Both the position numbers and the translations under genes were made by a program. From positions 1,240,001-1,304,000 of the forward strand of contig NZ_VCNM01000002.1 of the NCBI RefSeq assembly GCF_007671725.1: a stretch of 64,000 bases of DNA, given 5' to 3'. Under the pieces are notes generated by a model that saw only the letters and a list, made by a program, of their open reading frames with translations, was not told the origin of the DNA and did not search any database. Positions 1-64,000 of this stretch are shown here, piece after piece. Positions within the stretch are counted from its first letter, which is position 1. Every line of letters starts with the position of its first letter. The stretch is from Halorubrum depositum. Lineage in GTDB: Archaea; Halobacteriota; Halobacteria; Halobacteriales; Haloferacaceae.

Positions 1-559
1 TGCGCGCTGCGGTCCGGAGGTACCCCATCACCTGCTGGGAGGAGCCCGGATCGAGGCTCGCGACGGGCTCGTCTGCCAGCAGGATCGTGGGGTCCTGTAC
101 CAGCGCCCGGGCGATCCCGACCCGCTGCTGTTGGCCGCCGGACATGCGCTTGGCGCTCTGCTGGGCCTCGTCGAGCAGTCCCACGGTGTCGAGCGCCTCC
201 AACGCCTGGAGCTTGTCCGCCTCGCCCTGCCGTTGGAGCAGCGAGTCGAGGAACGTGTTCCGGTTGAGCGACCCGGTGAGCGCGTTGGAGTACGCGGTCA
301 TCTGGTCGATGATGTTGTGTTGCTGGAAGATCATCGCGATGTCGTTGCGGGGACTGGTGACGGGTTCGTCGCCGACGCGGATCTCCCCCTCGGTGGGGGT
401 CTCGAGCGCGTTCATGCACCGAAGCAGGGTCGACTTCCCGGAGCCGGAGACGCCGAGCACGATGACGAACTCGCCCTGCGGAACCTCGAACGAGACGTCG
501 TCGAGCGCCACGGTGTCGCCGAACCGCTTCGTGAGCCCGTCGACTGTGATGCGACTCAT
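1..559 (-). CDS. phnC: Phosphonate/phosphite ABC transporter ATP-binding protein (partial)
   Basis: ATPase subunit of a phosphonate-type importer; only the first ~186 residues are present because the gene runs off the left edge. Visible are a Walker A loop (GVSGSGKST, residues 36-44), the Q-loop (MIFQQHNI), the ABC signature (RMSGGQQQRVGIARAL, about 138-153) and Walker B (ILLADEPVASLDP). The long PhnC-type insert between Q-loop and signature (NRNTFLDSLLQ region) separates it from PstB and DppD/F. It starts at the ATG 28 bases after the stop of phnD, so the two are one operon; a permease gene (phnE) is expected beyond the edge. Whether the substrate is phosphonate, phosphite or phosphate esters cannot be read from the sequence. 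Confidence 0.9.
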   Translation of the reverse strand, partial: MSRITVDGLTKRFGDTVALDDVSFEVPQGEFVIVLGVSGSGKSTLLRCMNALETPTEGEIRVGDEPVTSPRNDIAMIFQQHNIIDQMTAYSNALTGSLNRNTFLDSLLQRQGEADKLQALEALDTVGLLDEAQQSAKRMSGGQQQRVGIARALVQDPTILLADEPVASLDPGSSQQVMGYLRTAAR

Positions 560-586
560 TAGGTGTAAAGAGGGGTTGAGAGGTGG

Positions 587-1654
587 TTACGAAAGGTCTT
601 CGAACTCGAGACCGAGCTGGTCGAGGACCTGTCGGATCGGCTCGTAGTCGTCGATGCTCCCCTCCTCGACGCCGGTGAACCAGAGCGGTTCGCCGTCGTA
701 GTCGTCGCCGTGGCTGAGGTCCTCCTCGGACACGTTCAGGATGGCCTCCTCGATGTCGGCCTTGACCGGGGCGTCCCAGCTGGAGCGCGTCGCCAGCGGC
801 GCGCGCGGGATCGGGTCGGACACCGCGAGCAGCTGGAGCTCGGTCCCCGACGACTCGATCTCGTCGCCGGCGCCCTCGTACTCCGCCGAGATGTCGACGA
901 AGTCCTCGGACATCTCCTCGAACTGCTGCTGCGGGACGTACGGCGCCGACGAGAACGCCCCGGTCGTCGCGGCCATCACGTCGTCGCGCTGGACCATCTG
1001 CTCGCGCGCCGTGGTGTGGTCGGAGTACTCCGCGTCGAAGTCGTTCGCGTCGCCGTCGGGCGCGTTCCCGATGTCGAGCCCGGCGTCCTGGAGGACCGTG
1101 AGGGGGACGAGCGTCCCGGAGACGGAGAGGATGTCGCCCATGTAGATCAGCTCGCCCTCGAGGTCGGTGAGCGCCTCGATCCCGCTGTCGGGGGTCGTCG
1201 TGATCGTCGAGAAGTACTGCGCCGCGCCGTAGGCGATCCGCACGCCGACGACGTCGAGGATGTCCTCGCCCGCGATGACCGCCGACGGCGAGATGTCCGC
1301 GATCTCCCCCTGCTCGTTCCGCATCGCCTGGAGGGTCGCGGTGTAGCTCGCCGCGCGGTCGGACTCGATCTCGACCTCGACCTCGGACTCGAGGTACTCG
1401 AACATCGGCTGGTACTGCTGTTCGATCTCCACGTCGGCCTCGGCCGGGTTCAGGATGAACTGCGCGGAGGGCACGTCGTCCGTCTCGCCCGCCGTGCCGC
1501 CGTCAGAGCCGTCGGACCCGTCAGAGCCGTCGCTTCCGTCGGAGCCGTCGGAACCGTCCCCGCCGCCGGAACAGCCGGCGAGCGCGACCACGCCGCCCGC
1601 ACCCGCTGTCTTGACGAACGTTCGTCGGTTCGACGACCATCTGTTGTCGGACAT
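587..1654 (-). CDS. phnD: Phosphate/phosphite/phosphonate ABC transporter substrate-binding lipoprotein
   Basis: 355-residue periplasmic-type binding protein (PhnD family). The N-terminus has a twin-arginine-like motif (NRRTFVKT) and lipobox (LAGC at about residue 28), followed by a GSD-repeat linker typical of haloarchaeal lipoproteins, so the mature protein should be anchored outside the membrane. The core contains PhnD-like segments such as FILNPAEADVEI near the start of the mature domain and PLTVLQDAGLD. First gene of the operon with phnC. A TATA-like box lies at 1701-1709, about 47 bases upstream of the ATG. The ligand could be phosphonate, phosphite or another phosphorus oxyanion. Confidence 0.88.
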   Translation of the reverse strand: MSDNRWSSNRRTFVKTAGAGGVVALAGCSGGGDGSDGSDGSDGSDGSDGSDGGTAGETDDVPSAQFILNPAEADVEIEQQYQPMFEYLESEVEVEIESDRAASYTATLQAMRNEQGEIADISPSAVIAGEDILDVVGVRIAYGAAQYFSTITTTPDSGIEALTDLEGELIYMGDILSVSGTLVPLTVLQDAGLDIGNAPDGDANDFDAEYSDHTTAREQMVQRDDVMAATTGAFSSAPYVPQQQFEEMSEDFVDISAEYEGAGDEIESSGTELQLLAVSDPIPRAPLATRSSWDAPVKADIEEAILNVSEEDLSHGDDYDGEPLWFTGVEEGSIDDYEPIRQVLDQLGLEFEDLS

Positions 1655-1700
1655 ACAGCCGGTTGTCTGACTGGCGTGACTAATCGTTTTCTATGTTTTC

Positions 1701-1709
1701 TATATATAT
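1701..1709 (-). promoter_or_regulatory. TATA-like promoter element of phnD
   Basis: An alternating TA run read on the minus strand within an AT-rich island (1681-1710) in otherwise very GC-rich DNA. Its distance to the phnD ATG implies a transcript leader of about 20 bases. Confidence 0.55.
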
Positions 1710-1816
1710 CGCGACGGTACGTCCGGTTCTCGGACGAGTATCGTCCGAACGGACCACCGGCGCACGTTCCCGGTTGAAACGCCCGTGGAGACGCGGTCAC
1801 GGGCGCGGCAGCGGCG

Positions 1817-2428
1817 TCAGTACTCCCCGAGCCGCGACTGACCGCTCCCGCCCGCCGCGCCGCCGCTCAGCTCGGCCGCCCGCGCGATCGTCTCGAAGAA
1901 GCCGTCGCGCTGGCTCCGGTCGTACAGCGTCGCCGCCGGGTGGACCGACAGCAACACGCGACGCGACGCACCCGCGAGCCGGGCGTCGACGACGTCGCCG
2001 GACTCCGACGTGATCGCCACCGACCGGTCGAGCAGGTGCTCGCTCGGCACCTTGCCCAGCGTCACGATCAGCGCCGGATCGAGCCGGTCGATCTCCTCGT
2101 CGAGGTGGCCGCGGCAGTTCGCCAGCTCGTCGCTCGTCGGGTCGCGGTTGTCGGGGGGGCGACACCGCACGCAGTTGGTGATGCGCACGTCCGCCCGCGC
2201 GAGGCCGGCGTCCCGCAGCGCGTCGTCGAGCACGTCGCCGGACCGCCCGACGAACGGCTCGCCCTCCGCATCCTCGTTCGCGCCCGGTCCCTCGCCGACG
2301 AACAGCAGGTCTGCGTCCGTCGGCCCGACCCCGTCGACGATCCGGCTCCGCGACTCGACCAGCGCCGGACAGCGCTCGCACGACGGTACCCGGAGGTCGG
2401 CGTCGAGCGCGTCCCCGTGCTCTGTCAT
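1817..2428 (-). CDS. Type-4 uracil-DNA glycosylase
   Basis: DNA-repair enzyme that removes uracil from DNA; about 203 residues, normal for the family-4 Fe-S enzymes. Four cysteines that would hold the 4Fe-4S cluster are visible: CERC near the N-terminus, CVRC(RPP) and a following NC. The family motif GEGPGANEDAEGEPFVGRSG and the C-terminal VHPAA motif are present. An in-frame ATG exists at 2455, but a TATA-like TTATG lies right on top of it and 25-28 bases upstream of the ATG at 2428, so I chose 2428 as a leaderless start. Divergent from the thioesterase at 2548. Confidence 0.9.
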   Translation of the reverse strand: MTEHGDALDADLRVPSCERCPALVESRSRIVDGVGPTDADLLFVGEGPGANEDAEGEPFVGRSGDVLDDALRDAGLARADVRITNCVRCRPPDNRDPTSDELANCRGHLDEEIDRLDPALIVTLGKVPSEHLLDRSVAITSESGDVVDARLAGASRRVLLSVHPAATLYDRSQRDGFFETIARAAELSGGAAGGSGQSRLGEY

Positions 2429-2547
2429 GCGCACCGATCCGGGCGGGGGCGACATAAGTCCGTTCGCCTCGCCCGACGACGCTCCGCCGCGCCCCGCGGT
2501 TTCCGACCCGACGACGCCCCTTTCACGGACGGGCGTGTGGGTCCGCC

Positions 2548-2997
2548 ATGCCGACCGTCAGCGACACCTACATCGAGAACCGCCAGCGGGTCCAGCCGAC
2601 GCACACGAACAACTACGAGTCCGCCCACGGGGGCAACGTCGTCAAGTGGATGGACGAGGTGGGAGCGATGTCCGCGATGCGCCACGCCGGTGAGACCTGC
2701 GTCACCGCCAAGATCAACGGGCTCGACTTCAAGCGACCGATCCCGCAGGGCGACACCTGCCTCATCGAGTCGTACGCGTACGCGGCCGGTCGGACGAGCG
2801 TGCGCGTCCGCCTCCGCGCGTTCCGCGAGTCGCCGCGGACCGGCGAGCGCGAGGTGACGACGGAGTCGTACTTCGTGTTCGTCGCCGTCGACGCGGACGG
2901 GACGCCGACGCCGGTACCGGCGCTCGGAGTCGCCGGCGACCGCTGCCGGGAGCTCCGCGACGCCGCGCTCGCCGCCGAGCCAGACGAGGATCGCTGA
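2548..2997 (+). CDS. Acyl-CoA thioesterase, hotdog fold
   Basis: 149 residues, one hotdog (4HBT/acyl-CoA hydrolase) domain. The segment HGGNVVKWMDEVGAMSAMRH carries the conserved Asn/Asp region of YciA/BACH-like thioesterases, followed by the KINGLDFKRPIPQGD strand and a C-terminal strand (YFVFVAVD). It probably hydrolyses acyl-CoA esters in the cytoplasm; the chain-length preference is unknown. Monocistronic, divergent from the uracil-DNA glycosylase gene. The ATG is about 25 bases after a weak TTTCAC promoter-like site, consistent with a leaderless transcript. Confidence 0.82.
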   Translation: MPTVSDTYIENRQRVQPTHTNNYESAHGGNVVKWMDEVGAMSAMRHAGETCVTAKINGLDFKRPIPQGDTCLIESYAYAAGRTSVRVRLRAFRESPRTGEREVTTESYFVFVAVDADGTPTPVPALGVAGDRCRELRDAALAAEPDEDR

Positions 2998-3160
2998 ACC
3001 GTCCGAGTCGCCTCGGGCGGCGACCTCGCCGCCGGGGAAGATACCGGCCGCGGGAAGAATCAGTGATGAAAAAGACCAGTAATAAAGAAACCGATCGCTG
3101 GGGGTTTTTGCCACACCGAAGGGGGGTGAACCGGGGGGAGACGTCGGCTCAAAGACTTAC

Positions 3161-3169
3161 ATTTTATAA
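3161..3169 (+). promoter_or_regulatory. TATA box upstream of lactate permease
   Basis: ATTTTATAA in an AT-rich stretch. Predicted transcription start about 3190, which leaves a leader of roughly 75-80 bases before the lctP ATG at 3269, unusual in a window where most genes look leaderless. Two tiny ORFs occupy the leader. Confidence 0.6.
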
Positions 3170-3218
3170 CTAATGAACGTGATGTCCCTCGCGTCGTATG
3201 TGGATGATAACCTGTGAC

Positions 3219-3272
3219 ATGAGTCGCCGACGGAATCGAGTACACGAGAGCAACGGTGGGGTAGACCCATGA
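3219..3272 (+). CDS. Possible 17-residue leader ORF overlapping lctP start
   Basis: An ATG-initiated frame encodes MSRRRNRVHESNGGVDP and stops at a TGA that shares ATGA with the lctP start codon. It is basic and hydrophilic. A second mini-ORF (3173-3217, MNVMSLASYVDDNL) sits just before it, right after the TATA box, and may be upstream of the transcription start. These may allow translational coupling of lctP to its leader, or be chance open frames; no homology can be judged at this length. Confidence 0.3.
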   Translation: MSRRRNRVHESNGGVDP

Positions 3273-5011
3273 CGACGGGAATCGACGTCGCGATCGCCGC
3301 GATACCGCTGCTTCTCGCGGGTACCCTGCTGATCGGACTGCTCTGGCCGGCGACGCGCGCGATGCCGATCGCGTGGGTCGCCGCGCTCGCGGTCGGGTAC
3401 TTCGCGTGGAACATGCCGGTGAACTGGTTGGCGGCGGCGTCGGCGGCAGGCTTTATGACCGCCTTCGAGATCCTCTGGATCGTCTTCGGCGCGCTCGTCC
3501 TGCTGTACACGCTGATGGAAGCGGGCGCCTTCGACCGGATCAATCGAGGGTTCGCGACGGTCAGCGACGACCGCCGCGTCCAGATCGTCCTGATCGCCTT
3601 CTTCATGGCGACGTTCATCGAGGGCGCCGCCGGCTTCGGGACGCCGGCCGCGGTCGTCGCACCGCTGCTCCTCGGACTTGGTTTCCCGGCGCTCGCGGCC
3701 GTCGTCGCGGGCATCATCGGCCACATCATCGCCGTCACGTACGGCGCGGTGGGGACGCCGATCGTGGTCGGGATCCAGAGTCCGATGGAGAGCGTCGAGT
3801 TCACCCGCACCGCGATCCAGGACGGCGGGATGACCGTCCAGGAGTTCTCCGTCAACGTGGCGGCGTGGGCGGCGACGTATCACGCCTTGGTCGGGTTCGT
3901 GATGCCGCTGTTCGCGGTCGGAATGGTCGTCTACTTCTTCGGTGACCCGGAGGACCGGTCGCTGAAGCCGGCCTGGGAGGTCGCGCCGCTCTGTATCGCG
4001 TCGGGGATCGCCTTCGCGGTCCCGTACTGGCTCTCGGCGTGGTTCCTCACGGCCGAGTTCCCGTCGCTCATCGGCTCGATGGTCGGTGGAACCGTCATCC
4101 TGAGCATCCTGCGTGCGGGGTACCTCCTGCCGGACGACGAGTGGGAGTTCCCCGAGCGTGAGCGGTGGGCCGATCACTGGGTCGGCTCGATCGAGCCGGG
4201 CCAGTCCAACGGCGCGAACGGCGGCTCGCCCGAGGCCGAGGCGGCCGACCTGAGCGGCGGCGAGGACATGTCGCTGTTCAAGGCGTGGTCGCCGTACGTC
4301 CTGCTCGTGATCCTGCTGGTCGTGACGCGGGCGATCGACCCGATCTCGAACTTCATCAACCAGGACATCTTCGTCCTCAGTTGGGGCGGGATCCTCGGCA
4401 CCGACCTCAGCGGAGCCGTCGCGTGGATGAACGTACCGGGCTTCTGGCTGCTCGTGAGCGCCGTGCTCGCGATCCCGATCTTCAGCATGTCCGGCGAGGA
4501 GGTCGGTGACGCCTGGAAGGAGGCCGCCCGGAAGATCGTCTCGCCGTTCATCGCGCTGGTGTTCGTCATCGCGATGGTGCAGGTGATGCTCCAGTCCGGC
4601 GCGCATCCCGGCGCGCCCGAGGTCGGCAGCATGATCGTCCTGCTCGCGCAGACGACCGCGGATATCCTCGGCCCCGCCTACCCCGCCTTCGCGTCGCTCA
4701 TCGGCGCGCTGGGCGCGGCGATGGCCGGGTCGAACACCGTCTCGAACATCACGTTCGGCGCGTTCCAGTTCGAGGCGGCGACGCAGCTCGGGCTCCCGCG
4801 GACGATCATCGTCGGCGCGCAGGCCGTCGGCGGCGCAATCGGGAACCTCGTCGCGATTCACAACCTCGTCGCCGCGCTGGCGACTGTCGGCCTCCTCGGA
4901 CAGGAGGGGCGGGTGATGCGGCTGAACATGATCCCGCTGCTGTACTACGCGACCGGCGTCGGTCTGCTGTGTCTGCTGTTCAGCTACGTGCTGTTCCCCG
5001 GCGTGTTCTGA
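3269..5011 (+). CDS. lctP: L-lactate permease (LctP family)
   Basis: 580-residue integral membrane protein, about the usual LctP length, with a dozen or more hydrophobic helices from residue 4 to the C-terminus (ending LLFSYVLFPGVF). Family motifs include EGAAGFGTPAAVVAPLL in the first half, VTYGAVGTPI, and SLIGALGAAMAGSNTVSNI in the second half. A hydrophilic cytoplasmic-type loop (SNGANGGSPEAEAADLSGG) lies near the middle. It should import lactate with a cation. It faces the D-lactate dehydrogenase gene across a 553-base gap, so transport and oxidation of lactate are encoded side by side. T-rich terminator follows at 5036-5046. Confidence 0.92.
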   Translation: MTTGIDVAIAAIPLLLAGTLLIGLLWPATRAMPIAWVAALAVGYFAWNMPVNWLAAASAAGFMTAFEILWIVFGALVLLYTLMEAGAFDRINRGFATVSDDRRVQIVLIAFFMATFIEGAAGFGTPAAVVAPLLLGLGFPALAAVVAGIIGHIIAVTYGAVGTPIVVGIQSPMESVEFTRTAIQDGGMTVQEFSVNVAAWAATYHALVGFVMPLFAVGMVVYFFGDPEDRSLKPAWEVAPLCIASGIAFAVPYWLSAWFLTAEFPSLIGSMVGGTVILSILRAGYLLPDDEWEFPERERWADHWVGSIEPGQSNGANGGSPEAEAADLSGGEDMSLFKAWSPYVLLVILLVVTRAIDPISNFINQDIFVLSWGGILGTDLSGAVAWMNVPGFWLLVSAVLAIPIFSMSGEEVGDAWKEAARKIVSPFIALVFVIAMVQVMLQSGAHPGAPEVGSMIVLLAQTTADILGPAYPAFASLIGALGAAMAGSNTVSNITFGAFQFEAATQLGLPRTIIVGAQAVGGAIGNLVAIHNLVAALATVGLLGQEGRVMRLNMIPLLYYATGVGLLCLLFSYVLFPGVF

Positions 5012-5035
5012 ACGCGGGAACGGTACTGCGGTGCG

Positions 5036-5046
5036 GATTTCTTTTT
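5036..5046 (+). terminator. T-rich transcription terminator after lctP
   Basis: GATTTCTTTTTAC begins about 25 bases after the lctP stop; runs of T are the usual archaeal termination signal. Confidence 0.5.
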
Positions 5047-5070
5047 ACGATCGATCGACGGTTTGTGTAG

Positions 5071-5435
5071 AACGCTCCCGAAGCCCCAGCCGCGAGGCGG
5101 GCGCACGCTCGCTGTCGTTCGAGACGCCGGAGGCGTCTCGTGACGACGAGAGAGCAAAGCTCTCTCCAACCACGCTCCTCGGTCACTCACTTCGTTCGTT
5201 CCCTGCGGTGCTTACGTCGTCATCAGAACGCTCGGCGTTCTGATTGGCTCACGAGAGCTCCACTCTCGTGAACGCCTGCGCCCGCCTCGCGGATGCCCCC
5301 TTGAGTCCCGCCCCGCACCGCAACCGCACCTCACGCCTCCCCAGCCTCGTCGCTCGCTACGCTCGCTCCTCCCTCGCGCGCGCACCTCGCGCCCTGCGGG
5401 CGCTCGGCGGCACGCGCCGACCGCGTCGTTTTTTA
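5071..5435. repeat. Structured dispersed repeat, copy 1 (with nested hairpins)
   Basis: Fills the convergent gap between lctP and the dehydrogenase gene. It shares blocks with copy 2 at 9315-9573 (AAGCCCCAG, the TCACTTCGTTCG block, GGTGCTTA, TTGAGTCC, CCCCGCACCGC, CTCCCCAGCCTCGTCG, CGCGCACCTCG). Two 16-base arms, 5090-5105 and 5277-5292, are perfect reverse complements and differ from copy 2 only by paired changes. Inside and beyond are perfect small hairpins: 5120-5140 (9-bp stem, GGA loop), 5148-5166 (8 bp, AAA), 5222-5244 (10 bp, TCG), 5249-5271 (9 bp, 5-base loop), 5389-5403 (6 bp, TGC). No credible protein is encoded. I do not know a published name for it. Confidence 0.85.
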
Positions 5436-5510
5436 TAACTGACCCTCGCGGTCGCTCACTCTTTTTAAATACCGTATTGACGATGCGCGAGATGTGAAAG
5501 ACGGGGGCCG

Positions 5511-5516
5511 AAAAAA
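5511..5516 (-). terminator. T-run terminator after the D-lactate dehydrogenase gene
   Basis: Six A on the plus strand, i.e. T6 on the transcribed strand, about 50 bases downstream of the dehydrogenase stop codon. Confidence 0.45.
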
Positions 5517-5564
5517 TCTGCACCCGAGAACGGCGTCACGGGACCCGTCGCCTGCGACGCCGGT

Positions 5565-8500
5565 TCAGTCGTCGGCGGGCGACGGGCTCGTCGCGTCGGC
5601 GGCGCCCGCGTCGGCGACGGCGTCGGGCGCGGGCCCGGTCACGGCGTCAGCGACCTTCTCGATCGGGTGCGGCGGGTTCTCCGCGTCCGCGTCGCGGTCG
5701 CCCAGCTGCGAGCGGCAGGAGGCGCCCGGCGCGGTCACCGTCTCGCCGTCGCTCTCGTCGACCTGGTCGAAGAGGATCCGCCCGATCGCCTTCGAGATGT
5801 CGTAGTGCTCCGACTCGTAGCCGAACGAGCCCGCCATCCCGCAACAGGAGGAGTCGAGCGGGTCCACGTCGTAGCCGGCCCGGCGGAGCACGCCGACCGC
5901 GTGGTGGTCCTTGTTCGTCGCCTTCTGGTTGCAGTGGCCGTGGTAGGTGAGCGACTCGGCGGGCGCGTCGAACGCCAACTGCTCGTCGACGCGGCCGGCG
6001 TCGAGGTACTCCAGGACGCCGTAGGCGGCCGCGGAGACGGCCTCGACGTCGTCGCCGTCGAGCAGGTCGAGGTACTCGTCCTGGAACATCACCGCGTCCG
6101 ACGGCTCGACGAAGACGACCGACTGCCCGTCGCGGACGCGGGGCGCGAGCCGCTCGACGTTGGTCTCGGCGCGCTCGCGGGCGTCGTCGAGGAACCCGGT
6201 GGAGAACGCCGCCCGACCCGAGGGGGCGAGGTCGTCCGGCACCTCGACGCGGACGCCGGCCGCCTCCAGCACCTCGACGGCGGCCTTCCCGGCGGCCGGG
6301 TAGCTGTAGTTGGTGTACGTGTCGGGGAACAGCACGACCGTGTCGGCCGCCTCCTCGGGGGCGACCGTCGACCCGCCGCGCGAGTCGAACCACTCCTCGA
6401 AGCTCTCGGAGCGGAACGTCGGCAGCTCCCGGTCCGGGGCGATCCCCGCGACCGCGTCCATCACCTTCCGGGCGCCGGGGATCTTCGACGCCGCGTTCGA
6501 CACCGGCGCGAGCGTGCTCCCGAGCGCCGAGAAGCGGTCGATGTCGCGGAAGATCCGCTCGCGGAGGCCAGCCCCCTCCTTCTCGTGGTGCTCGTGTTTC
6601 ACCTCGGCCTTGAGCTTCGCGAGGTCGACCCCCGTGGGACAGTCGCTCTTACAGCCCTTACAGCCGACGCAGAGCCCGAGCACCTCCTCCTGGAATCTGT
6701 CGGAGTGGATCTCGTCCTCGTCGAGCTCCCCGCTGATGGCCGCCCGGAGCATGTTCGCGCGGCCGCGAGTCGCCTGGATCTCCTCCTCGGAGGCGCGGTA
6801 GGTCGGACACATCACGCCGGAGTCGGTCTCGCGGCAGGTGCCGCAGCCGTTACACAGCTCGACGAGGTGCGAGAAGCCGCCCTCGTCCGTGAAGTCCAGC
6901 TCGGTCTGCGGCTCGATCGACTGGTACTCCGGCCCGTACCGGAGGTTCTCCCGCATGTCCGTGTCGGCGGCGGTGTCGGGGTAGCCGCGCTCGGCGGCGG
7001 TGTCGCCGTCGACGTAGACGACCTTCCCGGGGTTCATCCGCCACTCGGGGTCGAACGTCGACTTGAGCTCCTGGAACGCGCTCCAGAGGTCTTCGCCGTA
7101 CATCTTCGGGTTGAACTCGGTGCGCGCGAGCCCGTCGCCGTGCTCGCCCGAGAAGGCGCCGTGGTGCTCTAAGACGAGATCGGTGACGTCCTCGGAGATG
7201 GAGTGCATCTTCTCGACGCCCTCCTCCTCCTTCAGCGAGAGGATGGGCCGGATGTGGAGGGTGCCGGACCCGGCGTGCGCGAAGTACGCCGCCGAGGTGT
7301 CGTGGTCCGTGAGGACGTCCTCGAACTGTCCGACGTACTCCGCGAGCTCCTCGGGCGGCACCGTCGCGTCCTCGATGAACGGATACGGCTTCGGGTCGCC
7401 CTTCATGCCCATCAGAAGCGGGATGGCCGCCTTTCGGAGCTTCCAGATGTCGGCCTGGTCCTCGGGCGTGTACGCCTCTAACACGTCGAAGGCGTCGCCC
7501 TCGTCGACGAAGTACGCGTTCGTGTCGGCGATGGCGTCCTCGAAGTCGCCGACGAGCTCGGAGTCCCACTCTAACATGAGCGCCGCGGCCGCGCGGTCCG
7601 GGATCGGCTCGGCGTACTGCGCGAACTCCTGTGAGCCGGCGGCGAGCGAGAACACCTCGTCGTCCATCAGCTCGACCGCGCTCACCGGGAACTCCAGCGC
7701 CTCGGGCACCGCCTTCATCGCGTCGTTCAGCGAGTCGAACATGTACAGCGCGAGCGCCGTCTCCTCGGGGCGGGTGACGAGCGACACCTCGGCCTCGACG
7801 ATCGTGCCGAGCGTCCCCTCGGCGCCGACGAACAGCTTCGAGAGGTTGATAACCTCCTCGCCGTCGTCGTTCTCGTAGATCACCTTATGCAGGTTGTACC
7901 CGGAGACGGAGCGCTTGAGGTTCGGGTACTTCTCGTCGATCTCGGCCTCGTTCTCCGCGACGAGTTCGCGGGTCGTCTCGTACAGCGCGGCCTCCTGATC
8001 GTCTTTTCCGACGATCTCCTCGTACTCCGGGGAGTCGAGGACGACCTCGCGGGTCTCGATGAGCGACCCGTCCGCGAGCACGACTTTCAGCCGCTCCGTG
8101 TACGCGTCGGTGATCCCGTAGCGCACCGAGTGCGCGCCCGTGGAGTTGTTGCCGATGCCGCCGACGACCGTCGCGCGCGCCGAGGAGGCCGGGTCGGGGG
8201 CGAACTTCAGCCCGTCCTCGGCCAGCCGGTCGTCGAGGTGGTCCTGGACGACGCCGGGCTGGACCACCGCCCGGCGGTCGTCGGGCCGGACGTCCACGAT
8301 CTCGTCCATATACTTCGAGAAGTCGAGCACGACGCAGCCTGGGCCGACGGTCTGACCGCCGAGCGAGGAACCGGCGCCCCGCGGGATGACGGGGACCTCG
8401 TGGTCGGCCGCGACCCGCATCGTCGCCTGCACGTCGTCGATCGAGCGCGGCGTCACGACGCCGGCCGGGCGCGCCTGGTAGATGCTGCCGTCGGTCGCGT

Positions 8501-8666
8501 ACAGCACCTGCGCGTACTCGTCGAACTGGACCTCGCCGGCGACGCGCTCGCGGAGGTCCTCCGCGAGCGCCCGATAGGCGGGTACGTCCGGACGGTCGTG
8601 GCCGAGCGCGGCCGACGACGTGTCCAGGTCGGGTGTGTCAGCTCCCCACGCGGGCTCACTTGCCAT
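5565..8666 (-). CDS. dld: FAD-linked oxidase/Fe-S protein, probable D-lactate dehydrogenase
   Basis: 1033-residue fusion. The N-terminal ~270 residues form a PCMH-type FAD domain (TPRSIDDVQATMRVAA, VIPRGAGSSLGGQTVGPG, GGIGNNSTGAHSVRYG); the FAD-oxidase C-domain follows to about residue 530. Around residues 600-680 are two ferredoxin-like 4Fe-4S motifs (CNGCGTCRETDSGVMCP, CVGCKGCKSDCP), then a CCG-type domain with SSCCGMAGSFGYESEHY near 940. This GlcD+GlcF-like architecture fits membrane-associated D-lactate (or glycolate) oxidation feeding electrons to quinone. Neighbouring lctP favours lactate. The start is supported by a TATA-like AGGATTTATT at 8691-8700, 25-28 bases upstream. Glycolate or another 2-hydroxy acid remains possible. 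Confidence 0.85.
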   Translation of the reverse strand: MASEPAWGADTPDLDTSSAALGHDRPDVPAYRALAEDLRERVAGEVQFDEYAQVLYATDGSIYQARPAGVVTPRSIDDVQATMRVAADHEVPVIPRGAGSSLGGQTVGPGCVVLDFSKYMDEIVDVRPDDRRAVVQPGVVQDHLDDRLAEDGLKFAPDPASSARATVVGGIGNNSTGAHSVRYGITDAYTERLKVVLADGSLIETREVVLDSPEYEEIVGKDDQEAALYETTRELVAENEAEIDEKYPNLKRSVSGYNLHKVIYENDDGEEVINLSKLFVGAEGTLGTIVEAEVSLVTRPEETALALYMFDSLNDAMKAVPEALEFPVSAVELMDDEVFSLAAGSQEFAQYAEPIPDRAAAALMLEWDSELVGDFEDAIADTNAYFVDEGDAFDVLEAYTPEDQADIWKLRKAAIPLLMGMKGDPKPYPFIEDATVPPEELAEYVGQFEDVLTDHDTSAAYFAHAGSGTLHIRPILSLKEEEGVEKMHSISEDVTDLVLEHHGAFSGEHGDGLARTEFNPKMYGEDLWSAFQELKSTFDPEWRMNPGKVVYVDGDTAAERGYPDTAADTDMRENLRYGPEYQSIEPQTELDFTDEGGFSHLVELCNGCGTCRETDSGVMCPTYRASEEEIQATRGRANMLRAAISGELDEDEIHSDRFQEEVLGLCVGCKGCKSDCPTGVDLAKLKAEVKHEHHEKEGAGLRERIFRDIDRFSALGSTLAPVSNAASKIPGARKVMDAVAGIAPDRELPTFRSESFEEWFDSRGGSTVAPEEAADTVVLFPDTYTNYSYPAAGKAAVEVLEAAGVRVEVPDDLAPSGRAAFSTGFLDDARERAETNVERLAPRVRDGQSVVFVEPSDAVMFQDEYLDLLDGDDVEAVSAAAYGVLEYLDAGRVDEQLAFDAPAESLTYHGHCNQKATNKDHHAVGVLRRAGYDVDPLDSSCCGMAGSFGYESEHYDISKAIGRILFDQVDESDGETVTAPGASCRSQLGDRDADAENPPHPIEKVADAVTGPAPDAVADAGAADATSPSPADD

Positions 8667-8690
8667 AGTACTACTCCGAGTCGAAAGGAG

Positions 8691-8700
8691 AATAAATCCT
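8691..8700 (-). promoter_or_regulatory. TATA-like box of the D-lactate dehydrogenase gene
   Basis: AGGATTTATT on the minus strand; spacing to the ATG at 8666 predicts a leaderless transcript. Confidence 0.5.
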
Positions 8701-8828
8701 TTGTTAAAGATAAATATGATCGGGAGTCGACGGCGGCGGCCGATAGCCGCGCTGTTCCGCTTTTTTCACGCACACAGTAAGGTAGAATTTTCAGAAGAGG
8801 ACGCCCGTCTCGGCGGCGTCCCGCCGGG

Positions 8829-8836
8829 ATTTATTG
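8829..8836 (+). promoter_or_regulatory. TATA-like box of the VOC-family gene
   Basis: ATTTATTG centred 26-28 bases upstream of the ATG at 8859, predicting a leaderless transcript. Confidence 0.5.
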
Positions 8837-8858
8837 CCCCGCCGAGCGAGGCCGACAC

Positions 8859-9227
8859 ATGGAGATACTCCACACGTGTCTGAACGTGGCCGACGCCGAC
8901 CGCACCGCCGACTGGTACGTCGAACAGCTCGGGTTCGAGCGCTCCTGGGAGTTCACGACCGCCGACGGCGACACGCGCAACGTGTACGTCTCGGACGACG
9001 CCGGCGTCGAGTTCCAGCTGTCCGACACAGACGGCGAGGAGCCGAGCGACGACGGCGACCGGTACGACCACGTCGCCGTCGGCGTCGACGACGTCGACGC
9101 GACGTTCGAGGCGATCGACCACCACGGCGTCGTGAAGGAGCCGGGCGACCAGCCCGAGGCCGGCGCGCGCACCGCGTTCGTGAAAGACCCCGACGGACAC
9201 GCGGTCGAGCTGATCGAGCCGTTATAA
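8859..9227 (+). CDS. VOC-superfamily protein (glyoxalase-like)
   Basis: 122 residues, two beta-alpha-beta-beta-beta modules of the vicinal oxygen chelate fold. Metal-ligand positions resemble glyoxalase I: H6 in ILHTCLNV, E49 in the GVEFQLS strand, H67 in YDHVAVGVDD, and the terminal E117 in GHAVELIEPL. This set (H/E/H/E) suits a lactoylglutathione lyase-like metalloenzyme, and D-lactate would be its product, which is suggestive next to a D-lactate dehydrogenase. However haloarchaea generally lack glutathione, so the thiol cofactor or substrate would differ; the assignment stays at family level. Confidence 0.8.
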   Translation: MEILHTCLNVADADRTADWYVEQLGFERSWEFTTADGDTRNVYVSDDAGVEFQLSDTDGEEPSDDGDRYDHVAVGVDDVDATFEAIDHHGVVKEPGDQPEAGARTAFVKDPDGHAVELIEPL

Positions 9228-9314
9228 ACGACGCCAGTGATCGGAGAATAATTTTATAAATATACCCGGAGTGTTGCCGTCGGCTGGATCCACGCGATCG
9301 GCCACTCTGTGGTA

Positions 9315-9573
9315 AACGCCGCCAAAGCCCCAGTCGCGAGGTCGGCGCACGCTCGTTGCGCTCCTCGGTCGCTCACTTCGTTCGCTCCCTGTGGTGCTTA
9401 CCGTTGCCTGCGCCGACCTCGCGACTGCCCCTTTGAGTCCTCCCCGCACCGCACGGCACCGCGCCTCACACCTCCCCAGCCTCGTCGGTCGCCGAAGGCG
9501 ACCGACTCCCTCACGCGCGCACCTCGTGGCCGCCACGGGCGGCCACTCGGAGGCGCGCGCCACCGCATCGTTT
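9315..9573. repeat. Structured dispersed repeat, copy 2
   Basis: Lies in the convergent gap between the VOC gene and the CitE-type lyase gene, in the same orientation as copy 1. Arms 9333-9349 and 9409-9425 are 17-base perfect reverse complements. Two further perfect hairpins are 9485-9505 (9-bp stem, GAA loop) and 9526-9546 (9-bp stem, ACG loop); the latter sits at the same place as the GCGCCC/GGGCGC hairpin of copy 1 but with a different stem sequence. The two inner hairpin pairs of copy 1 are absent here, so the long stem encloses only 59 bases against 171 in copy 1. Confidence 0.85.
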
Positions 9574-9693
9574 GTGTATCGGCGATCGTCGTCCTCGCTC
9601 ACGGCCATTTAACCACTCTATCGCGCCCACCGATCTGCAGCACTCACTCCGTCTATCGAGCAGAGCAGTATCGCTCTAAGACGCGAGCGACGT

Positions 9694-9700
9694 AAAAAAA
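9694..9700 (-). terminator. T-run terminator after the CitE-type lyase gene
   Basis: Seven A on the plus strand (T7 in the transcript), about 37 bases downstream of the lyase stop codon. Confidence 0.5.
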
Positions 9701-9736
9701 CAGTGAATCGAACGGGGCCGGTACGCGGTGAGCCGA

Positions 9737-10648
9737 TTACAGGATGCCGGCGGCCTCGGCGGTCTCGACGATGTCCTGGGCCATCTTGTTGGTCGCCTCG
9801 TCGACCATCTGGCCGTCGACGCTCACGGCGCCTTTGCCCTCCTCCATCGCCTCGGCGTAGGCGTCGACGATGCGCTTGGCGCGCTCGGCGGTCTCCGGGT
9901 CCGGCGCGAACACTTCGTTGCCGATCTCGATCTGCGAGGGGTGGATCGCCCACTTGCCGTCGCAGCCGATCATGTTGGCGTTCTCGGCGGACTCGCGGAA
10001 CCCGTCGGCGTCCTCGATGTCGGCGTACGGGCCGTCGAGACACGGCAGGCCGGCCGACTTCGCCGCGGCGTTACACTCGGAGAGCGCGTGGTGCCAGTAG
10101 TGGCCCGGGTACTCCGGGAACTGACCGATGTCGAGCCCGGGTGTTCCCATCGCCGCGGAGTAGTCGCCCGGCCCGAAGATGATCGACGAGAGCCGGTCGG
10201 AGGCGTGCGCGATCTCGTGGACGTTGTGCATCCCCTCGCCGTCCTCGATCTGCGGTTCGAGGCCGATGCCGCCGACCTCCAGCCCGTTGTTCTCCTCGAC
10301 CTGCGCGAGCAGGTTCTCGACGGTGTGGATGTCGCTGGGGGACTTGACCTTCGGAACGATGATGTCGTCGATGTGCTCGCCCGCCTCGCCGACGACCGTG
10401 ATCAGGTCGTCGTACCACCACTTGGTGTCGATGCCGTTCATGCGGAAGCTGAGGACCTTGTCGCTCCAGTCCTCCTCTTTGGCCGCCTTGATGAGCGGCG
10501 CGCGCGCGTCCGGCTTGGCGTTCGGCGCCACGGAGTCCTCCAAGTCGAGGAACACCTCGTCGGCGTCGCTGTCGGCCGCTGAGTGCATCATTTTCTCGTC
10601 GCTCGCGGGCGTTGCAAGCTGCGTCCGGCGAAGAGTGACGTCCGTCAT
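9737..10648 (-). CDS. HpcH/HpaI (CitE-like) aldolase/lyase, probable malyl-CoA/methylmalyl-CoA lyase
   Basis: 303 residues. Family signatures of CitE-like TIM-barrel lyases are present: EVFLDLEDSVAPNAK (metal-binding Glu/Asp region), VLSFRMNGIDTKWWYDD, IIVPKVKSPSD, GLEPQIEDGEG and IIFGPGDYSAAMG, followed by KWAIHPSQIEI. These proteins cleave or form (S)-malyl-CoA or beta-methylmalyl-CoA; in haloarchaea such a lyase serves the methylaspartate cycle, but the pathway in this organism cannot be read here. Start: the frame is open to a TTG at 10660, but the ATG at 10648 encodes the typical MTDVTLRRTQ start and lies 28-37 bases after a TATA-like CTTTATTTCC (10676-10685). Confidence 0.82.
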   Translation of the reverse strand: MTDVTLRRTQLATPASDEKMMHSAADSDADEVFLDLEDSVAPNAKPDARAPLIKAAKEEDWSDKVLSFRMNGIDTKWWYDDLITVVGEAGEHIDDIIVPKVKSPSDIHTVENLLAQVEENNGLEVGGIGLEPQIEDGEGMHNVHEIAHASDRLSSIIFGPGDYSAAMGTPGLDIGQFPEYPGHYWHHALSECNAAAKSAGLPCLDGPYADIEDADGFRESAENANMIGCDGKWAIHPSQIEIGNEVFAPDPETAERAKRIVDAYAEAMEEGKGAVSVDGQMVDEATNKMAQDIVETAEAAGIL

Positions 10649-10675
10649 ATAGCGGCTCAATCACGCTCGCCCACG

Positions 10676-10685
10676 GAAATAAAGG
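10676..10685 (-). promoter_or_regulatory. TATA-like box of the CitE-type lyase gene
   Basis: CTTTATTTCC on the minus strand, 28-37 bases upstream of the ATG at 10648. Confidence 0.45.
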
Positions 10686-10828
10686 TACCTCACCCGGGGG
10701 TATTTTCTCTGAGTCGGAAGCGAGTGAACATCGGGAGCAGAGAGGGGAGCGGAAGGGGCCGGTCGCGGGCGGGTTGCCCGCGCGGACGCTTACAAGCGAT
10801 TACGTCCGAACACAGTGCTCTCGCCGCC

Positions 10829-12244
10829 TCAGCGGTCCGCGCGCCGGACCGTGGCGACGACGAGCAGCGCGAGCACGAGCGCCCCGACCACCGCGCCGAG
10901 CGTCCGCGGCGAGAAGAGGCCGAGCTCCTCGACCGGGGACGCTCCGGCCGGCCCGGACGCTCCGGCCGACTCGACCGTTACGGTCGCCGTCGTCGAGTCG
11001 GTCTCGCCGGCGTCGTTGGTGACCATGAGTTCGACGTCGTACTCGCCGGACTCCGAGAACGTCGTCTCCGTGACGCTCCCGGCGGCCGTCTCGCCGTCGA
11101 CGTCCCAGTCGTAGGCGACGATCTCGCCGTACTCGTCGGAGGAGCCCACGCCCGAGAGCGTGACTGTCTCACCGGGCGCGGCCTCGCCGGACTCGCCGGC
11201 GTCGACCGTGATCGCCGCCTCCGGCTGACTCACGGCCGACACCGCGAAGACGGAGAATCCGGGCGTCTCGGCCGCCAACACCACGTCGTCGCCGTCGCGC
11301 TCGACGACCGACGTCTCCAGCGCCTGCCACTCGCCCTCCGAGTGGCGCGAGAGCCGGAGGTCCTCCGCGTCGGCGCCGGCCGCTTCGAGCCGGTCGGCAC
11401 CGATCCGCGTCCGGATCGTGGCCGGCGAGTTCCGAGCCGCTTCTGGGACCGAGATCTCGACCGTCGAGACCCCGGCGCCGGGCGGTTGCCCGGTCGATTC
11501 GGGGGCCGCGTCGAGTTCGGTGACGCTCACGTCGCCCTCGACGGCGCCGTCGAACTCGATGCCCTCGACCCCGGTCTCGCCGGCGAATGCGACGCTCGAC
11601 GTTCCGTCGGGGCCCGCCTCGACGGTCGCGGTTTCGCCCGCGACCGCGGTGGCGCCTTCCGGCACCTCGACCGACGGCTCGTCGGTCGGTTCGTCGTCGG
11701 GTGCGTCGGTGTCGCCCGGCGCGTCTGGCGTGTCGACCCCGCCGTCGCCGCCGGGGGCGCCACCGCTACCGCCACCACCGGGAGCACCGTCACCGGTGGA
11801 TCCGGAACCGTCGCCCGGGTCGTCGTCGCTCGAATCGCTTCCGTCGTCCGGCGCCGGCGCCTCGTCCAGTTCGAGGGCGACCTCCTCGTTCGCGCCGGAC
11901 TCCCACGCGGCGGTGCCGGCGTCGGCGTCGGCGACCCGGAACGTCACGTCGCCGTCGACCGGCCCCTCGACGGTGAGCTTCTCGTCGAACGCGCCCGAGC
12001 CGCCGAACGAGCCGTCGGCGTCGGTCTCGATGCTGTCGCGGACCTCGCCGTCGACGACCGCCTCGACGGTGACGCCGTCGATCGGGTCACCGCCGTCGGT
12101 CAGCGTCACCTGTCCGTAGTACGCCGCTGGCGTTGCCGGCGGGCCGTCCTGCCCGGCGACCCCGCCCACGGCCGCGCCGCTGGCGACGAGCGCCACGACG
12201 GCGATCGCCACCGCGGCCAGACCGAGCGCGTGTTTGACGTTCAT
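10829..12244 (-). CDS. Secreted/anchored surface protein with PGF-pre-PGF and PKD domains
   Basis: 471 residues. A Sec signal peptide (residues 1-30, ending VAGQDG) leads to a small Ig/carboxypeptidase-regulatory-like domain (YYGQVTLTDGGDPIDGVTVE), then a Gly/Asp/Ser/Pro linker (about 130-195). Residues ~200-345 match the haloarchaeal PGF-pre-PGF domain pattern (EGEWQALETSVVE, AAETPGFSVFAVSAV). A PKD domain follows (SDEYGEIVAYDWDVDGE), and the C-terminus is one transmembrane helix (LGAVVGALVLALLVVATV) plus a basic tail. Thus an extracellular protein held by its C-terminus. It starts 4 bases after the beta-helix gene stop, forming an operon. Function beyond surface attachment or adhesion is unknown. 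Confidence 0.8.
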   Translation of the reverse strand: MNVKHALGLAAVAIAVVALVASGAAVGGVAGQDGPPATPAAYYGQVTLTDGGDPIDGVTVEAVVDGEVRDSIETDADGSFGGSGAFDEKLTVEGPVDGDVTFRVADADAGTAAWESGANEEVALELDEAPAPDDGSDSSDDDPGDGSGSTGDGAPGGGGSGGAPGGDGGVDTPDAPGDTDAPDDEPTDEPSVEVPEGATAVAGETATVEAGPDGTSSVAFAGETGVEGIEFDGAVEGDVSVTELDAAPESTGQPPGAGVSTVEISVPEAARNSPATIRTRIGADRLEAAGADAEDLRLSRHSEGEWQALETSVVERDGDDVVLAAETPGFSVFAVSAVSQPEAAITVDAGESGEAAPGETVTLSGVGSSDEYGEIVAYDWDVDGETAAGSVTETTFSESGEYDVELMVTNDAGETDSTTATVTVESAGASGPAGASPVEELGLFSPRTLGAVVGALVLALLVVATVRRADR

Positions 12245-12248
12245 CGGT

Positions 12249-15179
12249 TCAGTTCCCCGTCAGGGCGCCCTCCTCGGTCTCCTGGGTCGGGTCGACCGGC
12301 ACGGTCGCGCCGAGCTCGCCGTCGTCGGTGACGAACACCCAGTACCCCTTGAACGGGCTGACGCTGTCGGGGTTCGTCACTTCGCCGGAGGCGTCGAGCC
12401 CGTACGGCGTCGTCCGGGACTCGGGGCCGGCGATGGCGTCGATCACGGTCGTGATGTCCGCGGTGGACCCCGCGAACGCGTCGTCCGAGCCGGCGTTGCC
12501 GGACGGCGCGCCGACGAAGTTCCAGCCGGCCTCGAGTTCGGCGGTCGTCATCGACGGGACCGGCGAGTCGGTCTCCGCGTACTCGAAGCCGATCCGGAGG
12601 TCCTCCTCGCCGTCGTCGACGGAGACCGCGAACGCGTCGAGCGCGTCGACGTCCTCGTCGGCGATCTCCTCGCCGCTTTCCCACTCGTCGCCATCGTACG
12701 CGTAGACGGTGCCGTCGAACTCGCCGAATACCTCGCTGACGTTCCCTTCGACGGCCGCCGGGAAGGCGACCGAGTGGGGTTCGCCGTCCGCGGGCACGAC
12801 GAGATCGTGGCCGAAGTCGGTGCGTTCACCCGGCGGGGTGAAGTCGTCGGGGGTCGGCGGCGCGGACGTCAGGAACGGGTCGTAGACGATTTCGCCGCCG
12901 TTCTGGTAGACGTCGGAGTAACCGTCGGTGATGAACGAGACGTTCCCGAGATCCTCCCACTCGTTCATCGTGACGTCGAGGGTCCCGCCGTCGGCCTTGT
13001 GCTGGATCGAGTCGACGTCGCCGAACGTGTTATCCTTGACCACTTGCGCGTCGGCGTCGACCTGCGCTTCGTCGGTGCTTTCGATCCCGTAACCGACGCC
13101 GGGGTAGGCGTCAGCCGTCGCGTCGATGTCGTTGTACACGACGACCGTTTCGGGCGTTTCCTCGACGTTCGATCCGCCGCTTGCGCGAGTTACGACGGCG
13201 AAGGAGTACCCCTCGCTGTCGACGCTGATCGAGTTGTCGAAGACGAGCGTCCCTTCGGTCTCCGCTTGGTCGCTCACGCCGACGACGCCCGCAACCTCGT
13301 CGTTGCTGGCGGTGCCGGTGATATCGTTGTCGACGATCTGAACGTCGGTTATCGGCTCGCCGCCGAACACCTGGATGGCGTTGATTTCCTCGAAGCCGCC
13401 GTTAGCGTCGAGCGAGACGGTGACCGAGCTGTTGTACACGCCCGCGTCCGATGCGGTAATCAGGATCGCCTGGCGTTCGCTCGACGGGATTCGTCCGTCG
13501 TTCGGGCGGACGAACTCGTCGGGTTCGACGGCGAGGTTCACGAGTGCGGAGCCTTCGCCGCCGATGGAGACGAGCCCCTCGATCACGGTGTCGTCGCCAG
13601 CGCCGACGACGCTGACGTTCTCGCTGTCGATCGAGACGTTCTCGTCATACGTTCCCGGAGCGACCTCGATCGTCCCGTTCGCCAGTACGACATCATTAGC
13701 CTGACTGATTTCTTCGAAGTACGTCGTGAACGAGTACTCGCTGGAACTCTGACTGACTTTAGCTAAGTCAGTCAGGCCTGCGAAGCTGACTTCTCCGGTC
13801 CCGACACCGATCGCCGCGGAAGTCCCGTTGAATTCGTTGTTCTCGAAGTAGACGTTGGTGACCGACTCCCCGTCGCCTTCGATGCCACCGACGCCAGCAG
13901 TAGACTGACCATTGAACGCGTTGGAAACAACGGCCATGTCCTGTGGCGGCGTACCGTCTTCGGATTTCCAATTAAGCGCCCAAATTCCCGTACCGTCAGC
14001 GTTGACAACGTTATTTCGGGCCGTGAAATTGTCCTCGTGCGGAGTCATACCGAACTGCCCGCCATCACCGATTTTGATGCCGTCGACGGTCACGTCGTCC
14101 GCGAGGATCTCGATCTGTCCCCTATCTCCGGTATTGTCCGGGTTGATCGTCGCCTCCGGCTCTCTGTCTCCGTCACCGGGGATACCGGCATTGGGTCCTT
14201 TCAGGGTGACACCGGGTGCGTCCAGCGTGATCGTGCTTTCGTTGTAAGTGCCGGAAGCGAGTTCGATCGTGTCACCGTTCTCGGCTGCCTCTGCAGCGTC
14301 CTCGACCGTCGCGTAGGACGTGTCGTCGATCGTAACTGATCCGTCGTAGAGAGCTCCGGAATCGAAGAACTCGACCGAGTTGATTCCCGGAACACCGAGG
14401 ACGGTATTCGCGACCGAAAGTTCGTCACCGGACTCGTCGCCGTTTACCGTCGGAGGGTCGCTGTTGTAAAATCGGACATCGACAACGCCGTCATCGGTGG
14501 AGATCGCGTTCTCTCCGATCGTGTGGTCAGTACCGATTACGCCGATCGCCTCGCCCGGGAAGTCGTCAGTGGCTTGGATATCGGTAAGTTCGTTTTCGGA
14601 TACTGTGGCCGAATCCGCCTGCAGGCTGATTCCGACCACAGCGCTCGAAACTACATTGTCCTCAATTCGAGCGTTGGTAGCCACATCACCGGTCTGGATA
14701 CCAGTGAGGACGTTACTGACAGTCACTCCAGAAATTTCACTGCTGTCAGTGTTGGCGTTGGTAGCACCCAAGCGAACACCGACCCCAATGCCCGTTTCAG
14801 GGCCGACAACGTTGATGTCGGAGAATTCGACGCCCTCACCACCAATATCGACGATACGGCCTGAGCTCGGGAGCTCTTCGGCTGAAGCCGAGATCGTCGG
14901 TGAGGCACCCTCAGCCGCGGTGATAGTCAGATTATCAATTTCGACCCGGTCGAATCTCTCGTACGTACCGTCACGAACGAGGATCGTATCGCCGGTCTCC
15001 GCATTGTAGATTGCCTCTTGGATAGTAACGTAGTCAGTCCCGTCTCCGTTCGCTTGGTCAACGATAATTTCCTCGCCACTCTGTGCCGCCGCACTGCCCG
15101 CAAACCCGGCCCCCATCGCGACCACGGACAGCACCATGATCGCGGCGAGGAAGACCGCGCGGAACTGAGCGCGCGTCAT
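12249..15179 (-). CDS. Secreted right-handed parallel beta-helix surface protein
   Basis: 976 residues. A Sec signal (MTRAQFRAVFLAAIMVLSVV ... AAAQSG) precedes two or three blocks of pectate-lyase/NosD-like beta-helix repeats: each block begins with a YVTIQEAIYNAETGDTILVR-like segment (also YATVEDAAEAAENGDTIELA) typical of DUF1565/periplasmic copper-binding type helices. The last ~200 residues form a separate domain (FTPPGERTDFGHDLVVPADG, LEAGWNFVGAPSGN, FKGYWVFVTDDGELGATVPV) common at the end of haloarchaeal surface proteins. No C-terminal membrane helix; perhaps it is retained through its operon partner. The middle of the gene (about 13700-15060) is less GC-rich than its ends. Polysaccharide binding or lysis is possible; no catalytic residues can be assigned. 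Confidence 0.82.
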   Translation of the reverse strand: MTRAQFRAVFLAAIMVLSVVAMGAGFAGSAAAQSGEEIIVDQANGDGTDYVTIQEAIYNAETGDTILVRDGTYERFDRVEIDNLTITAAEGASPTISASAEELPSSGRIVDIGGEGVEFSDINVVGPETGIGVGVRLGATNANTDSSEISGVTVSNVLTGIQTGDVATNARIEDNVVSSAVVGISLQADSATVSENELTDIQATDDFPGEAIGVIGTDHTIGENAISTDDGVVDVRFYNSDPPTVNGDESGDELSVANTVLGVPGINSVEFFDSGALYDGSVTIDDTSYATVEDAAEAAENGDTIELASGTYNESTITLDAPGVTLKGPNAGIPGDGDREPEATINPDNTGDRGQIEILADDVTVDGIKIGDGGQFGMTPHEDNFTARNNVVNADGTGIWALNWKSEDGTPPQDMAVVSNAFNGQSTAGVGGIEGDGESVTNVYFENNEFNGTSAAIGVGTGEVSFAGLTDLAKVSQSSSEYSFTTYFEEISQANDVVLANGTIEVAPGTYDENVSIDSENVSVVGAGDDTVIEGLVSIGGEGSALVNLAVEPDEFVRPNDGRIPSSERQAILITASDAGVYNSSVTVSLDANGGFEEINAIQVFGGEPITDVQIVDNDITGTASNDEVAGVVGVSDQAETEGTLVFDNSISVDSEGYSFAVVTRASGGSNVEETPETVVVYNDIDATADAYPGVGYGIESTDEAQVDADAQVVKDNTFGDVDSIQHKADGGTLDVTMNEWEDLGNVSFITDGYSDVYQNGGEIVYDPFLTSAPPTPDDFTPPGERTDFGHDLVVPADGEPHSVAFPAAVEGNVSEVFGEFDGTVYAYDGDEWESGEEIADEDVDALDAFAVSVDDGEEDLRIGFEYAETDSPVPSMTTAELEAGWNFVGAPSGNAGSDDAFAGSTADITTVIDAIAGPESRTTPYGLDASGEVTNPDSVSPFKGYWVFVTDDGELGATVPVDPTQETEEGALTGN

Positions 15180-15451
15180 CTATTGACCACCGTTCGTTGC
15201 GTCGTCCAGCGTGAGTCGTCGGTAAGCATGTGCATAATCGCAGTACTCCACCGTGGAGATGTCCCGACGGAGGGCCGGCATAGGGGTAGTATTTCGCCGC
15301 CAGAACCGTCGTTTCCGGACGCTGAAATGTCTTCAGGGAGTGCCTGAAATGGGGTTTGAGACGCTGTACTGCGGAATATGGTATCAGGACTCTACGCGGC
15401 ATCTATCAGGAAAAACCGTCGGGGTTTAGGACGGAGCCGGCCCCGGCCGCG

Positions 15452-15631
15452 TCAGTCGTCGGCCGGGGTGCGCGATTCGGCCGGCGGCTCAGCGTCGTCC
15501 ACTGGTTCCTCCACAGCGTCGGCGTCAGAAGCCTCGTCGAGCCGTTCGTCCGCCTCCTCGGATCGGTGGCGCGCTCGGATCTCCTCGATCGAGCGCGCCT
15601 CGACGTTGTGATGGCATATGTCAACAGGCAC
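15452..15631 (-). CDS. Small acidic protein, 59 residues, unknown function
   Basis: GTG-initiated frame starting MPVDICHHNVEARSIEEIR and ending ESRTPADD. The residues 12-35 should be a charged helix (RSIEEIRARHRSEEADERLD), then a Glu/Asp/Pro-rich tail. Third codon positions are almost all G or C, and composition is that of a soluble haloarchaeal protein, which supports real coding in a 516-base gap that otherwise holds the beta-helix gene's upstream region. One Cys-His-His cluster (CHH) sits at residues 6-8. A TTCTTAT box about 25 bases before the GTG suits a leaderless start. I do not recognise the family. Confidence 0.5.
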   Translation of the reverse strand: MPVDICHHNVEARSIEEIRARHRSEEADERLDEASDADAVEEPVDDAEPPAESRTPADD

Positions 15632-15695
15632 TGCGGTGTGTTTGCCGATAAGAATTACGCCGATACCGCAACGAAGACGCCTGAAACCGGTGTTG

Positions 15696-16736
15696 CTACG
15701 GCTTTACGAGCACTTTGATCGCCTCGCGCTCGTCCATCATCCGGTACCCTTCGGCGACCTCGTCGAGACCGATCGTCTCGGTGAACACCGGCGCGAGGTC
15801 GAGGGTGCCCTGCAGCACGTCGGCCATCAGCTCCTCGGCGTACGCGCGGACGGGGGCGACGCCGCCGGCGAGGGTGACGTTGTCGCCGAACATGCCGAAC
15901 ACGTCGAGTCCCTCGTCGTCGACGCCGTAGGGGACGCCGACGTAGCCGACCGTGCCGCCGGGCCGGACCGCGTCGATCGCGGTGTTCATCGCGCTCGCGG
16001 CGCCGACGCACTCCATCACGTGGTTCGGCCCGCCGTGCGTGAGCTCGCGGATCCGCTCGACGGCGGCCTCACCGCGCGCTGACACCGTCTCCGTGGCGCC
16101 GAACTCCGCGGCGAGCTCCAGCCGATCCTCGTGGTGGCCCACCGCGATGATCCGCTCGGCACCGAGCCGACGCGCCGCGAGCACGCCGCAGAGACCGACA
16201 GCGCCGTCGCCGATGACAGCTACCGTCGATCCGGCCTCGACGCCCGCGCTGACGGCCGCGTGGTGGCCCGTGCCCATCACGTCGGTCAGGGGAAGCAGCG
16301 ACCGGAGCGTGTCCTCGTCGTCGGCGTACCGGTCCGGGACGCGCACGAGCGTCCCGTCGGCGTGGGTCGACCGGACGTACTCGCCCTGTCCGCCGCCGTT
16401 GTCGCCGCCCCACGAGTCGCCGTTCGCACAGGAGGTGTGGAGCCCCTTCCGGCAGAATTCGCACTCGCCGCAGGAGATCGCGAACGGCGCGAGCACGCGG
16501 TCGCCCGGCGCGACCGAGGTGACCGCCTCGCCCGTCTCCTCGACGATCCCCATCGGCTCGTGACCGACCGGCGAACCGGGGTCGCGGTCGCTGTCGCCGC
16601 GGTAGAACCAGAGGTCGGAGCCGCAGACCGCGGTGTGGGTCACGCGGACGATAGCGTCGGTTGGGGCCTCGATCTCGGGCCGGGCTCGCTCCTCGACGTC
16701 GATCTCGCCGGGGCCGTTGAAAATGGCGGCGCGCAT
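15696..16736 (-). CDS. Zinc-dependent alcohol dehydrogenase (MDR family)
   Basis: 346 residues, full-length medium-chain dehydrogenase. Catalytic zinc ligands: C38 in HTAVCGSDLW, H/E in GHEPMGIVEE. Structural zinc site: CGECEFCRKGLHTSC (four Cys). Rossmann loop: VAVIGDGAVGLCGVLAARRLG, followed by an acidic/basic switch (AVGHHEDRLELA) in place of the usual Asp at the end of strand 2, which suggests NADP(H) preference. It resembles the glutathione-independent formaldehyde/threonine dehydrogenase-like group that is common in haloarchaea; substrate unknown. Divergent from the pilB-like gene, separated by 213 bases. Confidence 0.85.
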   Translation of the reverse strand: MRAAIFNGPGEIDVEERARPEIEAPTDAIVRVTHTAVCGSDLWFYRGDSDRDPGSPVGHEPMGIVEETGEAVTSVAPGDRVLAPFAISCGECEFCRKGLHTSCANGDSWGGDNGGGQGEYVRSTHADGTLVRVPDRYADDEDTLRSLLPLTDVMGTGHHAAVSAGVEAGSTVAVIGDGAVGLCGVLAARRLGAERIIAVGHHEDRLELAAEFGATETVSARGEAAVERIRELTHGGPNHVMECVGAASAMNTAIDAVRPGGTVGYVGVPYGVDDEGLDVFGMFGDNVTLAGGVAPVRAYAEELMADVLQGTLDLAPVFTETIGLDEVAEGYRMMDEREAIKVLVKP

Positions 16737-16847
16737 GAGTACGGGTCCGGCGGGCGACGACTAAAGGGCGGCGACGGCACGCCCTCAGAGCCGGCTCGCG
16801 AACGTTTCCGTCCGCTGAAATACCAGAACTCCGACAGAAAACGAACC

Positions 16848-16855
16848 CTTAACAC
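16848..16855 (+). promoter_or_regulatory. TATA-like box upstream of the pilus ATPase operon
   Basis: CTTAACAC-type element in a locally AT-richer stretch (GAAAACGAACCCTTAACACG). Predicted transcription start near 16878, just before the mini-ORF at 16888. Confidence 0.4.
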
Positions 16856-16887
16856 GGGGCGACGGTCAGGCGGGAACGAACCGAAGG

Positions 16888-16953
16888 ATGACGCAGGGAA
16901 GCGAAATCGACGCCGCGGCGGATCGACCGACGAAACGGAGCGCCGAACCGTGA
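16888..16953 (+). CDS. Possible 21-residue leader ORF overlapping the pilus ATPase start
   Basis: ATG frame encoding MTQGSEIDAAADRPTKRSAEP (given here in parts: MTQGSEIDAA, DRPTKRSAEP) whose TGA stop overlaps the GTG start of the ATPase as GTGA. It begins about 10 bases after the predicted transcription start, so ribosomes would meet it first; the weak GTG of the ATPase could depend on it by termination-reinitiation. It may equally be chance, because open frames are easy in this GC-rich DNA. Confidence 0.3.
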   Translation: MTQGSEIDAAADRPTKRSAEP

Positions 16954-19316
16954 GCGACGGCCCGACGCTCCGCATCGTCGACGAGCCGGACGACGACCCC
17001 GGCGGTGCGGTGCCCGCCCCGGTCCCGCCGGACGATCCCGAGGCGTGGTACGCGTCCGACGTCCGCGCGCAGTACGAGGCCGCGCCGGGCGTCGTCGCCA
17101 CGGTCCGCGAGCGCGACGGCGGCCGGTTCGGGTACGACGTGCGCGAGCCGCCGCTTTCGCCCGCCGACGAGGCGGCGTTAGCGCGCGTCCGCGACCACTT
17201 CTCCGCGGTCCGGCACCGCCGCCCGCTCACCCGGGTCGGGGTCGTCGAGCGGGCCGAGACGGGGTTCGAGCCGAAGTACGACCGCGCGCTTGACCGCCTG
17301 CTCGACGCGAGCGCCGCCGCGCGCCGCCGGATCGACTACCACGCGCTGCGGGACCTCCGCCTGCTCGGCGACGTGACGCCGCTGGCCTTAGACGACCGGA
17401 TCGAGGTTGCCGACGTGGGCGACGAGCGGGAACTCGTCGTCCACACCGAGACGTTCGCGCCCTTAGAAACCGGAATCGACGCCGGCGCCGACTACGTCGA
17501 ACGGGTCGCCGCCGAGCGGCTCGCGAGGTACGCGGTCGGCTTCGCCGGCCTCTCGGTCGACGTTGTCGTCTACCGCGAGCGGCTGCTCGGCTCCGACGCG
17601 TTCGAGACGAAGTACGCCGTCCTCGAACCGGACCTCCTCCCCGGCGACGAGGCGCTGATCGAGGAGTGCAAAGAGCGCATCTGGGAGACGGCCGTCGACG
17701 GCGCCGTCGACGACCGCGAGGCGTTCGTCGCCGAGCACGCCCGGCGGTTCCTCTCGCGGCGGCTCACCGCGCGCAACACCCGAGCGTGGCTCGACGCGGC
17801 CGCCCACCGCGCCCGATCGGCGCTGGCCGAGCGCGGGCTCGCCGTGCCGCCGGTCGACTCCCGGTACGCCCGCGACCGCCTCGACGACCTGGCGTACTAC
17901 GTGCTCCGCGACTTCGTCGGCGAGGGGATCCTCACGGTGCCGATCCGGGACCCGAACCTGGAGGACGTCGAGGCCAACCGCGTCGGCGAGCGCGTGAAGG
18001 TCGTCCCGCGCGCCTCGGTCCTCCGGGGGCCGGACGGCAAGGACGACGGTCCCGTGGGGAGCGAACCCGATCGCGACGGCCCGACCCCCGACGCCGGTGC
18101 GCGGGTCCCAACCAACCTCGCGTTCGAGGACGAGACGACGTTCGTCAACGTCGTCACGGGACTGGCGGCGCGGGACGGCACCGAGCTCAACGCGTCCACC
18201 CCGTCGGCGAAGGTGAACCTCGACGTCGACGGGGTCGACGAGACGGTCCGGTGCGCGGTGGCGCTGCCCGTCATCTCCGCCGACGGGCCCCACGTCTCGA
18301 TCCGGAAACAGAGCGCGGACGCCCTAACTCCCGTCGATCTGGTCGATCGGGGAACCCTCTCGACCGAGCTCGTCACGCTGCTGTGGCTGCTGTACGAGCA
18401 CCGCGGCGTCGTCCTCTTCGCGGGGCCGACCGGCGTGGGGAAGACGACGCTCCTCAACGCGCACACTCCCTTCATCCCCTTCGACGACCGCCCGGTATCG
18501 ATCGACGAGGGGTCACGCGAGGTCCGGCTTCCGCACGAGACCGGGGTGTCGCTCACGACCCGCGAGCACGAGGAGCCGTACAAGGCGGTGAGCATGTCGG
18601 AGCTGATGACCGAAGCGAATTACCTCAACCCCGACGTCGAGGTGATCGCCGAGATCAACACGCCCGCGAGCTTCGAGACGTTCGCGGAGACGCTCAACAC
18701 CGGCCACGGCGTGATCGGAACCACCCACGCCGAGGACGTCGAGGCGCTGGTGAACCGCGTGGTCGAGCGGGGGCTCCCGCCGTACCTGCTCCGCGAGATC
18801 GACCTCGTCGTCTTCCCGCGGCAGGTCGGCGGCGAGCGGTACGTCTCGCGGGCGGTCGAACCCCTCTCCGCCGAGGAGTACGAGGCGCTCGACTCGGAGG
18901 CGAAGCGGAGCCCGACCGGGAACCCGAAAGGCGGCGGCGCCGGCATCGTCGACAAGGGCGGGGAGGCGGTGCACTACAACACGCTCGCGTGGCGCGACGC
19001 CGACGGCGAGTTCCGGTTCCCGGGCGCGCCCGAGGCCGACGCGGCGGCCGCGCCGGGCGACGGGCCGCGCCTCCGGGCGTTCGACCTGATCGCGGACCGG
19101 ACCGACCGCGAGGTCGACGCCGTGCGGTCGGAGTTCCTCGCCAAGCACCGGTACGTCGAGTACCTCGTCCGGGAGGGGGTCGACGACGTCGACGCGTTGT
19201 TCGAGTTCCTCGCGGACCTCCGGACCGACGAGGCCGCGACCGTCGAGCGCGCGGCGCGGACGATGGACCGGTCTGCCGACGAGACCGATAGAACGGACGG
19301 GCGAGGGCGACCGTGA
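16950..19316 (+). CDS. Type IV pilus assembly ATPase (PilB/TadA, type II/IV secretion ATPase)
   Basis: 788 residues. The N-terminal ~450 residues are an archaeal-specific region (YASDVRAQYEAAPGVVATV, CKERIW, DDLAYYVLRDFVGEGILTVP). The ATPase core shows a Walker A loop GPTGVGKTT near residue 490, an Asp box (VSIDEGSREVRLP), Walker B-type segment (DVEVIAEINTPASFETFAE) and His box TGHGVIGTTHAED. This powers extension of archaeal pili from the cytoplasmic side. Start: the frame is open far upstream, but the only start codon between the promoter and the domain is the GTG at 16950. It overlaps the next gene by 4 bases. No pilin or prepilin peptidase gene is nearby. Confidence 0.88.
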   Translation: MSDGPTLRIVDEPDDDPGGAVPAPVPPDDPEAWYASDVRAQYEAAPGVVATVRERDGGRFGYDVREPPLSPADEAALARVRDHFSAVRHRRPLTRVGVVERAETGFEPKYDRALDRLLDASAAARRRIDYHALRDLRLLGDVTPLALDDRIEVADVGDERELVVHTETFAPLETGIDAGADYVERVAAERLARYAVGFAGLSVDVVVYRERLLGSDAFETKYAVLEPDLLPGDEALIEECKERIWETAVDGAVDDREAFVAEHARRFLSRRLTARNTRAWLDAAAHRARSALAERGLAVPPVDSRYARDRLDDLAYYVLRDFVGEGILTVPIRDPNLEDVEANRVGERVKVVPRASVLRGPDGKDDGPVGSEPDRDGPTPDAGARVPTNLAFEDETTFVNVVTGLAARDGTELNASTPSAKVNLDVDGVDETVRCAVALPVISADGPHVSIRKQSADALTPVDLVDRGTLSTELVTLLWLLYEHRGVVLFAGPTGVGKTTLLNAHTPFIPFDDRPVSIDEGSREVRLPHETGVSLTTREHEEPYKAVSMSELMTEANYLNPDVEVIAEINTPASFETFAETLNTGHGVIGTTHAEDVEALVNRVVERGLPPYLLREIDLVVFPRQVGGERYVSRAVEPLSAEEYEALDSEAKRSPTGNPKGGGAGIVDKGGEAVHYNTLAWRDADGEFRFPGAPEADAAAAPGDGPRLRAFDLIADRTDREVDAVRSEFLAKHRYVEYLVREGVDDVDALFEFLADLRTDEAATVERAARTMDRSADETDRTDGRGRP

Positions 19317-21301
19317 GCCGGGAGCCGACGACCGACGGCGACGGCGGGCACGGCGGGCTCGGGCGAGCCGTCGACGCCGCCGAGACCGACGGGTTCCTCC
19401 GGAGCGGTCGAACGGCGGTGATCGACCGGGCCCTCTACGCGCTGTTCGCCCGACACGCGAGCGACCGTCGGCACGACGCCGACCGGAAGCGGTACCGCGG
19501 GACGGCGCTCGACACGGGGTTCGAGACGTATCTGGCGAGGGTGTACGCGCTCTCGTGGGTCGCGGCGCTGGCCGTCGCCGGACCGACCCTCCTCGTGGCG
19601 ACGGGGGCGGCGCCGGAGCTGCTCGCGGCCGTCGAGGCGCGGGTCGGGGGCGCGGCGTCTGTCGCGTCGCCGTCGCCCGAAGCGGCCGCCGTCGCGCTCG
19701 CCGCGCTGGCCGGGGTCCTCGCGAAGCGGGCGACGGTGCGGCTCGGCGGGCTCCACCTCCGGTGGCTCACGGCGACGCGCCGGACGGACATCGAGCGGAC
19801 GCTCCCGGCGGCGGTCCGGTACCTCGAGCTGCTCGCGTCCGGGAGCGACGGCCCCCGCGAGATGGTCGCGAAGACCGCCGCGAGCGACGCGTACGGCGGG
19901 ACGGCGACCTCGCTGCGGAAGGCGCTCAACGCGGCGCGGCTCGCCGGGAGCCTCGACGAGGGGCTCCGGCGGGTCGCCCGCGACACGCCCTCGCGGGAGC
20001 TGCTCGCGCCGTTCCTCCTGAAATTCCGCAAGCACGCGGCGACCGGCGACGCCGCGCTTGCGGAGTACCTCCGGACGGAGAGCCGGATGCTCGCGCATCG
20101 ACAGGACCGCGCCCGCAAGCGCGCCCGGCGCTTCCTGGAGCTGCTCACGGAGCTGTTCGTCGCCGTGCTGGTGTTGCCGGCGCTGCTCGTCATCGCGGCG
20201 ACCGCGCTCACCGTCGTCGTCCCCGAGCTGCTCCCGCCGGTCGACACGCCGGTCGGGGTGGTGCCGACGCGGGCGGTCGTGCTCTACGGCGCCGTCGTCT
20301 TCCTCGTCGCCATCGGTCTCGCCGGCGCGGTCGCCGTCGGGACGCTCCGGCCGCCGAACCAGCGCGCGAGCTACGACCTGCCGGGATCTCCCCGCGCGAT
20401 CGCCGCCTCCGTCGGGCGCAACCCGGCGAGCGCAGCGCTGGTCTGCGCGCCGCCGGCCGCCCTGCTCGCGGTCGGCCTCGCGGTCGCGGGGTACACCCTT
20501 GTCAACGTGGTGCTGCTCTCGTACGCGTCGTTCGCGGTGCCCGTTGGGAGCGTCGCGGTCAGGCGAACCCGGATCGACGACGCGAAGGACCGCGAGCTGG
20601 CGGACTTCGTCCACGCCGTCTCCGGCCACGTCGCGCACGGGCGCCCGCTCCCGGACGCGGTCGCGGCCGTGGCCCGGGACGTCGACCTCGGGGTGCTCGA
20701 CGACGACGTGGCCGACCTCGCGTTCGCGCTGGGGTCGACGACGGCGACCGGCGGGTCGGCGGCGGAGGCCGGCGCCAACGGGAGAGCCGGCGAGGACCGC
20801 GGGGCCGCCGACGTGCGCGCGGCCGCCATCGGCCGGTTCGTCGACCGCGTGGGAACTCCCTTGGCGGAGGGGACGCTCGGGCTCGTCACCGGCGCCCTGA
20901 ACGCCGGCAGCGACGCCGACGCCGTCTTCGAAACGCTCCGGATCGAGGTGGGGCAGCTGTACAGCGAGCAGCGGGCGCTCCGCTCGTCGATGCACCCGTA
21001 CGTCGCGGTCGGCTGGGCGGCGGCCGCGCTGGTCGCTGGCGTCGTCGCCGTCGTCAACACGCAGGTGATCGACGCGGCTCGGCTCGCCGACCTCGCGGCC
21101 GCCACCGACCTGGTGACGGAACCGGAGACGGTCCACCCCGACTTGGAGCGTTTCCGGCTGTACGTCGTCACGCAGGCGACGATGCTCGCGTCGGGATGGT
21201 TCGCCGGCACCGCCTCCCGCGGGCGCTACGAGGCGCTGCTCCACTCCGGTCTCCTCGTCGCGATCTGTTACGGCGTGTTCACGGTCGGCGGACTGCTGTA
21301 G
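19313..21301 (+). CDS. Type IV pilus membrane platform protein (TadC/PilC, T2SSF)
   Basis: 662 residues from a GTG that overlaps the ATPase stop (GTGA). Two T2SSF modules: the first around residues 155-265 (RYLELLASGSDGPREMVAKT, GSLDEGLRRVARDTPSREL) and the second around 430-565 (ADFVHAVSGHVAHGRPLPDA). Helices lie near residues 80-100, 120-140, 280-305, 320-345, 380-430, 560-585 and at the C-terminus (LLHSGLLVAICYGVFTVGGL). An acidic Gly-rich insertion (TATGGSAAEAGANGRAGEDR) interrupts the second module. It is the inner-membrane platform partner of the ATPase. Together they resemble PilB-PilC pairs of haloarchaeal adhesion pili. Confidence 0.87.
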   Translation: MSREPTTDGDGGHGGLGRAVDAAETDGFLRSGRTAVIDRALYALFARHASDRRHDADRKRYRGTALDTGFETYLARVYALSWVAALAVAGPTLLVATGAAPELLAAVEARVGGAASVASPSPEAAAVALAALAGVLAKRATVRLGGLHLRWLTATRRTDIERTLPAAVRYLELLASGSDGPREMVAKTAASDAYGGTATSLRKALNAARLAGSLDEGLRRVARDTPSRELLAPFLLKFRKHAATGDAALAEYLRTESRMLAHRQDRARKRARRFLELLTELFVAVLVLPALLVIAATALTVVVPELLPPVDTPVGVVPTRAVVLYGAVVFLVAIGLAGAVAVGTLRPPNQRASYDLPGSPRAIAASVGRNPASAALVCAPPAALLAVGLAVAGYTLVNVVLLSYASFAVPVGSVAVRRTRIDDAKDRELADFVHAVSGHVAHGRPLPDAVAAVARDVDLGVLDDDVADLAFALGSTTATGGSAAEAGANGRAGEDRGAADVRAAAIGRFVDRVGTPLAEGTLGLVTGALNAGSDADAVFETLRIEVGQLYSEQRALRSSMHPYVAVGWAAAALVAGVVAVVNTQVIDAARLADLAAATDLVTEPETVHPDLERFRLYVVTQATMLASGWFAGTASRGRYEALLHSGLLVAICYGVFTVGGLL

Positions 21302-21453
21302 GCGGGGTGGCGGGCGGCGAGGGCGGTCGGCTCGGGAGACGGAGCCGAGCCGGGCGTGCGTCACCGGGCGCGTCCGGCCGCTCGGTATCGCTCTATAGGG
21401 CTCCGTACCGGTCCGAAGCAACGACTAAACCGATCCCCTCCGCACAAGGAGTC

Positions 21454-21909
21454 GTGTCCCAACACAACGGGCAGCCGGACCGCCGAGTCGCGTTCGTCTG
21501 CGTCCAGAACGCGGGACGGAGCCAGATGGCGGCGGCGTTCGCGGAGCGCGAGCGCGACCGCCGCGAGGCGGGCGATCGGATCGGGATCGTCACCGGCGGG
21601 ACGCGGCCCGCCGACCGCGTCCACGACGTCGTCGTCGAGGCGATGGGCGAGCGAGATATGGACCTCGGTGACCGAACGCCGCGGGAGGTGACCCCGGAAG
21701 AGCTGGGGGCAGTGGACCTGGTCGTCACGATGGGCTGTTCGGCGTCGGACGTCTGCCCGGCGACGTGGAACGGCGAGAACCGCGACTGGGGGCTCGACGA
21801 CCCTCACGAGCGTCCGATCGAGGAGGTCCGCGAGATCCGCGACGAGATCGAGAGGCGGGTCGTCGCGCTGTTCGACGAGCTCCTGTCGGAGACCGCGTCC
21901 GCGGGGTGA
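21454..21909 (+). CDS. Arsenate reductase-like low-molecular-weight phosphatase
   Basis: 151 residues from a GTG. The phosphatase loop CVQNAGRS (C16-X5-R22) is intact, and the two additional cysteines of thioredoxin-linked arsenate reductases are present in VTMGCSASDVCP. The end WGLDDPHERPIEEVREIRDE is also arsenate-reductase-like. So reduction of arsenate to arsenite (then exported) is the likely role, though a protein-tyrosine phosphatase activity is possible. It precedes the coiled-coil gene by 5 bases and lies next to the pst phosphate operon, the usual entry path for arsenate. Start choice follows the GTG directly before the conserved N-terminus; no ATG is available in frame nearby. Confidence 0.8.
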   Translation: MSQHNGQPDRRVAFVCVQNAGRSQMAAAFAERERDRREAGDRIGIVTGGTRPADRVHDVVVEAMGERDMDLGDRTPREVTPEELGAVDLVVTMGCSASDVCPATWNGENRDWGLDDPHERPIEEVREIRDEIERRVVALFDELLSETASAG

Positions 21910-21914
21910 GACCG

Positions 21915-22892
21915 ATGCGAGAGGAGTCGGCCGGCGACGATTCGACGGATCTCGACGGAGTGTCGGTCGAACGGGCGGCAGACATCGTCGGCGACGAGGA
22001 GGGAGAACCCGGCGAGCTCCGAGAGACGCTCGCGATCGTCGCTTGCGACGGGGTCGTCCGGCGGGCGGCCGTCGACGACGCGGTCGCGGACGCGTCGCTG
22101 GTGGTGACGACGGCCGAGACGCGGGCGGAGCTCGCGGCCGGAAAGCTGGAGGGAGCGCGGGAGGCCGCCGCTCCGGTTTCGGATCTGGAGCTCGTGGCGG
22201 CGCGCGTCGACGACTTCGACGCGCGTCTCGACGCCGTCGAGGACCGAGCGGCCGACCTCGGTCGCGCCGTTCAGGAGGTGCTCGCTATGAAGGAGGACGG
22301 CGATCTCTACGAGATCGCGCGACGGGTCAGGCGGGTCACGAACGCCGCGTCCGAAGTCCAACGCGCCGCTGACGACCTCCAGTTCGAGCTCGACTCGTTC
22401 GAGGAGTGGCTCGCCGACGCCGATCGACGCGTCGAGGAACTCGCCGCCGACGTCGACATGCTCGCGGAGTCGGTGGACGAGCTCGACGGGATCTCCGAGG
22501 CGCTCGCCGGCGAGAACGCCGCCGAAACACCCGCCAGCGACGACGCCGATCCGGGGGGCGAGGCGGCACGGACTTGGGCCGCGGCGGGGGTTCGCCACCG
22601 GGTCGCGTCGTTGATGATCGCGGACCTCCGATCGGAACTGGCGGCGCTTCAGACCTGGGCCGAGCGCGAATGCGGGACGCCGCCGTCGCACGTCGGGGCC
22701 CGGCTCGACGAGGTTCAGGCCAGACACGAGGCAGTCGGAGAACAGCTCACCGAACGTGCCGAACCGGAGTGGACCGCGCGGTTCGGAGATCGGTTGGCCG
22801 CGGTCGAGGAGGCGCTCGGCGCGATGGAGCCGCCGGTCGCGTGGGGTGATGTGGAAGCCGTCGTCGAGGAACGCGGCCCCGCGGTCGAGTAG
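21915..22892 (+). CDS. Coiled-coil protein of unknown function
   Basis: 325 residues, highly acidic, no membrane helix or cofactor motif. A short N-terminal domain (ERAADIVGDEEGEPGELRETL, then VACDGVVRRAAVDDAVADAS) is followed by long heptad-like helices: residues ~85-125 (VAARVDDFDARLDAVEDRAA), ~125-195 (with VLAMKEDGDLYEIARRVRRV) and ~235-315. The layout (tandem antiparallel helices with DLYEIARRV between) recalls the cytoplasmic part of haloarchaeal transducer-like proteins, but there is no recognisable chemoreceptor tip. It starts 5 bases after the arsenate reductase-like gene, so the two are co-transcribed; it converges on the PhoU-like gene 48 bases away. Confidence 0.7.
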   Translation: MREESAGDDSTDLDGVSVERAADIVGDEEGEPGELRETLAIVACDGVVRRAAVDDAVADASLVVTTAETRAELAAGKLEGAREAAAPVSDLELVAARVDDFDARLDAVEDRAADLGRAVQEVLAMKEDGDLYEIARRVRRVTNAASEVQRAADDLQFELDSFEEWLADADRRVEELAADVDMLAESVDELDGISEALAGENAAETPASDDADPGGEAARTWAAAGVRHRVASLMIADLRSELAALQTWAERECGTPPSHVGARLDEVQARHEAVGEQLTERAEPEWTARFGDRLAAVEEALGAMEPPVAWGDVEAVVEERGPAVE

Positions 22893-22940
22893 CAAACGAC
22901 ATCTCCGGCGCGACATCGGCCGTTCGCGCGGTCCGGACCG

Positions 22941-23960
22941 TCAGATATCGAGACACTGGGCCCGGATCGCGGTCGTTGCCGCGGTGTCGGCCATGGAGCG
23001 GCCGCAGTCGGCCGACCGCTGCAGGTGAGCGAGCGCGGTGGACAGCGCGACCGCCGTGGGCACCGACTCCGAAACCGAGCCGTCGTACAGGCGTCGTTCG
23101 ATCGCCTCGATGCTCTCGAGGGCGTCGTCGCACCGCACTCTGGCCCGCCGCGCCATCGTCACGTCGCCGTCGACGACGGCGGTCGCCGCGTCGTCGACGG
23201 CGCACGCGACGCCGTCGGCCGCGGCACGCACGTCCGCGGCCGCATCTTCCGCGAGCGGCTCGGACAGTTTCTCGCCGATATCCGCGATCCGAACGGCCTG
23301 ATCGGCGGCGGTTTGGAGACGGCGGGCGATCGCGTGGTAGGCGAACAGTTCGGGCCGAGAGACGTCCAGCGCGTCGAGCTCGGCGTGCGACACCAGCGAC
23401 CGCGAGAAGTGCCGCGTGACCATCCCCGCGGATCGACGCGCCTCGTCGGCCCGGTCACGGATCCTCGCGTGTGTGTCCGCGGCGTCGACGAACGCCTCGG
23501 TCGCGTCGCGGAGGAGCGAGACGACCACGTACTGGAGCTGTGCGACCGACTGGCGGACGGAGGCGGACGAGGGGTCCAGGAGGTGTCTGACGGTGATTTC
23601 CCCGCCCGACTCACTGAGGACGCTCGTCCCGACCAACCCCCGAACCGCGGACCGGACGGCCTCGCGCTCCGCGTCGGAGAAGGCGACCGACCGACGCAGC
23701 CGTATCGTCTCGAAGCCGACCGCGTGAGCCGTCCGAACCGCGCGCTCGACGGCCTCCGGACCGTCGGTGTCGATATCGATCGTTGCGTCATCCAGACGGT
23801 CGACGTCGGCGTCCGAGGACCGGACGAGGATCGACCCGTCGCGGTGGGTGTACAGCCGCAGCTCCATGCCGACCTCGAAACCGTGACTCGTCGCCCATCC
23901 CTTCGGGATCGAGACGGTGAACGTGCCGCCGCCGACCTCCTGCAACTTTCTGGTCTCCAT
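22941..23960 (-). CDS. PhoU-like phosphate regulator with N-terminal AbrB/SpoVT domain
   Basis: 339 residues. The first ~45 form a swapped-hairpin AbrB/SpoVT DNA-binding-like domain (GGGTFTVSIPKGWATSHGFE, then LRLYTHRDGSILVRS). Residues ~125-335 contain two PhoU three-helix repeats, with the PhoU-typical metal-site patterns partly kept (ADQAVRIADIGEKLSEPLAE; LQRSADCGRSMADTAATTA). Such fusions are common in haloarchaea and are thought to tie phosphate status to transcription. It is the last gene of the pst operon, starting 2 bases after the phoU stop. It could directly bind the pst promoter, which is inference. Confidence 0.85.
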   Translation of the reverse strand: METRKLQEVGGGTFTVSIPKGWATSHGFEVGMELRLYTHRDGSILVRSSDADVDRLDDATIDIDTDGPEAVERAVRTAHAVGFETIRLRRSVAFSDAEREAVRSAVRGLVGTSVLSESGGEITVRHLLDPSSASVRQSVAQLQYVVVSLLRDATEAFVDAADTHARIRDRADEARRSAGMVTRHFSRSLVSHAELDALDVSRPELFAYHAIARRLQTAADQAVRIADIGEKLSEPLAEDAAADVRAAADGVACAVDDAATAVVDGDVTMARRARVRCDDALESIEAIERRLYDGSVSESVPTAVALSTALAHLQRSADCGRSMADTAATTAIRAQCLDI

Positions 23961-23962
23961 GG

Positions 23963-24640
23963 TCAGTAGATCAGCTCGGGGTCGCCGTCGGCCATGTACA
24001 GCGTGCGCCCGGCGACGTTGACGGCGTGATCGCCGACCCGTTCCAGGTCGCGGACCGTGAGCAGCAGCCGCGACACGTCGTCAAGGAGTTGTTCGATCTC
24101 CCAGCGGTCGGGCTCGCCGGCGATCAGCTCGCGCACGACGGCCTCGCTGGCGTTCTGACAGGCCGCGTCGAGCTCGTCGTCGCGGTCGGCGATCGCTCGA
24201 CACGCCTCGGTGTCGGCGTCGACGTAAGCGTCGACGGCCCGTCGGACCTGACTGTAAGCGATCTCGCCGATCTCTCGAATCCGGCCTTCAGCGGTGATCT
24301 CCGAGCTGCCGGCGAGGGCGTACCGGGCGAGGTTCGTCGCGAGGTCACCGATCCGCTCCAGATCGGTGAGGATCTTGAACGACGCGGCGACGAAGCGGAG
24401 GTCCGAGGCGACGGGCTGTTGGAGCGCGATCAGGTCGATGCAGTCGGCTTCGAGCTCGAGGTACCGCTGGTTGATGGGGTCGTCGCCCTCGATCACCTCC
24501 CTAGCCGCCGCGAGATTGTCGTCTTCGAGCGCGTCGAGCGCCCGCAGGAGCTGTCCGAGTACGCTCTTCGCCATCGCCTCGACGTCGGCCCGGAGCTGGT
24601 CCAGCGACTCGCGGTACTCTTCTCGGGGCACGGCGATCAC
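23963..24640 (-). CDS. phoU: Phosphate signalling/uptake regulator PhoU
   Basis: 225 residues, two PhoU domains each with the E/DxxxD metal-binding pattern: [19 protein letters not shown] in the first and [19 protein letters not shown] in the second. PhoU restrains PstSCAB-mediated phosphate uptake. The start is a GTG that overlaps the pstB stop as GTGA, so translation is coupled to the transporter ATPase. The length is the family norm. Confidence 0.92.
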
Positions 24641-25551
24641 CCGAACTTCCCGCTGATGTAATCCTCGACGCGCTGGCTCTCGGGATTCTCGAAGACCTTC
24701 TCCGTGTCGTCGTACTCGACGAGCTCGCCCCCGGTCAGGAAGACGGCGGTCTGGTCGGAGACCCGGGCGGCCTGTTGCATGCTGTGAGTGACGACGACGA
24801 CCGTGTAGTCCTGCGCGAGGTCCTCGATGAGGTCCTCGATCTTCGAGGTGGCGATCGGATCAAGGGCTGAAGCCGGCTCGTCCATGAGGATGACCTCCGG
24901 GTCGACGGCCAGACACCGGGCGATACAGAGGCGCTGTTGCTGACCGCCGGACAGCCCGAGCGCGTTGTCGTCGAGCCGGTCGCTCACCTCATCCCACAGC
25001 GCGGCCCGTTCGAGGGACCGCTCGACGAGCGCCTCCTCGCGGTCGGGCTCCGCGCGGCCGGTCAGCCGAGCGAGCAGTCCCGTCTCGATGTCACCGTGTT
25101 TCCGCGGGCCGTACGAGACGTTCTCGCGGATCGACTTGGGGAAGGGGTTGGGACTCTGGAACACCATCCCGACCCGCTTGCGCAGCTCGACGAGATCGAC
25201 GCCGTCCTGATAGACGTCCTCGCCGTCGAGCTCGACCGTCCCGTCGACGTCGGCGGCGCGGATGCGGTCGTTCATCCGATTGAGACACCGGAGGAACGTC
25301 GACTTCCCGCAGCCGGACGGGCCGATGAGCGCCGTCACGCTCTGCTCGGGGATGTCCATCGAGACGCCATTCAGCGCGTGGTCGTCTCCGTAGTAGACAT
25401 CGAGATCCTCGACGGCGAGTTTCGTCCGGCCGCCGGCCTCGTAGTTCGTCCACTCCGGACGCGTCTCCTCGACGGTCTCGCCGGCGGTCGTGGAGATCCC
25501 CTGGCTGTCCGTGCGGTTCGCCGTACTCTCTGCGGTGTCGGTCTGACTCAT
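24637..25551 (-). CDS. pstB: Phosphate ABC transporter ATP-binding protein
   Basis: 304 residues. A ~45-residue acidic N-terminal extension precedes the ATPase: Walker [11 protein letters not shown]-loop [12 protein letters not shown] (the PstB-specific NPFP motif), signature [15 protein letters not shown], Walker [13 protein letters not shown] and the His switch [16 protein letters not shown]. The frame is open upstream of 25551, but the ATG there overlaps the pstA stop (ATGA), as in the rest of the operon. Energises phosphate import. Confidence 0.95.
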
Positions 25552-27116
25552 TGGTGAAGTTTCCGTCTGAAGTAGTAGCGCGTCGCGATACCGATCGCGT
25601 AGAAGACCAACACGACGAGTAGCAGCGTCAGTGCCAGTCCCCACGCGTACTCCTGTGGGTTCTGGATGTTCCCGCTCAGGCCAGCCGTGATGAGCGCGTA
25701 CAACTGATACGGCAGCGCACTCGTCGCCTCCAACAACGCGGGATTGCTGACGAACGGCGGCGACCCGCTCAGCTGGAACCCGCCCAACACGTTTGGGGCA
25801 GCGGATTTCGCCGGGAGGACGCCACCGCCCATCGTCAGCAGAATGGGGGCGGTCTCGCCGGCGATACGACCGACGCCGAGGATGACGCCGGTGGTCACCC
25901 CCGGAATCGCTGCGGGGAGGACGACGCTGCGGATCGTCTGCCACTTGGAGACGCCGAGCGCCGCGCTGGCGTCGCGGTACTCGTCGGGCACCGCCAGTAT
26001 CGCCTCCCGGCTCGTGATCAACACCAGCGGCAACAGCATGAATCCGAGCGTCAACATCCCGGCTATCAGCGATTTCTGGTTGCCGAAGCGGGGGATCAGG
26101 AAGGCGGCACCGAACAGCCCGAACACGATGCTCGGCGTGCTCCAGAGACCGTTGGTCGCCACCTCGACCGTCCCCGTGAACCGACCCTGTTCGGCGTACT
26201 CGCTGAGGAACACGGCGGCGCCGACGCCGGTCGGCACGGCGAAGAGGACGGCGCCGATGACCAGCCAGACCGTCCCGAGGAGGGCGGGAAACACGCCTGC
26301 GATCTCGGCCGTCAGGCCGGCGCCGTTACTCAGGAACGGCCAGCTGACGAGTCCGGCTCCACCGACGCCGAACCCGTTGAACAGGCCGGGGAGTCCCCTC
26401 ACCGTGACGAAGGCGACGAGCCCGACGAGCACCGCCAGTATCGAGCAGACGACGAGGTAGATGAGCACGTACGCGCCGACGTTGCGTCCGCGAGCGCCGA
26501 ACCCGCCGTACGCTTTCGCGGCGCTCCAGCCGGTCACGAGCGAGGCGAACAACACGACCGCGGGAACGACGGTGTCGCCGAACAGCGTCGCGTTGTACCC
26601 GACCAGCGCCTGCTCCCATCCGGGACCGATGGCGCCGCTGATGAGCGACAGCCCGCAGAGACAGGCGAAGGCGCCCGCCGGCGCCGTCGATCCGACGTCC
26701 TCGCGTGGCAACGCGGTCGCCGCGAACGCGATCCCGGCGAGTGCTACGCCGACCACGAGCCGGCCGCCCGTTCCGAGCCCAACCGCTCCCGACACGATCG
26801 CGCCCACGGCGAACCAGATCCCCGTGAACGCGGTCGCGGCGACGATCCCCGCGCCGGGTTGGGGTGCCGCGTCAACGTACCCGAATCGTGAGGCGACCCC
26901 GAAGCCAACGACTGCCGCTCCGAGCGCGAGTAGCACCGCGCCGAACACGACCGACAGCCCGACGCCGGTGACGGGGTCGTCGATCGCGACGAGGCCCAAA
27001 AGCGCCGCCAAGCCGACCACAAACGCAACTCCGGAGATCCCGACCGCAGCTCCGGCGACGGCTTCGTACAACGTGCGGTCGTCCCGGACGAGCACACTCT
27101 GGGTCGCGCGACTCAT
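25548..27116 (-). CDS. pstA: Phosphate ABC transporter permease PstA
   Basis: 522 residues, longer than bacterial PstA (about 300) because of an N-terminal block of extra membrane helices (residues ~20-230, e.g. [20 protein letters not shown]). The C-terminal half is the usual permease with the EAA-type loop ([20 protein letters not shown]) and [20 protein letters not shown]. An in-frame start 21 codons upstream is rejected in favour of the ATG overlapping the pstC stop. Such N-terminal extension is recurrent in haloarchaeal PstA, from memory of the family. Confidence 0.92.
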
Positions 27117-28237
27117 TCGACACCCCCGAGACGGCGACGCATACGCGCCTCGATGTACTGCGAGCCGATGCTCAGACACAACACGGTCACGAACAGGACG
27201 ACGCCGGCGGTGAACAGCGCGCTCTCGTGAACGCCGTTCGCGCTGCCGTAGCCGCGAGCGATGAGCGACGTGAGCGTCTCGTAGCCGTAAAAGACGTTCA
27301 CGAGCGGCTCGCTGATCCGCGGAATCCCGGCCAGCATCACCGTCGCGGCCATCGTCTCACCGATGGCCCGCCCGACGCCGAGGAGCACGGCCGCCGAGAC
27401 ACCCGAGAACGCCGCGGGCAGCGTGATCGAGGTCATCGACTGCCAGTCGGTCGCCCCGAGCGCGAGCGACCCGTTCTTCATCACGTCCGGAACGCTCGTC
27501 AGTGCGTCCTCCGCCACCGAAACCACGGTCGGCAGCGCCATCAGCCCGACGACCATCCCGACGAACAGGTACGTCGACCCGCCGTTGAGGTCGAACGCTC
27601 CGCTCGCCCACGGGTTGATGACGGTGAAGCCGATGAACCCGTAGACGATCGAGGGGATCCCCGCCAGTATCTCGATCCCCGGCTTGACCAGCTCGCGGAC
27701 CCGCGGCGGCGCGATCTCGGCGATGAACAGCGCCGCGGCGACGCCGAGGGGGGCCGCCACGAGCGTCGCGATGGTGGTCACCATCACCGTCCCGTGGATC
27801 ATCGGGAGCAGCGAGTAGCGGACGGGCTCCGAGACGGCGTCCCAGCGCGCCTGTGTGAACATCCCGGGTCCCGGAACGGAGACGCCGAAGGCGCTCGCGG
27901 TCTCGTACCGAAACGCCGGAATCGATTCGGCGAAGATGAAGGCGACGATGAGCCCGAGCGTCACGAGCGTCACCGTCGTCATCGCGAACGTGACCGCGCG
28001 GGCGACGAGCGCCTGGTGGCGCGCCCAGCCGTAGCCGGTGGCGATCAGGAACGCCCCGAGCGGGACGGCCGTCCACGGCGACGCCAGCAGGAATCCGACG
28101 AAGGCGGCCAGCAGCGACCCCATCGAGGCGAGGACCACCGCCAGCGCTTCCGGGTCGGTGTCGTCGACGAACTCCCGCGTCCTGGTCAGCCGTCGCTCGA
28201 TGCCAGCGCGCCAATCGGTTTGGGGGGTAAGTGACAT
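27113..28237 (-). CDS. pstC: Phosphate ABC transporter permease PstC
   Basis: 374 residues with about seven or eight membrane helices. PstC features: FTQARWDAVSEPVRYSLLPM, a helix-rich GTVMVTTIATLVAAPLGVA segment, GIPSIVYGFIGFTVINPW, and the coupling loop LALGATDWQSMTSITLPAA followed by GVGRAIGETMAATVML. Forms the channel with PstA. It starts 46 bases after the pstS stop and its own stop overlaps pstA. Confidence 0.94.
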   Translation of the reverse strand: MSLTPQTDWRAGIERRLTRTREFVDDTDPEALAVVLASMGSLLAAFVGFLLASPWTAVPLGAFLIATGYGWARHQALVARAVTFAMTTVTLVTLGLIVAFIFAESIPAFRYETASAFGVSVPGPGMFTQARWDAVSEPVRYSLLPMIHGTVMVTTIATLVAAPLGVAAALFIAEIAPPRVRELVKPGIEILAGIPSIVYGFIGFTVINPWASGAFDLNGGSTYLFVGMVVGLMALPTVVSVAEDALTSVPDVMKNGSLALGATDWQSMTSITLPAAFSGVSAAVLLGVGRAIGETMAATVMLAGIPRISEPLVNVFYGYETLTSLIARGYGSANGVHESALFTAGVVLFVTVLCLSIGSQYIEARMRRRLGGVE

Positions 28238-28283
28238 ATAATGGGGGTCGGACCGCGAAGCGAACGTCCGCGCGGCCGAGGAG

Positions 28284-29453
28284 TTACGCCTGGTCGGGGA
28301 GCTTCTCGCGTTCGGCCTCGATGTCCGAGGTCGGCAGCGTGATGTAGTTGACGTCCTCGACGAACGTCTTCTGTCCGAATTCGGTCAGGAACATGTTGAG
28401 GAAGGCGGCCTCACGCATGTCCGTGCCTTCAGGCGTCTCCTCGTTGATCCGGGTGTACATGTGCAGGTCCCGGTTCAGCGGGTACTCGGAGTCGAAGATG
28501 GTGTTCTCGGCATCGGGGTCCGGGCGGTAGACGGTGCCCTCGAAGTCGATTGCGATCGCTTGGATCCCCGACCCGGAGAACGCCAGCGCCATGTAGCCGA
28601 TGGCGTTGTCGTTGTCTTGGAGGACCTGTTGGACCTGCTGGTTCTGCCCGAATCGCGTGTCGACGTCCATCGGCGCGTCGGCGTCGCCGAGCATGTTCAG
28701 CCGGAACGAGGTGTCGGTCCCGGAGCCTTCGGCACGACCGACGACGTATATCTCTTGATCCGGGCCGCCGACCTCGCTCCAGTTGGTGATGTCGCCTTGG
28801 TAGATGCCGCGGATCTGCTCGCCGGTGAGCTGCTCGACGCCGGCGTCGTAGATGGCCTGACTCACGAACACCGGCTGGCCGTCGCGGCCGACGACGTGGT
28901 CGACGTAGTTCTCGTCGCGCTGCTCCTCGCTGATGTCCAGCTCGGCCGTGATCGGCCCGGAGGAGTTGCCGATGTCGACGAGCCCGTCTCGGACCGCCTC
29001 GCAGCCGGTCCCCGAGTGGCTCAGCGCCACGCGGGTGGCGAACGGCGGGTTCGAGCGCTCGCCGGACGGCTCGAAGCCGTACAGACTCGCGAAGTAGTCG
29101 GCGATGTTCATGTCGGTCTCGATCTGGTCCCACCCGGCGACCGACGATTCGTCGTTCGAGCCCCAGTACTCGCCGTCGCTCGCGGGCGAGTTGGAGTTCC
29201 AGTAGGAGCTCCCCTTGTTCGAGATGGGGTACACCGTCGACGACCCCTCGGCCGTCACCGTCGCCGGGGCCGACGAGCCGGACTCCATCGAGTTGCTGCC
29301 GTCCTCGCTCCCGCTCCCGCCGTCGCCACCATCGCTGCTGCCGTCGCTACTTCCGCTGCATCCAGCGAGGCCGGCCGCCCCGACCGCGGCCGACGTGAGA
29401 AGATACTTTCTGCGTGATACCGCGTCCGCCTGACGCCCCGAATCACGTGACAT
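28284..29453 (-). CDS. pstS: Phosphate-binding lipoprotein PstS
   Basis: 389 residues. Twin-arginine-type leader (SRRKYLLTSAAVGAAGLAGC; lipobox Cys at about residue 32) and a Gly/Ser/Asp linker. The phosphate-binding fold shows TVTAEGSSTVYPISN, SHSGTGCEAVRDGLVDIGNS and GRAEGSGTDTSFRLNML, all typical PstS phosphate-contact loops. First gene of the pst operon. The ATG lies about 25 bases downstream of a TATA-like TTTAATAG (29475-29482). Confidence 0.94.
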   Translation of the reverse strand: MSRDSGRQADAVSRRKYLLTSAAVGAAGLAGCSGSSDGSSDGGDGGSGSEDGSNSMESGSSAPATVTAEGSSTVYPISNKGSSYWNSNSPASDGEYWGSNDESSVAGWDQIETDMNIADYFASLYGFEPSGERSNPPFATRVALSHSGTGCEAVRDGLVDIGNSSGPITAELDISEEQRDENYVDHVVGRDGQPVFVSQAIYDAGVEQLTGEQIRGIYQGDITNWSEVGGPDQEIYVVGRAEGSGTDTSFRLNMLGDADAPMDVDTRFGQNQQVQQVLQDNDNAIGYMALAFSGSGIQAIAIDFEGTVYRPDPDAENTIFDSEYPLNRDLHMYTRINEETPEGTDMREAAFLNMFLTEFGQKTFVEDVNYITLPTSDIEAEREKLPDQA

Positions 29454-29474
29454 CAGGTGATTGCAGGGAAGACT

Positions 29475-29497
29475 CTATTAAACGGGTTTATAATAGG
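29475..29497 (-). promoter_or_regulatory. pst operon promoter region
   Basis: On the minus strand two AT-rich elements follow one another: CTATTATAAACC (29486-29497) and TTTAATAG (29475-29482). The second has leaderless spacing to the pstS ATG. A phosphate-responsive site is expected here but cannot be pinned down by eye. Confidence 0.5.
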
Positions 29498-29652
29498 TTA
29501 CTATACAGATACGTTCGAGTACCGTGGGGCCGGCATCGAAGGGGATCGGTCGCGACCGGTATTGAGCGGTATATAGCGGGGACGATTTTTGAGTGGACCG
29601 ACCCGTGACCTTCCCGCCGAAGTGACCGCGACCCGACCGCTCTCGACCCGAT

Positions 29653-29692
29653 CGATTAAAGTCGACTTGTGCTAACCAACCGCTAGTGGTTA
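29653..29692 (+). promoter_or_regulatory. Promoter and candidate operator of the cobamide operon
   Basis: A TATA-like GATTAAAG (29653-29660) is followed by a perfect inverted repeat TAACCA-(8)-TGGTTA at 29673-29692, which would overlap the predicted transcription start near 29683. The downstream GTG of the first gene lies about 70 bases further on. No cobalamin-riboswitch B12 box was seen in this leader. Confidence 0.4.
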
Positions 29693-29750
29693 TCAGCGAC
29701 GGGACGGTCGACGGGCTGGTTCGATCGGCGCGGCGAGCCGGGGGTGTGGC

Positions 29751-30842
29751 GTGAGCGACGCGACCCTCGTCGTCGTCGCGGGCGCGACCGAGACGGCCGC
29801 GATCGACGGGATCAGCGCCGCCGGCGCCGACCCGACGCTCCGGCGGCACACGCCGAGCGCCGACCTGGAGATCGTCGCGGAAGGTCGACCTCCGTCCAAC
29901 TCGCCGGTGCCCGTCAGCCCGTCCGGCTGCCCGACGCCCGCGGTCGTCACGCGGGCGGTCCGGGAGCTGGTCGGCGTCGGGTTCGTCGGCGTCGACGCCG
30001 GCCTCGCCGTGTCGACGTCGCCGTCGGCGGCGACCGTTCACGAAGCGGGGACAACCCCCGGCGGCGACGTCCGGGACTCCGAGCCCGTGCCGGACGCGGC
30101 GGGGGTTTTCGAGCGGGCGCGCGGGCTGGCGGGGACGGTCGCGGGGGCTGACGTCGGTAGTAGTGGCGACGGCGGTGACGGCGATCCCGGCGACGCGAAC
30201 GAGCTCCTCGTCGCCGAGACGATCCCCGGCGGGACGACGACCGCGCTCGGCGTCCTGACCGCGCTCGGCGAGCGCCCGGTCGTCTCCTCGTCGCTGGCGG
30301 CGAACCCGCTGTCGACCAAGCGCGCGGTCGTCGAGGAGGGGCTGGCCGCGAGCGGCCTCGACCCCGGTGACCTCGCGGGCGACCCCCTCGCCGCGGTCCG
30401 GCTGATGGGCGACCCCGTGCTCGCGGCGGCCGCCGGCCTCGTCGTCGGCGCGGTCGACCGCGGGATCGACGTGACCCTCGCCGGCGGCACCCAGCTGGCG
30501 ACGGTCGCCGCGCTGGCGCGGCACGCGGGGGTCGAGCGGCGGCTCCCGCTGGCGACGACCGCGTTCGTCGCCGACGACCCGACCGCGGACGTGGCCGGGC
30601 TCGCGGACGACCTCGACCTGGCGCTGACCGCGACCGACCCCGGCTTCGACGCGGGCGAGCACCCGGCGATGCGGGCGTACGTCCGCGGCGAGGCGAAGGA
30701 GGGCGTCGGGATGGGGGGCGCGCTGGCGCTCGCCGAGCGCGCGGGCGTCGCCGACGCCGACCTGCGCGAGCGCGTCGCCGCCGTCACCGACCGACTGCTC
30801 GCCGAGCGCGAGGGCGAGTCGCCCCCGGGTGGTGCGCCGTGA
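29751..30842 (+). CDS. cobT: CobT-like nicotinate mononucleotide-dependent phosphoribosyltransferase
   Basis: 363 residues from a GTG, archaeal CobT-type (lower-ligand base activation for cobamides). Recognisable segments: [20 protein letters not shown] at the start, [19 protein letters not shown] in the middle, ITLAGGTQ-like [20 protein letters not shown] and the C-terminal [16 protein letters not shown]. An acidic Gly-rich loop ([15 protein letters not shown]) is inserted near residue 140. First gene of the nine-gene operon; its stop overlaps cbiA as GTGA. Confidence 0.85.
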
Positions 30843-32146
30843 AGGGAGTCGTCCTCGGCGGAGTCGCCTCCGGCGTCGGCAAGACCGTCGCGACGCTCGC
30901 GTCGGTCCGCGCGCTCGAGCGTGCGGGCCGGACGGTCCAGCCGGCGAAGGCGGGACCCGACTTCATCGACCCGAGCCACCACGAGCGCGTCGCGGGGCGC
31001 CCCTCGCGGACGCTGGACCTGTGGCTGCAGGGCGAAGACGGGCTCCGGCGGAACTACGCCCGCGGCGAGGGCGACGTCTGCGTCGTCGAGGGCGTGATGG
31101 GGTTGTACGACGGGGACAAGTCGAGCACGGCCGCGGTCGCCGAGGCGCTCGACCTCCCGGTCGCCCTCGTCGTCGACGCGAGCGCGGGGATGGAGAGCGT
31201 CGCCGCGACCGCGCTCGGATTCCGGGCGTACACCGAGCGCGCGGGCCGCGATATCGACGTCGCCGGGGTGATCGCCCAGCGCGCGCACGGCGGGCGCCAC
31301 GCGGAGGGGATCCGCGAGGCGCTCCCGGACGAGCTGGCGTACCTCGGCCGGATCCCGCCGAACGACGACCTGGAGGTCCCCGAGCGTCACCTCGGACTCC
31401 ACATGGGCGAGGAGTCCCCGATCGACGACGACGCGCTCGACGCGGCCGCCGAGGGGCTCCGGACCGAGCGCCTGCTCGACGTCGCGCGGGAGCCGGCCGG
31501 AGTCGTCGAAACGGACAAGAGGGCAGCACCGACCGGCGACCGCCCGCGCGTCGCGGTCGCCCGCGACGACGCCTTCCGGTTCGTCTACCCGGCGACGGTC
31601 GAGCGCCTGCGCGAGCGGGCGACCGTCGAGCCGTTCGCGCCGACCGCGGGCGACCCTCTCCCGCCCTGCGACGGAGTGTACCTCCCCGGCGGCTACCCCG
31701 AGTTACACGCCGCGGAACTCGCGGAGAGCCCCGCGATCGCCGACGTCGCGACCGCGGCCGCCGAAGGGGTCCCGGTGCTCGGCGAGTGCGGCGGGCTGAT
31801 GGCGCTCGCGGAGTCGCTGACGACGGTCGACGGCGAGACGCACGCGATGGCCGGCGTCCTCCCGGCCGACGTGGAGATGCGCGACCGGTACCAAGCGCTC
31901 GACCACGTCGAACTGCGGGCGAAGCGGGACGCGCCGACCGCGTCGACCGGCGAGACCCTCCGGGGCCACGAGTTCCACTACTCCGACGCCGACGTCGCGG
32001 GCGACGCCAGATTCGCCTTCGACGTGGAACGCGGGACCGGGATCGACGGCGACCGCGACGGGCTGACCGAACACCGAACGCTCGGAACGTACTGTCACGT
32101 CCACCCCGAGAGCGGGGCGTTCGACGCGTTCCTCGACGGGCTGTGA
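30839..32146 (+). CDS. cbiA: Cobyrinate a,c-diamide synthase
   Basis: 435 residues. The N-terminal ATPase domain has the P-loop [10 protein letters not shown] and [11 protein letters not shown]; the C-terminal glutamine amidotransferase domain has [11 protein letters not shown] and the catalytic Cys in [13 protein letters not shown], plus HEFHYSD. It amidates the a and c side chains of cobyrinate using glutamine and ATP. The start GTG overlaps the upstream stop. Full length for the family. Confidence 0.93.
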
Positions 32147-33135
32147 CCGCGATGGCGCCCCCCGCTCCCCTCGCCCTCTCCGTCGTCGCCCCCCTCGCCG
32201 CGCTGGCGATCGCGGTCGCGCTCGACATCGCGGTCGCGGAGCCGCCGAGGCGGGTCCACCCGGTCGCGCTGTTCGGGTCGCTCGTCGACCCGGTCGACCG
32301 GTCGTGGTCGCGCCCGCGGCTCGTCGGCGTCGCGGCCGCGGTCGGGTTCCCGCTCGCCGCCGCGGCGCTCGCCGGCGGGATCGCGTGGGGCGCCGCCCTC
32401 ACGCACCCTGCCCTCGCCGTCTCCGTCGCGGGCGCACTCCTCTTCTCGCTCGTCAGCCTCCGAATGTTACGCGAGGTCACCGGCGAGGTCGTCGCGCTCA
32501 CCGAGACCGACCCGGACGCGGCCCGCGAGTCGATCCGGGCGCTTGTCGGGCGGGATGCCGGAGACCTCTCGCCGGCGGCGCTCCGGAGCGCGGCGGTCGA
32601 GAGCGCGGCCGAGAACCTCGCCGACGGGTTCGTCGCGCCCCTCGCGGGGTTCGCGGCCGGCGTGACGGTCGGGCTGGCGGTCGATCCGGCGTCCGCTCTC
32701 CCGCTCTCCCTCGGCGTCGCGGGCGCGGCCTGGGTGAAGGCCGTGAACACGCTCGACTCGATGCTCGGCTACCGGTCGAAGCCCGTCGGCTGGGCGAGTG
32801 CCCGGCTCGACGACGCCGTCATGTTCCTCCCCGCCCGCGCGACCGCCGCCTGTCTCGCGGTCGCGGCCGGGTCGGTCGGGACGCTCTCGCGGGCCCGCTC
32901 GTGGGCGCGGGAGCCGGGGTCGCCGAACTCCGGGTGGCCGATGGCGACCGCGGCGGCCGCGCTCGACGTGCGGCTGGCGAAGCCGGGTCACTACGCGCTC
33001 AACCCGACCGCCCGGTCCCCGAGCGTCGCCGACGCGGAGCGGGCGGTCCGGCTCGTCGGCGTCGCCGGCGCTGTCGCCGTCGCGGGGACGGCGGGGTGGC
33101 TGGCAGCGGTCGCGGGGGTGATCGCGTGGTCCTGA
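32143..33135 (+). CDS. cbiB: Adenosylcobinamide-phosphate synthase
   Basis: About 330 residues, with membrane helices near residues 10-30, 60-110, 150-180 and the C-terminus. Conserved CbiB motifs: RRVHPVALFG, ESAAENLADGFVAPL, VKAVNTLDSMLGYRS. It attaches aminopropanol (or its phosphate) to adenosylcobyric acid. Two starts are possible: GTG at 32143, overlapping the cbiA stop as GTGA like its neighbours (chosen), or ATG at 32152. Confidence 0.92.
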   Translation: MTAMAPPAPLALSVVAPLAALAIAVALDIAVAEPPRRVHPVALFGSLVDPVDRSWSRPRLVGVAAAVGFPLAAAALAGGIAWGAALTHPALAVSVAGALLFSLVSLRMLREVTGEVVALTETDPDAARESIRALVGRDAGDLSPAALRSAAVESAAENLADGFVAPLAGFAAGVTVGLAVDPASALPLSLGVAGAAWVKAVNTLDSMLGYRSKPVGWASARLDDAVMFLPARATAACLAVAAGSVGTLSRARSWAREPGSPNSGWPMATAAAALDVRLAKPGHYALNPTARSPSVADAERAVRLVGVAGAVAVAGTAGWLAAVAGVIAWS

Positions 33136-33926
33136 CGGACGGGATCGCCGCCCTCCGGGGCGCGCTCGGCTTCCTCACGCGGATCCCCGCGGGGCGGAGC
33201 GAGGCCGCGTGGAAGGCGTTCGCGGGGGCGCCGTGGACCTTCCCGCTCGTCGGCTACCTCGTCGGCGCGCTCGTCGCGCTCCCCCTGCTCGCGCCCGCCC
33301 CCGCGCCGACGGTCGCGCTGGCGTTCCCGCTCGCCGTCTACGCCGTGACCGGGATCACCCACCTCGACGGCGTGGCGGACCTCGGCGACGCGGCGGTCGT
33401 CCACGGCGGCCCGGAGGCGCGCCGCGAGGTCATGACGGACTCGGCGCTCGGCGTCGGCGGGACGGTCGCGCTCGTCGCCGTGGTCCTCGGGCTGGCGACC
33501 GCCGCGCTCGGACTGGCCGAGGCCGCGGGGACGACGGGCGCAGCCGGCGCGGGGGTCACCGGCGGCGTCGCCGTCGCGGTCGGCATCGTCGTCGCGAGCG
33601 AGGTCGGCGCGAAGGCCGCGACGGCGACGCTCGTCTGCGTCGGGGACACCGCCCACGAGGGGCTCGGATCCGCGCTGACCGAAGAAATCGACGCCGGGTC
33701 GGCACTCCCGGTCCTCGCGCTCACGGCGCCCGCCGCGCTCCTCGCGTGGCCGCGGGTCCTGCCGGGGGTCGCCGCGCTCCTCGCTGCGCTGGCGACGGCG
33801 GGAGCCCTCCGAGGATGGGCCCGTCGACGGCTCGGCGGCGTCTCCGGCGACGTGCTTGGCGCGACGAACGAGCTCGCGCGGGTCGCCGCGCTGCACGCGG
33901 GGGTGATCGCGTGGACGCGCTTCTGA
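33126..33926 (+). CDS. cobS: Adenosylcobinamide-GDP ribazoletransferase
   Basis: 266 residues, polytopic membrane protein. The metal-binding motif THLDGVADLGDA of CobS enzymes is present near residue 80, preceded by FLTRIPAGRSEAAW at the N-terminus. It joins adenosylcobinamide-GDP to the activated lower ligand. The GTG start lies within the end of cbiB (10-base overlap). Confidence 0.92.
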   Translation: MVLTDGIAALRGALGFLTRIPAGRSEAAWKAFAGAPWTFPLVGYLVGALVALPLLAPAPAPTVALAFPLAVYAVTGITHLDGVADLGDAAVVHGGPEARREVMTDSALGVGGTVALVAVVLGLATAALGLAEAAGTTGAAGAGVTGGVAVAVGIVVASEVGAKAATATLVCVGDTAHEGLGSALTEEIDAGSALPVLALTAPAALLAWPRVLPGVAALLAALATAGALRGWARRRLGGVSGDVLGATNELARVAALHAGVIAWTRF

Positions 33927-34615
33927 TGTGCGGCGGCCGCGGCACCCGCCTCGGCGGCGAGACGGAGAAGCCGCTGACCCGGGTCGCGGAGCGGCCGATG
34001 GTCGACCGCGTGTGCGACGCGCTCGCCGGGAGCCGCGTCGAGACGGCGTACGCGGTCGTCTCGCCGCACGCGTCGGCGACGCGCGCGCACCTCGTCGAGG
34101 AGCGCCCGAACCTCCCCGTGATCGACGCGCCGGGCGACGGCTACGTCGCCGACCTGCGGTACGCGATGGAGGCGGTCGGAGAGGCCGACGTGGACGAGGC
34201 GGTCGACGCGGGCGACTCGACCCCACCGCCCCTCCTCACCGTCGCCGCCGATCTCCCCCTCCTCGACCCCGCGGCCGTCGACGCCGTGATCGACGCGGCC
34301 CGGGCCGCCGGCGACGGCGACGCGCCGAGGTCGCTCACCGTCTGCGTCCCCGCGGCGCGCAAGCGGGAGCTCGGCGTCAGCGCCGACGCGGCGACCGAGG
34401 TGAACGGCCGCGAGGTCGTCCCCGCCGGGATCAACGTCGTGGGGGGAGGAGAAGTCGGAAGCGACGACGACGGCGACAGCGACCACGGGACCGACGACGA
34501 CGGCGACGCCGCCGTCCACGTCACCGAGGACGCGCGGCTCGCCGTCAACGTCAACTACCCGTCGGACGTGCGGATCGCAGAGCGACTCCTCAATGAAGGA
34601 GAGACCGACGACTGA
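33911..34615 (+). CDS. cobY: GTP:adenosylcobinamide-phosphate guanylyltransferase
   Basis: 234 residues, nucleotidyltransferase fold with the start motif LLMCGGRGTRLGGETEKPL and LLTVAADLPLLDP. CobY is the archaeal substitute for bacterial CobU and fits between CbiB and CobS. GTG start inside the end of cobS (16-base overlap). A loop rich in Asp and Gly (SDDDGDSDHGTDDDGDA) is inserted near residue 190. Confidence 0.9.
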   Translation: MDALLMCGGRGTRLGGETEKPLTRVAERPMVDRVCDALAGSRVETAYAVVSPHASATRAHLVEERPNLPVIDAPGDGYVADLRYAMEAVGEADVDEAVDAGDSTPPPLLTVAADLPLLDPAAVDAVIDAARAAGDGDAPRSLTVCVPAARKRELGVSADAATEVNGREVVPAGINVVGGGEVGSDDDGDSDHGTDDDGDAAVHVTEDARLAVNVNYPSDVRIAERLLNEGETDD

Positions 34616-34625
34616 GACCACACCC

Positions 34626-35735
34626 ATGAAATTCGACACCGCGACCGACCTCGACCGTGCGCCTCACGGGAGCAGCGACGACCCCGATCTGCTGGACTTC
34701 TCGGCGAACACAAATCCCGAGGTGCCCGAGGGCGTCGAGGCGGTCTACCGCGAGGCGTTCGCCGACGCCCGGTCGTATCCCGCGGAGCCGCCGGCGGCGT
34801 TCCGCGAGGCCGCGGGCGAGTACGTCGGCTGCGACCCCGAGTCCGTCGTCCCGACGCCCGGCGGGCTCGCAGCCATCCGGGCCGCGGTCGCGCTCGCGGT
34901 CGACCCGGGCGACACCGCGCTCGTCCCGGCGCCGAGCTTCGGCGAGTACGCCCGCGAGGTCCGGCTGCAGGGCGGCGAGCCCGCGTTCGTCTCGGCGGAG
35001 GCCGTCCTCGACGCCGACCCGCGCGGCCACGCGCTCGCGGTCGTCTGCGACCCGAACAATCCGACCGGGACGGGGTACGACCGCGCGGCGCTGGAGCGGT
35101 TCGCGGCGCGGTGCCGCGAGGCCGACACGCGCCTCCTCGTCGACGAGGCGTTCCTCGGGTTCACCGACCGCCCGTCGCTCGCGGGGACCGAGGGGGTCGT
35201 GGTCGCCCGGTCGCTCACGAAGCTGTTCGGCCTGCCCGGGATCCGGACGGGGTTCGCGGTCGCGACGGGCGCGTTCGGCGCGGCGCTGTCGAGCGCCCGG
35301 CGCCCGTGGAACCTGAGCGTCTCGGCGCTCGCGACCGGCGCGTACTGTATGCGGCGGGACGGGTTTATCAGGGAGACCCGCGAGCGCGTCCGCTCGGAGC
35401 GCGCCCGGATGCGGGAGGCCCTCGCCGAGCGCTACGCGGTCGCCACCTCCGACGCGCCGTTCCTCCTGCTCGACGTCGGGGAGGCGGGACGGTCGGTCGA
35501 GAGCGTCGTCGCGGCGGCCCGCGAACGCGGCGTGGCGATCCGGGACGCGACCACCTTCCGCGGGCTCGACTCGCACGTCAGGGTCGCGGTGCGCCGGCCC
35601 GCCGAGAACGACCGGCTGCTGGCGGCGCTCGGTGTGGGGGACGAGACCGCGGCCGGCACGGGGTCGGCCGGGGCGACAACCGATACGGAGACGGCCGACG
35701 GGACGACAACCGACCCGGAGGGCGACGATGTTTGA
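34626..35735 (+). CDS. cobD: L-threonine-phosphate decarboxylase-like aminotransferase
   Basis: 369 residues, class I/II aminotransferase fold. PLP lysine in ARSLTKLFGLPGIRTGF; the DFSANTNPEVPEG start and VCDPNNPTGTGYDR motif are typical of CobD/HisC-like enzymes. In this operon it most likely makes aminopropanol phosphate from threonine phosphate for CbiB. Histidinol-phosphate aminotransferase is the close alternative by fold. Acidic/Thr-rich C-terminal tail (residues ~340-369). Its last bases overlap cbiZ. Confidence 0.87.
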   Translation: MKFDTATDLDRAPHGSSDDPDLLDFSANTNPEVPEGVEAVYREAFADARSYPAEPPAAFREAAGEYVGCDPESVVPTPGGLAAIRAAVALAVDPGDTALVPAPSFGEYAREVRLQGGEPAFVSAEAVLDADPRGHALAVVCDPNNPTGTGYDRAALERFAARCREADTRLLVDEAFLGFTDRPSLAGTEGVVVARSLTKLFGLPGIRTGFAVATGAFGAALSSARRPWNLSVSALATGAYCMRRDGFIRETRERVRSERARMREALAERYAVATSDAPFLLLDVGEAGRSVESVVAAARERGVAIRDATTFRGLDSHVRVAVRRPAENDRLLAALGVGDETAAGTGSAGATTDTETADGTTTDPEGDDV

Positions 35736-36465
35736 GGCGACCGTGCGCGACGGCGTCCTCCGCCTCCGACACCCGGAAACACGTTGGCTCTCGACCGGGT
35801 GGAACGGCGGGCGCTCGCGGGCGGCCGCCGCGTACAACGTCACCGTCCCCGAGGGATTCGACCGCACCGACCTCGGCGCGTACCGCGACGAGCGGCTGAC
35901 GCGGGCGAGATTTAAAAACGAGAGCGACCCGCCGACCCTGTTCACCGGCGTCGCGATGGAGCACGCGCGGGGCGCGCGCCGCGGGCCCGTCGTCGCGTAC
36001 GCGACCGCCGGGCTCTCGAACCCGGCGATGCTCCCGATGGATCCGGAGAGGGCGGCTGGCGACGCCCGCGATCCGGAGGGCGAGTCCGAGGCGACGACGG
36101 AGGGACCGCCCCGGCGACCCGGCACGGTCAACCTGATCCTCGGCACGACCCGGCGGCTCGCCGACGGCGCCGCGGCGAACCTCGTCGCCGTCGCGGCGGA
36201 GGCGAAGGCGGCGACGCTGCTCGCGACCGCGGGCGTGCCGGGGACCACGAGCGACGCGGTCGTGATCGCCGACGACCCCGACGGGGAGCCGGCGGCGTTC
36301 TCGGGGAGCGCCACGCCGGTCGGCGCGGCGGCCCGCGTCTGCGTCCGGGACGCGGTGCGCGCCAGCCTGCGGTCGCGGTATCCGGACGGCGACCTGCCCG
36401 GTCCGGCCGCCGACGCCGAGCACGGCGTCGTCGCCGACGAGCGGGCGGAGGTCTTCGATCCATGA
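35728..36465 (+). CDS. cbiZ: Adenosylcobinamide amidohydrolase
   Basis: 245 residues. CbiZ family features: WLSTGWNGGRSRAAAAYNVT near residue 22-41, FTGVAMEHARGAR, AYATAGLSNPA and the GTVNLILGTTRRLADGAAAN strand. It converts scavenged cobinamide back to cobyric acid, so the cell can salvage incomplete or foreign corrinoids. It overlaps both neighbours (8 and 4 bases). Confidence 0.9.
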   Translation: MFEATVRDGVLRLRHPETRWLSTGWNGGRSRAAAAYNVTVPEGFDRTDLGAYRDERLTRARFKNESDPPTLFTGVAMEHARGARRGPVVAYATAGLSNPAMLPMDPERAAGDARDPEGESEATTEGPPRRPGTVNLILGTTRRLADGAAANLVAVAAEAKAATLLATAGVPGTTSDAVVIADDPDGEPAAFSGSATPVGAAARVCVRDAVRASLRSRYPDGDLPGPAADAEHGVVADERAEVFDP

Positions 36466-37208
36466 CACACGACACCGACGACACCGACGGCGACGCATCG
36501 ACCGAGACCGACCCGAGCGACGACGGCGAACCGGGGGACGACGACCCGGCCGTCCGGACTCCCGGCGGCGGCGCGGCCCCCGAGCCGGAGCCCATCGAGC
36601 CGGCCGCGCCCGAGGAGTTCGGGCTCGTCCAAGCCTGGTGGGGCGACGGGAAGGGGAAGACGACGGCGGCGATGGGGATGGGATTCCGGGCCGCGGGGCA
36701 CGGCTACCGCGTCCACATGCTCCAGTTCATGAAGGGGGGCGCCGACAGCGTCGAGGGCGTCCGCGGCGAGTACAACGCCATCGCCGCGATGCCGGGCTTC
36801 AGCTACGAGAACGCCGGCCACTACGGCTGGCACGGCCTCCTCGACGGCTCGGCGGACGACGAGCACGACGCGAAGGCCGCGGCCGCCTTCGAGCGCGCCG
36901 AGGCGCTCGTCGCGGGCGCCGCCGAAACGGACCTGACCGAACCGCTCCCGCTCGACGGCGACCCTGACAACGGGGTCCACATGCTGATCTTAGACGAGCT
37001 TCTGTACGCGGCCGACCGCGGGCTCGTCGACCCCGACGAGGTCGTCGCGCTCGCGGAGTCGAAGCCGGACGGCCTCGAACTCGTCCTCACCGGGAGCCAC
37101 GCGGAGCCCGAGTATCTGGAGGGGGTCGCCGACCTGATCACGAACGTCCGGAAGGTGGCGCACCCCTTCGACGCGGGCCACCGGGCGCGGCGGGGGACGG
37201 AGTACTGA
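36462..37208 (+). CDS. cobA: Cob(I)yrinic acid a,c-diamide adenosyltransferase
   Basis: 248 residues. A very acidic 50-residue extension ([10 protein letters not shown]..., [14 protein letters not shown]) precedes the CobA/BtuR ATPase: P-loop [26 protein letters not shown], and Walker B-like [17 protein letters not shown], with the [20 protein letters not shown] end. Adds the adenosyl group to cobalt. ATGA overlap with cbiZ. Confidence 0.92.
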
Positions 37209-37212
37209 GGCC

Positions 37213-38808
37213 GTGAGCGAGATGGCGGACACCGTCCTGATCGCCGGCACGGCGAGCCACGCCGGCAAGAGCACGCTGGCGGCCGGGCTCTGCCGGCACC
37301 TCGCCCGGAACGGGGTCGCGGTCGCCCCGTTCAAGGCCCAGAACATGAGCAACAACGCCCGGGTCGCGCTCGCGCCGGACGGCGAGTGGGGCGAGATCGG
37401 CGTCTCCCAGTACGTGCAGGCCCGGGCCGCCGGCGTCCCGGCGACGACCGACGTGAACCCCGTGCTGCTCAAGCCCCGCGGCGACGGCGAGAGCCAGCTG
37501 ATCGTCGACGGGGAGGCGGTCGGGCACTTCGCGGCCGGCGACTACTACGAATCGCACTGGGAGGCCGCCCGCGAGGCCGCGGTCGCGGCGCACCGCCGCC
37601 TCGCGGTCGATCACGACGTGATCGTCGCGGAGGGGGCGGGCAGCATCGCCGAGATCAACCTCCACGACCGCGACCTCGCCAATATCGAGAGCGCGCGGTT
37701 CGCCGACGCTCGGATCCTGATCGCGGTCGACATCGAGCGCGGCGGCGCCTTCGCGAGCCTCTACGGCACCCTCGAACTACTCCCCGAGGACGTCCGCGAC
37801 CGCGTCGCCGGCGCGGTCATCACGAAGTTCCGCGGGGACCCGACCCTGCTGGAGCCCGGCATCGCCGAGATCGAGGAGCGCACGGGCGTCCCGATCGTCG
37901 GCGTCGTCCCGCACGACGACCCCGGGCTCCCCGCGGAGGACAGCCTCTCGCTGCCGGGCGCGGACGGCGGGGACGGGCGAGGGAGCGCCGGTCGGAAGGG
38001 CGGTGATCCCGGCGTCCTCGGCGACGACGACGGCGTCCCCGACGCCGACGCAGTCCGGGTCGCCGTCCCTCGGCTCCCGCGCATCTCGAACTTCACGGAC
38101 ATGGAGCCGCTGGCGCGCGAGCCCGGTGTCCGGGTCGCGTACGTCCCGCTGGACGCGTCCCGTGACGGCGGGACCGACCCCCTCGGCGACGCCGACGCGG
38201 TCGTCCTCCCCGGGTCGAAGAACACCGTCGACGACCTGCTCGCGCTCCGTGAGGCCGGCTTCGACGACGCGCTCCGGGACTTTTCCGGGCCGGTCGTCGG
38301 CCTCTGTGGCGGCTACCAGATCCTCGGCGAGCGGCTGACGAACGCCGACGTCGAGGGGACCGGGTCGGCGACCGACGTCGAGGGCGTCGGCGTCCTGCCG
38401 GTCGAGACGCGGTTCGCGACCGACAAGCGCGTGGAGCGCGTGACGCGCTCGGTCGAGGGCGTCGGCCCGCTCGCTGGCGCCGAGGGGACCGCGACGGGCT
38501 ACGAGATCCACATGGGCCGGTCGTCGCCGACCGAGGCGGTCGCCTCCCCGCTGGGACCGGAGAGCGCGGCGACCGACCGGGCGCTCGGGACCTACCTCCA
38601 CGGCCTCTTCGAGAACAAGGGCGTCCGGACGGCGTTCGTCGAGCGCGTCTTCGCGGCGGCGGGGAAATCGCGGCCGGCGGTCGGATCGGGCGACGGCGAC
38701 GGGGACGCGGTCGGCGTGACCGACGACCGCTCCCCGTACGACCGCGCCGCCGACCTCGTCGCCGACAACGTCGACCTCGCGGCGATCGGGTTCGGCGACC
38801 TCGGCTGA
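37213..38808 (+). CDS. cbiP: Cobyric acid synthase
   Basis: 531 residues. The synthetase domain shows [20 protein letters not shown] and [12 protein letters not shown]; the amidotransferase domain has [20 protein letters not shown], the catalytic Cys in [14 protein letters not shown], and GYEIHMGRS. Adds four amides to adenosyl-cobyrinate diamide. An unusual Gly/Asp-rich linker ([19 protein letters not shown]...) separates the domains. Start GTG at 37213; an ATG at 37222 is an alternative. Last gene of the operon. Confidence 0.92.
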
Positions 38809-38858
38809 CCGGGTCTCGCGGCGAAATCTCCTTGTCGCTTCCCGCCGACGGGTCGCGC

Positions 38859-39050
38859 ATGGTCTCCCGCGAGAACGCCGTCATCGGGACGTGTATCGCC
38901 CTCACCGTCGCCGCCGCCCTGGCGATCGAATCGCTGAACCTGGCGTATCCGGAGTGGGTCCCGCTCGCGCTGTTCATCGGGGGCGGGGTGGTCGCGCCGC
39001 TCGCGATCAACGGAACGCTGGACCGGCGAGAGGCGGCGGAGGAGGGATAA
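38859..39050 (+). CDS. Small two-helix membrane protein, unknown function
   Basis: 63 residues: two hydrophobic segments (GTCIALTVAAALAIESL and WVPLALFIGGGVVAPLAIN) with a short basic/acidic tail (DRREAAEEG). A TTG nine codons upstream is also in frame but the ATG gives the expected short N-terminus. It follows cbiP by 50 bases and could be read from the same transcript. No family assigned. Confidence 0.65.
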   Translation: MVSRENAVIGTCIALTVAAALAIESLNLAYPEWVPLALFIGGGVVAPLAINGTLDRREAAEEG

Positions 39051-39073
39051 CCCACACCCCGGCGCCGGCGTGG

Positions 39074-39241
39074 TCACACGAAATACGCGTCCGGCCCGCG
39101 AAGGCCGCGGAGCTCGCGGAGCGGGGAGGCGCCGCACCGACCGCAGGCGTCCGGCTCGTCCGGATCGTCGGGCAGCGCGAACACCGTCTCGCAGGCGTCG
39201 CAGGCGACGTAGCGGAGCGCGAGCGACGGAGTGTCGGCCAT
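39074..39241 (-). CDS. Small zinc-ribbon protein
   Basis: 55 residues with two CxxC knuckles (VACDACETVF and ACGRCGASPL) 16 residues apart, the arrangement of a rubredoxin-like or treble-clef zinc ribbon. Acidic loop DDPDEPD between them. It lies downstream of the MazG-like gene on the same strand, 50 bases apart. Typical of the many tiny zinc-finger proteins of haloarchaea; role unknown. Confidence 0.7.
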   Translation of the reverse strand: MADTPSLALRYVACDACETVFALPDDPDEPDACGRCGASPLRELRGLRGPDAYFV

Positions 39242-39291
39242 GAGTGCGGTAGGCGACCGGCGCACTTGAACCGACGTCACCCGCCGAGACG

Positions 39292-39597
39292 TTACCGGCC
39301 GGACCCGGCGTCGCCGGACGCGTCGATCCGCGCCTCGTACTTCGCCAGCGACTCGTCGAGCGCGGCGGCGGCGTCGACGTCGGCCGCCTCGGCGAGCGCC
39401 AGCAGCGCGAAGAGGGCGTCGCCGAGCTCGTCGCTCGCGATCGCGGCGGCCTCCGGGTCGTTCCCGTACTCCGTCGAGGTCGCGACCTCCTTCGCGACCT
39501 CGCCGACCTCGCTCTCCAAGTCGAGGACGCGGTACGCGAGGTCGGTCTCCAGCCCGTGCTCGGCGACGAACGCGGCGACGCGGTCCTGCTCGTCCAT
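39292..39597 (-). CDS. MazG-like nucleotide pyrophosphohydrolase
   Basis: 101 residues, single all-alpha NTP-PPase domain. The metal-binding pattern ExxE...ExxD is seen as LESEVGEVAKEV and SDELGDALFALLALAEAADV. Such proteins hydrolyse (d)NTPs to monophosphates and clear damaged nucleotides. Divergent from npdG. Confidence 0.8.
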   Translation of the reverse strand: MDEQDRVAAFVAEHGLETDLAYRVLDLESEVGEVAKEVATSTEYGNDPEAAAIASDELGDALFALLALAEAADVDAAAALDESLAKYEARIDASGDAGSGR

Positions 39598-39717
39598 GGG
39601 CGTCGCCTCCGTGCGGTCGAAAAAGAAGCTCCCGATCCGGGAGAGGGCGCCCGCCCGACCCGTGGCGAGGACGGCCGGTCACGCAACCCCTAAGACGCGA
39701 GCGACCCCACACAACCC

Positions 39718-40386
39718 ATGAAGATCGCGATACTCGGCGGCACCGGCGACATCGGCGAGGGGCTCGCGCTCCGGCTGGCGGCCGACACGTCTCACCGCGT
39801 CTCGATCGGCTCGCGGGAGGCGGAGAAGGCGGAGAACAAGGCCGAGGAGTACACCACCGAACTGGCGAGCCGCGGCCTCGACGCGACTGTCGAGGGCGAC
39901 GAGAACGCCGCCGTCACCGCCGCGGCCAAGGTCGTCGTCCTCGCCGTCCCGCCCTACCACGTCGGCGACACGGTGGAGGCGATCGCGGAGGAACTCGACG
40001 AGGGCGACGTCCTCGTCTCGCCGGCGACGGGGATGAAGCGCGACGAGGAGGGGTTCCACTACCACCGACCCGGCGCGGGGTCGGTGACGCGGATCGCGGC
40101 CGACGCCGCGCCGGAGGGCGTCGACGTCGTCGGCGCGTTTCACAACCTCGCGGCCGCCCGGCTCGCGAACCTCGACGCCGACCTCGGGATCGACACGCTC
40201 GTGATCGGCGACGACGAGGACGCGAAGCGGACGGTGTCCGACGTCGCGGAGGGAATCGAGGGGCTCCGCGCGCTCGACGCCGGCGGGATCGCCAACGCGC
40301 CCGAGATCGAGGGGCTCACCCCCCTGCTTATCAACGTCGCCGAGAACAACGACGGCCTCCACGACCTCGGCGTTCGATTCACGTAA
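39718..40386 (+). CDS. npdG: F420H2:NADP oxidoreductase
   Basis: 222 residues. The N-terminal NADP-binding loop ILGGTGDIGEGLALRLA and SIGSREAEKAENKAEEY match the F420-dependent NADP reductase family; VVLAVPPYH, GAFHNLAAARLANLD and the GLTPLLINVAENN end agree. It exchanges hydride between coenzyme F420 and NADP. Full length; single gene with its own start 120 bases from the divergent MazG-like gene. Confidence 0.88.
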   Translation: MKIAILGGTGDIGEGLALRLAADTSHRVSIGSREAEKAENKAEEYTTELASRGLDATVEGDENAAVTAAAKVVVLAVPPYHVGDTVEAIAEELDEGDVLVSPATGMKRDEEGFHYHRPGAGSVTRIAADAAPEGVDVVGAFHNLAAARLANLDADLGIDTLVIGDDEDAKRTVSDVAEGIEGLRALDAGGIANAPEIEGLTPLLINVAENNDGLHDLGVRFT

Positions 40387-40443
40387 GCGCCCGCGACCGT
40401 CGTTCCGTTAGGCCTTTGCGCGACCGGTCCCTCCGGACGATAG

Positions 40444-41286
40444 ATGGAGTACCTGGAGCGCCGGGTCGCGCTGGTCGAAGACCGGCTGGAGGCCGTCATC
40501 GACGAGGTCGAGCCCGACGAGCTGTCCGACGAGGTCGGTCACGTCGTCCTCGCCGGCGGTAAGCGGGTCCGCCCGGCGGTGACGATCCTCGCCTGCGAGG
40601 CGTTCGACGGCGACCCCGACGACGCCGTCGACTTCGCGGCCGGGATCGAGTTCGTCCACAACGCGTCGCTCGTGATCGACGACATCATCGACCGCTCGGA
40701 GGTCCGGCGCGGCACCCCCTCCGCGTGGGCGGAGTTCGGGTACGGCCCCGCGATCGTCGCCAGCGACGGCCTGCTCGGCGAGGCGTTCGGGCTGTTCTCC
40801 GGGGAGCCGCGCGCGATGCGGACCGTCGCCGAGGCGATGGTCGAGCTCGGCGAGGGCGAGGCGACCGAGCTCGCCGACCGCCCGACGACCGAGGCGGAGT
40901 ACATGGAGCTCGCGCGCCGGAAGACCGGCGCGCTGTTCCGGGCCGCCGCCGAGCTCGGCGCGGTCGCCGGCGGCGCCGACTCCCACGCGATCGACTCGTT
41001 CGGCGAGTACGCCGAGCGCGTCGGCGTCGCGTTCCAGATGCGCGACGACGTGCTCGACGCGACCGCCGACGCCGACGACCTCGGCAAGCCGACGGGCCAG
41101 GACGCAGAGATGGACCGGCCCTCCGTCCTGCAGGTCACCTCGCTGTCCCCCGAGGAGATCGACGAGCGGGCGCGCGAGCAGTCGGAGCTCGCCCTCGCCG
41201 CGCTCGACGACGCCGACCCGCCGGAGACGGAGGCGATCGAGTACCTCCGAGACCTCGCGGAGTTCGTCGTCGTGCGCGAGCGGTAG
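40444..41286 (+). CDS. Polyprenyl (geranylgeranyl-type) diphosphate synthase
   Basis: 280 residues, all-alpha isoprenoid synthase. First Asp-rich motif DDIID (residues 79-83) with GGKRVRP before it; second motif FQMRDDVLDAT (DDxxD) near residue 200. The first motif is DDxxD without the two-residue insertion, the archaeal/type I pattern. The product is probably geranylgeranyl or a related diphosphate for archaeal lipids or carotenoids. The gene is followed by a T5 terminator. Chain length is not certain: residues just before the first motif are NASLVI, i.e. small. Confidence 0.85.
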   Translation: MEYLERRVALVEDRLEAVIDEVEPDELSDEVGHVVLAGGKRVRPAVTILACEAFDGDPDDAVDFAAGIEFVHNASLVIDDIIDRSEVRRGTPSAWAEFGYGPAIVASDGLLGEAFGLFSGEPRAMRTVAEAMVELGEGEATELADRPTTEAEYMELARRKTGALFRAAAELGAVAGGADSHAIDSFGEYAERVGVAFQMRDDVLDATADADDLGKPTGQDAEMDRPSVLQVTSLSPEEIDERAREQSELALAALDDADPPETEAIEYLRDLAEFVVVRER

Positions 41287-41317
41287 CGCCCGCGACTCGT
41301 CGAAGCCGTCGCACGCG

Positions 41318-41322
41318 TTTTT
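41318..41322 (+). terminator. T-run terminator after the prenyl diphosphate synthase gene
   Basis: T5 about 32 bases after the stop codon. Confidence 0.4.
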
Positions 41323-41425
41323 CACGATCCGCTCCGCGTACCGAGTACGCTCGTTCGCTGCGAGAAAAGCGAGAGTTCGTCGGAGAATCGCGCTCCGCTA
41401 GCGGGACGAGAGGCTTCAGGCGTGG

Positions 41426-42091
41426 TTAGCTGTCCGTTTCGTCCTCGTCGTCATCGTCGTCATCGTCGTGTTCGTCTTCCTCATCTTCCTCGTCGTCCTC
41501 ATTTTCCTCGTCGTCCTCATTTTCCTCGTCTTCCTCGTCGTCGTCCGATTCCTCCTCGTCGTCGCCCTCGGCCTCGTCGTCTATCTCGCTCTCGTCGTCG
41601 TCCGATTCGTCCTCGTCCGACTCGTCTTCATCTGACTCGTCCTCGTCCGATTCATCCTCGTCCGACTCGTCGTTCTCCTCATCGACCTCGTACTCGTACT
41701 TCTCCTCGACGAGGGTGAGCGAGCCGTCCGAAACGACGTACTCCAGTTCGCCTTCCGCGTGGTCGGACTCGTACTCGACTTCGAGCTCCTCGAGCGATTC
41801 GTCGTCCTCGCTGAGGGCCGAGCGGTCGACGGTTGCCGTTCCGTTCGCGTCGGTCGCGACGGTGACCTCCTCGTCGCCTTCGACGGTGATCGAGGCGTTC
41901 TCGACGGGGTCACCGCCGTCGGTCACGGTCACCGCGACGGTTTCGTTGTCCAGGGTCGCGTCCATCTCGAGGTCGGAGACGGACGCCGACGACGCGCCCG
42001 CGTCCGTCTGTGCGACGCCCGTCACCGCGGCACCGCTTCCGGCGACGAGCAGGACCGCCAGCACCGCCAGCAGGGATTTTGAGACTGACAT
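41426..42091 (-). CDS. Secreted protein with an Ig-like domain and a long Asp/Glu/Ser tail
   Basis: 221 residues. Signal peptide (SKSLLAVLAVLLVAGSGAAV), then one ~80-residue beta domain (TVAVTVTDGGDPVENASITV, DANGTATVDRS) like the N-terminal domain of the 10829-12244 protein, then ~85 residues made almost only of D, E and S, including five tandem DEDES-type units and an EENEDD pair. No anchor. The start is fixed by a TATA-like CTTATGTG at 42117-42124, 26 bases before the ATG; the frame's earlier start (42121) would overlap that box. Possible roles: cation binding or cell-surface matrix. Confidence 0.7.
   Translation of the reverse strand: MSVSKSLLAVLAVLLVAGSGAAVTGVAQTDAGASSASVSDLEMDATLDNETVAVTVTDGGDPVENASITVEGDEEVTVATDANGTATVDRSALSEDDESLEELEVEYESDHAEGELEYVVSDGSLTLVEEKYEYEVDEENDESDEDESDEDESDEDESDEDESDDDESEIDDEAEGDDEEESDDDEEDEENEDDEENEDDEEDEEDEHDDDDDDDEDETDS
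41500..41673. repeat. Short tandem repeats coding the acidic tail
   Basis: At about 41599-41673, five 15-base units encode DEDES-like pentapeptides with silent changes between units; at about 41486-41540 an 18-base unit occurs twice. Coding repeats, not an array. Confidence 0.75.
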
Positions 42092-42186
42092 TGCGACCGG
42101 ACGAACGACCGGGACCCACATAAGTCGGGGAAGCCGTGGCGCTGAATTTCGGCGGTTTAACGCGAATTAAACGGTGAGGTCAGCGG

Positions 42187-42191
42187 AAAAA
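42187..42191 (-). terminator. T-run terminator after the peptide transporter operon
   Basis: A5 on the plus strand (T5 in the transcript) about 40 bases downstream of the dppF stop. Confidence 0.4.
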
Positions 42192-42229
42192 CCGTTTCGT
42201 CGAACTATCGGGCGACGGCGCAGACCGCC

Positions 42230-43326
<1,097 letters not shown>

Positions 43327-43330
<4 letters not shown>

Positions 43331-44538
43331 TCCGCGTCACCTCCGAAGTGGTCCTCGGGAAGCGCCTCGCTCGGATCGTACGGGCGGTCCGCGAGGACGC
43401 ACTTCGCCCCGTGTTCGGCGTCGGCGTCCACGACGCGCTCCGCGGGCTTTTCCAAGCACGACTCCATCGCCTTCGGGCAGCGGTCGGCGAAGTAACACCG
43501 GTCGTCCATCTCGGCGTCGACCAGCCCGGGGACGTTCCCCTCGATCGGCTGGAGCCGCGGTCGCGGGTCCTCCAGGTCGGGGATCGAGCCCAGGAGCCCC
43601 TCGGTGTACGGGTGGACCGAGTCGTCGAACACCGCGTCGAGCGTCCCGCGCTCCACCACCTCGCCCGCGTACATCACGCAGACCCGGTCGCACATCTCCG
43701 CGATGACGCCGAGGTCGTGGGTGATGAGGACGATGCTCATCCCGCGTTCTTCTTGGATCTCCGTGAGGAGGTTGAGGATCTGCGCCTGGATCGTGACGTC
43801 GAGCGCGGTCGTCGGCTCGTCGGCGATCAGCACGTCGGGCTCGCCGGCCAGCGCCTGCGCGATCATCGCGCGCTGGAGCATCCCGCCGGAGAACTCCCCG
43901 GGGTACTCGTCGACGCGCTCGGCGGGGTCGGGGATCCCGACCTGTTCGAGCAGCTCGATCGCCCGGTCGACGCTCTCCTCGCTGGTGTAGCCGCGGCCGG
44001 GGACGATCCCGTCGAGGAGGTACTGGCCGAGCCCGTATCCCTGCGTCCGCGACCGCGTCGACCGCGGGTTCGCCGTCGCGCGCCGCTGGACCTCGACCGC
44101 CTCGGCGATCTGCTCGCCGACCGTGATCGAGGGGTTGAAGCTGCTCATCGGGTCCTGGAAGATGGTGCTGAACGACGGGCCGCGGAGCGACCGCCGGACG
44201 CGAGGCGGGACGGTCCGGAGGTCGACGTGGTCGCCGTCGACGCCGACCGCGTCGTTCGCGCGGAACTCGTCGGCGAGGTCGGGATTCCGGTACCACACCT
44301 CGCCCTCGGTGATCCGGCCGGGCGACTCGACGAGGTCGATGAGCGACAGCGCGGTCACGGACTTCCCGGAGCCGGACTCGCCCACGATCCCGAGGATCTC
44401 GTTGTCGCGGAGGTCGAACGAGACCGACTCGACGGCGTTGATCTGCCCCTCCTCGGTGAAAAAGCGGGTCGAGAGGTCCGACACCGAGAGCAGGTCGTCG
44501 CTCCGCAGCGCGGAGCCGGCCCGCACGCCCTGGCTCAT
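43327..44538 (-). CDS. dppD: Dipeptide/oligopeptide ABC transporter ATP-binding protein (first ATPase)
   Basis: 403 residues. Walker [16 protein letters not shown], signature [15 protein letters not shown], Walker [21 protein letters not shown], and the C-terminal [17 protein letters not shown] cysteine motif. An insertion of ~40 residues ([20 protein letters not shown]) lies between the Q-loop and signature. Overlaps dppC by 4 bases. Confidence 0.93.
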
Positions 44539-45554
44539 GCGGCACCCCCTTCACCCTCGATGCCCGGGTCCAGCGAGTCGCGGAGCCAGTCTCCGAGGAG
44601 GTTGATCCCGATCACGGAGAACATGATCGCGAGGCCGGGGAGCGACGCGATCCACCACTGCCCCGACGAGACGTAGTCGCGCCCCTGCGCGATGTCGAAG
44701 CCCCACGAGAGCGTCGTCCCCGAGAAGCCGAGGAAAGAGAGGGAGCTCTCCAGGAGGATGATCGCCGCCACCTGCACCGTCGCGAGGACGATGATCGGCG
44801 TGATCGCGTTCGGGAGGACGTGGTTCCAGATGATCGAGGTGTCGTCGGCGCCGAGCGCTCGGGACGCCTTGACGTACTCCTGACTCCGTAGCGAGAGCGC
44901 CTCCCCGCGGGCGACGCGGGCGAACCACACCCAGTTGACGAGGCCGACGACGATCACCACGGTTATCGGTAACACGAAGCTCTCCGGCATCTCGGGCGCG
45001 AGCCCGGCGACGACGAAGGGGTCGGGGACGTTGATCGCCGCGCGTCCCCAGAGCCCGATGAGCGCGACGGCGAGCACGAGCGACGGGAACGCGAGGCTCA
45101 CGTCCGCGATGCGCATCAGGAGGTCGTCGACGTTCCCGCGGTGGTAGCCGGCGAACAGCCCGACCGGGACGCCGACGAACGCCGCGAGGAGCGTCCCGAG
45201 CACGCCGACGACCAGCGACGTCCTGGCGCCGTAGACGATCCGCGAGAGCATGTCGCGGCCGAGGCTGTCGGTGCCGAGCGGGTGTGCCGCGTCGGGGGTG
45301 ACCTCGACGGTCTCGGTCACGGTCTGGAGCTCCCCGTCGACCATCTGCGAGGTCGTCCGCTCGGTGGTCTCGCTGAAGCCGAGCGGGGGGAGCTCGCTCT
45401 GGTCGAGCTGCTGTTCGGTCGGGTCGTGCGGCGCGATGAACGGCGCGAACGCGGCGGTAAACAGGATACCGACCACGAGCAGCAAGCCGATCTTCGCGAG
45501 CGCGCTGTTCCTGAACTCCGATTTGAGATTGCGGATGACACGTGCGGAAACCAT
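44535..45554 (-). CDS. dppC: Dipeptide/oligopeptide ABC transporter permease DppC
   Basis: 339 residues. N-terminal OppC-type segment (SALAKIGLLLVVGILFTAAF) with HPLGTDSLGRDMLSRIVYGA, the hallmark of DppC/OppC permeases, and the coupling loop YVKASRALGADDTSIIWNHV. About six helices. An extended extracytoplasmic loop (residues ~50-85, TTERTTSQMVDGELQTVTE) is longer than usual. The ATG overlaps the dppB stop. Confidence 0.92.
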   Translation of the reverse strand: MVSARVIRNLKSEFRNSALAKIGLLLVVGILFTAAFAPFIAPHDPTEQQLDQSELPPLGFSETTERTTSQMVDGELQTVTETVEVTPDAAHPLGTDSLGRDMLSRIVYGARTSLVVGVLGTLLAAFVGVPVGLFAGYHRGNVDDLLMRIADVSLAFPSLVLAVALIGLWGRAAINVPDPFVVAGLAPEMPESFVLPITVVIVVGLVNWVWFARVARGEALSLRSQEYVKASRALGADDTSIIWNHVLPNAITPIIVLATVQVAAIILLESSLSFLGFSGTTLSWGFDIAQGRDYVSSGQWWIASLPGLAIMFSVIGINLLGDWLRDSLDPGIEGEGGAA

Positions 45555-46546
45555 CAGTCGTTCACCACTTGGGGGTCGAGATACGCGTAGACGGCGTCGA
45601 CGAGGACGTTCACGAGCACGAAGCTCGTGCCGATGACGATGAGACTCCCCTGTAACACCGGCCAGTCGCGGCGGTTGATGCTGTCGATGACGAGGGTGCC
45701 GAGCCCCGGCCACGAGAACACCGCCTCGGTGATCACCGCGCCGCCGATCAGCGTGCCGAGCTGGAGGCCGAGCACCGTGATCACCGGGATGAGCGTGTTC
45801 CGGAGCGCGTGCTTGTACCGGACCAGCGTCTGCGGGAGCCCCTTCGCCTGCGCGGCCTGGACGTACCCCTTACTGAGCTCGTCTAACATTCCGGAGCGGG
45901 TGAGCCGCGTGATGAGCGCCATGAAGTACGTCCCCAAGGCGATGGCGGGGAGGGTGATGTACGCGAGCCACGCGAGCAGCGTGCCGACGAACGGCTCCGA
46001 GCCGATCACCGACAGCGCCACGTCGCCGACGTCGACGCCGCGGCCGCTGGTGTTGAACACGTCGAACTCCACCGCGAAGATCAGGATGAGCATGATCCCC
46101 AGCCAGAAGTTCGGCGTGCTGATCCCGCCGAGCGAGAACAGCGTCGCGCCGTAGTCGACCGGCTGGTTGCGCCGGGTCGCGCTGAGCACGCCGAGCGGGA
46201 TCGACAGGGCGATCGCGACGACGCTCGCGGCGAGCGCGAGCTCGACCGTCGCCGGCAGCCGCGAGAACACGAGCCCGACGACCTCCTGGCCGCGGATGTA
46301 CGAGAACCCCATGTCGCCGCGGAGGAGGTCGAAGATGTACTGCCCGTACTGGATGTACAGCGGCTGGTCTAAGCCGAGCTCTGCGGCGATCGCCTGTCGC
46401 GTCTCTTGGCTCGCGTCGAGCGGGGCGACCGCGTTGATCGCGCTCCCGGGCGTGACGAACCGGAGCGCGAACACGACGGTGACGACCCCCCAGACGACGC
46501 CGAGTCCCTGGAGGCTTCTTTTGAGTACGAATCTGCCGAATGACAT
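45554..46546 (-). CDS. dppB: Dipeptide/oligopeptide ABC transporter permease DppB
   Basis: 330 residues, six helices. DppB/OppB features: VVWGVVTVVFALRFVTPGS at the N-terminus, ELGLDQPLYIQYGQYIFDLL, DMGFSYIRGQEV and the coupling loop YVQAAQAKGLPQTLVRYKHA followed by GLQLGTLIGGAVITEAVFSW. Starts 28 bases after the dppA stop. Confidence 0.92.
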   Translation of the reverse strand: MSFGRFVLKRSLQGLGVVWGVVTVVFALRFVTPGSAINAVAPLDASQETRQAIAAELGLDQPLYIQYGQYIFDLLRGDMGFSYIRGQEVVGLVFSRLPATVELALAASVVAIALSIPLGVLSATRRNQPVDYGATLFSLGGISTPNFWLGIMLILIFAVEFDVFNTSGRGVDVGDVALSVIGSEPFVGTLLAWLAYITLPAIALGTYFMALITRLTRSGMLDELSKGYVQAAQAKGLPQTLVRYKHALRNTLIPVITVLGLQLGTLIGGAVITEAVFSWPGLGTLVIDSINRRDWPVLQGSLIVIGTSFVLVNVLVDAVYAYLDPQVVND

Positions 46547-46574
46547 TGATAGCGATGTGCGCGGTCGGCGCGCG

Positions 46575-48200
46575 TTACTGTTGAGTGGCCGTGTCGGGGT
46601 CGATGAACTCGTCGGCCCGCGGCTCCCACGAGATGTCGCCGGAGACGCCGTAGACGCTGAACTGCTGGTGGAGGAACACCCACGGGGCCAGGTCGTGAGC
46701 GAGCTGGTTCGCCTCCTGGAGGATCTCGACGCGCTCGTCGGGGTCTTCGGTGTTCTCCGCGTCGACCATGAGCTGGTCGAGCTCCTCGTTCTCCAAGATG
46801 GTGAGCGCCCCGTCGGTCGTCATGAGCGGGGTGATGGTCTGGCTTCCGTCGAACTCGCCGTTCCCCCAGCCGAGGAGGTTGAAGTGCGGCTTGTCCTCGA
46901 TGTTCCCCGTCGTGATGTCCTGGACGAGCGAGGAGAACTCCCGCTGTTCGAGCTCGCAGGAGACGTTCGACAGCGAGTCGATCTGGCTCGCCGCGGCCTG
47001 CGCGATCTCGACGTCGCCGAGGTAGCGACCGATCGGGGTCTGGAGCGTGATCTCGACGCCCGCGTGGCCGGACTCCTCGACCAGCCGCTCCGCCTCGTCG
47101 GGGTCGTACGGGTACGGCTCGATGTCGGGGTTGTGACCGACGTGGCCCTCCAAGGTGGGCTGTCCGGTGATGTTGCCGAAGCCGTTGAGGACGTTCTCGA
47201 TGATGCTCTCGACGTCGACGGCGTGGTTCATCGCCTGCCGGAACTGCTGGCTGGAGAACGGCTCGACGTCGTACCGCATCTGCAGGAAGATGATCCGGGC
47301 GCTCGGCACGGAGTTGATCCCGGCGACGTCGGAGCTCTCGACGCGCGAGACCTCCTGCGGCGGCACGTTCGTCACGATGTCCGTCTCCTCGGCGAGCAGG
47401 CGGTTCACGCGGGTGCTCGACTCGCTGGAGGCCTCCATCGTGAGCTCGTCGACCGGGACGTCGCCGTCCCAGTAGTCCTCGTTCGGCTCGTAGACGACCT
47501 GGTTCCCGGAGTCGTACTCGGTGACCATGAACGGCCCGGTGCCGTTCGTGTTCCGGTTGATGTAGTTGCCGTCGTTCTCCTCGACCCACGACTGCTGCAT
47601 GATCGGCCCGTTCGTCGCGAACAGCTGGAAGGCGATCGGATTGAACCCCTCGAACGAGACCGTCACCTCGCCGTCACCGGCGACGACCTCGGTGACCGAC
47701 CCGAGGTCGTTCGACTGCGGGCTGGCGATGCCGACGTCCTCGTCGACGATCCGGCGGATGCTGAATCTGACGTCCTCGGACGTCACCGGGTCGCCGTTGT
47801 GGAAGGAGGTCTCGCGGAGGACGAACCGGACGTCGCCCTCCTCGGTGCGCTCCCAATCGGTGGCGAGCCCGGCGATGATGCCGCCCTCCTTGTCGCGGTC
47901 GAGCAGGCCCTCGTACACCTGTCCGACGATGATCTCCGTGTTCGTCTCGGCGTGGTCCTGCGGGTCGAGCCCGGAGTCCATCTGGCCCATGGTGACCCCG
48001 ATCTCGAAGGCGTCGTCGCCGCCGTCCGACCCGTCCGAACCGTCGGACCCGTCCATGCCGTCGTCGCCGTCGGACCCGTCCGAACCGTCACCGCCGTCGC
48101 CGCCGTTACCGGAACAGCCGGCGAGGCCGACCGCGGCCGCGGTGCCGGCGTACGTGAGCATCGTCCGCCTGTTGATCTGATCGTCGTTGTCAGAACTCAT
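46575..48200 (-). CDS. dppA: Dipeptide/oligopeptide-binding lipoprotein
   Basis: 541 residues, SBP family 5. Twin-arginine-type leader (NRRTMLTYAGTAAAVGLAGC, lipobox) followed by a GSDGSDG linker; the core has QVYEGLLDRDKEGGIIAGLA, VRFVLRETSFHNGDPVTSED and PLMTTDGALTILENEELDQL. It presents peptides (or another oligomeric solute; family 5 also binds glutathione, nickel and sugars) to DppBCDF. The frame has an earlier ATG four codons upstream (48212); I chose 48200 because the leader there begins MSSDND like other haloarchaeal binding proteins. Confidence 0.9.
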   Translation of the reverse strand: MSSDNDDQINRRTMLTYAGTAAAVGLAGCSGNGGDGGDGSDGSDGDDGMDGSDGSDGSDGGDDAFEIGVTMGQMDSGLDPQDHAETNTEIIVGQVYEGLLDRDKEGGIIAGLATDWERTEEGDVRFVLRETSFHNGDPVTSEDVRFSIRRIVDEDVGIASPQSNDLGSVTEVVAGDGEVTVSFEGFNPIAFQLFATNGPIMQQSWVEENDGNYINRNTNGTGPFMVTEYDSGNQVVYEPNEDYWDGDVPVDELTMEASSESSTRVNRLLAEETDIVTNVPPQEVSRVESSDVAGINSVPSARIIFLQMRYDVEPFSSQQFRQAMNHAVDVESIIENVLNGFGNITGQPTLEGHVGHNPDIEPYPYDPDEAERLVEESGHAGVEITLQTPIGRYLGDVEIAQAAASQIDSLSNVSCELEQREFSSLVQDITTGNIEDKPHFNLLGWGNGEFDGSQTITPLMTTDGALTILENEELDQLMVDAENTEDPDERVEILQEANQLAHDLAPWVFLHQQFSVYGVSGDISWEPRADEFIDPDTATQQ

Positions 48201-48347
48201 AGCATACCTCATACGAGGGAACGTTATGAACTTAACGACGCGAACGGCCCCGTCGGCCGTCGCTCCCGCCGGTTTCTGTCACGGTAACTGGACAAGTATC
48301 CACAGCGACTGGACAGGTATTTACGATTCCGACGGAACCACGGGTAC

Positions 48348-48806
48348 ATGCGACGGACCGATCCGGGCGAGCGGTGGGGAGACGTAGTCGCCGACACCGA
48401 CGCGACGGCGACGGAGTACCGCGAGCGGGGCTGGACGGCGGTCGCCGCCCATCCCGGCGACGTGAATCCAGTCGCCGACGCGGCGCGGATCGACGTGCTG
48501 CTCCCCGGCTCGGAGTTCGAGGAGGCGAGCGCGGTCGTCGGCGACGCCGACGTCGACACGGTCCGGGTGTACGCCGCGGCGGCCGAGGGGGTCGAATACC
48601 GCCTCATCGTTGCAGAGGACGGCGACGCCGAGATCGCCGTCTGCGTGCCGACGTACCTCGGCGTCGACGAACTGGACTCGCTCCGGGCGGGCGCCGACGC
48701 GGCCGGCGCGCTCACGGTCCGACTCCGCCCCCTCGACGACCGGGACGTCGTCGAGATCGACGTGACCGACCCGACGGTCTTCTTCGACGGGACGACCGAC
48801 GCCTGA
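48348..48806 (+). CDS. Conserved haloarchaeal protein, unknown function
   Basis: 152 residues, soluble and acidic, mixed alpha/beta: ERGWTAVAAHPGDVNPVADA, then IDVLLPGSEFEEASAVVGDA, GVEYRLIVAEDGDAEIAVCV and a C-terminal DVTDPTVFFDGTTDA. No cofactor motif. I believe this matches a haloarchaeal DUF (DUF7529-like), but cannot confirm it. Divergent from dppA, 147 bases between starts. Confidence 0.7.
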   Translation: MRRTDPGERWGDVVADTDATATEYRERGWTAVAAHPGDVNPVADAARIDVLLPGSEFEEASAVVGDADVDTVRVYAAAAEGVEYRLIVAEDGDAEIAVCVPTYLGVDELDSLRAGADAAGALTVRLRPLDDRDVVEIDVTDPTVFFDGTTDA

Positions 48807-48925
48807 GACGGGCCGTCCGGCGCGGCGACGGACCCCTTGCTCGACCGCCGTGCCGCGACCGTGATCGACCGCCGCGCCCGTGGCACGCAATATCATGTGT
48901 ATCTGGGTCGGAGAACACTTCGACG

Positions 48926-48934
48926 TATTCATAC
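48926..48934 (+). promoter_or_regulatory. TATA-like box of the GfcR-type regulator gene
   Basis: TATTCATAC 23-31 bases before the ATG at 48957, giving a leaderless transcript. Confidence 0.5.
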
Positions 48935-48956
48935 TTGTGCGATCACGATCATTCCC

Positions 48957-49670
48957 ATGAACCGAGCAGAGAAGGCGGCCCTCCAGCTGCAGGCGGTCGC
49001 CGTGTTGCGGATGTTGAAGGAGACGCGAACGTACGAGGAGCTCTCCGAGGTGACCGGCCTCCCCGCCGGCGACCTGAACCGGTACGTGAACGGTCACGTG
49101 CTGCCCGGCGCCGACCGGGCGAGCGAGGTCGTCGAGGCGGTCGGCCGCGACGCGCTCGCCGACGAGCTGATCGCCCGCGTCGAGTTCGACGAGGAGGGGT
49201 ACGTCGACAACTCCGGCGTCGTCTTCGACCAGTCGTTCCTCGACCTGGTCGCGCCCGTCGCCGCGGAGACGTTCGCGTTCGAGTCGCCCGACGTCGTCCT
49301 CACCGCCGCCACCGACGGGATCACCCTCGGCGCGGCGATGGCCTCCTTCTTCGACGCGCGGCTCGCGTACGCCAAGAAGTCGAAGGAGACCGCCGTCGAG
49401 GAGTTCATCGAGTCGCGCCAGCGGCTCGCCTCCGGCATCGAGCTCACCTACTACCTCCCCGCGAGCGCGGTCGACGCCGGCGACACCGTGCTCGTCGTCG
49501 ACGACCTGATCCGGTCGGGCGAGACGCAGGAGCTCCTCCTCGACATCGCCCTCCAGGCCGACGCCGACGTCACCGGCGTCTTCGCCCTCATCGCCGTCGG
49601 CGACGAGGGGATGGAGCGCGCGAGAGAGATCACGGACGCGCCGGTCGGCGCGCTGACGACGTTCGAGTAA
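48957..49670 (+). CDS. gfcR: GfcR-type transcriptional regulator (HTH plus phosphoribosyltransferase-like domain)
   Basis: 237 residues. A helix-turn-helix near residues 20-50 (RTYEELSEVTGLPAGDLNRY) is joined to a type I phosphoribosyltransferase-like domain with the PRPP motif VLVVDDLIRSGETQE. In Haloferax GfcR activates sugar-degradation genes; other archaeal PurR-like relatives control purine genes. The next gene downstream is an AzgA-type purine permease 201 bases away on the same strand, so a purine-linked role is worth considering. An earlier in-frame start exists but the leaderless promoter fixes 48957. Confidence 0.8.
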   Translation: MNRAEKAALQLQAVAVLRMLKETRTYEELSEVTGLPAGDLNRYVNGHVLPGADRASEVVEAVGRDALADELIARVEFDEEGYVDNSGVVFDQSFLDLVAPVAAETFAFESPDVVLTAATDGITLGAAMASFFDARLAYAKKSKETAVEEFIESRQRLASGIELTYYLPASAVDAGDTVLVVDDLIRSGETQELLLDIALQADADVTGVFALIAVGDEGMERAREITDAPVGALTTFE

Positions 49671-49871
49671 CGCGCCGGTGGGCGCGTCGACGACCCTCGG
49701 AGAGGCGCGCTCGCGTGGACCGCGGGTGCGCCGGTGCGAAAGTAGGCACGTTCTCGCATTTCTTTTAAATTATTGACGGCTATAACGAGATAACAATACA
49801 CGTTTCTGTACATTCTCCGCGTTCGTTCAGCAAGGCTTATCATCCGATACGGAAGTAGACACATCCGTTCA

Positions 49872-51251
49872 ATGGGGCTTTCAGACACGCTGGCTGCGCG
49901 GTTCGACGTGGAGGCGCACGACTCCGACGTCCGTACGGAGCTGGTCGCGGGGCTCACGACCTTCCTCGCGATGTCGTACATCATCGTCGTGAACCCGTTC
50001 ATCCTCGCGGAGGCGATCCAGATCCCCGGCTACGAGTTCTTCGAGGTGGTCCAGATGATCGCCATCGCGACGATCCTCTCGTCCGCGCTCGCGACGCTGG
50101 TGATGGCGCTGTACGCCAACCGCCCGTTCGGGCTCGCGCCCGGACTGGGGCTCAACGCCTTCTTCGCGTTCACCGTCGTGCTCGGGCTCGGGATCCCGTG
50201 GCAGACGGCCCTCGCCGCGGTGTTCGTCGAGGGGATCCTGTTCATGCTGCTCACCGCGGTCGGCGCGCGCGAGTACGTCATCCGGCTGTTCCCCGAGCCG
50301 GTGAAGCGCTCGGTCGGCGCCGGTATCGGCCTCTTCCTCCTGTTCATCGGCTTTCAGGAGCTCCAGATCGTCGTCCCCGACGACGCGACGCTCGTCACGC
50401 TCGGCGGGATCTTCGGGAACCCGTGGGCGATCCTCGGAATCGCCGGGCTCGTCTTGACCTTCGGGCTCTGGGCGCGCGGTATCACGGGCTCGATCGTGAT
50501 CGGGATCCTGACGACCTCCGTCGTCGGCTGGGGGCTCACCTTCGCCGGATTCTTCGACCGCGGCACGATCACGCCGGAGACGCTCCCGAGCGCGCAGTAC
50601 GACATCTCGCCGCTCGCGGGGGCGTTCGTCGACGGGCTGGGGCAGATCGAGCCGCTCACGTTCGTCCTCGTCGTGTTCACGTTCTTCTTCGTCGACTTCT
50701 TCGACACCGCCGGGACGCTCATCGGCGTCTCGCAGTTCGGCGACTTCCTCGACGAGGACGGCGACCTCCCCGACATGGACAAGCCGCTGATGGCCGACGC
50801 GGTGGGGACGACCGCCGGCGCGGTGCTCGGCACCTCCACGGTGACGACGTACATCGAGTCGTCGACCGGCGTCGAGGAGGGCGGTCGCACCGGCCTGACG
50901 GCTCTCGTCATCGCGCTGCTGTTCGTCGCCTCGCTCGCGGTGATCCCCGTCGTCGCCGCCATCCCGGAGTACGCCTCCTTCATCGCGCTGATCGTCGTCG
51001 GTGTGATGATGTTGCAGGGGCTCGTCGAGGTCGACTGGTCGGACCCGGCGTGGGCGGTCTCCGCGGGGCTCACGGTCACCGTGATGCCGTTCGCCTACTC
51101 GATCGCTGACGGGCTGGCCGCCGGCATCGTCGCCTACCCGCTGATCAAGGTCGCGGTCGGCGAGTACGACGAGGTCGCGCTCGGTCAGTACGTCATCGCG
51201 GCGCTGCTCGCCGCCTACTACGTGCTGCAGACGCGCGGTGTCATCCTCTGA
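49872..51251 (+). CDS. AzgA-family guanine/hypoxanthine permease
   Basis: 459 residues, about 12-14 helices. AzgA signatures: LTTFLAMSYIIVVNPFILAE, GLAPGLGLNAFFAFTVVLG, FFFVDFFDTAGTLIGVSQF and GTSTVTTYIESSTGVEEGGR. These transport hypoxanthine, guanine or adenine by proton symport. An AT-rich leader (49760-49870) precedes it, with a TATA-like CTTATCAT at 49837-49844. Confidence 0.88.
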   Translation: MGLSDTLAARFDVEAHDSDVRTELVAGLTTFLAMSYIIVVNPFILAEAIQIPGYEFFEVVQMIAIATILSSALATLVMALYANRPFGLAPGLGLNAFFAFTVVLGLGIPWQTALAAVFVEGILFMLLTAVGAREYVIRLFPEPVKRSVGAGIGLFLLFIGFQELQIVVPDDATLVTLGGIFGNPWAILGIAGLVLTFGLWARGITGSIVIGILTTSVVGWGLTFAGFFDRGTITPETLPSAQYDISPLAGAFVDGLGQIEPLTFVLVVFTFFFVDFFDTAGTLIGVSQFGDFLDEDGDLPDMDKPLMADAVGTTAGAVLGTSTVTTYIESSTGVEEGGRTGLTALVIALLFVASLAVIPVVAAIPEYASFIALIVVGVMMLQGLVEVDWSDPAWAVSAGLTVTVMPFAYSIADGLAAGIVAYPLIKVAVGEYDEVALGQYVIAALLAAYYVLQTRGVIL

Positions 51252-51354
51252 GGCGCGTCGCCGTCGCGGCTCCTTTTAAACATAACCGCCGGCCGTGCGC
51301 GCCGCGCGCATCTCCCGCCGTACTTCTTTACGCGTCTACGCCTAAGGGAGGGTG

Positions 51355-51609
51355 ATGGCAAATCTGACGCTCTACGAACTGGAGGGCTGCCCGTACTGCG
51401 CGAAGGTGAAGACCAAGCTCGCCGAGCTCGATCTCGAGTACGAGTCGGTGATGGTGCCGCGCTCGCACTCCGAGCGCACCGAGGTCGAGGAAGTCAGCGG
51501 GCAGACCGGCGTGCCCGTCCTCGTCGACGAGGCGAACGGGATCGAGGGCATGTCCGAGAGCGACGACATCGTCGAATACCTCGACGAGACGTACGGGAGC
51601 GCGAGCTGA
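51355..51609 (+). CDS. Glutaredoxin-like/GST N-terminal thioredoxin-fold protein
   Basis: 84 residues, thioredoxin fold with the active-site motif CPYC (LEGCPYCAKVKTKL) and the cis-Pro segment GQTGVPVLVDE. Ends IVEYLDETYG as in GST N-domains. It should act in thiol-disulfide exchange; haloarchaea use gamma-glutamylcysteine rather than glutathione, so the partner is uncertain. A GGAGGGTG ribosome-binding-like stretch precedes the ATG. Confidence 0.85.
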   Translation: MANLTLYELEGCPYCAKVKTKLAELDLEYESVMVPRSHSERTEVEEVSGQTGVPVLVDEANGIEGMSESDDIVEYLDETYGSAS

Positions 51610-51685
51610 GCCGGCGGCGGGAGTCCCGGTAACGGCCGGCTTCTCGCGATTTCGATCGCGAGGCTATTTATCCGACGGTCGCCAC

Positions 51686-52096
51686 GTGCGGAGCGTGCGA
51701 CTCGTCCACCGCAGCGCGCAGGCCGAGAGCGACGCGGCGACCGTCGCCGACGCGGAACTCGCCGACGGCGACCGCGAGCCGACCGTCCTCGCCGACGACG
51801 TCGACGTCGCCCGGTCGACGCTCGAACAGGGCCGCGGGCTGATGTTCAGACGCTCGATCTCCGAGGGCTACGCGCTCGTCTTCCCGTTCGAGGAGGCCGG
51901 CGCGCAGTGGCTCCACATGCTGTTCGTCCCGTTCGCGATCGACGCGCTGTGGCTCGTCGACGGCGAGGTGCGGAAGCGAAAGCGGCTCGCCCCGTTCGTC
52001 GGGCTGGCTCGGGGGCGGGCCGACACGGTCGTCGAACTCCCCGCGGGCGCCGCCGCCGACGTCGCCGTCGGCGACGAGGTCCGGCTCGTCGACTGA
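51686..52096 (+). CDS. DUF192 family protein
   Basis: 136 residues. DUF192 features: TLEQGRGLMFRRSISEGYAL, LHMLFVPFAIDALWLVDG and VVELPAGAAADVAVGDEVRL. Many bacterial members are exported, but this one has no signal peptide. Function unknown. Starts GTG at 51686 with a second GTG three codons later. Converges on the histidine kinase gene. Confidence 0.82.
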   Translation: MRSVRLVHRSAQAESDAATVADAELADGDREPTVLADDVDVARSTLEQGRGLMFRRSISEGYALVFPFEEAGAQWLHMLFVPFAIDALWLVDGEVRKRKRLAPFVGLARGRADTVVELPAGAAADVAVGDEVRLVD

Positions 52097-52139
52097 TCCG
52101 AGCCGCGACGAGTCGACCCTACTCCTCGTCCTTCGAACC

Positions 52140-53642
52140 CTACCCGCCGTCCGCCGTGCGGAGCTCCATCTCGATCCGCGTGCCGCCGGCCTTGCTCTCG
52201 CCGATGTCGAAGCCGCCGCCGCCGGCGCTGACGATCCAGTTGACGTACCAGAGCCCCAGCCCGCTGGCGTGCTCCAGCGGCGTCTCCTCGCCGGTGAGCA
52301 CCGCGCGCTCGGCGGGCGGGATCCCCGGCCCGTCGTCGGCGACGACCAGGGAGGTCCACGACTCGCTGGGGAGCTCGGCGGCCGTGACGCTCACCGAGGG
52401 ACGGGCCGCGTCGCTGTGCCGGATCGCGTTGTCGACGAGCTCCGCGATCGCCTCGGCGAGGTAGCCGACCGCCGACACCGCGATCCCCTCCGAAACGTCG
52501 ACCGCGATGTCGGCGCGCTCGCGGAGCTCCGGCGGGACCGTCACCAGCGCCTCCTCGACCGTGTCTGCGAGATCCGTCGGCCGGGGGGTCGGCCGGTCGG
52601 CGAGCAGCCGCTCGACTCGGCGCGAGGTCTCCCCGACGCGCAGCAGCCGCTCGGCGGTGTCGACGACGCGCTCCAGCTCGGCGACGAGCTCGGGGTCGTC
52701 GACCTCGTCGATCGCCCGCTCCGTGAACCCCGTGACGACGTTGAGGTCGTTCCGGAAGTTGTGGCGGAGCACCCGGGTCAACACGGCGAGCCGCTCCTCA
52801 CGGAGGGACGCCTCGGTGACGTCCTCGCCGACCCCGACCGCGCCGACGACATCGTCGCCGTCGATGACCGGGCCGAGCGAGAGCCGGTACGGGACGCGCT
52901 CCCCCGACCGGGTGACGAGCGTCGCCTCGCACTCCGCGCTCCGCCCCTCGCCGTAGACCGACTGGAGCGCGTCGGCGACGGCGTCGCGGGTCTCGTCGTC
53001 GAACAGCGACGTCAGCGCGGTCCCGGAGAGCTCCTCGCCCTCGTAGCCGGCGTCGGCGGCGAGCCGGTCGTTCCACCGCGAGAGGGTGCCGCGCGCGGTG
53101 CACTGAAACAGCGCGGCCGGGACCGTCGCGGCGATCGCGTCGGTGACCCGGAGCTGCGACCGGAGCCGCTCCTCGGCGGTGACCCGGTCGGTGACGTCGG
53201 TCAGGCCGACGATCAGCCACTCGCGGCCGGCGACCGTCGCGGCGCGGACGGCGAGTTCGAGGCGCCGCGTCGGGGCGCTCGCGACGGTCCACTCGAAGCG
53301 AGTGACGCCATCGACGTCGCGCGCGGCGTCGACGGCCGCGCCGACCGGGTCGCCGCCGGCCGTCGTCTCCGACTCGCCGAGGTCGTCGAGCCCCGTCAGC
53401 GTCAGCGCGCCGCGGTCGCGGTCGAGCAGGTCCGCCGCCGGCGCGTTGGCCGCGCGGATCGCGCGGCTCTCCGGGTCGCACGCGAGCGTCGGCGTCGGGA
53501 CCGCGTCGACGAACGAGCGGAGGACGGCCGGGACCGCGTCGCCGTCCGGTGCGCTCGGCGGCCGCTCCTCGACCGGGCGGTCGCCGTCTCCGGGCGGAGG
53601 GGCGCCGTCCGCGTCTCGGTCCGTCTCGCGATCGCGTCCCAT
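52140..53642 (-). CDS. PAS-domain sensor histidine kinase
   Basis: 500 residues, no membrane helix, so a cytoplasmic sensor. Two PAS domains (about 35-150 and 160-275; the second has SGTALTSLFDDETRDAVADA and VGVGEDVTEASLREERL). The kinase core has the H-box VLRHNFRNDLNVVTGF with phospho-His, N-box AELVDNAIRHSDAARP, G1 ADDGPGIPPAERA and G2 SGLGLWYVNWIV. It lies 69 bases downstream of topA. No receiver-domain partner is adjacent; the signal is unknown. Confidence 0.87.
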   Translation of the reverse strand: MGRDRETDRDADGAPPPGDGDRPVEERPPSAPDGDAVPAVLRSFVDAVPTPTLACDPESRAIRAANAPAADLLDRDRGALTLTGLDDLGESETTAGGDPVGAAVDAARDVDGVTRFEWTVASAPTRRLELAVRAATVAGREWLIVGLTDVTDRVTAEERLRSQLRVTDAIAATVPAALFQCTARGTLSRWNDRLAADAGYEGEELSGTALTSLFDDETRDAVADALQSVYGEGRSAECEATLVTRSGERVPYRLSLGPVIDGDDVVGAVGVGEDVTEASLREERLAVLTRVLRHNFRNDLNVVTGFTERAIDEVDDPELVAELERVVDTAERLLRVGETSRRVERLLADRPTPRPTDLADTVEEALVTVPPELRERADIAVDVSEGIAVSAVGYLAEAIAELVDNAIRHSDAARPSVSVTAAELPSESWTSLVVADDGPGIPPAERAVLTGEETPLEHASGLGLWYVNWIVSAGGGGFDIGESKAGGTRIEMELRTADGG

Positions 53643-53711
53643 ACGTAAGCGGGCTGACGGGTCCTTCGTTTATGTGTTTATGGATCGGGTCGCCGAGACG
53701 GAACCGGCCGG

Positions 53712-56306
53712 TCAGTCCGCCTTCGCCTGCCAGTCCCGGACGGTGTCTGCGCCGACGCCGTCGACGTCGGCGGCGAGGTCGTCCGGGTCCGCGGACTTGA
53801 GGTCGTCGACGCCGTCGACGCCGACGTCCTGCAGCTTCTCGGCCGTCTTCTCGCCGATCCCCTCGACGGTCTGGAGCTCCGACCCCTCCTGCCGGGCGGT
53901 GAACTCGCGGTAGTTGCAGATCGGACAACCGAGCTCCCACGGCTCGTCGCCGGAGTGGACCCGGAGGTGCGGGAGGTCGTGCTCCTCGCAGCGCTCGTCG
54001 GTGACCTCGATCTCGCCGCGGCGGGGGAGCGGCAGCGAGTAGTCGCAGTCGGGGTAGCGCGTGCAGCCGACGAGCCGAGAGCCGGAGCGGAGGCGCTTGA
54101 TGGCCAGCTCGCCGCCGTCTTCGTCGCCGCAGTCGGGGCAGACGCCGATCACCTCGTCCTCCTGGTCGTCGGCCTCGTCGGCCTTGCACTGCGGGCAGCC
54201 GTGGACGAACGTCTTCCGGCCCGCGAGCATCTTCACGTGCCGGAGGTCGTGCTCCTCGCAGCTCTCGTCTAAGATAAGCGGCTTGCCCGTGGAGGGGAGC
54301 GGGAGGGTGTGCTCGCAGTCGGGGTAGCCGTCGCAGCCGACGAAGTACGACCCCTGTCGGGACTTCCGAACGAGGAGGTCCGCGCCGCACTCGGGGCAGG
54401 GGCCGAGCGTCTTGTCCGCCTTCAGCGACTTCTGCAGGTGGTCGCCGACGGCGTCGCGGGACTCGGTGAGGTCGTCGAATACGCGGTCGAGCAGCTCGCG
54501 GGACGCCTCCGTCACCTCGTCGTACCCCTTCTCGCCGGCCGCGATCGCCTGCATGTCGCGCTCCAGCTGCGCGGTCATCTCCTCGCTGACGATGTGCTCG
54601 GCGAACTCCTCGGCCGCCTCGACGACCGCCTCCGCGAGCCGGGTCGGCCGCGGCGGGTCGCTCTCGATGTAGTTACGGTCGTACAGCTTCTCTAAGGTGC
54701 GGTGGCGGGTCGCCTTCGTGCCGACGCCGCGCTTCTCCATCTCCTCGATGAGCCGCGACTGGCCGTAGCGGCGGGGCGGCTGGGTCTCCTTCGCGTCGGT
54801 GCGGCGGTCGTCGAGCGCGAGCGTCTCGCCGACCTCCACGTCGGGGACGATCCGCTCGTCGCTGGAGCGGTACGGATAGACGTCGTGGTAGCCCGCCTCC
54901 AGGAGCCGCTTGCCGTTCGCCTTCAGCCGGAGCCCGCCGTCGGCGACGAGGTCGGCGGGGCCGTCGGCGTCTTCGGGATTGCGAAGGGCGGCGAGCCCGT
55001 CCGCGCCCTCGGCGATCGCGGTCGCCCCGCCGTTCGCGAGCGCGACGACGCGGAGCCGCTCCCACGTCGCCGGCTCGGCGCAGGTCGCCAAAAAGCGCCG
55101 GACGATCAGCTCGTACACCTCCCACTCGTCCTCCGAGAGGTCCGAGGCGGACGGGAGCTCCCCGGTCGGGTGGATCGGCGGGTGGTCGGTCGTCTCCTCG
55201 TCGCCCTCGGTGGGCTCGATCTCCTCCCGGTCGAGCAGGCTCTTCGCGTCTTTCCCGAACGTCGAGGCGGCCGAGAGCTCCTCTATCAGCTCGCGGGGCT
55301 CTAAGTCCTCGGGGTACACCGTGTTGTCCGTCCGCGGGTAGGTGACGTAGCCGGCGGTGTACAGGTCCTCCGCGAGCGACATGGCGCGCTGGGCGGAGTA
55401 GCCGAGCGACCCGGCGGCGCGGATGAACGCCGTGGTGTTGAACGGGGTCGGCGGCTCGTCGGTGCGCGTCCGGCGGTTCACGTCGTCGACGACGGCCTCG
55501 TCCGCCGCCGCCAGCGCCTCCGTGAGCACCTCGGCGACGTCGCCGTCCCAGACGCGCTGGGCCTCGTTGCCCTCGTCGTTCAGGTAGAAGTAGCGCGCCT
55601 CGAAGGGGTCGCCGCCGGACTTCGTCAGGTTCCCGTACAGCTCCCAGTACGACTCGGGGTCGAACGCCTGGATCTCGCGCTCGCGGTCGACGATGAGCTT
55701 GAGCGTCGGCCCCTGCACCCGGCCGACCGAGATGAAGTCGTCGCCGAGCTGGCGGGCCGATAAGGAGAGGAAGCGGGTGAGCGCCGCGCCCCACGTGAGG
55801 TCGATCACCTGGCGGGCCTCGCCGGCGGCCGCGAGGTCGAAGTCGAGCTCGTCGGGGTTCGCGAACGCCTCGTTGACCTCGTTGTCGGTGATCGAGGAGA
55901 ACCGGACCCGGTCGATGGATGCGTCCTCGTTCACCTCGCGCACCAGCTCGTACGCCTCCTTGCCGATCAGTTCGCCCTCGCGGTCGTAGTCGGTCGCGAT
56001 GACGACCCGGGAGGCGTTCCGTGCGAGCGTCCGGAGCGCGGCGACGATCCCCTCCTGGGTGGGTTCCTTCGTGACCGGCGCGTCGATGAGCTCGACCGGC
56101 TCGACGTCGCGCCAGTCGTTGTACTCGGCCGGGAAGTCGACGCCGACGACGTGGCCCGAGAGGCCGATACAGCGCTTGCCGCCCCATTTGTACACGTTGA
56201 CGTCGTTCCGCCGCTCCGTCGTCGCGGACTCGCCGCTCAGGATCTCGGCGATGCGGCGCGCCGCGTTGTCCTTCTCCGTGATTATCAGCTCGGGGCCGCG
56301 ACTCAT
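53712..56306 (-). CDS. topA: DNA topoisomerase I (type IA)
   Basis: 864 residues. TOPRIM domain at the N-terminus (ELIITEKDNAARRIAEILSG) with the metal-binding VIATDYDREGELIG (about 103-116), and the catalytic tyrosine Y323 in GYVTYPRTD. Three Cys4 zinc modules follow in the last third (CPECGADLLVRKSR..., CPDCGDEDGG..., and a CPICNYRE site), and a helix-hairpin-helix end (TVEGIGEKTAEKLQDVGVDG). The frame opens at 56369, but a TATA-like CCTTTAGAC (56332-56340) 26-34 bases upstream supports the ATG at 56306. Relaxes negative supercoils. Confidence 0.95.
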   Translation of the reverse strand: MSRGPELIITEKDNAARRIAEILSGESATTERRNDVNVYKWGGKRCIGLSGHVVGVDFPAEYNDWRDVEPVELIDAPVTKEPTQEGIVAALRTLARNASRVVIATDYDREGELIGKEAYELVREVNEDASIDRVRFSSITDNEVNEAFANPDELDFDLAAAGEARQVIDLTWGAALTRFLSLSARQLGDDFISVGRVQGPTLKLIVDREREIQAFDPESYWELYGNLTKSGGDPFEARYFYLNDEGNEAQRVWDGDVAEVLTEALAAADEAVVDDVNRRTRTDEPPTPFNTTAFIRAAGSLGYSAQRAMSLAEDLYTAGYVTYPRTDNTVYPEDLEPRELIEELSAASTFGKDAKSLLDREEIEPTEGDEETTDHPPIHPTGELPSASDLSEDEWEVYELIVRRFLATCAEPATWERLRVVALANGGATAIAEGADGLAALRNPEDADGPADLVADGGLRLKANGKRLLEAGYHDVYPYRSSDERIVPDVEVGETLALDDRRTDAKETQPPRRYGQSRLIEEMEKRGVGTKATRHRTLEKLYDRNYIESDPPRPTRLAEAVVEAAEEFAEHIVSEEMTAQLERDMQAIAAGEKGYDEVTEASRELLDRVFDDLTESRDAVGDHLQKSLKADKTLGPCPECGADLLVRKSRQGSYFVGCDGYPDCEHTLPLPSTGKPLILDESCEEHDLRHVKMLAGRKTFVHGCPQCKADEADDQEDEVIGVCPDCGDEDGGELAIKRLRSGSRLVGCTRYPDCDYSLPLPRRGEIEVTDERCEEHDLPHLRVHSGDEPWELGCPICNYREFTARQEGSELQTVEGIGEKTAEKLQDVGVDGVDDLKSADPDDLAADVDGVGADTVRDWQAKAD

Positions 56307-56427
56307 TGCCCCGGGATAGGCGGGTCCTCCGTCTAAAGGTTTCGTGACACAAGTTAAGATCGCCCGCACGCGCGTGAGACGAGCGTCGGTCTCCGTCCGC
56401 GCGCTTCCCCTCGGCTTCGTCGTCCCG

Positions 56428-57621
56428 CTACTCCTCGCTTTCCTCGTCTTCCTCGGTCGGCACGCCCGCGAGGTTCCCCTCCTCGTCGAACAGCTTGGTG
56501 CGGAGGAACCGCGCGCGGTAGCGGTTCGCGCCCTCCTTCGTGTCCGCTTCGCGGATCTCGTCTATCCGCCCGTCCGCGACCGCGTCGACGATGTCCTCGA
56601 CCTGCTCCTTCTCGCTCGGCGTCAGCTCGAACTCGTACGTCCGCGGCTGCTCGCTCTCCAGCCGCGTCCACTTGCGGGCGGCCGAGACGACGACCGAGCA
56701 GGGCTCACGGCAGGGGAAGACGCCGTCGCCGCCGTCGACGTCGAGGTCGGTCTCGTCGTCGTACTCCCACTCGCGGCGCTTCAGACACTGCGAGTCGTCG
56801 CAGCACGCCTCCGCGACCCAGTTCACGTGCTCGTGGCCCTCGCCGCGGTCCCACGTCTTCACGACCCCGTAGATGCCCGACTGGCGCTCCATCGTCTCGC
56901 GCCAGTGGCTCACGTCGAGCTCGCCCTCCCGCTCGCGGTGCCAGTTGGCGACCGTCGCGGGGTATATCGTCTCGACCGCCTCGTAGGCGTCCCGGGGGCC
57001 GAGCTCCGGGAAGACCCATCCGCCCGCGAGCGACGGCGCGGTCTTGAGGGGGCGGTAGCGTCCCTTCTCGTCGTACGTGACGAGTTCGCGTGCGTCGAGC
57101 GGGTCCTCGTACGCGTCGAGCTCGTCGACCGGGACGCCGGCGTCGTCGGCGTGGCGCACGTCGTACCGGCGCTCCCCGCGGTCGGTTATCGTGGCCGTGA
57201 TCTTCAGTTCGCCCCACGCGCGCTCGATCCCCTCCGCGAGCGCGGCGTAGCGGGTCGCCACCGTCGCGCCGTCGGCGTCCTCCAACCAGCGCAGGAACGC
57301 CCGGCGGGGACCGAACTCGCCGACGACGCGCTCGAAGGTGTACCAGTCCGTGACCGCGGGGGCGCGCTCGGCGAGCGCCTCGTGGAGCTCGCCCTCCGTC
57401 AGCCCGGTGCGGCGGTCGCCGTCGGCGAAGACGTACCGGTCCTCGTCGATGTCGCCGCGCAGGTCGGGAGCGACGCTGAACCCCTCGAACCGGAGCGGGT
57501 CGCCGGGCGTCTTGTCGGAGAGCGCGTCGAGGACCGCGTCGAAGGCGTCGCTCGGGAGGTCGATCGAGGGCACCTCGGGATCGCTTCCGGAGTCTGCCGA
57601 CTCCGCGGCGGGTTCTGACAT
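56428..57621 (-). CDS. DR2241-type Fe-S protein, partner of CbiX
   Basis: 397 residues. No CbiX domain remains; the body resembles the stabilising and 4Fe-4S part of Deinococcus DR2241. A cysteine cluster near residues 285-325 (EACCDDSQCLKRREWEYDD, then VFPCREPCSVV) can hold an iron-sulfur cluster. The N-terminal ~100 residues are acidic and helical (EGELHEALAERAPAVTDWYT). It starts 2 bases after the cbiX stop, so it is co-transcribed with it. Probable role: electron transfer or assembly during cobaltochelation, an inference from the neighbour. Confidence 0.72.
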   Translation of the reverse strand: MSEPAAESADSGSDPEVPSIDLPSDAFDAVLDALSDKTPGDPLRFEGFSVAPDLRGDIDEDRYVFADGDRRTGLTEGELHEALAERAPAVTDWYTFERVVGEFGPRRAFLRWLEDADGATVATRYAALAEGIERAWGELKITATITDRGERRYDVRHADDAGVPVDELDAYEDPLDARELVTYDEKGRYRPLKTAPSLAGGWVFPELGPRDAYEAVETIYPATVANWHREREGELDVSHWRETMERQSGIYGVVKTWDRGEGHEHVNWVAEACCDDSQCLKRREWEYDDETDLDVDGGDGVFPCREPCSVVVSAARKWTRLESEQPRTYEFELTPSEKEQVEDIVDAVADGRIDEIREADTKEGANRYRARFLRTKLFDEEGNLAGVPTEEDEESEE

Positions 57622-57623
57622 CG

Positions 57624-58493
57624 TCAGTCCCCCGTGGCGACGCGGGTGGTCTCGCGCACGTCGTCGAGCGCGCCTCCGAGGTCGGCGCCGGCGTCGGCCG
57701 CGCGCTCCATGACGACGTCGGCCATCAGGGGCTCGGTGCCCACGGCGCCGGCGTACCAGATTCGGGTCCCGTCCACCGCGGTCGGCACGTCGTACCCCTC
57801 CGTGTGGTCCTCGCAGAGCCCGACGTCCTCCGGGATGTCCTCCTGGGTGTGGTAGCCGTCGGCGATGAACAGCGGGACGAGGACGACGTCGTCGCTCTCG
57901 AAGAAGTCGGGGAGGTCGTCGACCTCGGGGTCCTCGTCCATGTACAGCGCCTCCACCTCGTCGAAGCGGTCCCGCTCGGCGATCCGGTCGGCGTGGTACT
58001 CGATCGCCTTCGCCGAGTTCTCGTTGCGCTCGGTGCCGTGGCCGACGACGGCGAGGCCGAACCCGTCGCCCACGTCGGGGTCGCCGGTGACCGACTCCGC
58101 GCGCCGGACGATCACGTCGGTCATCGCGCGGTGGGTCCCCACCGGGCCGCAGTAGTGGACCTCGCGGTCGATGTCCTCGGCGACGAGCGTTGCCTGGTCG
58201 GCCGAGAGGCCGTCCGAGTCCCACGCTGAGACGTCCCAGCCGTCGAGCCGGAGCTCGCGCGGGATCACCTGCTCGGTGAAGTACCCCTCCGAGACGAACA
58301 GCGGGACGACGTAGACCTCGTCGCCTTCGACGGTGCGGAGCACCTCCCGGAAGTGCGGTTCCTCCTTCCAGAAGCCGGTCTTCACCTCGTCGAACGCGCC
58401 GGTCGCGCGGATCGTGTCCGCGTGGTCGTACGTCGGCGCGCTCGACTCCGGATTGAGGTGCGAGCCGTGTGCGACGATGACGAGCGACTGCAT
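57624..58493 (-). CDS. cbiX: Sirohydrochlorin cobaltochelatase
   Basis: 289 residues made of two CbiX modules. The first begins LVIVAHGSHLNPESSAPTYD and the second VVGHGTERNENSAKAIEYH; the His residues of these two loops are the usual metal-handling histidines. LFVSEGYFTEQVIPREL and PLFIADGYHTQEDIPEDVG are matching loops of the two halves. It puts cobalt into sirohydrochlorin early in anaerobic cobamide synthesis and so complements the distant late operon. Start: ATG at 58493 (58499 is two codons earlier), with a TATA-like CCTAAGAG about 25 bases upstream. Confidence 0.9.
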   Translation of the reverse strand: MQSLVIVAHGSHLNPESSAPTYDHADTIRATGAFDEVKTGFWKEEPHFREVLRTVEGDEVYVVPLFVSEGYFTEQVIPRELRLDGWDVSAWDSDGLSADQATLVAEDIDREVHYCGPVGTHRAMTDVIVRRAESVTGDPDVGDGFGLAVVGHGTERNENSAKAIEYHADRIAERDRFDEVEALYMDEDPEVDDLPDFFESDDVVLVPLFIADGYHTQEDIPEDVGLCEDHTEGYDVPTAVDGTRIWYAGAVGTEPLMADVVMERAADAGADLGGALDDVRETTRVATGD

Positions 58494-58643
58494 ACCCACG
58501 CTGGGGGCGCGCCGCTCTTAGGGACTTCGGCACGTGCGGCGCGGCGGGAACGCGGCGGCCGCGCGCTCCGCCGCGCTCCGGCGGGATGACGGTCGCCGAT
58601 CCGGACCGAAATCGCCATGGCGGCCCGCGCCGCACTCCCGACC

Positions 58644-59198
58644 ATGTCGCTGGCAGCCGACACCCGCGAAGCGGCCCGGGCCCGCCCGTTCGTCCTCGAC
58701 GCGCTCCGCGCCGGCGTGTTGAACCACAGCGCCGCCGCCGCGTGGCTCGCCGACGAGGCCGACCTCGGCGGCGGTGACGCCGACGCGGACACCGACGCGA
58801 TCGCGACCGCGCTCCGCCGATTCCGGGAGGATCTCCCCGCGTACGCGACCGCCGAGCGCGCGGCGAGCGTGTCGATGCGGAGCGGGGTCGGGGTGCTCGA
58901 GGGGAAGCGAGACGCCGCCGGCGACGGCGCCGACTCCCTCCTCCGGGTCGGCGGCGCGGCGGTCGTCTCCGAGGGACGCGACACCGCCGTCCTCGCGACC
59001 GGCGACGTCGACGCCGGGGTGCTCGCGACCGTCCTCCGCCGCCTCGACGCCGCCGACGTCGACGTCGCGGCGGCGGGAGTCGCCGGGGACGCCCTCGTCG
59101 TCGTCGTGGGGCGGCGCGACGGCGCGACGGCGGTGCGGGTCGCCGAGAACGCGCTGACGGCGGTGCCGACCGACGGCGCCGCCGGCGCGGACGGATGA
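58644..59198 (+). CDS. Conserved haloarchaeal protein, unknown function (DUF7523-like)
   Basis: 184 residues. Starts MSLAADTREAARARPFVLDA and continues with a helical N-terminal half (RAGVLNHSAAAAWLADEADL, IATALRRFREDLPAYATAER); residues ~90-175 read as two ACT-like beta-alpha-beta pieces (AAVVSEGRDTAVLATGDVDA, DVAAAGVAGDALVVVVGRRD). May sense a small ligand. Divergent from cbiX; followed 42 bases on by pheA with its amino-acid binding ACT domain. Confidence 0.72.
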   Translation: MSLAADTREAARARPFVLDALRAGVLNHSAAAAWLADEADLGGGDADADTDAIATALRRFREDLPAYATAERAASVSMRSGVGVLEGKRDAAGDGADSLLRVGGAAVVSEGRDTAVLATGDVDAGVLATVLRRLDAADVDVAAAGVAGDALVVVVGRRDGATAVRVAENALTAVPTDGAAGADG

Positions 59199-59240
59199 GA
59201 CCCCGCACGCTTTTCTAACGCGGTCTGATAGGTAGGGGCG

Positions 59241-60047
59241 ATGAACGCCGTCACGCTCGGTCCCGCCGGCACGTACTCACACCGTGCGGCGCGGGCCGTC
59301 GCCGCCGAGGTGTCGTTCCGCGAGTCGGTCACCGCCATCGTCGACGCCGTCGCCTCCGGCGAGTTCGAGCGGGGAGTCGTGCCCATCGAGAACAGCATCG
59401 AGGGCTCCGTCACGGAGAGCCTCGACGCGCTGGCGGAGTACGACGTCGCGGTCACCCGCGAGGTGGTCACCCCGATCCGGCACGCCCTCCTCGCGCAGGG
59501 GTCCGAGTTCGAGGTCGTCGCCAGCCACTCGCAGGCGCTCGCGCAGTGCCGGAACTGGCTCGAGGAGCACTACCCGGACGCCGGCCTCGAGGCGGTCGCC
59601 TCCACCGCCCGCGGGGTCGAGCGCGCCCGCGAGGACGCCCGCATCGCCGGGATCGGCCACCCGGACAACGCCGGCGACGACCTCACCATCCTCGCGGAAG
59701 ACATCCAGGACCGCACCTCCAACGCGACCCGGTTCCTCGTCGTCGCGCCCGCGTCCGCGCGCTCGGACGCCGGCGGGAAGACCACTCTCATCGTCTACCC
59801 GAACGCGAACTACCCCGGGCTCCTGCTGGAGCTGTTGGAGGCGTTCGCCGACCGCAACCTCAACCTCTCGCGGATCGAGTCGCGCCCGAGCGGGGAGCGC
59901 CTCGGCGACTACCTGTTCCACTTCGACGTCGACGCCGGGCTCTACGAGGACCACATGGCGAAGGCGGTCGAGGACGTCGAGGCGATCGCCGACAACGGGT
60001 GGGTGCGCGTGCTGGGCTCGTACGACACCGAACACGTGCTGGAGTAG
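59241..60047 (+). CDS. pheA: Prephenate dehydratase
   Basis: 268 residues. The dehydratase domain starts LGPAGTYSHRAARAVAAEVS and has VPIENSIEGSVTESLDALAE and the TRFLVV motif with the conserved Thr; the C-terminal ACT domain has LSRIESRPSGERLGDYLFHF, including the ESRP phenylalanine-feedback motif. Makes phenylpyruvate for phenylalanine synthesis. A CTTTTCTAAC box ends about 20 bases before the ATG, supporting a leaderless start. Confidence 0.94.
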   Translation: MNAVTLGPAGTYSHRAARAVAAEVSFRESVTAIVDAVASGEFERGVVPIENSIEGSVTESLDALAEYDVAVTREVVTPIRHALLAQGSEFEVVASHSQALAQCRNWLEEHYPDAGLEAVASTARGVERAREDARIAGIGHPDNAGDDLTILAEDIQDRTSNATRFLVVAPASARSDAGGKTTLIVYPNANYPGLLLELLEAFADRNLNLSRIESRPSGERLGDYLFHFDVDAGLYEDHMAKAVEDVEAIADNGWVRVLGSYDTEHVLE

Positions 60048-60215
60048 CGCTTTCCGTCCGGTTTCGGTCCGTTCCGAACCCGTTCCTCTCGTCCCGACGA
60101 TCGACCGAAACCGGCAATATCGACGGAGATTTGGGCCTCTTTACTGCGGAAATATGGTTACTTTCACAAAATAGTTGATTGCATACTGTGGCGTTCGTAC
60201 GCGTGGGTATATCCC

Positions 60216-60710
60216 ATGAACGCTAACAGACGGACGGTACTCAGGGGCGTCGGCGCGGGAACAGCAACGCTACTCGGCGGGGTCGGTGCGGCCGCGGCCA
60301 GGCCGCCGAGCGAGGGCGACACCATCGTCGACGTGGCCGCCGCGGCCGACGGCTTCGACGTGCTCGTCGCCGCGGTCCAGGAGGTGGGCCTCGTCGAGAC
60401 GCTGAGCGGGAACCGGCAGCTGACCGTGTTCGCGCCGACCGACGCGGCGTTCAACGCCGCCAACATCACTGTCGACAACGTGGACGAAGTGGACGACGAG
60501 TTCCTGCTCGACGTCCTCACTTATCACGTCACGCCCGGTCGCCGTGACGCGGAGTCGGTCACCACGTCGGACGAGCTGCCGACGCTGAACGGCGCGAAGG
60601 TCGACGTGGAGGGGACCAACCTCAACGGCGACCAGGCCGATATCGTCGATACGAACATCGAGGCGTCGAACGGCTTCATCCACGTCATCGACGGCGTGTT
60701 GCTGCCGTAG
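60216..60710 (+). CDS. Exported fasciclin-domain protein
   Basis: 164 residues. Twin-arginine leader (NRRTVLRGVGAGTATLLGGV, ending AAARPPSE) without a lipobox Cys, then a single FAS1 domain: VAAADGFDVLVAAVQEVGLV, LTVFAPTDAAFN (H1 motif) and the C-terminal SNGFIHVIDGVLLP (H2 motif), with YHVTPGRRDA between. FAS1 domains mediate adhesion. Monocistronic; TATA-like GCATACTG at 60181-60188, 28-35 bases upstream. Confidence 0.9.
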   Translation: MNANRRTVLRGVGAGTATLLGGVGAAAARPPSEGDTIVDVAAAADGFDVLVAAVQEVGLVETLSGNRQLTVFAPTDAAFNAANITVDNVDEVDDEFLLDVLTYHVTPGRRDAESVTTSDELPTLNGAKVDVEGTNLNGDQADIVDTNIEASNGFIHVIDGVLLP

Positions 60711-60814
60711 CGGGCCCCGCAGTCCGATGGTCCCCGACGACGTGACGCGCCCTCCCTCCGCCGCGGTACGGGTATCCGCGCGTTTATGTATCACACCGCC
60801 GTTGAATTCGGTCG

Positions 60815-61090
60815 ATGGAGCCGGTTCTCTGGCAGGTGTTGGCCGGGACGCGGGGCGGCCCCAATCGGGCCCGCCTGCTCCGCGCGCTCGACGAACGGCC
60901 GCGGAACGCCAACCAGCTCGCCGAGGACCTCGATCTCGCGTACAAGACCGTCAGACACCACCTCGAGGTGCTCGAGGAGAACGGCGTGGTCGAGAGCACC
61001 GAACAGAGCTACGGTGCGGTTTATCTGCCGACCGACCGAACCCGGAATCACTGGGAGACCGTCGAGAACATCATCGACCAAGTGGAGTGA
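60815..61090 (+). CDS. Winged helix-turn-helix transcriptional regulator
   Basis: 91 residues, ArsR-like wHTH: RARLLRALDERPRNANQLAE, then the recognition helix LDLAYKTVRHHLEVLEENGV and the wing ESTEQSYGAVYLPTDR. No metal-binding cysteine cluster. It is followed two bases later by an 18-residue ORF and then a three-helix membrane protein, so it probably regulates its own operon. Leaderless: TTTATG at 60783-60788 sits 27-32 bases upstream. Confidence 0.87.
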   Translation: MEPVLWQVLAGTRGGPNRARLLRALDERPRNANQLAEDLDLAYKTVRHHLEVLEENGVVESTEQSYGAVYLPTDRTRNHWETVENIIDQVE

Positions 61091-61092
61091 GC

Positions 61093-61149
61093 ATGACCCG
61101 AACCTGGAACGCAACGGCCGACAGCGGAATCGACGGGGGCGCGGAATGA
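61093..61149 (+). CDS. Possible 18-residue linker ORF between regulator and membrane protein
   Basis: ATG frame MTRTWNATADSGIDGGAE begins 2 bases after the regulator's stop and its stop overlaps the next start as ATGA. It would keep ribosomes moving from the regulator to the membrane protein across a 55-base gap. Could be a remnant of a longer protein, or chance. Confidence 0.35.
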   Translation: MTRTWNATADSGIDGGAE

Positions 61150-61427
61150 CCCTCACGCTCGACGTGGCGCGAGTCGCCGCGGCGGTGAACATCCTGCTGC
61201 TGCTCGTCCTCGTCGGAATCTGGGGACGGAACTACCTCGAGATCCGCTCGAAGCACACCCTCGGATCGACGCTGTTCGCGCTCTTTCTGCTCGCCGAGAA
61301 CGCGCTGGCGCTGTTCTACTACCTCAACCCGCCCCAGATGTCGACGCCGGCGGTCAGAGCGATGATGTACCTCCAGATCCTGGAGTTCGTCGGGATCGCC
61401 TTCCTCGTCTACGTGACCTGGGACTGA
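61146..61427 (+). CDS. Small three-helix membrane protein (DUF7521-like)
   Basis: 93 residues: helices about 8-26 (ARVAAAVNILLLLVLVGIW), 41-60 (TLFALFLLAENALALFYYL) and 72-92 (MYLQILEFVGIAFLVYVTWD). No charged motif beyond the RSKH loop. Such proteins commonly sit after a winged-helix regulator in haloarchaea; the role is unknown. Confidence 0.75.
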   Translation: MTLTLDVARVAAAVNILLLLVLVGIWGRNYLEIRSKHTLGSTLFALFLLAENALALFYYLNPPQMSTPAVRAMMYLQILEFVGIAFLVYVTWD

Positions 61428-61464
61428 CGCCGCCGTCTTCTCTTCTGCCTCCGCCCGCCCCACC

Positions 61465-62973
61465 CTACTCGAACCGGTACGTCGCCCCGTCCGGCCCGTC
61501 CTCGATCTCGACGCCGACCTCGCGGAGCGCGTCGCGTAGCTCGTCGGCGCGCTCGTAGTTGCCGGCTTCCCGCTCGGCCTCGCGCACGTCCAGGATCAGC
61601 TCGACGAGCTCGCCGGCCAGCTCCACGTCGCCGTCGCTCTCCGTCTCGAACTGGAGCCCCAGCACGTCGCCGCCGAGCGCCTCGAACGCCTCGACCGCCT
61701 CGCGGAGGCCGCGGTAGTCGTAGGCGTCGCCCGGTCCGTCGTCGCCGGTTCCACTCCCGTCCACCCCGTCCACGTGCCGGTTCACGGCGTCCGTCAGCTC
61801 CAGCAGCGCGGCGGTCGCCTCTCGGAGGTTCAGGTCGTCGTTCATCGCCGCGGCGAACTCGTCTCGGGCGGTCGCGACCGTCTCGCGGAGCTCGCCGTCT
61901 TCGGCCTTCGCGCGGGCGTTCACCGAGTCGAGCGCGTCGACGGCGCGGTCGTAGGTCCGGGAGAGGCGCTCCCAGCGCTCCTCGGCCTCCGCGATCGTCT
62001 CCTCGGTGAGCGCCTGCTCGGAGCGGTAGGCGGCGCCGGCGTAGAAGGTGCGGATCACGTTGACGCCGAGCTCCTCTAAGGCGTCCGGAACGGTCCAGAA
62101 GTTGCCGATCGAGGAGGACATCTTCTCGCCCTCCATCTCCAGGAGGCCGACGTGGAGCCAGTGGCGGGCGAACGTCTCGCCGGTCGCCGCCTCCGACTGC
62201 GCAATCTCGTTCTCGTGGTGCGGGAAGACCAGATCGCGCCCGCCCATGTGGATATCGAGGGTGTCGCCGAGGTGCGTCGTCGACATCGCCGAGCACTCGA
62301 CGTGCCACCCCGGGCGCCCCTCGCCCCACGGGGAGTCCCACGTCTCGCCCTCCGGCACGGCGTCGCCGTGGTCGTGCTTCGCGTGCTCGCGCGCGGCGGT
62401 CTCGCTCACGCCCCCGGCCTTCCACAGCGCGAAGTCCGAGGGGTTGCGCTTCTCCGACCGCTCGTCCGGCTCGCCCTGCGCCTCCAGCTCGTCGACGTCC
62501 TGGTTCGAGAGCTTCCCGTACTCCTCGAACGTCGTGACGTCGAAGTAGACGGAGCCGTTCGACTCGTAGGCGTACCCCTTCTCGACGAGCGTCTCGACGA
62601 GGTCGCGGATCTCCGGCACGTGCTCGGTGACGCGGGGGTACACCTCCGCGCGCAGGAGGTTCAGCCCGCGCATCGCGTCGAAGGTGGTCGCGGTGAACGC
62701 CTCTGCCACGTCGCGCTCGGCGGCCCACTCGTCGCGCTCGCCGACGCGGGCCGTGATCTTCTCGTTGACGTCGGTGACGTTCTCGACGTGACGCACGTCG
62801 TAGCCGAGGTGCGCCAGCCACCGGTGGAGGACGTCGGCGTGGAACCACAGCCGGGCGTGGCCGAGGTGGGGGTCGTCCGACACCGTCAGCCCGCAGACGT
62901 ACAGCGTGACGTCGCCGTCGGCCGTGAACTCGACGCGCTCGTCTGCCAGGGTGTCGGTAACGACGAGACTCAT
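61465..62973 (-). CDS. cysS: Cysteinyl-tRNA synthetase
   Basis: 502 residues, class I synthetase. Zinc ligand C27 in YVCGLTV, the HIGH motif as PHLGHAR (residues 35-41), the second zinc site in HVECSAMS and WDSPWGEGRPGWH, and the KMSKS loop as EKMSSSIGNF. The first signature is HLGH instead of HIGH, a normal variant. The C-terminal anticodon domain ends GPDGATYRFE. An acidic Gly-rich loop (VDGVDGSGTGDDGPGDAYDY) lies near residue 400. TATA-like GATTTAAAAG at 62998-63007 supports the leaderless ATG. Confidence 0.95.
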   Translation of the reverse strand: MSLVVTDTLADERVEFTADGDVTLYVCGLTVSDDPHLGHARLWFHADVLHRWLAHLGYDVRHVENVTDVNEKITARVGERDEWAAERDVAEAFTATTFDAMRGLNLLRAEVYPRVTEHVPEIRDLVETLVEKGYAYESNGSVYFDVTTFEEYGKLSNQDVDELEAQGEPDERSEKRNPSDFALWKAGGVSETAAREHAKHDHGDAVPEGETWDSPWGEGRPGWHVECSAMSTTHLGDTLDIHMGGRDLVFPHHENEIAQSEAATGETFARHWLHVGLLEMEGEKMSSSIGNFWTVPDALEELGVNVIRTFYAGAAYRSEQALTEETIAEAEERWERLSRTYDRAVDALDSVNARAKAEDGELRETVATARDEFAAAMNDDLNLREATAALLELTDAVNRHVDGVDGSGTGDDGPGDAYDYRGLREAVEAFEALGGDVLGLQFETESDGDVELAGELVELILDVREAEREAGNYERADELRDALREVGVEIEDGPDGATYRFE

Positions 62974-62997
62974 TAGCGGGTGATTGCCGGGGTGAGA

Positions 62998-63007
62998 CTT
63001 TTAAATC
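62998..63007 (-). promoter_or_regulatory. TATA-like box of cysS
   Basis: GATTTAAAAG on the minus strand, 25-34 bases upstream of the ATG at 62973. Confidence 0.5.
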
Positions 63008-63056
63008 GTCGGATCGCGCGAAGGTACGGGGACGAGCCCTCCCGATGCTCCGGCCG

Positions 63057-63074
63057 CTCGGAGGCGCGCGCCAC
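63057..63074. repeat. Fragment of the structured dispersed repeat (copy 3 remnant)
   Basis: An 18-base stretch identical to 9546-9563, the distal end of copy 2, lying between the cysS and threonine ammonia-lyase genes. The surrounding arms are not present. Confidence 0.5.
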
Positions 63075-63104
63075 GCACCGCCGCATGCGATTAATACGCC
63101 GTCG

Positions 63105-64000
63105 TCACTCCTCCTGTGTCGTCCACGCCGCGTCGTAGCCCGCGTCGCGCACCGCCTTCAGGACCCGATCGACGTGGGCCGGACCGTTGGTCTCCACCTC
63201 GAACACGAGGTCGGCGTCGCCGACCGGCAGGTCCGGCCGGCTGCGTTCGTGGCGCACCGTCCGGATGTTCGCGCGCTCCGCGCCGATCAGGGTGGCGATC
63301 TCCCCCATCGTCCCCGGCGTGTCGTCGATCCGGACGGACAGCTCGATCAGCTGATGGCGGTCGACCAGCGCGTGAGTCACCACCTCCTTCAGCGTCGTGA
63401 CGTCGATGTTGCCGCCGCAGAGCAGCGGAACGACCGTCTCGCCGGCCATACCGAGCTCGTCGACGGCGTCGTCGTCGAGGAGGGCGGCCGCCGCGGTCGC
63501 GCCCGCACCCTCGATCATCTGCTTCGCGCGCTCCAAGAGGAGCAGGATGGCGTTCGCCACGTCGTCGTCGCTGATGACGACCGTCTCGTCGAGGTGTTCC
63601 CGCAGGAGCCCGAAGGTGAGCTCGCTCAGTCCGCCGGTCGCGATCCCGTCCGCGATGGTGTCCGGCTCCTCCCGCGTCACGAGCTCGCCCGCCCGCAGGC
63701 TCTCCGAGAGCGTCGACGCCCCCTCGGTCTGAACGCCGACCACCCGCGTCTCCGGCGATCGGGCCTTGACCGCGGTGGCGACCCCGCCCGCGAGCCCGCC
63801 GCCCCCGACGGGAACGAGGACGGTGTCGACTTCGGGCACCTGTTCGAGCACCTCCAGCCCGAGCGTGCCCTGGCCGGCGACGACGTCCGGGTCGTCGAAC
63901 GCGTGGACGAACCGGACCCCGGGCTCGTCGGTCAAGGTCCGGGCGTGTGACATCGCCTCCGGGAACGCGCTCCCCCGGAGGACCACCGACGCGCCGTACC
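63105..64000 (-). CDS. ilvA: Threonine ammonia-lyase with ACT domain (partial)
   Basis: The 3' end of the gene; the N-terminus, with the PLP lysine, lies beyond the window edge. The visible ~298 residues include the PLP phosphate loop VLVPVGGGGLAGGVATAVKA, VVGVQTEGASTLSESLRAGE, GGNIDVTTL and a C-terminal ACT domain (QLIELSVRIDDTPGTMGEIA). It deaminates threonine (serine) to 2-oxobutyrate, the first isoleucine step or catabolism; the single ACT copy suggests regulation distinct from the two-ACT biosynthetic form. Confidence 0.9.
   Translation of the reverse strand, partial: YGASVVLRGSAFPEAMSHARTLTDEPGVRFVHAFDDPDVVAGQGTLGLEVLEQVPEVDTVLVPVGGGGLAGGVATAVKARSPETRVVGVQTEGASTLSESLRAGELVTREEPDTIADGIATGGLSELTFGLLREHLDETVVISDDDVANAILLLLERAKQMIEGAGATAAAALLDDDAVDELGMAGETVVPLLCGGNIDVTTLKEVVTHALVDRHQLIELSVRIDDTPGTMGEIATLIGAERANIRTVRHERSRPDLPVGDADLVFEVETNGPAHVDRVLKAVRDAGYDAAWTTQEE

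Follow-up and report, generated by a model that had tools for sequence, protein, structure and literature searches.

Folded intergenic repeats of an apparently undescribed haloarchaeal family covary along one strand and exchange their hairpins between copies

Results

Two elements of the window belong to a dispersed family

The two palindromic elements located in the window, the 64-kb stretch of Halorubrum depositum DNA under study, belong to a family of folded, non-coding intergenic repeats that appears to be undescribed and is found between genes, often in dozens of copies, in most of the haloarchaeal genomes examined. Our analysis has established the dispersal of this family, its homology throughout the class Halobacteria, the covariation and strand specificity of its fold, the exchange of arms between copies, the presence or absence of copies at orthologous sites and the occurrence of composites of inverted hairpins. 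In our view, the element is a dispersed repeat of class Halobacteria that ends in hairpins, is non-autonomous, resembles MITEs and PATEs and acts through one folded single strand; we consider the chances of this interpretation to be even.

The initial annotation had described perfectly complementary arms in both copies, which a letter-by-letter comparison has reproduced (Table 1), and three differences over 16 shared arm positions (C to T, C to T and G to C), each of which is indeed compensated on the opposite arm. Selection could not have been shown from two copies alone. The flanking blocks that had been named proved to be the conserved skeleton of a dispersed family, and the many copies with uncompensated arm changes that would have spoken against a paired structure were looked for and not found. 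In addition to the arms, the element extends to hairpins 2 and 3. Both window copies are located between convergent genes.

Table 1. Features of the two window copies and their neighbouring genes.
Feature	Position	Strand	Basis or remark
Copy 1, hairpin-1 domain	5075..5316	minus (structured strand)	covariance model R1, 46.7 bits, E 3.1e-7
Copy 1, hairpin-1 arm (CCGCGAGGCGGGCGCA)	5090..5105		perfect reverse complement of 5277-5292
Copy 1, hairpin-1 opposite arm	5277..5292		pairs with 5090-5105, letter-by-letter check
Copy 1, loop insert, twin-hairpin module A (GAGACGCC/GGCGTCTC + GAGAGAGC/GCTCTCTC)	about 5115..5175		recurs in copies L031 and L056
Copy 1, loop insert, twin-hairpin module B (TCAGAACGC/GCGTTCTGA + CACGAGAG/CTCTCGTG)	about 5220..5275		recurs in L057 and orthologous locus L214; variant in another genus, L369
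Copy 1, conserved linker (CCCCCTTGAGTCCC ... CCTCCCCAGCCTCG)	5296..5350	minus	skeleton kept among copies and in other genera
Copy 1, hairpin 3 (GCGCGCGC...GGCACGCGCC)	5373..5419		by-eye comparison with other copies of the same genome
Copy 1, right flank, TTTATAA-type	5429..5438		TTTATAA enriched 5-8 bp past right end of many copies
Copy 2, hairpin-1 domain	9319..9447	minus (structured strand)	R1 127.1 bits on minus vs 23.3 bits on plus
Copy 2, hairpin-1 arm (GTCGCGAGGTCGGCGCA)	9333..9349		exact reverse complement of 9409-9425
Copy 2, hairpin-1 opposite arm	9409..9425		pairs with 9333-9349
Copy 2, apical motif GA-GC-GA-AC-GAA-GT-GA-GC-GA (tandem G.A and GNA loop)	9369..9387	minus	motif frame exact in 112/225 stems
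Copy 2, conserved CCTCCCCAGCCTCG linker	9471..9484	minus	kept among copies and in other genera
Copy 2, hairpin 2 (GTCGGTCGCC GAA GGCGACCGAC)	9484..9506		sequence; hairpin-2 alleles vary between copies
Copy 2, hairpin 3	9510..9561		by-eye comparison with other copies of the same genome
Left neighbour of copy 1, L-lactate permease	3269..5011	plus, reads towards element	Pfam PF02652
Right neighbour of copy 1, FAD-linked oxidase / Fe-S protein	5565..8666	minus, convergent	Pfam PF02913, PF01565
Left neighbour of copy 2, glyoxalase-family protein	8859..9227	plus	Pfam PF00903
Right neighbour of copy 2, HpcH/HpaI aldolase	9737..10660	minus, convergent	Pfam PF03328

The H. depositum genome (3.18 Mb) contains about 12-18 copies per 400 kb, with motif clustering giving 18 elements in the 400-kb stretch inspected and the model giving 16 matches, of which 12 are strong. 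Allowing up to three mismatches, the motif CCCCTTTGAGTCCNNCCCCGCACCGC is present in 3-91 copies in all 23 Halorubrum genomes of a first sample, in none of 16 genomes from other families of the order, and also in named Halorubrum records and one Halobellus record. The resulting view of a family restricted to Halorubrum proved wrong, as the strict motif misses other genera that are detected by a covariance model (R1) built from 59 Halorubrum copies. With E-values that are rough following a short calibration, R1 matches 146 of 194 class Halobacteria genomes at E≤0.001, covering 55 of 65 genera, and finds 3-91 copies per genome in 30 chosen genomes outside Halorubrum. In a sample of the phylum, all 19 matching genomes belong to class Halobacteria and none lies outside. 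Similar sequences are found on plasmids of Natrinema, Halorussus, Haloarcula, Halobaculum and others, there are almost no copies on Halorubrum plasmids and none in the phage records searched. The initial impression that the element has no named family is borne out by Rfam, where neither gathering nor loose thresholds returned a family (best chance match at E 0.91), and by a search of the literature for its conserved strings, which gave only three matches, all unrelated. A tRNA scan of the window found none.

Organization of the element

On the plus strand, the element proceeds from a leader via CAAAGCCCC, the left arm, the loop, the right arm and GCCCCTTTGAGTCC to a C-rich linker containing CCTCCCCAGCCTCG, followed by hairpin 2, hairpin 3 and the end. 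On the structured strand, which is the minus strand in the window, the rod begins with CAAAG/CTTTG, a GGG/GGG internal loop and an exchangeable stem of 12-18 bp, continues with short covarying helices split by conserved purine loops and terminates in (GA-NN)2-GNA-(NN-GA)2, with hairpins 2 and 3 located on its 5' side. In some copies the leader is a 57-bp unit repeated 2-5 times. At locus L202, a leader unit with CAAAGCCCCAGCCGCTCGC and a 57-bp period places five left anchors upstream of one copy, which are possibly terminal-only remnants of older insertions.

The loop of copy 2 is uninterrupted whereas that of copy 1 is broken by two twin-hairpin modules, which accounts for the greater length of the latter. 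Such modules of about 55-60 bp recur in the loops of different copies (L031, L056, L057, L197, L214 and L369), a third type reads AGCGAG(hp)CTCTGGCAGCCGGCG(hp)CGCCGGCGAC, and all look like small mobile repeats nested in palindromes.

While the stretch from H. depositum contains the single form only, 400 kb of a genome from one other family (G179) hold 23 elements, of which 12 are composites consisting of divergent hairpin-1 pairs around a centre of 158-329 bp with further hairpins and the conserved linker. The outer ends of these composites are inverted and of the type GGAAGCCCCC/GGGGGCTTCC; they thus have inverted hairpin ends, whereas the single form of Halorubrum is without terminal inverted repeats. 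Two inverted hairpin-1 copies around a shared centre, as in G179, were also noticed on a Halobaculum plasmid (NZ_CP134951.1, L297).

In many Halorubrum copies, TTTATAA is found 30-33 bp before CACCTCC and 5-8 bp past the right end, with a density in the flanks of 3.6-3.7/kb, whereas intergenic DNA free of elements has 0.07/kb outside convergent gaps and 0 within them; around copies of other genera, TTTATAA or TATA-like flanks were not seen. A role of these flanks as promoters of the structured strand was rejected, as part of hairpin 3 would fall upstream of the start and the flanks are missing in other genera. Left of copy 2, TTATAA (9222-9227) contains the upstream gene's stop codon, and the same is seen at one locus of the two-species comparison described below, so that it looks as if the element or its flank starts at the stop codon.

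Covariation assigns the fold to one strand

That a paired structure is maintained, as had been proposed from the two copies, is evident, well above what chance would give, in an alignment of 59 Halorubrum copies, where 97.7% of the cells in 31 pairs are standard-paired compared to 81.6% after shuffling of the 3' side and at most 37% after sliding the partners by 1-3 columns. Double changes occur in 25 of the 31 pairs, with a score of 0.474 vs 0.171 for shuffled and ≤0.056 for slid partners. A class-wide alignment of 44 copies, from 30 genomes of 22 genera and two Halobaculum plasmids, was fitted to the model and therefore leans towards its structure; here 96.5% of cells are paired and 27 of 32 pairs covary (0.622 vs 0.175 shuffled and ≤0.062 slid), so that pair covariation exceeds both controls in either alignment.

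The loop of the minus strand reads (GA-NN)2-GNA-(NN-GA)2 in an exact frame in 112 of 225 distinct stems. Among these 112, complementarity is seen at the inner NN pairs of 102 stems (mean of 37 and maximum of 54 after shuffling) and at the outer ones of 100 (mean of 44 and maximum of 57). At the places of the tandem G.A pairs, the plus strand would carry T.C mismatches. Non-standard pairs on the structured strand show an excess of G.U over A.C, with 49 vs 10 in Halorubrum and about 32 vs 11 class-wide, where column pair 13-218, possibly not a true pair, was left out. These counts refer to cells and not to independent events, and a sign test by columns gives p 0.02 for Halorubrum and p 0.14 class-wide. 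In the outer arms alone, the G.U bias is mainly found at one position, and hairpins 2 and 3 have no such bias (2 vs 2). Because the tandem G.A pairs, the GNA loop and the tolerance for G.U are confined to one strand, we assign the folded form to one single strand. Of the two options that had been offered, RNA or cruciform DNA, a single strand (RNA or ssDNA) is retained and the cruciform is disfavoured. Judged by its sequence, the long rod would be formed by one strand only, the minus strand in the window, either as DNA or as an RNA copy. GNA loops with G-C closing pairs are very stable as DNA mini-hairpins (PMC4686876).

Hairpins are exchanged as units

Between two species that are about 95% identical, orthologous elements keep their skeleton and swap hairpins wholesale. 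The arms of copy 2 share 58% identity over nine orthologs, compared to 62% among unrelated copies in the H. depositum genome, and the equivalent values for its skeleton are 80% and 90%. Since arms are no closer in orthologs than in paralogs and skeletons are closer within the genome, we read the pattern as concerted evolution of the family. In about eight copies the loop is inverted between intact arms. As hairpins are exchanged as units, the compensated differences between copies thus come largely from the exchange of whole palindromes. The proposal that compensation reflects selection consequently stands for the preservation of the structure, but stepwise mutation does not account for many of the differences. 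Palindromes that swap their arms as units yield compensatory changes between copies even without selection, and covariation in dispersed repeats thus needs ortholog and strand controls. A function of the folded strand is still needed to account for the class-wide pattern, the loops on one strand and the excess of G.U.

Orthologous sites were found to be filled, empty, deleted in the stem or occupied by an inverted partial copy. A clean pair of empty and filled sites with a target duplication was not obtained, with TTTATAA present on both sides in Halorubrum only, and exact target sites could not be mapped between orthologous gaps because the intergenic DNA is too diverged.

Discussion

Origin and function of the repeat

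The main alternative to a mobile repeat is a family of structured host RNAs, where the structured strand would be transcribed, either on its own or within the 3' regions of adjacent genes, and the rod would be bound by a protein that might, for instance, end or protect transcripts in convergent gaps. This proposal, which we consider rather unlikely, accommodates the single-strand covariation with its G.U excess and the conservation of unpaired blocks in at least 22 genera. It would also account for the enrichment of Halorubrum copies in convergent gaps, which, with genes called by a purpose-written codon-model script, amounts to 11/17 vs 28/118 in one count and 25/64 vs 24/133 in a second (p 0.0025). 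However, this enrichment is not clear in G179, the sense orientation relative to codirectional genes is inconsistent in Halorubrum (16 vs 12, no bias), copies are missing from orthologous gaps and the TATA-like sites do not accompany the copies of other genera. Alternatively, template switching and gene conversion might suffice to keep the arms matched in passive DNA palindromes whose folded strand has no function. The many C to G flips in either direction (20) among compensated differences, the equal number of compensated and uncompensated single-step neighbours, the inversion of loops through the arms and the lack of G.U bias in hairpins 2 and 3 speak for such a process. We nevertheless find it improbable, as it fails to predict the one-strand architecture of tandem G.A pairs and GNA loop, the covarying 2-bp steps between conserved loops, the excess of G.U and the conservation of the skeleton throughout the class.

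Still less credible is a classical PATE, which would descend from IS200/IS605 elements by deletion and rely on a Y1 transposase for its movement, although the anatomy is the same as in the PATEs of Haloquadratum walsbyi, with near-terminal palindromes, heterogeneous copies, small hairpin repeats inside palindromes and terminal-only remnants (PMC3119063). Membership fails because a link to IS605 ends is lacking: at 21 loci, 20 of Y1 and one of TnpB, neither a copy nor element ends were found. The TnpB locus, the single match in the H. depositum genome, has no model match, unlike TnpB/IS1341-associated RNA. A Y1 gene is absent from H. depositum and ten others among 52 Halorubrum genomes, each of which has matches to the repeat, and the hairpins of composites reside on opposite strands, unlike IS605 ends. 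In the mobile, hairpin-ended repeat that we favour, a trans-acting protein would recognize the folded single strand, be it excised or replicating ssDNA or a transcript. The element may have spread as a MITE- or PATE-like passenger, and recombination between copies would keep each palindrome matched while altering its sequence. Against this reading we count that a transposase tied to the element, a clean empty/filled pair and phage copies were all not found, that Halorubrum plasmids carry next to no copies, and that the strong class-wide conservation of unpaired sequence suggests a function beyond self-spread.

Relationship to known systems

The closest known systems are the PATEs and SMRs of Haloquadratum walsbyi (PMC3119063). 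These PATEs are short, lack a transposase, are heterogeneous, have palindromes near their ends, are attacked by small palindromic repeats and shrink via repeat-mediated deletion (PMC3119063). The present repeat shares the near-terminal palindromes and the lack of a transposase gene, but differs in its class-wide covarying one-strand rod and the oppositely oriented hairpins of its composites. The twin-hairpin modules resemble SMR-A as described, the latter being longer with about 110 bp (PMC3119063). With haloarchaeal MITEs the repeat has in common that it is non-coding, a few hundred bp long, present in dozens of copies and, in the composites of G179, inverted at its ends, although here each inverted end is a structured hairpin with variable arms and no matching transposon or target duplication was found. 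Bacterial REP/BIME palindromes, which are associated with RAYT enzymes, are dispersed, intergenic and of high copy number, and imperfections in the palindrome set the active strand. The haloarchaeal repeat is likewise a dispersed intergenic high-copy palindrome, but it is much longer, found in class Halobacteria only and present in genomes without any Y1-family gene. GNA-loop DNA mini-hairpins such as GCGAAGC were described as isolated oligonucleotides (PMC4686876); the structured strand has an apical loop of this type, here at the tip of a genomic repeat. Two further candidates were set aside, the intergenic promoter repeats of halovirus HF2, whose quoted motifs differ from the element, and a phage-borne Halorubrum PATE (PMC10544981), as no phage record matches the element in a collection that may not include that phage.

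There is a real chance that the repeat constitutes a new structured family. It is conceivable, at less than even probability, that it represents a class-wide family of structured single strands, as RNA or as ssDNA, in which a rod with tandem G.A pairs ends in a GNA tip, possibly served by its own dedicated protein and reaching up to about 100 copies per genome. Such a family would fall outside those known, whether as a mobile element of a new type or as a new RNA encoded in many copies. Most sampled haloarchaeal genomes carry this folded repeat, yet it has neither an Rfam entry nor a description in the literature searched. It offers a strand-specific structure for testing the recognition of RNA or ssDNA in archaea, and the covariance model can annotate what sometimes now appears as stray hypothetical proteins.

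Related motifs were also noticed elsewhere. At L306, L308, L309, L311, L316 and L324, loci from several other haloarchaeal genomes, a tandem-GA hairpin, GAGCGAACGAAGTGAGCGA, directly follows an apparent tRNA 3' end (..GGTTCAAATCCGGTCCCGCGCA), and the opposite side frequently carries an inverted piece of it. The sequence GAGCGARCGAAGYGAGCGA is found in 128 of 194 class Halobacteria genomes, above a reversed control and also outside this element, and may be a general haloarchaeal mini-hairpin.
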